Shown here: piece by piece, positions 1 through 35,679 of the stretch
Numbering within the stretch: position 1 is the stretch's first letter
Layout of the letters: each line of letters starts with the position of its first letter
DNA from: Elusimicrobia bacterium RIFCSPLOWO2_02_FULL_39_32
GTDB taxonomy: Bacteria; Elusimicrobiota; Elusimicrobia; 2-02-FULL-39-32
Reading direction: 5' to 3'
DNA length: 35,679 nt
Assembly (NCBI GenBank): GCA_001800135.1
Contig: MGUU01000026.1
Span: forward strand, 1-35,679
Made by a program: the position numbers and the translations under genes
Notes under the pieces: model-generated
The model's database searches: none
Seen by the model: the letters and a program-made list of their open reading frames with translations, nothing else
What the model was told of the DNA's origin: nothing

Positions 1-96
1 TACGGCTGCGACTACTTCTTTTTCCCTTTCTCCTTTCATCTAAAAAGTGACAGTTCTATTCAATTTAAAAGGTGACATTTCTATTTGAGGTTGACA
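1..96 (-). mobile_element. Insertion sequence end with truncated transposase start
   Basis: Read on the minus strand, the end begins TGTCAACC near base 96. Three TGACA-type repeats are visible on the plus strand at 47-52 (GTGACA), 72-77 (GTGACA) and 91-96 (TTGACA); the segments 47-60 and 72-85 differ at a single base. Just inside the repeats an ATG at 39-37 opens an ORF reading MKGEREKEVVAAV that runs off the window edge. Subterminal repeats followed closely by an ORF are typical of IS ends that carry transposase binding sites. The family (IS481/IS3-like or other) cannot be settled from 13 codons. Confidence 0.55.
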
Positions 97-141
97 GCCC
101 ATGGATTAAAATGTGTAGAAATTTTTTTATTTTCAAAAACT

Positions 142-357
142 TTAAGCAACCATGCTCTCAACAGATAGTTGCTTTGTGTGACTTGAGAGCGCTCTTGAAA
201 GGAAGTTGATCTTTTCAAAACCAATCACATTACCTTTCTTATCTTTTTTAAGAACAACTCCATGTCCAACTTCTTCACAAACTGCTTTCTGAGGTTTAGT
301 AAACCATACGTCAAGGGTATTCCCAATTTTATCGTACACTACAGTTATCTTGGCCAT
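142..357 (-). CDS. DUF2283 family small protein
   Basis: This 71-residue protein has the DUF2283 pattern: a VYDKIGNTLDVWF strand, then GHGVVLKKDKKGNVIGFEKINFL. Family members are short beta-rich proteins, often encoded directly after a small toxin-like or nuclease-fold gene, and are suspected to be antitoxins. The ATG start has a strong ribosome site (AAAGGAAGG, nine bases upstream). The sequence just upstream, in another frame, looks like the end of such a partner gene (345-455). It lies between an IS end and the respiratory operon, as expected for accessory DNA. The family call is fairly safe; the antitoxin role is inference. Confidence 0.75.
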   Translation of the reverse strand: MAKITVVYDKIGNTLDVWFTKPQKAVCEEVGHGVVLKKDKKGNVIGFEKINFLSRALSSHTKQLSVESMVA

Positions 358-455
358 ACTTGCGCACCTTCCTTTATCTTATTCGTTAAATAGCAGGTAA
401 TCATAAACCCGTCTCCATTTAAATGTCTGCAAAATAAATTTTCATTGCTAATATT
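345..455 (-). pseudogene. Decayed 3' end of a DUF2283-partner gene
   Basis: An open minus-strand frame of 36 codons begins right after an in-frame stop at 456-458, has no proper start, and ends with TAA at 347-345 inside the first codons of the DUF2283 gene. Its end contains GDGFMITCYLTNKIKEG followed by AQVWPR. That pattern (ITxYLTxKIKxGxxxW) resembles the C-terminus of small nuclease-fold or DUF4258-like proteins that precede DUF2283 genes. The slight overlap with the DUF2283 start fits an original translationally coupled pair. I infer that the 5' part was lost, leaving the DUF2283 gene orphaned. The family assignment is from memory of the motif only. Confidence 0.4.
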
Positions 456-531
456 TTATTCTATTCTACCTCTTAGTTTCTCTATCTTCAATAGACTTAA
501 AAAAATTAATTAAAAATGGTAAGATTCTTTA

Positions 532-1905
532 ATGGGCAAGCATTTAAAAATTCTTTTTTTATTTTTTATCTTAAATTCCTGCCTGATTTTTTCCCAAGAA
601 AATCTTTTCTCAACCACACTTAAAAGAGGGCCCGCAATCCATTTCGTCAATAGCGCGTCTCAGCCAAACTTGGTCAGCCCAAACGCAATCACTATTTCCT
701 GGTGGACTGACGATGGATCAGACTCCATTGTGGAGTATGGAAAAACAACCTCATATGAAATAGGAAAGTTCCCTGGATTATCAAAAAGCAGTTTTAGCTT
801 TACTTTAGAGCAGGGAGTGGGAGTTCAGCATTGGGTAAGCTTAACCAATCTTCAACCGCATACAAAATATTACTATCGGATTAAAAGTAATGGAAAAAAT
901 CTTGCGCCACAGGAAGAAGAAAAGGGAAATTATTATTTCATTACCCCAAAAGATCAGAACACAACCTCATTTACTTTTATTGCTTTGGGCGATACCGCAG
1001 ACGGGAATCCGAATCAGGAAAAAATATGTGAAACCATTGATCGCTATCACAAAGACGCTGAATTTATTTTAATCCTTGGGGATGTGGTCTATGAAAAAAG
1101 CACGGACCCTGAATATGGAGAAAAGTATTACCCTTTAAATTATTACGGCCGTTTAATACGGCACAAACCAGTTATACCAACCTTAGGCAACCATGAAGAA
1201 AGAGATGGGACTCCTGATCAACAAGTTTATAGAACCCATCATTTTCTTCCTACTAATGGAGCGAAAACAGATGAAAGGACTTTTTATTTTACCTATGGCA
1301 ATGGAGCTTTTTTCTGTTTGGACTCTAATTTAAGGAAAGAACCAATCTATAACCCTTCTGGTCTGCATTATGAATGGCTAAAAAAAAATTTAAACAAGGA
1401 AGACAAAACTTGGAAATTTGTCTTTTTTCATCATCCCATGTTTGGAGTTGGCACAGAAAAAACAAGATATTGTGAGGATGAAACTTGCTCCCAAGTCCCT
1501 TGCGCGGGTCAAAAAATCTGCGATAATAATGTGGAATGGCGCAAAGAGCTGATTCCTCTTTTTATTCAAAACAAAGTGAATCTTATCCTCACAGGACATG
1601 ATCACAACTACCAAAGAACCTATAAAGTGAATACCTACAATGATGAAAGCGCAACTCCCTTTAGAGATGAAGAAAATGGAATCATCCATATTGTCAGTGG
1701 ATCTGGAGGCAAATATTTAAGAAACATTTGGATGAGCCCATTGCCAGACTGGAGCGCAAGCCGCAATGGAGAAATTCATAGCTTCAGTAAAATTATAGTA
1801 AAGAAAGATGTTCTAGAATTTTATCAGTATGATAAAAATAATATTATTTTAGATTCTTTCACCCTTGATTTAAAAACAAATAGAAGAACAAAAAAACAAA
1901 AGTAA
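532..1905 (+). CDS. Purple acid phosphatase-like metallophosphoesterase
   Basis: This 457-residue exported protein begins with a hydrophobic signal (residues 5-21). A Cys in LNSC could make it a lipoprotein, but the -2 Asn is unusual, so a normal signal peptide is equally possible. Residues about 40-140 form the fibronectin-III-like domain of purple acid phosphatases. The metallophosphoesterase core follows with metal-binding motifs in family order: ALGDTADG, LGDVVYE, LGNHEE, FVFFHHPMF and GHDHNYQR. A Cys-rich insert lies between the last two. It probably hydrolyses phosphomonoesters or related esters in the periplasm; the substrate is unknown. It ends 38 bases before the cytochrome gene and may be cotranscribed. 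No clear Shine-Dalgarno is seen. Confidence 0.85.
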   Translation: MGKHLKILFLFFILNSCLIFSQENLFSTTLKRGPAIHFVNSASQPNLVSPNAITISWWTDDGSDSIVEYGKTTSYEIGKFPGLSKSSFSFTLEQGVGVQHWVSLTNLQPHTKYYYRIKSNGKNLAPQEEEKGNYYFITPKDQNTTSFTFIALGDTADGNPNQEKICETIDRYHKDAEFILILGDVVYEKSTDPEYGEKYYPLNYYGRLIRHKPVIPTLGNHEERDGTPDQQVYRTHHFLPTNGAKTDERTFYFTYGNGAFFCLDSNLRKEPIYNPSGLHYEWLKKNLNKEDKTWKFVFFHHPMFGVGTEKTRYCEDETCSQVPCAGQKICDNNVEWRKELIPLFIQNKVNLILTGHDHNYQRTYKVNTYNDESATPFRDEENGIIHIVSGSGGKYLRNIWMSPLPDWSASRNGEIHSFSKIIVKKDVLEFYQYDKNNIILDSFTLDLKTNRRTKKQK

Positions 1906-1943
1906 TTTGCCAATTTATCTTTATTGAAATCTTAAAACATAAT

Positions 1944-2630
1944 ATGAATACCATAAAATTTATACTGATTTTATTTATCTTTATTTCTGGCTGCGCTAGG
2001 AAGTCAGCTCAATTTTCTGAAGGCAAAGCTCATTTTGTTGGTTATGGATGTAATACTTGCCATAGAGTTGGCGAGGTTGGAGGGATTCTAGGACCTGACC
2101 TTACAACCATAGGATTTAGAAAAAAGCAAGACTGGTTAGATCTTTGGCTTAAAAACCCGCCGGAATGGAAAAAAAATACGCTCATGCCTAATTTTTATTT
2201 AAAAGATCATGTGCGCAAAGCTCTTGTGGAATATCTTTCCAACCTTAAAGGAGAAGAGTTTAGAAAAGATACAGCCCCTTGGGATCGTCCTGAACTCATG
2301 CAAAATCCTATTAAAAGAGGAGAGGTTATTTTTAATAGAGTGGGTTGTGTGGGCTGTCATGCAAAAGAGGGAAAAGGAAGATATCCAAATAATAATGTGT
2401 CAGGAGGAGAGATCCCTTCCTTAACTTTGGTAGCGGATGGTTTTTCTAAAGAAGAATTAAAAGATAGAATTAAAAAAGGCTCTAAACCGCTCTCACAAAA
2501 TCCGCATGCGCCTGATCCAATGATTGAAATGCCTGCCTGGGGCGACTATTTAAAAGAAGATGAGTTGGACGCTCTAGTAGAATATCTTTATTCTCTAAGG
2601 CCAGCGCTTTCAGCAGAAGAGGCTTGGTAA
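1944..2630 (+). CDS. Dihaem cytochrome c lipoprotein
   Basis: This 228-residue protein starts with a lipoprotein signal ending ISGC (lipid Cys17). Two c-type haem sites follow: C36-N-T-C39-H40 and C135-V-G-C138-H139. Each has a likely Met ligand downstream, in TLMPNF (Met81) and in MIEMPAWG. The two halves look like tandem class I cytochrome domains with a PPEWKKN / PHAPDPM loop. Since subunit II of the adjacent oxidase has no fused haem domain, this lipid-anchored cytochrome is the natural electron donor to CuA. That role is inferred from position. It lies 12 bases before ctaA, so the genes are almost certainly cotranscribed. Confidence 0.88.
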   Translation: MNTIKFILILFIFISGCARKSAQFSEGKAHFVGYGCNTCHRVGEVGGILGPDLTTIGFRKKQDWLDLWLKNPPEWKKNTLMPNFYLKDHVRKALVEYLSNLKGEEFRKDTAPWDRPELMQNPIKRGEVIFNRVGCVGCHAKEGKGRYPNNNVSGGEIPSLTLVADGFSKEELKDRIKKGSKPLSQNPHAPDPMIEMPAWGDYLKEDELDALVEYLYSLRPALSAEEAW

Positions 2631-2642
2631 AATAAAAATTTA

Positions 2643-3503
2643 ATGGAACGAACAAAACTAAATCATTTTGCGATTTTCGTATCTGTAATTACTTTTTTCT
2701 TAATTATAGCTGGGGCTCTAGTTACCTCTACAGGTTCTGGTCTTGCAGTGCCAGATTGGCCATTATCTTTTGGCAAATTTTTTCCTGCCATGACCGGAGG
2801 CGTGCTCTTTGAACATAGTCATAGGATGATTGCTGGAACTGTTGCAATTTTAACTGTTCTATTATCAATCTTTCTCTGGTTTAAAGAAGAGAGAAAATGG
2901 GTGGCATGGATCGGATCTGGCGCTGTTGGGGTTGTGGTTTTGCAAGCCCTGTTAGGAGGCGTAACAGTTCTGTATGGGCTTCCCCCATTTATTTCTATTG
3001 CACACGCTGTTTTAGCGCAAACTTTTTTTTGTTTAATGGTAAGCATCGCGCTTTTAACAAGCCCTTCATGGAACAGGAAAGAGCCGCCTGCACTTGAGAA
3101 ACAAACTCATTTAAAAACTTTATTTTCACTTGCCTTGATAGCTAATATCCTTATTTATATTCAACTTATTTTAGGAGCAGGGTTCCGCCATGGATTGGGG
3201 ATAAAACCTATTCAGTGGCACATGCTGAACGCGTTTTTCATTCTATTAATTTCTACTTTTGTTATTGGAAAAATTTTTAAGCAGTTTAAAAAAGAAAAAG
3301 GACTTTTTATTTCAGCTTGGGTCTTAATCTCTTTACTGCTTTTTCAAAATTTATTAGGGATAGAAACGATTCTTCCCATGTTTGGCATTCCTATTTATTT
3401 TGATAGAAGATGGATCAGCGCTTTGCATGTTGCCTGCGGGGCTCTTATTTTCGCTGTTTCCATTAAAATTACATTGGAAAGTTTTCATTTAAAAAATTTA
3501 TGA
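2643..3503 (+). CDS. ctaA: Haem A synthase CtaA/Cox15
   Basis: CtaA oxidises the C8 methyl of haem O to the formyl group of haem A in the inner membrane. The 286-residue protein has about eight membrane segments and the family motifs GSGLAVPDWPLSFG near the N-terminus, EHSHRMIAG, SIAHAVLAQ, QWHMLNAF and ALHVACGA; their histidines match the paired haem ligands of the two half-domains. The extracytoplasmic loop Cys pair of some Gram-positive CtaA proteins is absent. Its last four bases overlap the coxB start (ATGA), indicating translational coupling. With ctaB later in the operon it supplies haem A to the neighbouring oxidase. Confidence 0.93.
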   Translation: MERTKLNHFAIFVSVITFFLIIAGALVTSTGSGLAVPDWPLSFGKFFPAMTGGVLFEHSHRMIAGTVAILTVLLSIFLWFKEERKWVAWIGSGAVGVVVLQALLGGVTVLYGLPPFISIAHAVLAQTFFCLMVSIALLTSPSWNRKEPPALEKQTHLKTLFSLALIANILIYIQLILGAGFRHGLGIKPIQWHMLNAFFILLISTFVIGKIFKQFKKEKGLFISAWVLISLLLFQNLLGIETILPMFGIPIYFDRRWISALHVACGALIFAVSIKITLESFHLKNL

Positions 3504-4240
3504 ACCAAAATTATGGTTGGGGATTGCCTGTTCAAGCCTCTAGCTATGCCGGCAAATTGGATGGATCGCTTTTTTTACTTCATGGCGTTATGCTTTTAAT
3601 CTTTGTTCTCTGGGCCTTTTACATGATTTTTTGTTTGATCCGCTACCGTCAAAAAAATAGCAGCCGAGCTCTTTATTCCCATAGAACTCCTTTGTCGTCC
3701 TATATTCCAGACGCGTTAATGCTAATTTTTGAAATCTGGCTTATTTTTTTTGTAGGAATCCCAATTTGGGCTCATATTCGGGAAGATCTGCCAAAAGAAG
3801 AAACATCGGTGGCTCTCCATATTGTGGCGGAACAATTTGCCTGGACCATGCATTATCCCGGTCTGGATGGAAAATTCGGCAAACAGAATCCTTCCTTAAT
3901 TAATGCGGATAACCCTCTGGGTTTGGATGAAAATGATCCAGACAGCTTAGACGATATTGTGAGCGTGAACGAACTCCATCTTCCTTTAGGAAAACCCGCT
4001 CGCATACTGCTTTCCTCTAAAGATGTGATCCATAGTTTTTTTGTGCCAGAATTTAGAATAAAACAGGATGTTGTTCCCGGGATGAATATTCCCATCTGGT
4101 TTGAACCAACAAAAATTGGACAATTTGAAATTGGCTGCGCACAACTTTGCGGAACAGGCCATTACCGTATGAGAGGAGATGTTATTGTTCAATCTCCAGA
4201 AGAATTTGAGAATTGGACTAAGAGTAAAACAAAATCTTAA
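3500..4240 (+). CDS. coxB: Cytochrome c oxidase subunit II
   Basis: Subunit II carries the CuA centre that accepts electrons from cytochrome c. This 246-residue form has two membrane segments (about 26-48 and 72-90), an aromatic electron-entry patch QFAWTMHYP (Trp115), and CuA ligands His178 (VIHSFF), Cys213, Cys217, His221 and Met224 in GCAQLCGTGHYRM. The usual Glu between the two Cys is Gln215; that position coordinates through its backbone carbonyl, so function should be kept. There is no C-terminal haem c domain, so it is not a fused caa3-type subunit, which fits the separate dihaem cytochrome upstream. It starts inside the ctaA stop codon. Confidence 0.94.
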   Translation: MNQNYGWGLPVQASSYAGKLDGSLFLLHGVMLLIFVLWAFYMIFCLIRYRQKNSSRALYSHRTPLSSYIPDALMLIFEIWLIFFVGIPIWAHIREDLPKEETSVALHIVAEQFAWTMHYPGLDGKFGKQNPSLINADNPLGLDENDPDSLDDIVSVNELHLPLGKPARILLSSKDVIHSFFVPEFRIKQDVVPGMNIPIWFEPTKIGQFEIGCAQLCGTGHYRMRGDVIVQSPEEFENWTKSKTKS

Positions 4241-4320
4241 AATCGTCATTGGATTTAATGCCTCTTGATTATTTTGAACTAGAATATAAAAGAAAGTAAA
4301 AAATTTTAGGAACTTTAATA

Positions 4321-6045
4321 ATGCAAACAGAACATTTAGAATCTCATCAGGAAACTTTTATTCGTAAGTGGGTTTTCTCTCTAGACCATAAAACTATTGG
4401 TTTACAGTATATGTTTACTTCCCTCATCTTTCTACTTTTTGGATTTTCACTTGTTTTACTGATGCGCTGGCAGTTAGCTTATCCGGGCAGCGCTCTTCCT
4501 CTTATTGGATCTTATCTTCCTGATTCAATTGCTGCCGGCGGAGTCATGCACCCTGCGGGATACAATGCCCTAGGCGCCATGCATGGCACTATCATGATTT
4601 TTCTTGGGGTGGTGCCTTTAGGAGTGGGAGCCTTTGGAAATTATTTTCTCCCTTTACAAATTGGGGCGCGAGACATGGCTTTTCCTAGAATTAATATGAT
4701 GTCTTATTGGATTTATTTTATAGGCGGTGTTTTAATGCTGGCAAGTTTTTTTGTTCCCGGAGGAGCAGCCCAATCCGGCTGGACATCCTATGTTCCTCTT
4801 TCAATCCTTTCTCCGGGCCAAACTATCTGGTTATTTGCAATGACTTTTCTAATTACCTCCTCTCTTTTAGGATCTATTAATTTTATAGTGACCACATTAA
4901 ATCTACGCGCTCCGGGGCTTACATGGTCGCGTCTCCCTTTATTTGTTTGGGCGCAGTTTGTTACAGCGCTTTTACTTTTATTCGCGTTCCCAGTTCTGCA
5001 AGCTGGAGCGATTTTGCAGCTTTTAGACCGAGTTGCAAAAACAAGCTTTTTTATTCCATCTGGGCTTATTGTAGGCGGCGCTCCAGTGGAATATGCTGGA
5101 GGAGGCAGCGCTTTACTCTGGCAGCATCTTTTCTGGTTTCTAGCTCATCCAGAGGTTTATGTGCTTCTTTTGCCTGCCATGGGAATAGTTGCTGAAATTT
5201 TAGCGAACGGCACAAGAAAACCAATTTTTGGCTATAAAGAAATTGCCGGCTCTTTTTGTTTTATCGGCGTGCTTTCTTTTATGGTTTGGGCCCACCACAT
5301 GTTTGTCAGCGGCATGAAAACCTCTTTAAGCTATCTATTTATGACCACCACCATGATTATTTCTGTGCCTTCAGTGGCGATTATCACCTGTTTTCTCTTA
5401 AGCCTAAAAGGAGCTTCTATCCAATTTAAACTTCCCATGCTTTTTGCCCTTACGTTTTTACCCATGTTTGGGATTGGAGGTTTAACAGGTTTGCCTTTAG
5501 GATTTACCCCCACAGATGTTTATCTGCATGATACCTATTATGTGATTGGACACTTTCATTATGTGGTAGTCACAGGATCTCTGATCGCTTTGATGGGAGG
5601 CATCTATTATTGGTTTCCAAAAATGTTTGGCAGAAAAATGAATGAATTCTGGGGAAAGATTCATTTTTGGACTACGATTGTTTTTATGAATGGAATATTT
5701 TTCCCTATGTTCATACAAGGGTTAGCCGGGGTGCAAAGAAGGTTGTATGATCCAACCGTGCAAGCGCATAACTTAGTAGTCCAGCCTACCAATGTTTTAA
5801 TGACCTATTCTGCAATTCTCTTAATGATTGCTCAAATTCCATTTATTGTAAATTTCTTTGTAAGTATTTTTAAAGGAGAAAAAACTGAAGACAACCCTTG
5901 GCAAGCAACCACTTTAGAATGGGCATGCCCTTCTCCCCCTCTACCTCATAAGAACTTTGAAAAAATTCCAACAGTTTATAAAGGCCCTTATGAATATAAT
6001 GTGCCGGGAGAATCTTCAGACTTTTCTCCGCAACATTTACCTTAA
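4321..6045 (+). CDS. coxA: Cytochrome c oxidase subunit I (haem-copper)
   Basis: The catalytic subunit has 574 residues and about 12 membrane segments. Visible active-site residues are His88 for low-spin haem, the His276-Pro-Glu278-Val-Tyr280 set (CuB ligand, proton-gate Glu, cross-linked Tyr), His325-His326 for CuB, and His411/His413 in GHFHY. D-channel residues Asn107, Asp118 and Asn125 are present. The K-channel lysine is not: by ungapped alignment with remembered proteobacterial subunit I, SVPSVAIITCF replaces the consensus PTGIKIFSW, putting Ile354 (ATT, 5380-5382) at the Lys position. The retained Tyr and Glu argue for an oxygen reductase, not a nitric oxide reductase. AGGAA precedes the ATG by nine bases. 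Confidence 0.95.
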   Translation: MQTEHLESHQETFIRKWVFSLDHKTIGLQYMFTSLIFLLFGFSLVLLMRWQLAYPGSALPLIGSYLPDSIAAGGVMHPAGYNALGAMHGTIMIFLGVVPLGVGAFGNYFLPLQIGARDMAFPRINMMSYWIYFIGGVLMLASFFVPGGAAQSGWTSYVPLSILSPGQTIWLFAMTFLITSSLLGSINFIVTTLNLRAPGLTWSRLPLFVWAQFVTALLLLFAFPVLQAGAILQLLDRVAKTSFFIPSGLIVGGAPVEYAGGGSALLWQHLFWFLAHPEVYVLLLPAMGIVAEILANGTRKPIFGYKEIAGSFCFIGVLSFMVWAHHMFVSGMKTSLSYLFMTTTMIISVPSVAIITCFLLSLKGASIQFKLPMLFALTFLPMFGIGGLTGLPLGFTPTDVYLHDTYYVIGHFHYVVVTGSLIALMGGIYYWFPKMFGRKMNEFWGKIHFWTTIVFMNGIFFPMFIQGLAGVQRRLYDPTVQAHNLVVQPTNVLMTYSAILLMIAQIPFIVNFFVSIFKGEKTEDNPWQATTLEWACPSPPLPHKNFEKIPTVYKGPYEYNVPGESSDFSPQHLP

Positions 6046-6166
6046 AAATGAAAAAAATCTTGTTATCGCTCTCCAAATTCATTCAGGGTTTCTTAAAAAG
6101 ATGCAAAACGAAAAATTTAGAAATTTTTTTATTAAATTCATCTTCTAATTATTACATACAGGTTTA

Positions 6167-6754
6167 ATGATACATCAACCAGAAGCGATAGCTGAAACAG
6201 TGACTGGAATTCCTAACGGCAAGTTAGGCATGTGGGTTTTCTTAGCCTCAGAAGTAATGCTTTTTGGAGGATTCATCAGTTCCTATGTGGTTCTGCGCAC
6301 AGGAAGCAGTTTTTTTCCAATTCCCGCAAAAGAATTATTAGGAATTCCCCTTGCCACTCTTAACACTTTTGTTCTAATCACTAGCTCTGTCACTATGGTT
6401 TTAGCTTTAGACGCGATTCAAAAAGCAAACCAGAAAGGACTTATTCGAAATCTGGCCATAACCATTCTCTTAGGATTTTGTTTCTTAGCCATTAAATCCT
6501 ACGAATACCCGCACAAATGGCATGAAGGCATTACGATTTCCAGCAATCTTTTTGGCTCTTTTTATTTTACCCTTACCGGCCTTCACGGTTTGCATGTGAT
6601 TGGCGGAATAGCTTTTAATATCTATATCCTTGTCAATGCGATTAAAGGCTGCTATACTCAAGATCATTATGAAAGAGTGGAGTATGCCGGACTTTATTGG
6701 CACTTTGTGGATCTTGTCTGGATCATTTTATTTCCAATTTTTTATTTGCTATGA
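6167..6754 (+). CDS. coxC: Cytochrome c oxidase subunit III
   Basis: This 195-residue, five-helix form of subunit III lacks the two N-terminal helices of the seven-helix type, as is usual in bacterial caa3-like oxidases. Family motifs are LGMWVFLASEVMLFGGF near the start, LTGLHGLHVIGG, and YAGLYWHFVDLVWIILFPIFYLL split across the last helix. The protein stabilises subunit I and the D-channel entrance in the inner membrane. A 121-base gap separates it from coxA. That gap holds AT-rich DNA with an overlapping shadow frame but nothing I can identify. Confidence 0.92.
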   Translation: MIHQPEAIAETVTGIPNGKLGMWVFLASEVMLFGGFISSYVVLRTGSSFFPIPAKELLGIPLATLNTFVLITSSVTMVLALDAIQKANQKGLIRNLAITILLGFCFLAIKSYEYPHKWHEGITISSNLFGSFYFTLTGLHGLHVIGGIAFNIYILVNAIKGCYTQDHYERVEYAGLYWHFVDLVWIILFPIFYLL

Positions 6755-6815
6755 GTAAGAGCGCAAACAAGCGCAAAAAATATTATTTACTTTTAAAATC
6801 GCTTAAAAATCTTTT

Positions 6816-7073
6816 ATGAAAAAAACCTATCTTATCGTTTTTGGAACGTTAGCTGTTTTAACTTTACTCACGGTAGGAGTATCTTATCTTCATTTGAATC
6901 GGGCAGGAGCTATTACAGTAGCGCTTTTAGTAGCGGGAATTAAAGTTTCTCTGATCGCGGCATTTTTTATGCATCTTAAATTTGAAAAAAAAGTGATTCA
7001 TGGAATTTTTTATACCGCTCTATTTTTTGTCCTAATACTTCTTTTTTTAATTTTGCCAGATATTGGATTTTAG
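6816..7073 (+). CDS. coxD: Cytochrome c oxidase subunit IV (prokaryotic)
   Basis: This 85-residue membrane protein has three hydrophobic helices (about 5-26, 32-52, 62-82) with the family features THGVSYLHL-like TVGVSYLHL, a VALLVAGIKVSLIAAFFMHLKFE core and a short C-terminus. It is the bacterial subunit IV of caa3-type oxidases, a small accessory subunit beside subunits I and III. It lies between coxC and a small membrane protein gene, all in the same direction. The position supports the call as much as the sequence does. Confidence 0.85.
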   Translation: MKKTYLIVFGTLAVLTLLTVGVSYLHLNRAGAITVALLVAGIKVSLIAAFFMHLKFEKKVIHGIFYTALFFVLILLFLILPDIGF

Positions 7074-7076
7074 CCA

Positions 7077-7385
7077 ATGAAATATACAGCCCTCAAACCG
7101 AAACTTGGGATTGAAAATAGAATACTCGGGTTCAATTTCACTCCTAAATTAGGGTTTGTCAAAAAACTTCCATTATTTCATTTAATAAATTTTTTCTTTG
7201 TTACTCTGGCCACAGTTATTCTAGGGGATCTCCCCTCTCTTTATGCCTGCTCTGTTTGTTTTGGCAAAGGAAGCGAAGATTTACAAAAAGGGTTTTATTG
7301 GGGGATCCTTCTACTGCTTTTGCTGCCTGTTGCTTTAATTGGAACCATAGGAACAGCCATTATTTATAGTTCAAGAAAAAAATGA
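7077..7385 (+). CDS. Small membrane protein of oxidase operon
   Basis: This 102-residue protein is not a named family I can place with certainty. It has a polar N-terminal 28 residues, a hydrophobic segment (about 31-50) ending in a cleavage-like SLYA, then CSVCFGKGSEDLQKG and a second membrane helix (about 73-95) with a basic tail SSRKK. The Cys-x-x-Cys just after the first segment would face the periplasm. Short proteins with an ACSVCFG motif are found in oxidase operons of several phyla, so a role in assembly or metal handling is plausible but unproven. It starts three bases after coxD and overlaps ctaB by four bases (ATGA). Confidence 0.7.
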   Translation: MKYTALKPKLGIENRILGFNFTPKLGFVKKLPLFHLINFFFVTLATVILGDLPSLYACSVCFGKGSEDLQKGFYWGILLLLLLPVALIGTIGTAIIYSSRKK

Positions 7386-8284
7386 CAAAAAGTCTAGCTA
7401 TTTCTACTTTGCAAAAAAATTCAAGCGCCGCAGCAAGACTCTTAGACTATTTTCAACTTTCTAAACCCGGAATTCTATTTGCTGTTTTAATTTCTACTTT
7501 CACTGGTTTTTCTTTAGGAAGTTCAAATGGTTTAGATCTAGCCAAACTCATCCATACTCTTTTAGGGACTGCCATGGTTGCAAGCGGAGCCGGAGCTTTA
7601 AACATGCTGCTTGAACATAAAGAAGACTCGCTTATGGAACGCACAAAGAATAGGCCACTTCCTTCAGGAAGAATTTCCCTTGAAGAGGCTTTTTTTCTTG
7701 GGGTATTTAGTTCTTCCTTTGGGATCGTGCATCTTGCGGCAATGGTCAATCTGCTTGCAGCCTTTTTTGCGGCAAGCAGCTTAACCCTCTACCTTGTCTT
7801 CTACACCCCTCTTAAAAAAAGCGGTTTTTTTGGCGCGATCGTGGGAGCTGTCAGCGGCGCCATTCCTCCTATGATTGGCTGGAGCGCTAGTCATGGCGCG
7901 CCTGAAGTTCAAAGCTGGTCATTGTTTGCAATAGTTTTTTTCTGGCAATTTCCTCATATCCTTTCTCTTTTTTGGCTCTATAAAGAAGATTTTGAAAAAG
8001 CGGATTTTAAAATGGCTTTGTTCAAAGATAAAACAGGTTCTACCCTTGCAAAAACCGCTCTGATTTTTTCTTTTATTTTAATCTGCGCAAGTTTTATTCC
8101 CTACTTGCTTGGATTAGCAGGAACACTTTATTTTATTAGTTCCATGGTTCTTGGTTTTTCCATGATCGCTTGCTCTATCTACTTTTTAAAAAACCTTCAA
8201 CCCTTCTCCGCAAAAATATTCTTTTTTAACTCTATCTTCTATCTTCCTCTCCTATTCCTTATTTTGGTTTTAAACTCCAATTAA
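7382..8284 (+). CDS. ctaB: Haem O synthase / protohaem IX farnesyltransferase
   Basis: CtaB (CyoE) adds a farnesyl group to haem B, making haem O for CtaA. The 300-residue UbiA-superfamily protein has the prenyl-diphosphate and Mg2+ motif in the form EHKEDSLMERTKNRPLPSGR (about residues 79-98), the second conserved loop YKEDFEKADFKM, and about nine hydrophobic segments. The first core motif LSKPGILFAVLISTFTGF is also present. In the first motif the usual N-x-x-x-D arrangement is LEHKED, a modest deviation. Its ATG overlaps the previous stop codon. Confidence 0.93.
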   Translation: MTKSLAISTLQKNSSAAARLLDYFQLSKPGILFAVLISTFTGFSLGSSNGLDLAKLIHTLLGTAMVASGAGALNMLLEHKEDSLMERTKNRPLPSGRISLEEAFFLGVFSSSFGIVHLAAMVNLLAAFFAASSLTLYLVFYTPLKKSGFFGAIVGAVSGAIPPMIGWSASHGAPEVQSWSLFAIVFFWQFPHILSLFWLYKEDFEKADFKMALFKDKTGSTLAKTALIFSFILICASFIPYLLGLAGTLYFISSMVLGFSMIACSIYFLKNLQPFSAKIFFFNSIFYLPLLFLILVLNSN

Positions 8285-8354
8285 CCTAGAAAATAGCATT
8301 ATTCGTATCCAGTCCCTCTCCTATCAATATCCCCATGCCTCTTCTAATAGAAAA

Positions 8355-9233
8355 ATGGCTTTGGAAAATGTAAGTTTTAACGTGGGAAAAAATACGATTT
8401 TTGGTCTGCTAGGGCCTAATGGCGGAGGGAAAACCACTCTTTTTAAAATACTGACCACCTTTTTTCTTCCAACCTCAGGATCTGTTGAAATTTTTGGATT
8501 AGACATTCTTAAGGAAATGGCTGAGGCGCGAAAACAAATTGGAGTCATTTTTCAAAACCCAAGTTTAGATAAAAAACTTTCTGTAAAAGAAAATCTAACG
8601 CACCAAGGACATCTTTATGGTCTTTCTGGCTTAAAACTAAAAGAAAGAATTCTGCTTCTTCTGGAGCAAGGGGGCCTTTTGGAAATAGCCAATGAGCGAA
8701 TAGAAACTCTTTCAGGAGGCACGCAAAGAAGAGTAGAAATCCTAAAAGGTATGATCCATAACCCAAACTTGCTCCTGATGGATGAACCTACTTTTGGCTT
8801 AGACCCTGCGGCAAGAATCGCTCTCTGGGAAATTTTAAAAAATTTAAAACAAAATGGAACTACCATTGTTTGTACCACGCACCTCATGGAAGAGGCGGAA
8901 AAATGCGATTCTTTAGCTATTTTAAATGAAGGAAAGTTAGTGGCGCTGGATTCCCCCTCAAATCTTAAAAAAGAGATTGGAGGGGATGTAATTGCCATAG
9001 AAACCAACAATGCAACCTCTCTTAAAGAAGAATTAAAGAAAAAATTTGATCTTCAGACCATGCTGCTGGATGAAAAAACTCTTCACATAGAAAAAGAAAA
9101 AGGGGTGGAATTAATCACAGAGCTCATTCAAACTTTTGGCAAAGAAATAATTTCCATTAGTTTAAGTAAGCCCAGTCTGGAAGATGTCTTTATCCATAAA
9201 ACAGGACACAAGTTTCATACTAATACCAGATGA
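8355..9233 (+). CDS. ABC transporter ATPase, DrrA/NatA-like
   Basis: The nucleotide-binding subunit shows Walker A GPNGGGKTT (second Gly where Ala is usual), Q-loop IFQNPSLD, signature LSGGTQRRVEI, Walker B LLLMDEPTFGLDP, switch His in CTTHLMEEAEKC and a C-terminal LEDVFIHKTG tail typical of ABC-2 exporters. The coordinates use the first ATG, but the family's first strand lies upstream: codons 8298-8354 read IIRIQSLSYQYPHASSNRK in the same frame. The true start is probably a rare ATT at 8280 (overlapping the ctaB stop) or at 8298/8301, since no ATG, GTG or TTG occurs after the in-frame stop at 8271. The substrate is unknown. Confidence 0.92.
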   Translation: MALENVSFNVGKNTIFGLLGPNGGGKTTLFKILTTFFLPTSGSVEIFGLDILKEMAEARKQIGVIFQNPSLDKKLSVKENLTHQGHLYGLSGLKLKERILLLLEQGGLLEIANERIETLSGGTQRRVEILKGMIHNPNLLLMDEPTFGLDPAARIALWEILKNLKQNGTTIVCTTHLMEEAEKCDSLAILNEGKLVALDSPSNLKKEIGGDVIAIETNNATSLKEELKKKFDLQTMLLDEKTLHIEKEKGVELITELIQTFGKEIISISLSKPSLEDVFIHKTGHKFHTNTR

Positions 9234-10006
9234 ACAATCTATTTTTGCCTATAGTTAGCTTGTGGTATAGAGAAGTGATCCGTTTTTTACGGCAACCCTC
9301 TAGAGTGATTGGAGCGCTTGTTCCGCCCATCCTCTTTTGGTTTTTTATTGGCTCTGGATTGGGAAAATCTCCTTTTCAAACTTTTAGCCCGGAAGAAAAT
9401 TACATGCAGTATCTTTTTCCTGGAACCATTCTCATGATTGTGCTCTTCACCTCTATTTTTTCTACCATTTCAATCATTGAAGACAGAAAAGATGGATTCC
9501 TTCAATCTGTTATTATCGCGCCTATCCCAAGAAGCTCTATTGTTCTAGGCAAAATTTTAGGAGGAACTACTTTAGCTTTTTTTGAAGCTTTAGCTTTTTT
9601 GCTTTTAGCCCCTTTGCTTAAAATTCATTTTAGCTGGAACTCGCTTTTTATTGCCCTTTTACTGCTTTTTCTGATTTCAATGGGTTTAACAGGGATGGGA
9701 TTTATCCTTGCATGGCAGATGGATTCTACTCAAGGGTTTCATTCTGTTATGAATCTTTTTCTTATGCCGCTTTGGTTCCTTTCCGGAGCTCTTTTCCCTT
9801 TAGAAAGCGCCTCCCCTTGGTTACGTCTTCTCATGATTTTAGATCCTTTAACCTATGGCGTAGCTGGGTTAAGAACTGCTTTTTATTCTCAATCTTTACA
9901 CTCCGGCGGAAACTTTCCCTCCTTAACTCTTTGCTTATTTTCTAGTTTCATATTTTGTTTGTTTACTTTCACTCTTTCGCTTTTAGTCTGCAAACGAAAA
10001 ACTTAA
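9230..10006 (+). CDS. ABC-2 type transporter permease
   Basis: This 258-residue permease has six predicted membrane helices, an N-terminal amphipathic stretch (SLWYREVIRFLRQPSRVIG) and the ABC-2 loop EDRKDGFLQSVIIAPIPRSS. The C-terminal region LSGALFPLESASPWLR and DPLTYGVAGLR is also family-typical. It starts within the ATPase stop codon (ATGA), so the two are coupled and form one exporter. Similar ATPase-permease pairs follow ctaB in other oxidase clusters. Export of a cofactor, lipid or copper-related compound for oxidase assembly is possible but not shown. Confidence 0.9.
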   Translation: MNNLFLPIVSLWYREVIRFLRQPSRVIGALVPPILFWFFIGSGLGKSPFQTFSPEENYMQYLFPGTILMIVLFTSIFSTISIIEDRKDGFLQSVIIAPIPRSSIVLGKILGGTTLAFFEALAFLLLAPLLKIHFSWNSLFIALLLLFLISMGLTGMGFILAWQMDSTQGFHSVMNLFLMPLWFLSGALFPLESASPWLRLLMILDPLTYGVAGLRTAFYSQSLHSGGNFPSLTLCLFSSFIFCLFTFTLSLLVCKRKT

Positions 10007-10013
10007 CTAAAAT

Positions 10014-10140
10014 GAGTTTGTTGAATTATTGTTTCACCATTCCCGCGAAAGCGGGAATCCAGGCAAAAGACCGAATAAAGCTACTGGATTCCCCGGTCAA
10101 GCCGGGGAATGACGACTTGTGCGAATATTTTAACAAACTC
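10014..10140. repeat. REPIN/MITE-like nested palindrome
   Basis: A 127-base nested palindrome. Outer arms 10014-10030 and 10124-10140 (GAGTTTGTT / AACAAACTC core) match at 15 of 17 positions. Inside are two perfect hairpins: 10039-10058 (8-bp stem ATTCCCGC, GAAA loop) and 10088-10110 (9-bp stem ATTCCCCGG, 5-base loop). They are joined by the inverted pair GGAATCCAG (10054-10062) and CTGGATTCC (10084-10092). Two REP hairpins in inverted orientation define a REPIN, a dispersed element mobilised by RAYT (Y1) transposases. It may also act as a transcription terminator after the ABC permease gene. No second copy was noticed in the window. Confidence 0.8.
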
Positions 10141-10176
10141 AAAATAACCTACTGACATGAATTTGGCCGATTCATT

Positions 10177-11226
10177 ATGAATGATTCAAACCTATCTTTT
10201 TTTCATTTACGATTTTTAATTCCTTTTTTTGCGATCGCCTTCCTTTTTTGTTTTTCTTTTGTTTTTTATCCAGCATCAGCCTTGTCTAAAACTCTTGAGT
10301 CTCGACTTTCAAACTATGGAAAGATAACTTCCTTTTCCTTAATGGAAAGGAATGGCAGAAGCATTGACGATAAAGAACTTTTAGGAAAAATTTGGCTGGT
10401 AAATTTTATTTTTACCCGATGCAATGGCCCTTGCCCAATTTTAAGCTCTAGGATGTCTCAGTTGCAAAAAGATCTTGCCCAAGAGATACAGCTTGTTTCT
10501 ATCACAGTAGATCCAAATTATGATTCGCCTCAAGTATTAAAAGAATACGCTGAACGATTCAACGCGGATGAAAATCGCTGGCTTTTTCTTACAGGAGAAA
10601 AAAAAGAGGTTTATGATTTATTGATTAAAGGTTTTCATATCGGGATCCAAGAAGATTTGGAGCAAACTAATCCTCAAGAGAGATTCATCCACTCCCAAAA
10701 CTTTCTTTTGATTGACCAAAATGGATTTATACGAAAAATTTATCATGGAGAAGACTGGCAGGATTTAAAACAAACCCTAACAGACACAAAATTATTATTG
10801 CTAGAAAAAAATAAACCTTGGGTCTTAAAACTTCCTTCCCTAAACGCTTTACTGAATGGCAGCTGCATCTTTTTCCTTATGAATGGCCTTTATTTTATTA
10901 AAAAAAAGATGATCCCATTTCACAAAGCTTGCATGGGCACGGCATTTATGGTTTCCATGGGATTTCTTGCTTCCTATTTAATTTATCATTACCATGCGGG
11001 TTCTATCCCCTATCAAGGTCAAGGCTGGATAAGAATCTTATATTTTGGAATTCTTATTTCCCATACCATTCTAGCGGCATTTGTTCCAGTCTTAGCGCTT
11101 TTAACTCTTTATCAGGCTTGGAAAGGACATTTTGAAAAACATGTAAAGTTAGCTCGTTGGACTTTTCCAATTTGGCTCTATGTTTCCTTTACTGGTATTA
11201 TTGTCTATATAATGGTTTATCATTAA
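10177..11226 (+). CDS. SCO1/SenC copper chaperone fused to DUF420 (CtaM-like)
   Basis: This 349-residue fusion has an N-terminal anchor (about 9-32), a periplasmic thioredoxin-fold SCO domain (about 38-215) and a C-terminal four-helix DUF420 domain (about 225-349). Copper ligands of SCO are all visible: Cys82 and Cys86 in TRCNGPCP and His172 in RFIHSQNF. The DUF420 part contains HKACMGTAFMVSM, YLIYHYHAGS, ISHTILAA and KLARWTFPIWLYVSFTGI, with conserved histidines in the membrane. SCO proteins deliver copper to CuA of subunit II, and DUF420/CtaM is needed for maturation of haem-copper oxidases in Firmicutes. Joining them in one chain suggests a combined assembly factor for the oxidase here. 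Confidence 0.9.
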   Translation: MNDSNLSFFHLRFLIPFFAIAFLFCFSFVFYPASALSKTLESRLSNYGKITSFSLMERNGRSIDDKELLGKIWLVNFIFTRCNGPCPILSSRMSQLQKDLAQEIQLVSITVDPNYDSPQVLKEYAERFNADENRWLFLTGEKKEVYDLLIKGFHIGIQEDLEQTNPQERFIHSQNFLLIDQNGFIRKIYHGEDWQDLKQTLTDTKLLLLEKNKPWVLKLPSLNALLNGSCIFFLMNGLYFIKKKMIPFHKACMGTAFMVSMGFLASYLIYHYHAGSIPYQGQGWIRILYFGILISHTILAAFVPVLALLTLYQAWKGHFEKHVKLARWTFPIWLYVSFTGIIVYIMVYH

Positions 11227-11347
11227 CCCGAATAATCAAATTAATTGTGAGAAGTCCCTTGACTCCGCTTAGGGATAGGAGAGACGAACAAGATGTCCAT
11301 TTTTTCTAAGCAGGCTTTCCCATAACAATGAAAGGGGTTTTAAAAAA

Positions 11348-11674
11348 ATGAAAGAAGCTCAAATTCCTTTTAAAAAAATAATTTTTGTCTGCACCAATGT
11401 TCGGGAAGGAGAAGATGCCTGCTCTAATCCTGAACGCGGTTCTAACTGCGGCATGAGTTTACTGGAAACTTTGAGAGATGAGGTTAAAAAACGAGGCTTA
11501 AAAGGAAAAATTAGAGTGGCAAAATCCGGCTGCATGGATCTGTGCGCAGCAGGGCCAAACATCATGGTTTTTGACTCAAATGGCGCTCAAAAATGGGTCA
11601 GCCACATAAGCCAAGCAGAACTTCCTCATTTTATTGAGGAACATTTAAAAATTAAAAGTGAGGGCCAAGAGTAA
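11348..11674 (+). CDS. Thioredoxin-fold [2Fe-2S] ferredoxin
   Basis: This 108-residue protein begins with the family signature IIFVCTNVREGEDAC and later has KSGCMDLCAAGPNIMV. Likely cluster ligands are Cys15, Cys25, Cys62 and Cys66, with Cys34 extra. Such small ferredoxins share the fold of the NuoE/HoxE cluster domain and carry one electron; the partner is unknown. A good ribosome site (GAAAGGGG) precedes the ATG. The last 23 bases overlap the end of the convergent 967-residue gene on the other strand. Position after the SCO fusion suggests the end of the respiratory run, with a 121-base gap before it. Confidence 0.88.
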   Translation: MKEAQIPFKKIIFVCTNVREGEDACSNPERGSNCGMSLLETLRDEVKKRGLKGKIRVAKSGCMDLCAAGPNIMVFDSNGAQKWVSHISQAELPHFIEEHLKIKSEGQE

Positions 11675-14555
11675 AGTAAAAGACCTGTTCCCCATCAGAG
11701 GTTCTTCTTGCCCAGTCTAGCTGCAAAACCACTGGAAAGGTTTGCAGCACAAAAGCCTGAAATCTTAATCCCAACCCAAAAGAATTGCGCAGATCTTCTA
11801 TTTTATAAGCTAACAACTGGTCTCGGCTGCTCCAAACAATTCCATTGTCTGTAAAGATGGAGCCATAGACATTTTTAAAAAGAAAATCAGGAAATAAAAA
11901 CCAGATGTGATAGTTTAAATCAAAAAATATAGGGAACCTCCACTCTAAATTTGAAATCAGAAAGCGATTCCCAACTGAATCTAAATCAAAACGGCCGTAA
12001 CCCCTAAGCAGATCATCCCCGCCTACTCTAAAAAGCTGTTTATCCCTGCCAAAACTGGAAGCGCCAAAAGCTCTAAATGCTAAAGCGCTCTCTTTTGGCA
12101 AAGGCGCAAATTGGTGCAGAGTCACAAAGATATTTCTGTAATCCACCTGGCTCCTCCACTGGTCATTGGACTCTTCTCCAGTCACAATGATCCGATGGCC
12201 CGCGCTTGTTTCTAAATATCTTCCCTGTGTCACATCTTTAAAATAAGTCAATGAAAATACGTTTTCCCTTCCTATTGACCGCAAAGAACCTAAGGAATCA
12301 TCTGTAAATTGAACGCGCCTTTGCGTGGTTAAAAAACGCGCTGCTAATTTTTCAAAACGATTTAAAGGATATTCTACTCCCACAAATTGAGCGTCTTCCC
12401 TGCGCACTTCCCGAGTGGTTAAGAGCACATTTTCTTCTGTATCCCCGGCAAAACCAAAGAAAATCTGAGGCCTGAACCGCAAATAAGAATAAAGGATTTG
12501 ATAGTTCAAAAAATCTAAGCGCGAAGCATAACTAAAAGATGTTTGCATCTGGTGATTGCCTAACATTTCAGAAGCTCTCCAATAAGCGGAAAGAAATAAA
12601 CCGTCTGTGGAAGAATAAAAAAGAATTGGAAAGAAAAAATCAGTGGAAGCTTTAAAAACATAATCTTCTTTTGCATGAAAAGAGATGGGAGATTTTTCTG
12701 GTTTTTCTTTATTAAAAGCTTGGCTAGAATTTAATTTAAAATCTTTAACCTCTCTTGCCTGGCTAAATAGCGTTTTAAGCTCAGCCCTATAAATTTGATG
12801 TTCTCCCTCTCTATAAGAAACAAAAAGCATCTCTTGGCGCTCCGGGGAAATAGCGGGATTAAAATTTCCTCCAATAATTTCAGTAAGTTTTAAGACTTTC
12901 CCTTCTTTAAGTAAAAGAGCATAGAGGTTATAAATATTCGCGCCATCATTGATGAATAGGATCGAATCTCCCAAAGAAGAAATAAAGGGTTGAGTTTCGT
13001 TCCCTGCAAGCTCTAAAAGTTTAGATTCTTTTCCAGTCTCTAAGGAATAAGACCATAAATCCCGTTCATAGAGATGCTTAGGATCGTTTCTATTTTCCTG
13101 AACCTTGATGTGCTGTGAAGATTGAGATGCGTTCCAGAAACCAATGTCAGTCCTAGAAATATTTTCCCTTGAAAAAAGAATTGACTTCCCATCTGGGAAA
13201 AAACGCAGATCGTTTTCATCTTCAAGAGTATGGGTTAATTGTTCAAGACCTTTCCCATTCTTATAAGCAATATAAATATCAGAAATTCCTTGTTTCATCC
13301 CAATAAAAATAATCTTTGTTCCGTCCGGAGAAAATTGAGGGGAAGTGACGCTTTCTAAAGGAAATTTTATTTTTTTTAGGCGATCCCTCTTAAGGTCATA
13401 GAAATAAAGAAAATCTTTCTGGCGGGTTTCCCCTGCAAAAAGAACTGTTGCTCCGTCCGGAGAAATGGAAAGAGCAGAACCAGTTCTTTTAATATTTTCA
13501 ATCTCTTTAGAAAAACGCGCTTGAATGTTTAAAGGCAGGGAACGATTTAAAAGAAGATCATGAATAAAAAGTTCAGTCACTCCGGAACGGTCAGAAAGAT
13601 AAATAAATTCTTTCCCTCCCGGCATAAAGACAGGGTGGGTATTAAAAATAGGATAAATTTGGTCAGAAGCGGTCAGCTTTTTTGCATAATGAGCAGGCTC
13701 TTTTAATTGAGAGGATTCTTCTTCATATTTTTCTTCCAAAGATTCTTTAAATTTCTCATTTAATTCAAAAATATTTAGCCCTAACAATTCCTGTAAAGCA
13801 TTGTTTATGTCAAATTTTTCAGCTATGTTTTCAAGCAAGAGCCCCACTTTTTCAGCTCCATACTCTTGCGCTATAAAGTCTAAAGCAGCGTTGCCGGTTT
13901 TATAAGCTAATGTGATTTGGTTTGGTTTTAGATGACTAAAACCATGCAGCATGGTTAAAGGAAGGAGAGTATGAGAGGTAACTGCATCTCGCAAAAGCAT
14001 CTCTTTTTGAGGATCATCTATCTCCCCGCTGGCATATTCCGCCATGCCTTCCATAAACCACAAAGGATATAATACGGATTTAAGCAGCTTAGCAGATTTC
14101 CAAAAGCCTGAGTAAAGCACATAAAACTGAACTTCATGAGTAAATTCATGTTTAATCACATGTTCTAACCATCTTTGAGTGCCGTCATTAAAAATAAGGA
14201 ACCTATTTTTAAACGCTTCTGTAACTCCGCCGGTTCCTTCTCCCACATCCACAATATTATTTTGCTCAAAATCATTGTGGTTCAAGAAGAAAAAAAAGGG
14301 AAGACGGCCTTTAACAGGGATATTGAGTCGTTCTGTGACCTCCTCATACGCATGCTCCAGATGCTCTGCCACAAAAGGGAGTAAAAGATCTGCCCCTTGA
14401 TAATGATATAAATCAAAATGAGCTGTTTTTAAAATACGCCATTTAAATTTTTTGGCAATCAGTTTATTTTGACTGGCAGAATGGGAGGATTGAATAAAAA
14501 GTAAAAAAAAGAAAAAAGGGATGAGCGCGTAAACTTTTTTTACGCGCGCCATCAT
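11652..14555 (-). CDS. Outer-membrane metallopeptidase/beta-propeller/Omp85-barrel fusion
   Basis: This 967-residue protein has a signal peptide (about 1-27). Residues about 35-290 form a peptidase MA-type domain with HEFTH (136-140) and downstream WFMEGMAEY supplying the third Glu of a gluzincin site. Residues about 290-620 carry PD40/TolB-like propeller repeats such as ISPDGATVLFAG, FSPDGTKIIFIG and FFPDGKSILFSR. Residues about 650-967 resemble an Omp85/bacterial surface antigen barrel, with LRGYGRFDLDSVGNRFL matching the conserved (V/L)RGY loop, and end in a terminal Phe. It should sit in the outer membrane with the peptidase and propeller in the periplasm. Substrate and role are unknown. 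Its ATGATG start overlaps the TPR gene stop. Confidence 0.82.
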   Translation of the reverse strand: MMARVKKVYALIPFFFFLLFIQSSHSASQNKLIAKKFKWRILKTAHFDLYHYQGADLLLPFVAEHLEHAYEEVTERLNIPVKGRLPFFFFLNHNDFEQNNIVDVGEGTGGVTEAFKNRFLIFNDGTQRWLEHVIKHEFTHEVQFYVLYSGFWKSAKLLKSVLYPLWFMEGMAEYASGEIDDPQKEMLLRDAVTSHTLLPLTMLHGFSHLKPNQITLAYKTGNAALDFIAQEYGAEKVGLLLENIAEKFDINNALQELLGLNIFELNEKFKESLEEKYEEESSQLKEPAHYAKKLTASDQIYPIFNTHPVFMPGGKEFIYLSDRSGVTELFIHDLLLNRSLPLNIQARFSKEIENIKRTGSALSISPDGATVLFAGETRQKDFLYFYDLKRDRLKKIKFPLESVTSPQFSPDGTKIIFIGMKQGISDIYIAYKNGKGLEQLTHTLEDENDLRFFPDGKSILFSRENISRTDIGFWNASQSSQHIKVQENRNDPKHLYERDLWSYSLETGKESKLLELAGNETQPFISSLGDSILFINDGANIYNLYALLLKEGKVLKLTEIIGGNFNPAISPERQEMLFVSYREGEHQIYRAELKTLFSQAREVKDFKLNSSQAFNKEKPEKSPISFHAKEDYVFKASTDFFFPILFYSSTDGLFLSAYWRASEMLGNHQMQTSFSYASRLDFLNYQILYSYLRFRPQIFFGFAGDTEENVLLTTREVRREDAQFVGVEYPLNRFEKLAARFLTTQRRVQFTDDSLGSLRSIGRENVFSLTYFKDVTQGRYLETSAGHRIIVTGEESNDQWRSQVDYRNIFVTLHQFAPLPKESALAFRAFGASSFGRDKQLFRVGGDDLLRGYGRFDLDSVGNRFLISNLEWRFPIFFDLNYHIWFLFPDFLFKNVYGSIFTDNGIVWSSRDQLLAYKIEDLRNSFGLGLRFQAFVLQTFPVVLQLDWARRTSDGEQVFYFTLGPHF
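14525..14547 (-). other. Perfect 9-bp hairpin in early codons
   Basis: GCGCGTAAA (14525-14533) and TTTACGCGC (14539-14547) form a perfect stem with a five-base loop inside codons 3-10 of the 967-residue gene, about eight bases after its start. In the minus-strand mRNA it could hinder ribosome loading unless translation runs in from the overlapping TPR gene. The Lys/Arg codons of a signal peptide could create such a palindrome by chance. Confidence 0.5.
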
Positions 14556-15484
14556 CTTTTTTTAAGTTTCTTTTTTAATGTTCTTACTTTTTGATTTAAA
14601 AAGGGATTTTTAGGGACTTTTTCCAATGCTTTTGAATAAATTTGAAACGCATCTTCTTGCCTGCCTAATGCCTCATAAGAAGATCCTAAGATAAGAAAAA
14701 GTTCCTGCTCTTCTGGAAATTTTTTAAGCAAATTTAAAGAAAAAGAAACAGCCTTTTCCCAATCCTGATGCGCCTTATAAAGCTGCAGAAGTGTTAAAGA
14801 GACCTCTTTAGTTAAAAGATGACCAGGGGAACTGGTTTCTAAAAGAGAAGCTGATTCTAAATTAGAAATGGCTTGGGTCAGGAAGGAGTCTAGCTGAACT
14901 TTTTCCTCTTGAGTTAATTTTTTTTTCTTTAATAAAAGTTCCGCATTTTTTTGAAAAGCTAAACCACAATTGACCAAAGAAGTAATATCTTTTGGGTCTT
15001 CTTTTAATAGCTCCTGATATTTTAAAATCGCCTCATTCCATTTTTGCATTTTCCAAAGCAGTCTGGCCAACCTTAAACGAATCTGCCTCTCTTTTGGTTC
15101 ATGCTTTAAAAACCTTTCATATTGTTTTTGAGCTTCCTCTAAAAGGGAGAGGTTTTCATAGAGAACGCCAGAGTAATAAAAGATCCTTTTATCAAAAGCC
15201 CCCTGTCTCCATGCCAAATTAAAACTATTTAAAGATTGGGCATAAGTCTCTTTGCCCATAAAAAAATAAGCTACGCCTTGGTCCACTAAGGAGGCAAGAT
15301 CATTTGCGTTTTTGGAATAGAGCTCTTGGCTTTTTTTAAGTTTTTTCTCTAGGGTGGTTTGCGAAGGGGGAGACTCTTCTAAACGAGGAAAAAATTGGGG
15401 TTCCGACCTATGAGGCGCAAAATAATAAATCCCTAAAAATAAAAATGGCGCAAGATAAAGATAGGAACGAGTGTTCCAGTTCAA
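14552..15484 (-). CDS. TPR-repeat protein with N-terminal membrane segment
   Basis: This 310-residue protein has one hydrophobic segment (about 8-25) and then helical tetratricopeptide repeats from about residue 45 to the end, for example LASLVDQGVAYFFMGKETYA, FYYSGVLYENLSLLEEAQKQ and LFLILGSSYEALGRQEDAFQ. TPRs bind other proteins; here they would face the periplasm from the inner membrane. The start is TTG at 15484, directly abutting the rpsA TAA; no ATG occurs before residue 76, which would remove the anchor. It overlaps the downstream barrel gene by four bases, so the two products are probably made together and may interact. No specific family is recognised. Confidence 0.8.
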   Translation of the reverse strand: MNWNTRSYLYLAPFLFLGIYYFAPHRSEPQFFPRLEESPPSQTTLEKKLKKSQELYSKNANDLASLVDQGVAYFFMGKETYAQSLNSFNLAWRQGAFDKRIFYYSGVLYENLSLLEEAQKQYERFLKHEPKERQIRLRLARLLWKMQKWNEAILKYQELLKEDPKDITSLVNCGLAFQKNAELLLKKKKLTQEEKVQLDSFLTQAISNLESASLLETSSPGHLLTKEVSLTLLQLYKAHQDWEKAVSFSLNLLKKFPEEQELFLILGSSYEALGRQEDAFQIYSKALEKVPKNPFLNQKVRTLKKKLKKR

Positions 15485-17176
15485 TTAGGAATTAAATAGT
15501 TGCCCTAAAGCAGGACCAGGAGATTTTTTAGAATATTTTTCCGCCGCTGCCCGCTGCAATTGGTGTTCCAAACGTTTAATGGAAAGATAAACCCTTCTTT
15601 CTTTTGCGTTTACGTCAGTCACCACAGCCTCAATTTCTTCTCCTACTTTTATAATGTCCGTGGGATGAACAAATTTTTCTGAGGAAAGTTCAGCCATTGC
15701 AATAAATCCTTGAAGCTGGTTTTCTAAATCAATAATGGCGCCAGAGGATTCGATTGAAACTACCTTGCCTTTTAATTTAGACCTTTTCCTAATCGCTTCA
15801 AAAGGATTGGACTCTTTTTGTTTTAAACCAAAAGATATTTTTTCTTTTTTTGCGTCAATCTCTAAAACTTTCACCTCAACGATCTCTCCAACTTTTAAAA
15901 CCTCTTTAGGGTTTTCAATTTTTTGAGTCCAGGAAAAATCAGAAATATGAATAAGCCCTTCTGGACCTTCCGGCAAACTAGCAAAAGCGCCAAAAGAAGC
16001 TAAAGAGCTGATGCGCACTTTAACCAGAGAACCCACTCGATATTTACTAGGGAACATTTCCCATGGGCTTTGTCCAGCGCGTTTAATGGAAAGAGAAATT
16101 TTTTCTTTTTCCCTATCTATCGCTAAAATTTTAACCTGAACTTTTTGGCCTGCTTTTAAAAGTTCTTTAGGTTTCTTTTTATCGCTACTCCAGGAAATTT
16201 CAGAAATATGCGCTAAACCTTCCACGTTGGGACAGATTTCAACAAAAGCTCCAAAATCCGTAAGGTGGGTTACCCTTCCATCTTGAATGGAACCTAAAGG
16301 AAATCTCTCTTCAATTTTTTCCCAAGGATGAGTAAGGAGCGTTTTTCTGGAAAGCGCTATTTTTTGGGATTCCTGATCAATCGCGATCACTTGCACTTCA
16401 ATTCTTTGACCGATTTTTAAAACATCTTTTACTCTTTTCGTATGAGCCCAATCTAATTCCCCAATGTGTAGAAGCGCTTCCATCCCTCCAATGTCAATAA
16501 ATGCTCCATAAGAAGTAATCCCGCGCACAATCCCCTCTCTCTTATCCCCTACTTTTAAAACAGTTAAAATCTCTTCCCTTTTTTTCTGGTCTTCTTCGCT
16601 TTTCCATAATTTTCTGGATAAAACCAAATTATTCTTGTGCGCATCAAAATCCATAACATACACTGTGATTTTTTGACCCATCCATTTTTTTAAATCTCGC
16701 ACGGGCCGAACATCAATTTGCGAAGCCGGCAAAAATCCTCTTAAACCATTTTCACACTCAACCACCAATCCGCCTTTTATTTCAAGAACAATTTTAGCTT
16801 GAAGAGGGGTTTTTGTCCTTAATGCCTGCTCTACTTCTTCCCATGCGATCTGTTCCTGTGCCCTTTTCCATGAAACTTTTGCATGCCCATCACTACTATT
16901 TCCTTGAACCTTGCAAACAGGGATCATTTCCCCCACTTTAAAAGGAAACTTAGTTCCAAATTCTTCCATAGGAATTAACGCTTCCATTTTTCTGCCTGTA
17001 TCCACTAAAACGCCGTCCTTAACAACACTAACTATTTCTGCCATAAATATGGGGTTTTGATTTGAGGATTGAGCAGCGCTTTCCTGCTCAAGTAGTTCTG
17101 CCATTCCGATTTCTTCTTCTGGAGAGTCTGAACTTGCGGACAAAGGAGGTTCTGCGCTTTTAAGCTCTTCTATCAT
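15485..17176 (-). CDS. rpsA: 30S ribosomal protein S1
   Basis: This 563-residue protein contains six S1 RNA-binding domains (about 42-105, 120-190, 208-278, 293-365, 380-452 and 465-533), of which the third to fifth are the most canonical (for example GITSYGAFIDIGGMEALLHI). S1 recruits mRNA to the 30S subunit. An acidic Ser-rich N-terminus and a basic C-terminal tail flank the domains. The ATG lies in an AT-rich leader without Shine-Dalgarno sequence, as in E. coli rpsA, whose product represses its own translation. An extended -10 promoter lies upstream. Position after cmk-plsC matches the common cmk-rpsA linkage. Confidence 0.95.
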   Translation of the reverse strand: MIEELKSAEPPLSASSDSPEEEIGMAELLEQESAAQSSNQNPIFMAEIVSVVKDGVLVDTGRKMEALIPMEEFGTKFPFKVGEMIPVCKVQGNSSDGHAKVSWKRAQEQIAWEEVEQALRTKTPLQAKIVLEIKGGLVVECENGLRGFLPASQIDVRPVRDLKKWMGQKITVYVMDFDAHKNNLVLSRKLWKSEEDQKKREEILTVLKVGDKREGIVRGITSYGAFIDIGGMEALLHIGELDWAHTKRVKDVLKIGQRIEVQVIAIDQESQKIALSRKTLLTHPWEKIEERFPLGSIQDGRVTHLTDFGAFVEICPNVEGLAHISEISWSSDKKKPKELLKAGQKVQVKILAIDREKEKISLSIKRAGQSPWEMFPSKYRVGSLVKVRISSLASFGAFASLPEGPEGLIHISDFSWTQKIENPKEVLKVGEIVEVKVLEIDAKKEKISFGLKQKESNPFEAIRKRSKLKGKVVSIESSGAIIDLENQLQGFIAMAELSSEKFVHPTDIIKVGEEIEAVVTDVNAKERRVYLSIKRLEHQLQRAAAEKYSKKSPGPALGQLFNS

Positions 17177-17206
17177 TTTTTTATTGCTGTTTTCTTATAA
17201 AATTTG

Positions 17207-17222
17207 GTTTTTAATTATAACA
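17207..17222 (-). promoter_or_regulatory. Extended -10 promoter for rpsA
   Basis: On the minus strand TGTTATAAT gives a consensus -10 (TATAAT at 17219-17214) with the upstream TG of an extended -10. No good -35 is visible at the normal spacing. Transcription should start near 17207, giving a leader of about 30 bases before the rpsA ATG. This would let rpsA and the two genes after it be expressed apart from the aromatic operon. Confidence 0.6.
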
Positions 17223-17280
17223 TATCTGAAAGCGTTGCGCTCATCAACTCCTTGGTTTGAAGTGAAGTAACCAAAGTTTT

Positions 17281-17904
17281 TCAGAGCATCATTTTGGATT
17301 TTAGTTCTGCGATAGAATTTAAAACCTCTTCTGAAAAACTCTGGTAATAGAGTTTCTGATTCTCTACCTCCGGAGCTTTTATGGGTTTGCCAATAAAAAC
17401 TTTTATTTTCTTAAAACTAAAAATTTTATAGGAGTTGGAAATATAAATAGGCACAACCGGAACCCCTGTTTTCAAGCTAAGCATCCCCACCCCTGCTTTG
17501 GCTTTACCCAGTTCTCCGGTTTTACTTCTTCTGCCTTCAGGGAAAAGAACTACTGCTTCTCCTTGGGTAAGGAGCTTTTGAGCTTTTTTAAAAGCGCCAA
17601 TATCATGCTCAAATCGCTTTACAGGAAAAGCATTCACCTGACTAATAAACCAGCCTATTATAGGCATGTGAAACAATTCTTCCTTTGCAAAAAAATGAAT
17701 GAAGCGATCTACTGAAGCGGCAACCAGAGGAGGATCCGCGTAAGAAACATGGTTTGAAGCTAAAAGAGCCCCCCCACTTAAAGGCACATTTTCCTTGCCA
17801 ATGATCTCAAGTCTCCAAAAAGTTTTAAATAATAAAAAAGTTACATTTTTTGCAAATAAATATAGAAATTTCTGAAACCCTTTTATTTTTTGATCCTCTT
17901 TCAT
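17281..17904 (-). CDS. plsC: 1-acylglycerol-3-phosphate acyltransferase
   Basis: PlsC acylates lysophosphatidate to phosphatidate, the precursor of membrane phospholipids, at the inner membrane. The 207-residue protein has the catalytic H-x4-D motif in SNHVSYADP (about residues 51-59), the substrate motif FPEGRRSKTGEL and the VPVVPIYI strand. An N-terminal hydrophobic stretch (about 10-27) could associate with the membrane. Its ATG overlaps the cmk stop by four bases. The cmk-plsC pair is common in bacterial genomes and supplies two steps that meet in phospholipid synthesis. Confidence 0.92.
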   Translation of the reverse strand: MKEDQKIKGFQKFLYLFAKNVTFLLFKTFWRLEIIGKENVPLSGGALLASNHVSYADPPLVAASVDRFIHFFAKEELFHMPIIGWFISQVNAFPVKRFEHDIGAFKKAQKLLTQGEAVVLFPEGRRSKTGELGKAKAGVGMLSLKTGVPVVPIYISNSYKIFSFKKIKVFIGKPIKAPEVENQKLYYQSFSEEVLNSIAELKSKMML

Positions 17905-18578
17905 AAATCCTTTGAACCAATCCGATCTAAAATTCTTTGAACCACTTCTTCTAATTCCAAAGAGGTAGAATCTAACACAAGCGCTCCTTTAGCTATTTTT
18001 AAAGGTGAAGCTCTTCTCAGAGAGTCTGACTGATCTCTTTCCTGTAAGGCTTGGGCTAGAGAGTTTAGAGAAACCTTTTCCCCTTTTAATTTTAATTCCT
18101 TAAATCTCCGTTTTGCCCTTTCTTGAGGAGTCGCGTCCAAATAAAACTTAAATTTGGCTTTAGGAAATACAACAGTTCCAATATCCCTTCCCTCCATGAC
18201 TACATTCTTATTTCTTCCTAATTCTCTTTGGCGATCCACCAATATTTTACGGATTTGCGGAATTTGAGCTATTGCTTTAGCCCATTGGCTGATTATTTCT
18301 GTACGAATATTTTTGGAGACATTTTTTTTATCTACAAAAACTTGGAGTTTCCCTGCATCATCATAATTTAAATCAATCTGAGTTTTTAAAGCCATGGGAA
18401 TAAGTTTTTTTAAATCATTTAAGACGATTTTTTTAGAATAAGCTTTCCAGGCTAAAGCTCTATACATGGCTCCGGTATCCACATAAAGAAACCCTAATTT
18501 TTTGGCAACCAGCCTCGCTACACTGGACTTGCCAGATCCAGCAGGCCCATCAATGGCAATGACACAATTTTTTTTCAT
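17901..18578 (-). CDS. cmk: Cytidylate kinase
   Basis: CMP/dCMP kinase transfers phosphate from ATP to CMP in the cytoplasm. The 225-residue length is standard. Visible motifs are the P-loop GPAGSGKSSVARLVA (residues 11-25), VDTGAMYRALAW in the CMP-binding region, EGRDIGTVVFPKAKFKFYLDA and RDQSDSLRRASPL. It lies 63 bases after aroA and overlaps plsC, within the minus-strand superoperon. Confidence 0.95.
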   Translation of the reverse strand: MKKNCVIAIDGPAGSGKSSVARLVAKKLGFLYVDTGAMYRALAWKAYSKKIVLNDLKKLIPMALKTQIDLNYDDAGKLQVFVDKKNVSKNIRTEIISQWAKAIAQIPQIRKILVDRQRELGRNKNVVMEGRDIGTVVFPKAKFKFYLDATPQERAKRRFKELKLKGEKVSLNSLAQALQERDQSDSLRRASPLKIAKGALVLDSTSLELEEVVQRILDRIGSKDL

Positions 18579-18641
18579 ATCTTTATTTTTTAACTGGTTC
18601 TGATAACCCGAATACGCGCTTATGAAAATATAATTTCTGGT

Positions 18642-19964
18642 CTAATCAATGAGTTTATTTAACTCCTTTAAAAAATTTGGGAAAGAGATATTGACACAGT
18701 CAAAATCAGTAATTTTAGTTTCCCCTTCTGCCAGAAGAGCGGCAATGGCTAAAGACATGGCGATGCGGTGGTCTTGATAGGAATTTAATTTTGTTCCTTT
18801 TAAAAAAACAGGTCCAGAAATCAAAATGCCATCTTTTTTTTCCTCAACCTCTGCTCCCATTTTTTTTAACTCCGACGCCATAGAAGCGATCCTGTCTGAT
18901 TCTTTTACCCTTAATTCTTCAGCCCCGCTAATGGAAGATTCTCCTTGGGCTTGAGTGGCTAAAACAGCCAAAATTGGGATTTCATCTATTAAAAAAGGGA
19001 TCTCCTCTCTTTGAATAGAACAAGCTTTTAAGCTGGAGGCTCTTACTTCTAAATCTCCTAAAGGCTCATTAAATCTCTCCTTTAGATTTTTAATTTCAAT
19101 GTTCGCTCCCATTTTTTTTAAAACTTTTAAAAAACCTGTCCGGGTTGGATTTAAGTTTACGTTTTTTATAACCAAGAAAGAGTCAGGAACTAAAAGAGCA
19201 GCTGCTATAAAAAACGCCGCGCTGGAAAAATCTCCCGGGACTTTTAGATCTAATCCTTGAAGGGATCCCCCGCCCCAGACAGTCACCTTTCTTTCATTGC
19301 TCATTATCTTGATACCCAACGCTTTTAAAAAACGTTCTGTATGATCCCGAGATTTTACAGGCTCTTCAATAGTGGTTTTGCCAGAAGCAAAAAGAGCTGC
19401 CAAAAGAATGGAAGATTTTACTTGAGCGCTCGCCACAGGACTTTTCCAATCAATAGGTTTAAGATTGGGATTCCCTTTGATTCTTAAAGGAGCATAATTA
19501 TCTTTAAAAGCCTGGATCAAAGCTCCCATCTTGGTTAAAGGTTCAATCACCCGTTTCATGGGTCTCTTAGATAAAGAGGAATCCCCTGTTAAACAACTTT
19601 TAAAATTTTGAGCTGCAGCCACTCCTGATAAAAGGCGCATGGTTGTTCCAGAATTTCCACAATCTAATTTTGAATTGGGCTTTAAAAAGGATCGAAACTT
19701 GGAGGTAGAACTCTCTTTTCCGCTAGAGACTATTAAAGCCTGTTTATGAATTTCTATGGGAACACCTAATTTTTTAAAACAATCAATGCTAGAAAGACAA
19801 TCTGCGGAAAGCAGGGGATTCTTTATGCAAGATTTTTTTAAGGAAAGAGAAGAGAGAAAAATAGCCCTGTGAGTGATTGACTTGTCAGGAGGAGGAACAA
19901 ACTCCCCTTTAATTTTCTTTTTAGCTGAAATTAAAGAGGAAAACTGAGCTGGTTTCAAATTCAC
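18642..19964 (-). CDS. aroA: EPSP synthase (3-phosphoshikimate 1-carboxyvinyltransferase)
   Basis: AroA joins phosphoenolpyruvate to shikimate 3-phosphate, the sixth step of the shikimate pathway. The 440-residue protein shows PPDKSITHRAIFLSS (shikimate phosphate binding), LDCGNSGTTMRLLSG, the catalytic region DEIPILAVLA, LRVKESDRIASMASEL and SYQDHRIAMSLAIAALL. The start is GTG at 19964; no ATG precedes the first motif in frame. It follows tyrA by 47 bases and feeds chorismate to the pheA and tyrA products upstream in the same operon. Confidence 0.95.
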   Translation of the reverse strand: MNLKPAQFSSLISAKKKIKGEFVPPPDKSITHRAIFLSSLSLKKSCIKNPLLSADCLSSIDCFKKLGVPIEIHKQALIVSSGKESSTSKFRSFLKPNSKLDCGNSGTTMRLLSGVAAAQNFKSCLTGDSSLSKRPMKRVIEPLTKMGALIQAFKDNYAPLRIKGNPNLKPIDWKSPVASAQVKSSILLAALFASGKTTIEEPVKSRDHTERFLKALGIKIMSNERKVTVWGGGSLQGLDLKVPGDFSSAAFFIAAALLVPDSFLVIKNVNLNPTRTGFLKVLKKMGANIEIKNLKERFNEPLGDLEVRASSLKACSIQREEIPFLIDEIPILAVLATQAQGESSISGAEELRVKESDRIASMASELKKMGAEVEEKKDGILISGPVFLKGTKLNSYQDHRIAMSLAIAALLAEGETKITDFDCVNISFPNFLKELNKLID

Positions 19965-20011
19965 AATATTCTGGTTAAAAAAAATCTACACCTTAAACAT
20001 GGTTAAATTTT

Positions 20012-20932
20012 TCATTGCCTTTCATTTTCTAAAGCTTGTCCCAGCCTAGGATTTTTTTTAAGCAGCTCTTTTCTTGCTTTTTTAGCTCTGGAAAAAAAAC
20101 TTTCCCAGTCAGAAAAACTATTTTTAGAATTTTCAATTTGGTTTATAATTCTGGTTAAAAGATCTCGATAGGATTTGATGGATCCTAAAATAAAATTTTC
20201 ATTTTGAGAACAGATTTGCGCCCACTGGAGTGGATCAGAATCCGCTATGCGGGTTAAGTCTCTAAAAGAACCTGCTAAAAGCTGAATAGCATTTGAATCT
20301 TGTTTGCTTAAGCGCTCAATAAACAACACAAATCCGCTAGCTAAGAGATGCGGCAAATGGCTGGTTTGGGCCACTAAAATATCATGAATTTGAGGTTCTA
20401 AAACAATAGTTTTAGCGCCTAAACCCTTCCAAAAATTTCTTAACTCAATTAAATACTTCTTTGTCAGCTGAGTTTCCAAAGGACAAAGAACCACAGTAGA
20501 ACCTTGATAAAGATGAGCGCTTGAATTAATCGCACCCGTTTTTTCTGAACCTGCCAAAGGATGACCTCCAATAAAAATTGGAGGATTCTTTAAAGTAGCG
20601 TAGAATGTCTCAACTTCTTTTAAAAGGTTCCCCTTTGTGCTGCCCACATCTGTAAGAATAGCTCCGGGTTTTAAATAAGAATAAATTTTTTTAATAGTAG
20701 GAACTATTTCTTCTACCGGTGTACAAATAATAACTAACTCCGCATCTTTTACACCTTGAACTAGATCAGTTGTTACCTGATCACAGACTCCAAATTTTAA
20801 AGCTTTGGACAAACGCGTCCTGTTTCTGCCAATGCCAACTACATGATAAGGGAGCTTTAACTTTTTTATAGACAAACCTATGGAGCCTCCCATCATTCCA
20901 ACACCTATGATGCTAAGATTTTTCTTTTTCAT
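20012..20932 (-). CDS. tyrA: Prephenate dehydrogenase
   Basis: TyrA oxidatively decarboxylates prephenate (or arogenate) towards tyrosine. The 306-residue protein begins with a Rossmann dinucleotide motif IGVGMMGGSIGLS, then LTDVGSTKG, FIGGHPLAGSEKTGA and the active-site TSHLPHLLASGF, with FRDLTRIADSDPLQW near the C-terminus. No ACT or chorismate mutase domain is attached, so feedback control must be elsewhere or absent. Substrate (prephenate or arogenate) and cofactor preference cannot be told from the sequence by eye. Confidence 0.93.
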   Translation of the reverse strand: MKKKNLSIIGVGMMGGSIGLSIKKLKLPYHVVGIGRNRTRLSKALKFGVCDQVTTDLVQGVKDAELVIICTPVEEIVPTIKKIYSYLKPGAILTDVGSTKGNLLKEVETFYATLKNPPIFIGGHPLAGSEKTGAINSSAHLYQGSTVVLCPLETQLTKKYLIELRNFWKGLGAKTIVLEPQIHDILVAQTSHLPHLLASGFVLFIERLSKQDSNAIQLLAGSFRDLTRIADSDPLQWAQICSQNENFILGSIKSYRDLLTRIINQIENSKNSFSDWESFFSRAKKARKELLKKNPRLGQALENERQ

Positions 20933-21002
20933 TCCTGGAAAGAGTTGAGAAGGTCATACTTTAGTTGTGCCTAAATTTTGCGCCATGTTTCATAAATACA
21001 GT

Positions 21003-22016
21003 TTAGGCAAATCTGCCAACAGCCACAGCCACTTTTCTTAAGTCATTCATCATCTTGTCAAACATCACTGGCAGCAAAGCCTGCATGCCGTCAGATAAAG
21101 CCTCTGTTGGTTTAGGGTGCACTTCCACCATAATCCCATCTGCTCCAGCAGCAATGGCTGCTAAAGCTATGGCAGGGATGTAGTCCCTTACGCCCACTCC
21201 ATGAGAAGGATCTACAATAATAGGCAGGTGGGTTAGATGTTTTACCACTGGGATGGCGTTTAAATCAATGGTAAAGCGAGTGGAATTTTCAAAAGTGCGG
21301 ATACCCCGTTCACACAAAATAACATTTCTGTTCCCTTTAGAAACAATATATTCCGCAGACATCAGCCATTCCTCAATCGTATTAGCCATGCCTCTTTTTA
21401 ACATGATCGGATTCTTTATTTGTCCCAGCTCTTTTAGCAAATCAAAATTTTGAGAATTTCTCGCTCCCACTTGCACAATATCCGAGTAACGAGCCACAAC
21501 TTCTACTTGCCGGGTATCCATCACCTCGCTAATCACAGGTAGATTTGTTAATTTCTTTGCTTCTGCCAAAATTTTAAGAGCTGCAACTCCATGCCCCTGA
21601 AAAGAGTAAGGAGAAGTTCTGGGTTTAAAAGCTCCGCCTCGCAAAATATGAGCGCCGGAATTTTTTATCGCTTTAGCGCAGGTAAAAAGATTCTCTTTAG
21701 TATCTACAGAACAGGGTCCAGCCATGACCACCACACCTTTTCCGCCAATTTTCACTCCATCAATGTCAATGACACTATTTTCTTTTTTAAATTCTCTGCT
21801 CACCAACTTATAGGGTTTAACAATTGGCGTAGCGCTTTCCACAATATCATAAGATTCAAAAATTTCTTTAAATTTATTTTCTCCCTCACCAATCACGCCA
21901 ATGATCGCTTTCACTGCTCCCCGGGAAATGTGCGGAGTAAAGCCCAATTTCTTAATTTTATTTGTCAAAGCTTCTATTTCATTTTTTTTAGCGCCTGTCT
22001 TTAATGTAAGAATCAT
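21003..22016 (-). CDS. aroF: DAHP synthase, type I-beta
   Basis: This 337-residue enzyme condenses phosphoenolpyruvate and erythrose 4-phosphate, the first step of aromatic synthesis. Residues about 1-70 form the ferredoxin-like N-terminal domain seen in Thermotoga-type enzymes, where it gives tyrosine feedback inhibition. The barrel follows with VVMAGPCSV, GGAFKPRTSPYSFQG, KRGMANTIEEW, ERGIRTFE and VDPSHGVGVRDYI. Being upstream of aroA and coupled to hisC (ATGA overlap), it probably sets flux through the local pathway. The regulatory role is known of the family, not shown here. Confidence 0.94.
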   Translation of the reverse strand: MILTLKTGAKKNEIEALTNKIKKLGFTPHISRGAVKAIIGVIGEGENKFKEIFESYDIVESATPIVKPYKLVSREFKKENSVIDIDGVKIGGKGVVVMAGPCSVDTKENLFTCAKAIKNSGAHILRGGAFKPRTSPYSFQGHGVAALKILAEAKKLTNLPVISEVMDTRQVEVVARYSDIVQVGARNSQNFDLLKELGQIKNPIMLKRGMANTIEEWLMSAEYIVSKGNRNVILCERGIRTFENSTRFTIDLNAIPVVKHLTHLPIIVDPSHGVGVRDYIPAIALAAIAAGADGIMVEVHPKPTEALSDGMQALLPVMFDKMMNDLRKVAVAVGRFA

Positions 22017-23185
22017 CCTTTTAAAGCCTCCCTAGTTCTTAGTTTCTGATTAAAATCTGTAGAAAATTTTTTACGCTTTAAAACCATTTTGAATTTTTCT
22101 AAAAAAAATTTATTTTCTTCTTTTAAGCCAATGGTAACTCGAATATGATTGGGAAACCCATATTCATCAATGGCGCGAACAATCACTCCCTGTTCCATCA
22201 ATTTTAAAAAAATTTCTTTCCCTTTCCATGGGAAAACATTGACCATTAAAAAATTCCCTGAGGAAGGAAGTGTATCAACTCCCAATTTTTTAAATTCATG
22301 GGTTAAATAATTCATCCCTTCTTCAACTAAGCTTAAGCTCTTTTTTACATGCGTCTGATCCTTTAAAGCTCCTATCGCGGCATTTTGAGCTGGGATAGAG
22401 ACATTGAAGGGAGGCCTAATTCTATCTAAAGCCAAAACTAGTTCTCGGCTCATAATCCCATACCCTATTCTTAAACCAGCCAAACCATAAATTTTAGAAA
22501 AAGTTCTTAATAGTATGAGGTTCAATCCTTTCTTAAAATATTCTAGAGATTCCGGATAATCTGGAGACAAGAATTTAGAATATTCATAATAAGCTTCATC
22601 AAAAATAATAAAAGGGGAGAGCCTCCTCTTTTTTAAAAAAGAAAAAAATTCATTCACCTCTCTTCTATTTACATAAGTGCCTGTAGGGTTATTGGGGTTA
22701 GCAATAAACAGAGCTTTTGTGCTGGGGGTTATTTTTTTAAGCATGCCCATTAAGTGATGCTTATTATCTTTCATGGGGACCTGAATGGTTTTAGATCCCA
22801 TGAGATCCGCAGCCATTTTATAACGAATAAAAGCATGCTCTGAAACTATCACGTTATCCCCTTTATTAAAAAAAGCCTTGCCTAAAAGCTCAATGATCTC
22901 ATCAGACCCCGCGCCAAGAATAATTTCATCTAAATTCACTTTTAAATGTTCAGCCAAAGCCTTGCGAACATTTAAACCAGAACTTTCCGGATACCTGTAA
23001 ATCTCTTTTCCGCAATCTAAATACGCGCCTAAAGCGCGGGCAGAAACGCCTAAACTATTTTCATTGGATGCAAGTTTTACAATTTTCTTTAAACCAAATT
23101 TTTTGCGAACCTCCTCAATTGGTTTGCCGGGAAGATAGGGTTTAAACCCATGAATTTCTGGTCTTAAAATTTTTGAAAGATTCAT
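22013..23185 (-). CDS. hisC: HisC-type aromatic/histidinol-phosphate aminotransferase
   Basis: This 390-residue fold-type I PLP aminotransferase has KLASNENSLGVS, GAGSDEIIELL, IANPNNPTGTY, FIIFDEAYYEYS and the PLP lysine motif RTFSKIYGLAGLRIGYG. Sequence places it in the HisC family. Its neighbours are pheA, aroF and tyrA, not histidine genes, so it probably transaminates phenylpyruvate and 4-hydroxyphenylpyruvate, as shown for HisC-like enzymes in other aromatic operons. It may also serve histidine synthesis if no other hisC exists. It overlaps aroF by four bases. Confidence 0.88.
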   Translation of the reverse strand: MNLSKILRPEIHGFKPYLPGKPIEEVRKKFGLKKIVKLASNENSLGVSARALGAYLDCGKEIYRYPESSGLNVRKALAEHLKVNLDEIILGAGSDEIIELLGKAFFNKGDNVIVSEHAFIRYKMAADLMGSKTIQVPMKDNKHHLMGMLKKITPSTKALFIANPNNPTGTYVNRREVNEFFSFLKKRRLSPFIIFDEAYYEYSKFLSPDYPESLEYFKKGLNLILLRTFSKIYGLAGLRIGYGIMSRELVLALDRIRPPFNVSIPAQNAAIGALKDQTHVKKSLSLVEEGMNYLTHEFKKLGVDTLPSSGNFLMVNVFPWKGKEIFLKLMEQGVIVRAIDEYGFPNHIRVTIGLKEENKFFLEKFKMVLKRKKFSTDFNQKLRTREALKG

Positions 23186-23221
23186 TTAATTTTTTTTAAA
23201 AACTAGAATTCTTAACCTGAA

Positions 23222-24286
23222 TTATTCTTTCGGATAAGAGCCAAGGACTTTTAAGGAAAGACAAACTTTCTTTAGTTCAGCCAGGGCTTTTTCTATTTTT
23301 TCCTCTTTAAAATGGCCAAGAAAATCCACAAAGAAAAGGTATTCCCAGGCTTTTTTCTTAGTTGGACGAGATTCGATTTTGGTTAAATTAATCTCAAAAT
23401 TTTTGAAAATCCCTAAAATTTCATTTAAAGCGCCTACCTTATCCTTGATTGAAAGCAGAATAGAAGTTTTATCTTTTCCTGAAGGCGGGGGCGATTTTTT
23501 GCCTACAATTAAAAACCGGGTAAAATTTTCCTCATAATCTTCTATCCCAGGAGCAACTATTTTAAGATGGTACAACTTTGCAGCTAAAGGAGAGGCGATC
23601 GCAGCGGCGCTGCCGTCTAAAGAAGCCTGACAAGCAGCATCCGCAGTGGAACGAGATTCATGGATTTCCACATTCGGCAGATGGCTTTCCAGATAACGCC
23701 TGCATTGAGCCAGAGCCTGGGGATGAGAGTAAACCCTTTTAACTTTTGCAATTTTTCCGGAAGCAGAAAGCAGGTAATGGGAGATAGGCTCTTCTCTTTC
23801 CGCGCAAATCACTAAATCTGATTCCACAAACATGTCTAAGGTGTGGTTCACCACCCCTTCTGTTGAATTTTCAATTGGAACCACTCCATAATCAGCCCTG
23901 TTTTTCTCCACCTCTACAAAACAGTCGCTAATCGCCTTTTGAGGCAGTAAATCAGAACCCTTGCCAAAATGTTTGATAGCTAACTGATGCGTAAAAGTAG
24001 CTTCCGGGCCTAAAAAAGCAATTCTTAATTTTCTCTGTACGTTTCTGCAAACATTAAAAATCTCCTGAAAAATCATCTCCAAATCTTCTGATCTAAGAGG
24101 CTTAAGATTTTTAGCAAGTAAACGGTCTAATATTTCCCGTTCCCTTGAACTGGAATAAATAGAATCCCCGCTCTTATCTTTTTCCTTGCCAATCGCTTTA
24201 GCGCATTCCGCTCTCTCTTTAAGAGCTTCTAAAATGCGCTCGTCAATCTGGTCAATTTCTTTTCTAATGGAATCAATTTTTTTCAT
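23222..24286 (-). CDS. pheA: Chorismate mutase/prephenate dehydratase P-protein
   Basis: This bifunctional 354-residue protein converts chorismate to prephenate and then phenylpyruvate. Residues about 1-85 are an AroQ-type mutase (RKEIDQIDERILEALKERA). The dehydratase domain (about 89-268) begins LRIAFLGPEATFTHQ and has PIENSTEGVVNHTLD and the TRF motif in EENFTRFLIVG. An ACT domain (about 275-350) with DKVGALNEILGIF and ESRPTKKKAWEY should bind phenylalanine for feedback inhibition. It is the first aromatic gene after the division cluster, 52 bases after pgeF. Confidence 0.95.
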   Translation of the reverse strand: MKKIDSIRKEIDQIDERILEALKERAECAKAIGKEKDKSGDSIYSSSREREILDRLLAKNLKPLRSEDLEMIFQEIFNVCRNVQRKLRIAFLGPEATFTHQLAIKHFGKGSDLLPQKAISDCFVEVEKNRADYGVVPIENSTEGVVNHTLDMFVESDLVICAEREEPISHYLLSASGKIAKVKRVYSHPQALAQCRRYLESHLPNVEIHESRSTADAACQASLDGSAAAIASPLAAKLYHLKIVAPGIEDYEENFTRFLIVGKKSPPPSGKDKTSILLSIKDKVGALNEILGIFKNFEINLTKIESRPTKKKAWEYLFFVDFLGHFKEEKIEKALAELKKVCLSLKVLGSYPKE

Positions 24287-24338
24287 ATTTTTTATCTAAC
24301 CTTGATAGTGCAATCAATCTATTCCCAATGGTTCGCCA

Positions 24339-25016
24339 CTAACCCAAGTACCGCTGCGCTAAAAAAGACAACATTCTTTTATCCGAGGGTTCTCTCCGAT
24401 AAGAAAAAAAGTTAGGGCTGCAATAGGTGCATTGTTTAGGAGCTAAAATATTGATTAAAGATACTTTGTATTCTAACAATTGCTCTAATACAGCTTTTTT
24501 TAAACTAAGTTTAAATTTTTTTTCATCGCTTCCAAACCAACTGTTTTTAGGGAATAAAGATGCGACCTCCTCTCCCACTTCATAACAACATTCCTCAATA
24601 TGCGGCCCTAAATAAATCTGTAAACTAGATGGGTTTACCTTAAAAAAATCTTTTAAAGAAACTAAACATGAGCGCACAATGCCGCTTTGAATTCCCCTCC
24701 ACCCTGCATGTAAAAGCCCTGTAACTTTTTTTATTGGATCATAAAGAAAAATTGGCATGCAGTCTGCTGTAAAAATTCCTAAGATCAAATCTGGTTGTTC
24801 AGTGATTAACCCATCCGCATTCAGAATCAATTTCTCTTTACAATCCTCAATTATTACAACTCTGTTGCTATGAATTTGTTTGCAGCAAATTAAATTCTTT
24901 TGGGACAATCCAAATTCTTGAAGCGCCATTTTTTGGATCTCTGGTTCTTTGGCGTTTCCCTGTTCTTTACAGCTAGTCCCTCCTAAAAGAGAATTTTTCT
25001 TAAAAAAATCCCGCAT
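24339..25016 (-). CDS. pgeF: Peptidoglycan editing factor PgeF (YfiH/laccase domain)
   Basis: This 225-residue protein belongs to the YfiH/DUF152 family, now known as PgeF, which removes L-Ser-containing muropeptide precursors in E. coli and has purine nucleoside activity in relatives. Conserved metal-site motifs are KQIHSNRV, FTADCMPIFLYDP, GLLHAGWRG and YLGPHIEECCYEVG. The N-terminus is short and retains only LGGTSC of the usual TRxGGVS signature. The ATG has no Shine-Dalgarno and is in frame with ftsZ, five sense codons after its TAG. Linkage to ftsZ is common. Confidence 0.88.
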   Translation of the reverse strand: MRDFFKKNSLLGGTSCKEQGNAKEPEIQKMALQEFGLSQKNLICCKQIHSNRVVIIEDCKEKLILNADGLITEQPDLILGIFTADCMPIFLYDPIKKVTGLLHAGWRGIQSGIVRSCLVSLKDFFKVNPSSLQIYLGPHIEECCYEVGEEVASLFPKNSWFGSDEKKFKLSLKKAVLEQLLEYKVSLINILAPKQCTYCSPNFFSYRREPSDKRMLSFLAQRYLG

Positions 25017-25031
25017 GCAAAATGAGTGACT

Positions 25032-26180
25032 CTAATCACCAATCAGTCTTGGCCGACGACGCAAAAAAGCGGGTTTTTTTAAACTCTCCAAATCAATGCC
25101 ATGATTAAAATTCTTATGCTCCAGCTCATTTTCCTGGTCATCCTGAGGCGGTTCCTGCAATTTCTTATGTTCAACCACTCTCCTATCCCTAAATGAGTTA
25201 ATTGTTTTTTGCGCTGGGATACCTGTGGCGATCACAGTAATACGAATAGAATCATCTAAAGTATCTTCAGAGCCTAAACCGCCAAAGACTCTTGCGTCCG
25301 GAGAAACCGCAGAGTAGATAAAGTTCATCGCATCCCGCACTTCGTGCATGGTGACTGTTCTTCTTTTACCAGAAATATTAACCAAGAGTCCCTTTGCCCC
25401 ATTGATCGAAACATTTTCTAAAAGAGGACTATCTATCGCTTGCTGGGCAGCGCGAATGGCTCGATCTTTGCCGGAAGCCTCTCCAATTCCCATTAAAGCC
25501 ACTCCTGCATTAGCCATCAGGGCTCTTACATTCGCAAAATCCATATTCACTTCCTGCGGACGGGTAATCACGTCAGATATCGCTTGCACTGCTTTACGCA
25601 AAACATCATCCACAATTCTAAAACAATCTTCCCAAGGGGTATTTTGTTCCACAACAGAAAATAAACGATCATTGGGAATAACAACCAAAGTATCTGTAAA
25701 TTGGCGCATATTCCCAATACCAGATTCAGCCTGATGCGCCCTTGCCCTGCCTTCAAACTCAAAGGGTCTGGTTACCACCCCTACAGTTAAAATCCCTAAT
25801 TCCCTTGCAAGTTTCGCCACAATAGGAGCAGCGCCTGTGCCAGTGCCGCCCCCCATTCCAGCAGTGATGAAAACCATGTCAGCTCCAGTTAAAACATTTC
25901 TTAAATCCTCTTCGCTTTCTAAAGCTGCTGCATTGCCTTTTTCTGGATCCCCGCCCACCCCTAATCCTTTAGTTAATTTAGATCCTAACTGCAGACGCAT
26001 TGGCGCTAAAGAGGAATGCCTTAGCCATTGCGCATCTGTATTAGCTGCTATGAATTCCACATTCTTAATTTCACTCTGGATCATGCGGTTCACAGCATTT
26101 CCGCCTCCACCGCCTACTCCAATAACTCGTAAAACCGCAGGTTGATCTGTAAACTCTTCAGAAAATTTTATTTTAACCAT
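25032..26180 (-). CDS. ftsZ: Cell division GTPase FtsZ
   Basis: FtsZ is the tubulin-like GTPase that builds the division ring at midcell. The 382-residue protein has VIGVGGGGGNAVNRM, the GTP loop GGGTGTGAAPIVAKLAR, NDRLFSV and the T7-loop region NMDFANVRALMANAGVALMG. A variable acidic linker (about 330-365) is followed by the C-terminal peptide LKKPAFLRRR, the docking site for FtsA and other partners. Its ATG overlaps the ftsA stop by one base (TAATG), coupling the two. Confidence 0.97.
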   Translation of the reverse strand: MVKIKFSEEFTDQPAVLRVIGVGGGGGNAVNRMIQSEIKNVEFIAANTDAQWLRHSSLAPMRLQLGSKLTKGLGVGGDPEKGNAAALESEEDLRNVLTGADMVFITAGMGGGTGTGAAPIVAKLARELGILTVGVVTRPFEFEGRARAHQAESGIGNMRQFTDTLVVIPNDRLFSVVEQNTPWEDCFRIVDDVLRKAVQAISDVITRPQEVNMDFANVRALMANAGVALMGIGEASGKDRAIRAAQQAIDSPLLENVSINGAKGLLVNISGKRRTVTMHEVRDAMNFIYSAVSPDARVFGGLGSEDTLDDSIRITVIATGIPAQKTINSFRDRRVVEHKKLQEPPQDDQENELEHKNFNHGIDLESLKKPAFLRRRPRLIGD

Positions 26181-27406
26181 TAAAGTAACTCATCCAGCCA
26201 GTTCTTAAATTTTTTGTACATAGAAGGCTGGCCTAAAGAACGATTACTTTTTGACCATTCCCCAAAGTGACGATACTTTAAAAGGCCAATCGCAGTGGAA
26301 TAAATTGGATCCATCACAATTTCCGCAGCGCCTTCCACAGACACTGGCCGGCCGCAATGCACATTCATTCTAAAAAGCTCTTCTGCTAATTTATCAATCC
26401 CTGGCAATTTAGAACATCCGCCTGTTAGAATAATTCCGCCTGGAACAACATCCGCATAATTAGATTTTTGAATCTCCTGATGGATCAATTCAAAAATTTC
26501 TTCCATGCGGCTTTGAACAATCTCTGTTAAAGCCCGGATGGAAACTTGTCTGGGAGTGTGCCCATCCACTGCCACAAATTCTATTTTTTCATCTCCTGAA
26601 ACCATGTTAGTCAAAGCCATGCCATATTTCTCTTTTAATCCTTGAGCCATGGCAAAAGAAGTTTTTAAACCATACGCGATATCTTTGGTAATGAGTTCTC
26701 CGCCGATAGGGAGCTCTTTTGCGTAACGCACACTGCCATCAGCATAGATCACAATATTAGTTGTTTGTCCTCCCATGTCTAATAAAGCCACCCCTAAATC
26801 TTTTTCCTCTTCTCCAATCACGCAATCTCCCACGGCAAAAACACCATAGATCAGATCATCGCAGGTAAATCCAGAAAGATTAATTGATTTCACAATATTG
26901 CTTACATGGCTGGAGGAAGCCACTGCAATATGCACATCTACTGATAAATGCGAACCTTCCATCCCCACAGGATCTGCCACCCCTGCTTGTTTATCCACAG
27001 AAAAATCTTGAGGAACTGTATGCAAAATTTCACGATCCGTGGAGAGCTGAATCGCTTTTGCATTCACGATCACATGATCCACATCTTCCTCAGTAATTTC
27101 CTTATCCGTTCGGGAGATATTAATCGCTCCACGATGGTTAAAGGTCTCTATATGAGGGCCGCGAATCCCTACCAAGAGACTTGAGATCGTTTCCTGGGAT
27201 TGTTCTTCTGCCTCCTCTATGGCGCGGGTAATAGCAACTTTTGATTCTGGAATATTGACCACCACCCCGCCTTTTAAACCCCGGCATGGGGCCCGGCCTG
27301 CTCCTAAAATAGTAAGAGCTCCATTTTTTTCATCCCGCTTGCCAATCACAGCAACCGTTTGAGAACTGCCTATATCTAAACCCACAGTAACAATAGATTT
27401 TCCCAT
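26180..27406 (-). CDS. ftsA: Cell division actin-like protein FtsA
   Basis: FtsA anchors FtsZ filaments to the inner membrane. I place the start at 27406 (408 residues): TAAGGAAGGAG lies five bases before this ATG, directly after the ftsQ stop, and the protein then begins GKSIVTVGLDIGSSQTVAV. A longer frame back to 27583 only overlaps ftsQ. Motifs include the phosphate loop above, GLKGGVVVNIPE with the 1C domain, DMGGQTTNIVIY, PIGGELITKDIA and ILTGGCSKLPG. The C-terminal MYKKFKNWLDELL is the amphipathic membrane helix. Confidence 0.96.
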   Translation of the reverse strand: MGKSIVTVGLDIGSSQTVAVIGKRDEKNGALTILGAGRAPCRGLKGGVVVNIPESKVAITRAIEEAEEQSQETISSLLVGIRGPHIETFNHRGAINISRTDKEITEEDVDHVIVNAKAIQLSTDREILHTVPQDFSVDKQAGVADPVGMEGSHLSVDVHIAVASSSHVSNIVKSINLSGFTCDDLIYGVFAVGDCVIGEEEKDLGVALLDMGGQTTNIVIYADGSVRYAKELPIGGELITKDIAYGLKTSFAMAQGLKEKYGMALTNMVSGDEKIEFVAVDGHTPRQVSIRALTEIVQSRMEEIFELIHQEIQKSNYADVVPGGIILTGGCSKLPGIDKLAEELFRMNVHCGRPVSVEGAAEIVMDPIYSTAIGLLKYRHFGEWSKSNRSLGQPSMYKKFKNWLDELL

Positions 27407-27417
27407 AAGCTCCTTCC

Positions 27418-28320
27418 TTAATGAAGTAAAGTTTTCTCCTGTAATGTTTGCGTAAATTCCATGGGCCGCACAATCACCCGGCCAACCACCTCTTTTTGAT
27501 TCAATACTACAGGAGTTTCTTGCGGAACTCCTCTTAAGTTCACAGTTTCTGCTTGCATGGATTTTATCCTTAAATCTTTCCAAACCACTTCTAGGGCATT
27601 CCTCTTTTCAGCAAAAGTTTTTTCTTCAAAAATTCCCCAAAAAATCTCCGTAGAACGCCCTGCCTCGGAAGGCTCTAATAGTTCTGCTGTAAGTTCTCCC
27701 CACTGATTCACTCTTATTTTTTTTAAAGAGATAGGAGAAATTTGAAGTTCCTCAGACCCTTTTTCTTTAAACCAAAGTTTTATAAATTGAAGAGTGGGAG
27801 TTAAAGAATTTAAATTTGGCAATTCAATTTCAGGCACAAAGCTTTTTTCTAAAAATTCTCCTGAAAAAAAAATCCCTTCCTCATCCACATAACGAACCTG
27901 CCCATTTTTTTCTTTTAAACTCAAAACGACTTTAGCCACTGGTTTTCTTAAACGATATTCCAGGATGACCCGATCAGGAAAAAAGCGTTTAAACTTCACA
28001 GTTTGGATTTGAGGAACATTATTTTTTATCTGTCTAACGATCTTCCTTGAAGAAAAATTTAAGATAGATTTTCCTTTTAAATGCGCGATTTGGTTAAAAA
28101 TTTTTGAGGATAAAATTCCTTCTTGAGGCTTAACCTCTACTGATTTAATAATAAAAGTTTCCAGTTTTGAAATTCTATGCCATGTAAAGATGAGACCTAA
28201 AAGCACAGAACTGAAAGCTAAACTTTTAAATGACCTATAAAAAAGATGCGCCCAACCTCTCCATCTGGCAGATCGGATTTTGGTTCTTAAAATAACCTTT
28301 TGTTTACGATGTCTTTCCAT
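27418..28320 (-). CDS. ftsQ: Cell division protein FtsQ
   Basis: FtsQ is a bitopic divisome protein linking early and late components. The 300-residue protein has a basic cytoplasmic N-terminus, one membrane helix (about 34-50), a POTRA domain (about 57-125; FIIKSVEVKP through FPDRVILEYRLRKPVAKV) and the beta domain with YVDEEGIFFS. Family sequences diverge strongly, so position between ddl and ftsA gives much of the confidence. It starts 17 bases inside ddl and ends 11 bases before ftsA. Confidence 0.92.
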   Translation of the reverse strand: MERHRKQKVILRTKIRSARWRGWAHLFYRSFKSLAFSSVLLGLIFTWHRISKLETFIIKSVEVKPQEGILSSKIFNQIAHLKGKSILNFSSRKIVRQIKNNVPQIQTVKFKRFFPDRVILEYRLRKPVAKVVLSLKEKNGQVRYVDEEGIFFSGEFLEKSFVPEIELPNLNSLTPTLQFIKLWFKEKGSEELQISPISLKKIRVNQWGELTAELLEPSEAGRSTEIFWGIFEEKTFAEKRNALEVVWKDLRIKSMQAETVNLRGVPQETPVVLNQKEVVGRVIVRPMEFTQTLQEKTLLH

Positions 28321-29227
28321 CTGCTATAGAATGTTTAACCATCTTAAGGATCGTCCCTGGAAAATCTAAACCAGCAGCCTTTGCCGCTTCCGGATATAAA
28401 GAGGTTTCAGTCATCCCTGGGATTGAATTTAACTCTAAAATCCATGGCTTATTTTTTTTGTCCACTATAAAATCAACTCTAGAAAAAGCCCTACATCCTA
28501 AAACGCAATGCGCTTCGTAAGCTAATTCTGAAACTTCTCTGACGCAACTATTAGAAAGTCTAGCGGGAATAAGGTGCTGAGACATTCCTATTTCGTACTT
28601 GGAGGCATAATCATAAAAATCATGTTTTGGAATAATCTCAATCAGAGGCAATACTTTTTTCCCAAGAATCGGCGCTGTGATCTCTTTACCCGCAACAAAT
28701 TCCTCTATCAAAGCCTGTTTGGAATATTTTAAGGCTTGAGCGACCGCTTTTTTTAAGTCAGGCTCTTTTTTTACAATCGCTATTCCAATGGCTGACCCTC
28801 CCTCATTTGGCTTAACCACAACCGGAAACCTTAAAGAAGATCTGGGAGAACTCACCAGTTCGAACCTTGGCGTCGGCAGCCCTGATTCTTTAAAAATAAT
28901 CTTAGAATGCGCTTTATTCATGGAGAGAGCGCTGGCAAGAACTCCAGAGCCTGAGTAAGGGATTCCCATGATTTCGCACAAACCTTGCACAGTTCCATCT
29001 TCCCCAAACTTGCCATGCAATGCAATAAAACAAAAACCAATTTTTTCTTTTTTTAGTTTTTCCGGCAAATCATGGTTTAACTCTATCCCCACAGCATCTA
29101 AACTAAGATCTTTAAAAGCTTTCAGAACGCTAATGCCTGTGCGTCTGGAAATTTCCGCTTCTTCCGACCAGCCGCCATAAAGAACAGCAATTCGTTTTTT
29201 TTGTAGCCAGAGAACTGTTGAATCCAT
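28304..29227 (-). CDS. ddl: D-alanine--D-alanine ligase
   Basis: Ddl makes the D-Ala-D-Ala dipeptide for peptidoglycan, using ATP. The 307-residue ATP-grasp protein has AVLYGGWSEEAEISRRTG, FIALHGKFGEDGTVQG, GIPYSGSGVLASALSMNK, PVVVKPNEGGSAIGI, EEFVAGKEITAPIL and the metal/product loop LELNSIPGMTETS. It is the short DdlB-like form usual in division clusters. It follows murB by 31 bases. Confidence 0.96.
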   Translation of the reverse strand: MDSTVLWLQKKRIAVLYGGWSEEAEISRRTGISVLKAFKDLSLDAVGIELNHDLPEKLKKEKIGFCFIALHGKFGEDGTVQGLCEIMGIPYSGSGVLASALSMNKAHSKIIFKESGLPTPRFELVSSPRSSLRFPVVVKPNEGGSAIGIAIVKKEPDLKKAVAQALKYSKQALIEEFVAGKEITAPILGKKVLPLIEIIPKHDFYDYASKYEIGMSQHLIPARLSNSCVREVSELAYEAHCVLGCRAFSRVDFIVDKKNKPWILELNSIPGMTETSLYPEAAKAAGLDFPGTILKMVKHSIADGKTS

Positions 29228-29258
29228 TTAAAGAATTTTTGATCTAAAAATTATTTTC

Positions 29259-30140
29259 TCACTGTCCAACAAACTTAATTTCTGGTTCAAGATGGATTCC
29301 AAATTTTTTCTCTACCACTTGCTGAATTTCAAAGATCAAATCTTTCATCTCCTTGGCTTTAGCCCCGCCCAAGTTTACAATAAAATTAGCATGTTTAGGC
29401 GATACTTGAGCCTGTCCGATTTTAAAGCCTTTTAAACCTGCGTTTTCAATTAATTGAGCTGCAAAATGTCCTTTAGGGTTCTTAAAAATAGAGCCTACGT
29501 TTAAGGTTCCAATAGGCTGCGTTTTTAGACGATATGAAAGAAATTCTTGAACGATTCGAATTATATCATCTTTGTTTTTTTCTTGCAATTGAAGGGTTGC
29601 AAAACAAATGATGGATCCAGCAAGGGAAGAAGAGCGGTATTGAAAATTGATCTGCTTAGAATCTATTTTGTTTTCAATGCCCTGCAAAGAAACTATTTCA
29701 ACTGATTTAACAAGGGTTCCAATTTCTAAATCTCTAGTTCCAGCATTCATCATTAAAGCTCCGCCCACAGTCCCTGGAACCCCAACTAGAGCTTCTGCTC
29801 CCCCAAGCCCTTGTTCCGCGCATTTTTTAATGAGCGTGGGCAAGAATACCCCTGCGCCTGCTCGCGCGCAAGAGCCGCTAAAACTAACCATTTCAAATTC
29901 TCCTAAAAGACGGACTATAAAACCATCCAACCCCTGATCGCTGACTAAGATATTAGATCCTGCCCCAAGAAAAAAAAGCGCCTTTTTTTTAGAATGAGTG
30001 ATGCTCAAAAAAATTTTTAACTGTTCCAAAGAAAAAATTTCCAGATACCACTCTGCTGGACCGCCAATAGCTAAAGTCGTATGTTTAGACATCGGCTCAT
30101 TCTCTTTTACTATGATTCCTAACTCTTCTAATTCTTTCAT
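29259..30140 (-). CDS. murB: UDP-N-acetylenolpyruvoylglucosamine reductase
   Basis: MurB reduces the enolpyruvyl group to give UDP-MurNAc, using FAD and NADPH. The 293-residue protein shows MSKHTTLAIGGPAEW, FAD-binding GAGSNILVSDQGLDGFIV, GVPGTVGGALMMNAG, YRSSSL, the catalytic-Ser region GSIFKNPKGHFAAQLIE and a terminal EPEIKFVG. It is the first gene of the minus-strand block, divergent from bioA over 149 bases. No Shine-Dalgarno precedes the ATG; a possible promoter lies very close, so the transcript may be nearly leaderless. Confidence 0.95.
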   Translation of the reverse strand: MKELEELGIIVKENEPMSKHTTLAIGGPAEWYLEIFSLEQLKIFLSITHSKKKALFFLGAGSNILVSDQGLDGFIVRLLGEFEMVSFSGSCARAGAGVFLPTLIKKCAEQGLGGAEALVGVPGTVGGALMMNAGTRDLEIGTLVKSVEIVSLQGIENKIDSKQINFQYRSSSLAGSIICFATLQLQEKNKDDIIRIVQEFLSYRLKTQPIGTLNVGSIFKNPKGHFAAQLIENAGLKGFKIGQAQVSPKHANFIVNLGGAKAKEMKDLIFEIQQVVEKKFGIHLEPEIKFVGQ

Positions 30141-30149
30141 TAAAAAATG

Positions 30150-30179
30150 ATACTACAAAATAGAAGCTGAATTTTGCAA
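30150..30179 (-). promoter_or_regulatory. murB: Possible murB promoter
   Basis: On the minus strand TTGCAA, an 18-base spacer and TAGTAT resemble a vegetative promoter. The -10 at 30155-30150 would place the start point only a few bases before the murB ATG, predicting a leaderless or near-leaderless mRNA, which fits the missing ribosome site. Matches are partial, so this is a weak call. Confidence 0.3.
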
Positions 30180-30289
30180 TAGTATCTAAAACCATTGAAT
30201 CTCCCTCATATTGCTAGATTTAGGCAAAACCCTAATAAGAGTGTGTCAAAATTTGTTAAAAGCAGGACTTTTTTGTTACTCTTTTTAAG

Positions 30290-31753
30290 ATGGAATCTTT
30301 AGAAAAATTAGATAAAAAATTTATCTGGCATCCTTTTACCCAAAGCAAAGAATGGGAAAAAGAGATTTTTGAATTTCCTGTAGTGATCTCTAAAGGCAAA
30401 GGAGTCTATCTATATGACTCTAGAGGGAAAAAATATATGGATGGCATCTCTTCCCTTTGGGCAAATTTGCACGGACACCAGCACCCGAGCCTAGATAAAG
30501 CGCTTTCTAACCAGCTTAAAAAAATTGCTCATTCTACATTTCTTGGGCTTACCCATGAACCCGGCATTCGACTTGCCAAAGAACTGATTGAGGTCGCGCC
30601 TAAAGGACTCACACGGCTCTTTTATTCAGACAATGGCTCCACTGCGGTAGAAGTGGCTTTAAAAATGAGCTATCAATACCAACTTCAAAAAAATAATCTA
30701 AAGAAATCTAAATCTAAAAATCCGAAAAAATTAGAATTTCTGGCTTTAAAAAATTCCTATCATGGAGACACTCTTGGATCTGTCTCTGTAGGCGGCATAG
30801 AGCTTTTTCAAAAAAAATATAAACCTTTACTTTTTAAAACTAATTTTGTCATGTCCCCACATTGTTTAAGATGTCCTTTTAGAAAAAAAAATCTTCCAGC
30901 GATAGAACAACAAGTTTACTCTTATTCCAATCAAAAACCAAAACCAGGAGATTTTAGAGCCCAAACAGCTTGCCATTGGCAATGTTTAAAAGAGGTAGAA
31001 GATGTTTTGAACAAAAAAAATAAAAAAATCATAGCAGGGATCTTAGAGCCCATTGTTCAGGGAGCTGGCGGAATGATCGTCATGCCAGAAGGCTATCTTT
31101 GGGGATTTGCGAATTTATGCAAAAAATATAATGTGCCATGGATTGCGGATGAAGTGGCTGTGGGTTTTGGTAGAACAGGGACCCTATTCGCTTGTGAACA
31201 AGAAAAGGTTACTCCTGATTTTCTTTGTTTAGCCAAAGGAATCAGCGGGGGTTATTTGCCTCTGGCTGCCACAATTACAAAAGAAAAAGTCTATCTTGCC
31301 TTTAAAGCAAAGTATGAAAAATTACAAACCTTTTTTCATGGACACACCTATACAGCAAACCCTCTAGCTTGCGCGGTAAGCCGGGCAAACTTAAAAATTT
31401 TTAAAGAGGAAAAAGTTCTTTCACATATTAAAAAATTAGAAGTTGTTCTTAGCCATCATTTAAAAGAATTGCTTCAACTGCCTCAAGTAGGGCAGGTGAG
31501 ACAAGCAGGCATTATGGCAGGGATTGAACTTGTGCAAGACAAAAAAAGTTTAAAACCTTTTCCCTTATCCCTGCGCGTGGGAAGACAAATATGTTTAAAA
31601 GCCAGAAACAAAGGATTGATCTTAAGACCCTTAGGAGATGTGATTGTGGTCCTGCCCCCCCTTGCAATTAAAGAGAAAGAATTAGTTTTCCTCATGCGTG
31701 GAATTAAACAAACGCTACAGGAATTTTTTGTCTCCCCAAAATTCAGTGTCTAG
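30290..31753 (+). CDS. bioA: DAPA aminotransferase (biotin synthesis)
   Basis: BioA converts 7-keto-8-aminopelargonate to 7,8-diaminopelargonate with S-adenosylmethionine as amino donor. The 487-residue class III PLP aminotransferase starts with the typical DKKFIWHPFTQSKEWE, then YMDGISSLWANLHGH, DNGSTAVEVALKM, IADEVAVGFGRTG, the PLP lysine motif CLAKGISGGYLPLA and FFHGHTYTANPLACA. An insert after about residue 185 holds four Cys in two pairs (HCLRCPF and CHWQCLKE), a feature of some BioA proteins. No other bio gene is adjacent. Divergent from murB. Confidence 0.92.
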   Translation: MESLEKLDKKFIWHPFTQSKEWEKEIFEFPVVISKGKGVYLYDSRGKKYMDGISSLWANLHGHQHPSLDKALSNQLKKIAHSTFLGLTHEPGIRLAKELIEVAPKGLTRLFYSDNGSTAVEVALKMSYQYQLQKNNLKKSKSKNPKKLEFLALKNSYHGDTLGSVSVGGIELFQKKYKPLLFKTNFVMSPHCLRCPFRKKNLPAIEQQVYSYSNQKPKPGDFRAQTACHWQCLKEVEDVLNKKNKKIIAGILEPIVQGAGGMIVMPEGYLWGFANLCKKYNVPWIADEVAVGFGRTGTLFACEQEKVTPDFLCLAKGISGGYLPLAATITKEKVYLAFKAKYEKLQTFFHGHTYTANPLACAVSRANLKIFKEEKVLSHIKKLEVVLSHHLKELLQLPQVGQVRQAGIMAGIELVQDKKSLKPFPLSLRVGRQICLKARNKGLILRPLGDVIVVLPPLAIKEKELVFLMRGIKQTLQEFFVSPKFSV

Positions 31754-31866
31754 TCTGGGAGATTTATTGCCGCCTCCTAGCTATCGAAACCTTACTTGAA
31801 AAGCTATCCCTTGAATAAAAAAATTATCTGCGCTCATGGTTTTTCAGAATTGCTGGGAAACTTTAT

Positions 31867-31901
31867 TAGTGGTTGACAAAAATTGGAACTAGTGGTATAT
31901 C
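31867..31901 (+). promoter_or_regulatory. Promoter for the GAF histidine kinase, with direct repeats
   Basis: TTGACA (31873-31878), a 17-base spacer and TATATC (31896-31901) form a good vegetative promoter, about 50 bases before the kinase ATG. The heptamer TAGTGGT occurs twice, at 31867-31873 and 31890-31896, touching the -35 and the -10. The 23-base spacing is about two helical turns, as expected of a regulator site on one DNA face. The promoter call is good; the operator is a guess. Confidence 0.6.
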
Positions 31902-31954
31902 TAAATAGCTTATGCCTAGAAAGTCATTCTTAAAGATAAGCTAAATTTTCAGCC

Positions 31955-33730
31955 ATGAAAATAAAACCAATCTTTAACCTTGAGGGGAAATATTCCCTCA
32001 TCTCCTTTAGATTTATCATCCTTTTACTTTTAATATTCTTCATGCTTTATGGCCAGCGTGAAGCGAGTCTGCCTCTGGATTTTAATTCTGAGATAATGAA
32101 ATGGATATTAATCATCGCTTCCATTCACATTGGCAGCAATTTTCTCTTATTTTTTATTCCGAACCAATGGATCACAAAAAGTTTATCCGCAGGCTTATTC
32201 TTTTTTGATACGATCCTTATCTCTCTTGCGCTTTACAAAATTCAAGGTTTTGAAAGTGATATTTTCCTGGTTTATTTCCTGGTTGTTTTTATGACTGTGA
32301 TTGCAAGAAAGCCAAGTTTAAGTTTTCTAGTTTCCGGGCTTGCCTGCTTACTTTATGGATTTTTATTTTTAAAAAATCACAGCATAGAAGAACTCATGCA
32401 GCCGGAAGTGATGATTCGGTTTCCACTGCTTTTAGTTGTTGCCTTTTTTTCCTCCATCATTGTCTATGAATCTGAAAAAACAGAATTTAAAGCTGTGTTT
32501 GCCCTTTATGAAATGAGTAAAGCGCTCTTTTCCAAACTTAAATTAGAAAATCTGCTTCCACTTTTAGTAGAACATTCCCTTAAACTGTTAAAGGCAGATG
32601 ATATTTCCATTATGTTATTAGATCAGGATAAAAATCTTTTTCTAGCTGCTGCCACTCCTCAACCTCATTTCCAAAGCAATGAACATAAAAAAACCACTCG
32701 CATGGCTATTGGAGAAAGAGTTGCCGGCAAAGTAGCGGAATGGCAAGAAAGCGTGCTGATTGTAGGCCCTTTAGCAAACGACCCACGATTCTCTGGCATA
32801 GAAAGCAGGGAAGAAATTCATTCTTCTCTTATTTATCCCTTGCTTTCAAAAACAGACATTCTGGGAGTCCTTTGCGCTACCCGCACAAAAAATAAAATTC
32901 CTTTTAATCAATCGGACCAGCAATATGCGGATATTTTTGTCTCTTTAGTTTCTCAAGCGATTGATAATGCCCGGCTTTATCAGGAACTGGAACAAAAAAT
33001 TGAAATGCTGGATAAATCCTACAAACAACTTTCAGATACTCAATACCAGCTGATTCAATCAGAAAAACTATCTGGTATTGGACAATTAGCCGCAGGGGTT
33101 GCTCATGAGCTGAACAATCCTCTCACCTCAGTGATTGGTCTGGTGGACCTTTTATTGAGTGATGAGGGAGAGGATGATCCTTTGCAAAAAAAAGAGGATT
33201 TAAAAATTGTGAGGGAGCAAGCCGTGCAATGCAGCCGGATCATTTCCCATCTCCTTCAATTCTCTAAAAAACATCCTCCTCATAAAGAATTAAGTTCAAT
33301 CAATCAAATTTTGGAAAAAACTTTGACTTTAGTGCAATACAAATTTAAATCTGAAATAAAAATAATTAAGGAGTTAGATGCAACGAACCCTTTGCTGCGG
33401 GTAGATCCTTACCAAATTCAACAGGTTTTTATCAATATTTTAAATAACGCTTATGACGCTCTAAAAGGAAAACTTGAAGCTCAAGTTATGATTAAAACAA
33501 CTGTGGATTCCAATAAAATAAACATTATTTTTAAAGACAATGGGACGGGAATTTCAGAAAGTAACATTCGTAAAATATTCGATCCTTTTTTTACCACCAA
33601 AGAGGTGGGAAAGGGAACAGGATTGGGCTTAAGCGTTTCTTACGGCATCATTAAAGAACATGGAGGCGATATCCTGGTCAATAGTAAGGTTGGCGAAGGA
33701 TCAGAATTCATCATCCAACTTCCCGCGTAA
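31955..33730 (+). CDS. Six-TM GAF-domain sensor histidine kinase
   Basis: This 591-residue kinase has six hydrophobic helices (between about 14 and 171), a GAF domain (about 200-340), a short coiled coil (about 342-370) and the kinase core. The phospho-acceptor is His384 in AAGVAHELNNPLTS, of the NtrB-like HisKA type. ATP-binding boxes are N (INILNNAYDAL), G1 (KDNGTGIS), F (FDPFFTTKEVGKG) and G2 (GTGLGLSVSYGI). There is no periplasmic sensor domain, so the signal is probably membrane-borne or a GAF ligand. The likely receivers are the two REC proteins encoded just downstream. Confidence 0.93.
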   Translation: MKIKPIFNLEGKYSLISFRFIILLLLIFFMLYGQREASLPLDFNSEIMKWILIIASIHIGSNFLLFFIPNQWITKSLSAGLFFFDTILISLALYKIQGFESDIFLVYFLVVFMTVIARKPSLSFLVSGLACLLYGFLFLKNHSIEELMQPEVMIRFPLLLVVAFFSSIIVYESEKTEFKAVFALYEMSKALFSKLKLENLLPLLVEHSLKLLKADDISIMLLDQDKNLFLAAATPQPHFQSNEHKKTTRMAIGERVAGKVAEWQESVLIVGPLANDPRFSGIESREEIHSSLIYPLLSKTDILGVLCATRTKNKIPFNQSDQQYADIFVSLVSQAIDNARLYQELEQKIEMLDKSYKQLSDTQYQLIQSEKLSGIGQLAAGVAHELNNPLTSVIGLVDLLLSDEGEDDPLQKKEDLKIVREQAVQCSRIISHLLQFSKKHPPHKELSSINQILEKTLTLVQYKFKSEIKIIKELDATNPLLRVDPYQIQQVFINILNNAYDALKGKLEAQVMIKTTVDSNKINIIFKDNGTGISESNIRKIFDPFFTTKEVGKGTGLGLSVSYGIIKEHGGDILVNSKVGEGSEFIIQLPA

Positions 33731-33749
33731 TTCCATTGTCCCGCTTCCC

Positions 33750-33778
33750 TTGACAAAAATAGATTCTCGCCCTATACT
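33750..33778 (+). promoter_or_regulatory. Near-consensus promoter for the REC-kinase gene
   Basis: TTGACA (33750-33755), an exact 17-base spacer and TATACT (33773-33778) make a near-perfect vegetative promoter. Transcription should start near 33785, leaving a leader of about 90 bases. The first eleven bases, TTGACAAAAAT, equal those of the promoter before the upstream kinase, so both may respond alike. Confidence 0.8.
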
Positions 33779-33824
33779 TATTTTTAGGTTCACCTCAACG
33801 GAATTTTCCTTCCTAAACTAACCC

Positions 33825-33850
33825 CTTTACAAAGAACATAGTTTGTAAAG
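33825..33850 (+). promoter_or_regulatory. Perfect 9-bp inverted repeat in leader
   Basis: CTTTACAAA (33825-33833) and TTTGTAAAG (33842-33850) are perfect inverted copies with an eight-base gap. The repeat lies downstream of the promoter and ends 15 bases before the AAAGGAG ribosome site of the REC-kinase gene. It could be a regulator site or an RNA hairpin controlling translation. It lacks a T-run, so it is not a terminator. Confidence 0.6.
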
Positions 33851-33876
33851 TGAAAAGTCTGAAAAAAGGAGACAAC

Positions 33877-35136
33877 ATGAACCCTGCATCTTCTGTAAAT
33901 GGCCAAAACCAGAACAGCGCCCGAATCCTATTACTTGATGATGATCCAAATATCCTCCACTTTCTTTTAAGAGCTCTTTTTAAGCAGGGCTATACTGTAC
34001 AAGCTGTGGACCAGCCTACCAAAGCCTTAGACCTTCTTGCGCGCAATCGTTTTGATTTAGTGATTACAGATTTAAAAATGCCGGAAATGGATGGCATTGT
34101 TTTTCTTAAACGAATTAAAGAATCTTCCCCAACTACAGAAGTAATTCTAATGACAGCTTTTGCAACTGTAGAAACTGCTTTGGAGGCGATGAAATTAGGG
34201 GCTTTTGATTTTTTGGTAAAACCTTTTAATTTAGAAGAACTTACGCAAGCTGTGCAAAGAGCTTTGCGCTATCTTTCCACTCGCAATGACCTAAACCAAT
34301 TTAAAGATTTAGATCGGATAAAAAATGAGTTCTTAAGCAATGTAACGCATGAATTGCGCTCCCCGCTTACTTCTATTAAGGCTTCCTCTAAGCTTCTCTT
34401 AGAAGAATTTAAAAATAAAGGAATGGATATTCCCCTTCATATTGTGCTGCAAATGCTTTCCATGATTGACAGAAATTCAAACAAGATGATTGGGCTGGTG
34501 GATGATCTTCTGGATACATTCCGATATCAAACCAATAAAATAACACTAAACAACATGCCTTTTTCAGTAGAAAAATTGATCGCAAAATGCGTGGAGGAAT
34601 TCTTGCTGCCTTGTCAGGAAAGAGGTTTGACTTTAAGCTGCCACATAGAAGGAGCCCTTCCAAATCTTACAGCAGATCCCATAGAAATAAGACAAGCAAT
34701 TTTAAACCTCCTGGGGAATTCCATGAAATTCACGCCTGAAGGAGGCAAAATTATTATAGGAGCCCAATTCAAAACCCAACATGGGAATGGCGAAGAGAAA
34801 TACGCTGAAAAAATAGAAGAAAAAGAGATGATTGAAATTTTTGTAGAAGACACGGGGGTTGGGATCCCTCAAGAAGAGCAGGAAAAAATCTTTGAGAAAT
34901 TCTATCAAGTGGACGGCTCTATTAGGCGCAAACAAACTGGGATTGGACTGGGACTAAGCCTCACAAAATCCATTGTGGAAGCCCACCATGGAAAAATTAA
35001 ATTAGAATCCAGCCCTGGAAAAGGCAGCATCTTTTACATGCAGTTTCCATTGAAGAATGGTTATTCACAATCCTATCAAATGCACGGTTCTAAAAACTCC
35101 AAAAGCGAAAAACCATCTTCCCTGACTGCTGCTTAA
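33877..35136 (+). CDS. Receiver-histidine kinase (REC-HisKA-HATPase)
   Basis: This 419-residue soluble protein has an N-terminal receiver (about 16-132; acidic LLLDDDPN, phospho-acceptor Asp65 in ITDLKMPEMDG, Thr93, Lys115) followed by a kinase with His158 in SNVTHELRSPLTS and ATP boxes ILNLLGNSMKFTP, VEDTGVGIPQEE and GIGLGLSLTKSI. I chose ATG 33877 because AAAGGAG sits just upstream; a GTG at 33850 in the same frame would start inside an inverted repeat. A receiver that controls its own kinase module suggests a middle step in a phosphorelay between the membrane kinase and a later output. No HPt domain is present. Confidence 0.92.
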   Translation: MNPASSVNGQNQNSARILLLDDDPNILHFLLRALFKQGYTVQAVDQPTKALDLLARNRFDLVITDLKMPEMDGIVFLKRIKESSPTTEVILMTAFATVETALEAMKLGAFDFLVKPFNLEELTQAVQRALRYLSTRNDLNQFKDLDRIKNEFLSNVTHELRSPLTSIKASSKLLLEEFKNKGMDIPLHIVLQMLSMIDRNSNKMIGLVDDLLDTFRYQTNKITLNNMPFSVEKLIAKCVEEFLLPCQERGLTLSCHIEGALPNLTADPIEIRQAILNLLGNSMKFTPEGGKIIIGAQFKTQHGNGEEKYAEKIEEKEMIEIFVEDTGVGIPQEEQEKIFEKFYQVDGSIRRKQTGIGLGLSLTKSIVEAHHGKIKLESSPGKGSIFYMQFPLKNGYSQSYQMHGSKNSKSEKPSSLTAA

Positions 35137-35148
35137 AGAGGAAAAATA

Positions 35149-35523
35149 ATGGCTCAGGCGATTAAAACAAAAAAAATAATGATTTTAGATGATAATGCAA
35201 ATGTGCTAAAAATTCTAAAAAGAATTTTAGAAAAAAAAGGGTATAAAATTGTAACCTTTGAGAGACCTTCTCACGCTTTAAAATACGCTTTAGAAGAACC
35301 CCTAGATTTAATCATTACAGATTTAAAAATGCCGGAAATGGATGGTCTTGAATTTTTAGTTCAAATGAAAACAAATTTCCCTCAACTTGAAATCATTATG
35401 ATGACTGCGTACGCCACAGTAGATTCCGCAGTAAGCGCCACAAAATGGGGAGCTTTTAATTACCTTAAAAAACCCTTTGAAGTTCAGAAACTCTACGAAA
35501 CCATAGCCCAAGCCCTGCACTAA
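35149..35523 (+). CDS. Single-domain response regulator
   Basis: This 124-residue protein is only a receiver: MILDDNAN acidic pocket, phospho-acceptor Asp58 in ITDLKMPEMDG, Thr86 in MMTAYATV and Lys108 in YLKKPF. The AYATVDSAV and GAFNYLKKPF segments resemble NtrC-class receivers, but no AAA+ or DNA-binding domain follows; the gene ends cleanly with TAA. It starts 12 bases after the kinase gene with a good AAAGAGG ribosome site. It may be a phosphate shuttle or sink. Thirty-two bases around the Asp are identical to the receiver of the upstream gene. Confidence 0.92.
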   Translation: MAQAIKTKKIMILDDNANVLKILKRILEKKGYKIVTFERPSHALKYALEEPLDLIITDLKMPEMDGLEFLVQMKTNFPQLEIIMMTAYATVDSAVSATKWGAFNYLKKPFEVQKLYETIAQALH

Positions 35524-35545
35524 AATTTCCCCTGCCTGGAAATTT
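35523..35545 (+). other. Hairpin after the last receiver gene
   Basis: AAATTTCC and GGAAATTT form a perfect 8-bp stem with a seven-base loop, starting at the last base of the stop codon. It could protect the 3' end or weakly stop transcription. No T-run follows, so it is not a standard intrinsic terminator. Confidence 0.4.
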
Positions 35546-35581
35546 AAGCAAAAAATCATGGTTGCAAAAGTATTGAGAGAG

Positions 35582-35679
35582 TGTTAAAACCCGACTTTGA
35601 CACTCGGGAGCGATTTTTGACCCCCTGCTCGACGGAGACCCCCTCTCCAAACCTAAAAACGTGGGTACACACACATGTT
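35582..35679 (+). mobile_element. Probable left end of an IS21-type element
   Basis: From 35582 the sequence reads TGTTAAAACCCGAC, then two similar motifs, CGACTTTGACAC (35592-35603) and GCGATTTTTGACCC (35610-35623). This arrangement of TGT terminus and spaced TTTGAC repeats resembles the multiple-repeat ends of IS21 elements. GAGTGTTAAA (35579-35588) and TTTGACACTC (35596-35605) are also near-perfect inverted copies. An ATG at 35675, 93 bases from the putative terminus, is where istA would be expected, but the window stops after five bases. The call rests on remembered end patterns. Confidence 0.4.

Follow-up and report, generated by a model that had tools for sequence, protein, structure and literature searches.

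The window analysed here is a stretch of 35,679 nucleotides of DNA from an Elusimicrobiota genome. It carries, all on the minus strand, a gene that we call PPO (for peptidase-propeller-Omp85), a gene for a TPR protein immediately upstream of it, and rpsA. The features of the locus, with the evidence on which each assignment is based, are the following:

11652..14555, minus strand: PPO gene, 967 aa, ATG start
14475..14555, minus strand: putative signal peptide, about residues 1-27 (MMARVKKVYALIPFFFFLLFIQSSHSA), read from the sequence; the N-terminus is of low confidence in the AlphaFold2 model
13686..14438, minus strand: gluzincin peptidase domain, about residues 40-290 (Pfam PF13485), helical in the AlphaFold2 model and the best-conserved domain
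14136..14150, minus strand: HEFTH, residues 136-140, the motif for zinc binding and catalysis, with H136, E137 and H140 invariant
14034..14051, minus strand: EGMAEY, residues 169-174, with E169 the presumed third zinc ligand (alignment of 48 sequences)
12756..13658, minus strand: TolB-like beta-propeller, about residues 300-600 (PD40 and TolB profiles, match to TolB structures, Foldseek)
11655..12650, minus strand: 16-strand Omp85 barrel without POTRA, residues 636-967 (AlphaFold2 strands, BamA-barrel profile match)
11997..12008, minus strand: LRGY, residues 850-853, the loop-6 motif of Omp85 proteins, here between barrel strands 11 and 12 (AlphaFold2 model, conservation of R851)
14552..15484, minus strand: TPR protein, 310 aa, putatively anchored at its N-terminus; start codon TTG, immediately following the stop of rpsA
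15485..17176, minus strand: rpsA (S1 protein), with six S1 stretches in Pfam (E 8.9e-84); conserved upstream neighbour

Profile searches bore out the sequence-only reading that a zinc peptidase, a TolB propeller and an Omp85 barrel are combined in one chain. Peptidase_MA_2 of Pfam (PF13485) matched residues 97-273 of PPO with an E value of 1.9e-14 (54.4 bits, against a cut-off of 32.4), and the propeller was detected with PD40 of Pfam (E 1.4e-20) and with TolB of NCBIfam (E 4.3e-31). The Pfam Omp85 model was not reached by the window sequence on its own; it was matched by 19 of the 48 members of the PPO family, with E values up to 0.01. A profile built from the 48 sequences aligned with BamA barrels over residues 631-960 (E about 1e-13 to 1e-14) and with TolB structures (E 2e-27). 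No POTRA domain was found in PPO by Pfam or in the AlphaFold2 model, in which a short linker separates the propeller from the barrel. The motifs that had been picked out by eye, HEFTH, EGMAEY, LRGY and a terminal Phe, are all present, the last as F967, the final residue of the protein. The putative signal peptide, as read from the sequence, has no lipobox cysteine. PPO and a convergent ORF of 108 aa, which has a weak match to DUF1636, overlap by 23 bases at their 3' ends (11652-11674).

Domain conservation and predicted structure

In the alignment of 48 PPO sequences, which come from several phyla, H136, E137, H140, W166, E169 and G170 were identical throughout, and E173 was kept in 47. PPO has the HExxH motif and the presumed downstream Glu ligand of a gluzincin, both invariant, in addition to a Pfam match above the cut-off. 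In the barrel, the lock residues R851, E871 and D903 did not vary among the 46 rows in which they are present, and F967 was kept in 42 of the 48 rows, with gaps at this position in five. Such conservation makes decay of the enzyme unlikely and speaks in favour of a genuine Omp85 lock. The mean identity between the window protein and its Elusimicrobiota relatives was 55% for the peptidase, 38% for the propeller and 44% for the barrel; the peptidase is thus the most conserved of the three domains.

An AlphaFold2 model of PPO was built on the 48-row alignment (pLDDT 87.6, pTM 0.87). In it, a helical peptidase (about residues 40-290) precedes the propeller (about 300-600), and a disordered linker leads from there to the 16 strands of the barrel (636-963); LRGY sits between barrel strands 11 and 12. 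The loop-6 motif of Omp85 proteins has the same place, between strands 11 and 12. Foldseek matched the model to TolB, BamA and TamA, and a search of viral structures returned generic propeller matches only. With a 16-strand Omp85 barrel in the predicted structure and the zinc-site residues invariant, neither of the two elements on which the original assignment depended is wanting.

Distribution and comparison with known proteins

A PPO protein 94% identical to that of the window is encoded by an Elusimicrobia MAG. Full-length homologues were found in 46 of the 149 sampled Elusimicrobiota genomes (about 31%), at about one copy each, and none was found among the listed genomes of family f10, which are small (1.3-1.7 Mb). 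Elsewhere, homologues occur in Gemmatimonadota, Eisenbacteria, Latescibacterota, KSB1, Zixibacteria, WOR-3 and one Spirochaetes MAG; these full-length copies span all three domains, and some genomes have several. The Elusimicrobiota sequences formed one clade in the tree. A mobile or phage origin of PPO is unsupported in view of this single clade; moreover, plasmid and phage records held no full-length match and PHROGs gave no match. In one Elusimicrobiota genome, two divergent peptidase-propeller-barrel paralogues lie in tandem away from rpsA (ORFs of 1145 and 1189 aa; locus L112, 563-9054).

A plasmid gene of Salinibacter ruber codes for a 633-aa protein with a peptidase and a propeller and without a barrel. 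Its peptidase domain was weakly matched (Peptidase_MA_2, E 0.029; BSP, E 0.0002). We considered whether this could be a split PPO with a separate barrel, and rejected the idea, as the next gene codes for an S10-like peptidase. Away from the locus, the source genome itself has a TolB-like ORF and a BamA (five POTRAs), as well as two more Omp85 proteins. With BamA and a TolB-like protein thus encoded separately, PPO is an additional Omp85 protein. A second Peptidase_MA_2 protein, a 462-aa ORF, is also found in this genome (G000:C16:90872-91441).

PPO has the features of the Omp85 superfamily: a 16-strand C-terminal barrel in the AlphaFold2 model, the loop-6 motif with its partner acidic residues and a terminal aromatic residue. 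Subfamilies without POTRA appear in the main text of the classification by Heinz and Lithgow (PMC4104836), so that the missing POTRA does not bar PPO from the superfamily. In the same text, fusions of an N-terminal WD40 or TolB-like propeller to an Omp85 barrel were named the WD40-Omp85 subfamily in 2014, and a BamA-BamB-like role was suggested for them (PMC4104836). Among named groups this subfamily is the closest to PPO, which likewise has the propeller directly before a POTRA-less barrel and may be set apart by its peptidase; the main text describes none before the propeller (PMC4104836). The proposal that the locus is a candidate for an undescribed system was thus too strong. In the open-access literature outside preprints and supplements, we found the 2014 classification and no paper on a gluzincin domain in a propeller-Omp85 protein. 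PPO is, then, a genuine member of a known barrel family, in a widespread form that appears not to have been characterised.

Other proteins share part of this architecture. The 'Metallo' Omp85 subfamily has an enzyme-like domain before the barrel, but, in the main text of the classification, it is defined by PF00149 rather than by the gluzincin family PF13485, and no propeller is described (PMC4104836). Patatin-type Omp85 proteins such as PlpD carry an N-terminal hydrolase on an Omp85 barrel, and that of PlpD is periplasmic, against earlier belief (PMC11116518); unlike PPO, they are lipases with one POTRA and no propeller. BamA shares with PPO the 16-strand barrel, the RGY/F motif of loop 6 and the terminal aromatic residue, and differs in its POTRAs. 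TolB shares the propeller, as the profile match indicates, whereas in PPO the propeller is fused between a peptidase and a barrel. Finally, BepA, an M48 peptidase with TPR that works at BAM, is likewise a zinc peptidase of the outer membrane, and a TPR gene is found near PPO in half of the loci. However, the peptidase of PPO is of another family, the TPR is on a separate and non-obligate protein, and the barrel is within the chain. Few Omp85 proteins that carry an enzyme at the N-terminus have been characterised. PPO joins a catalytic metallopeptidase site, invariant in Elusimicrobiota and several other phyla, to a barrel in which the Omp85 lock is complete, and would test whether Omp85 barrels anchor or gate periplasmic enzymes rather than act as assembly factors.

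Possible functions of PPO

We propose that PPO is a periplasmic zinc metallopeptidase anchored in the outer membrane, with the propeller as a platform for substrates or partners, and we see about an even chance that this is correct. The signal peptide would send the protein through Sec, and the POTRA-less barrel, with its loop-6 lock intact, would be assembled in the outer membrane by the cell's BamA. The peptidase and the propeller would remain in the periplasm, as judged by analogy with PlpD (PMC11116518). There, the propeller could present substrates or bind a partner, in the way that TolB binds Pal, and the peptidase could cleave whatever envelope proteins or peptides reach it in this way. 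PPO would then be a membrane-tethered protease of quality control or maturation. No part in this is required of the TPR neighbour. The Salinibacter protein, with a peptidase and a propeller that do without a barrel, points to the first two domains as a working unit and to the barrel as an anchor or a gate. Against this proposal, an active insertase or translocase would also explain a loop-6 lock preserved in full. Were the barrel no more than a passive anchor, there would be no need to conserve R851, E871 and D903, unless they serve barrel stability, as they may.

The lock residues, together with the Omp85 fold, are also what speaks for PPO as a second machine for barrel assembly or translocation, a role that we consider rather unlikely. 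The barrel would insert clients or let them pass, the propeller would act as BamB does, and the peptidase would remove failed clients; by analogy with BAM and BepA, a chaperone and a protease would be fused in a single chain. The likening of propeller fusions to a BamA-BamB fusion in the main text of Heinz and Lithgow (PMC4104836) agrees with this, as does the finding that BepA of E. coli, itself a zinc peptidase, acts on LptD at BAM (PMC8423444). However, PPO has no POTRA, the cell encodes a separate BamA, most of the sampled Elusimicrobiota genomes have no PPO gene, and the peptidase and propeller are found without the barrel. It is similarly unlikely, in our estimate, that PPO is a single-chain machine of outer-membrane proteostasis, in which an active Omp85 insertase or gate, a client-binding propeller and a zinc protease would work parallel to BAM in several phyla.

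Clearly less probable is that the barrel exports the peptidase and propeller to the cell surface, where PPO would serve as a surface protease. Type Vd secretion, as once proposed for PlpD, was conceived for this kind of layout, with the enzyme N-terminal to an Omp85 barrel (PMC11116518), but the periplasmic location of the PlpD enzyme domain argues against such a route, and two large folded domains would need to pass through a 16-strand barrel.

The TPR gene and the remaining alternatives

The TPR gene and PPO overlap by four bases (ATGA), and the TTG start of the TPR gene follows the rpsA stop at 15485 without a gap, both as had been noted. The TPR protein had also been placed in the inner membrane. 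Members of its family do share an N-terminal hydrophobic stretch, followed by a conserved FFPR motif; the stretch was read by eye, and the protein may thus be anchored in a membrane. For the TPR protein by itself, structure prediction without an alignment gave a poor model (pLDDT 65), so that the structure matches of this model show the generic TPR fold only.

The sequence-only reading went on to treat the TPR protein as a partner coupled to PPO, the two possibly forming a complex that spans the envelope and inserts or processes proteins or lipids. The four-base overlap favours such a pair, and so does the order of the genes across the phylum. We counted orthologous Elusimicrobiota loci with enough context, leaving out the divergent paralogue lineage L112-L115. 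In 44 of these 47 loci, rpsA and/or the TPR gene lay directly upstream of PPO. The TPR gene was between rpsA and PPO in 24 loci (rpsA-TPR-PPO in 23, and one at a contig end). Roughly half of the loci thus show the linkage, so that the sequence-only reading is not refuted by a complete lack of it. In 20 loci, however, rpsA was directly upstream of PPO with no recognised TPR gene between them, although in five of these the gap exceeds 220 bases and a diverged gene could hide there. Among 60 genomes, the window's own and 59 relatives, 18 had both genes, 10 PPO only, 13 the TPR gene only and 19 neither (Fisher p 0.08, a value that ignores kinship and incompleteness), so that the pairing is not obligate. 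Each of the 13 genomes with the TPR gene only still has it behind rpsA. In other phyla, no copy of the TPR family was found adjacent to PPO; in Gemmatimonadota (loci L033-L103), PPO is in a conserved cluster with the order rplI, DUF2232, rsfS, PPO, SPOR-domain protein, smc. On the basis of the co-occurrence and the TPR-only genomes, we rejected the TPR protein as a dedicated partner of PPO, and an envelope-spanning complex of the two appears improbable. Given their independent occurrence, both genes are best seen as separate tenants of an old cmk-plsC-rpsA cluster, the TPR gene being mostly a neighbour of rpsA. An apparent rpsA-TPR fusion at one locus (L120) was an artefact of masked bases.

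It is very improbable that PPO is a structural protein with its peptidase domain a non-catalytic binding module, since pseudo-enzymes usually lose the HExxH motif, with its catalytic Glu, and the presumed third ligand, which are invariant here.

Two further observations concern the surroundings. The TPR gene with the hydrophobic stretch and FFPR motif, which stands behind rpsA in 13 class-level relatives without PPO (loci L138-L150), represents a conserved, rpsA-linked and putatively membrane-bound family. Within the window, 2643-10006 appears, from the translations, to hold a heme-copper oxidase-like cluster (CtaA-, cox2-, cox1- and cox3-like genes and one like that for heme O synthase), followed by an ABC transporter.
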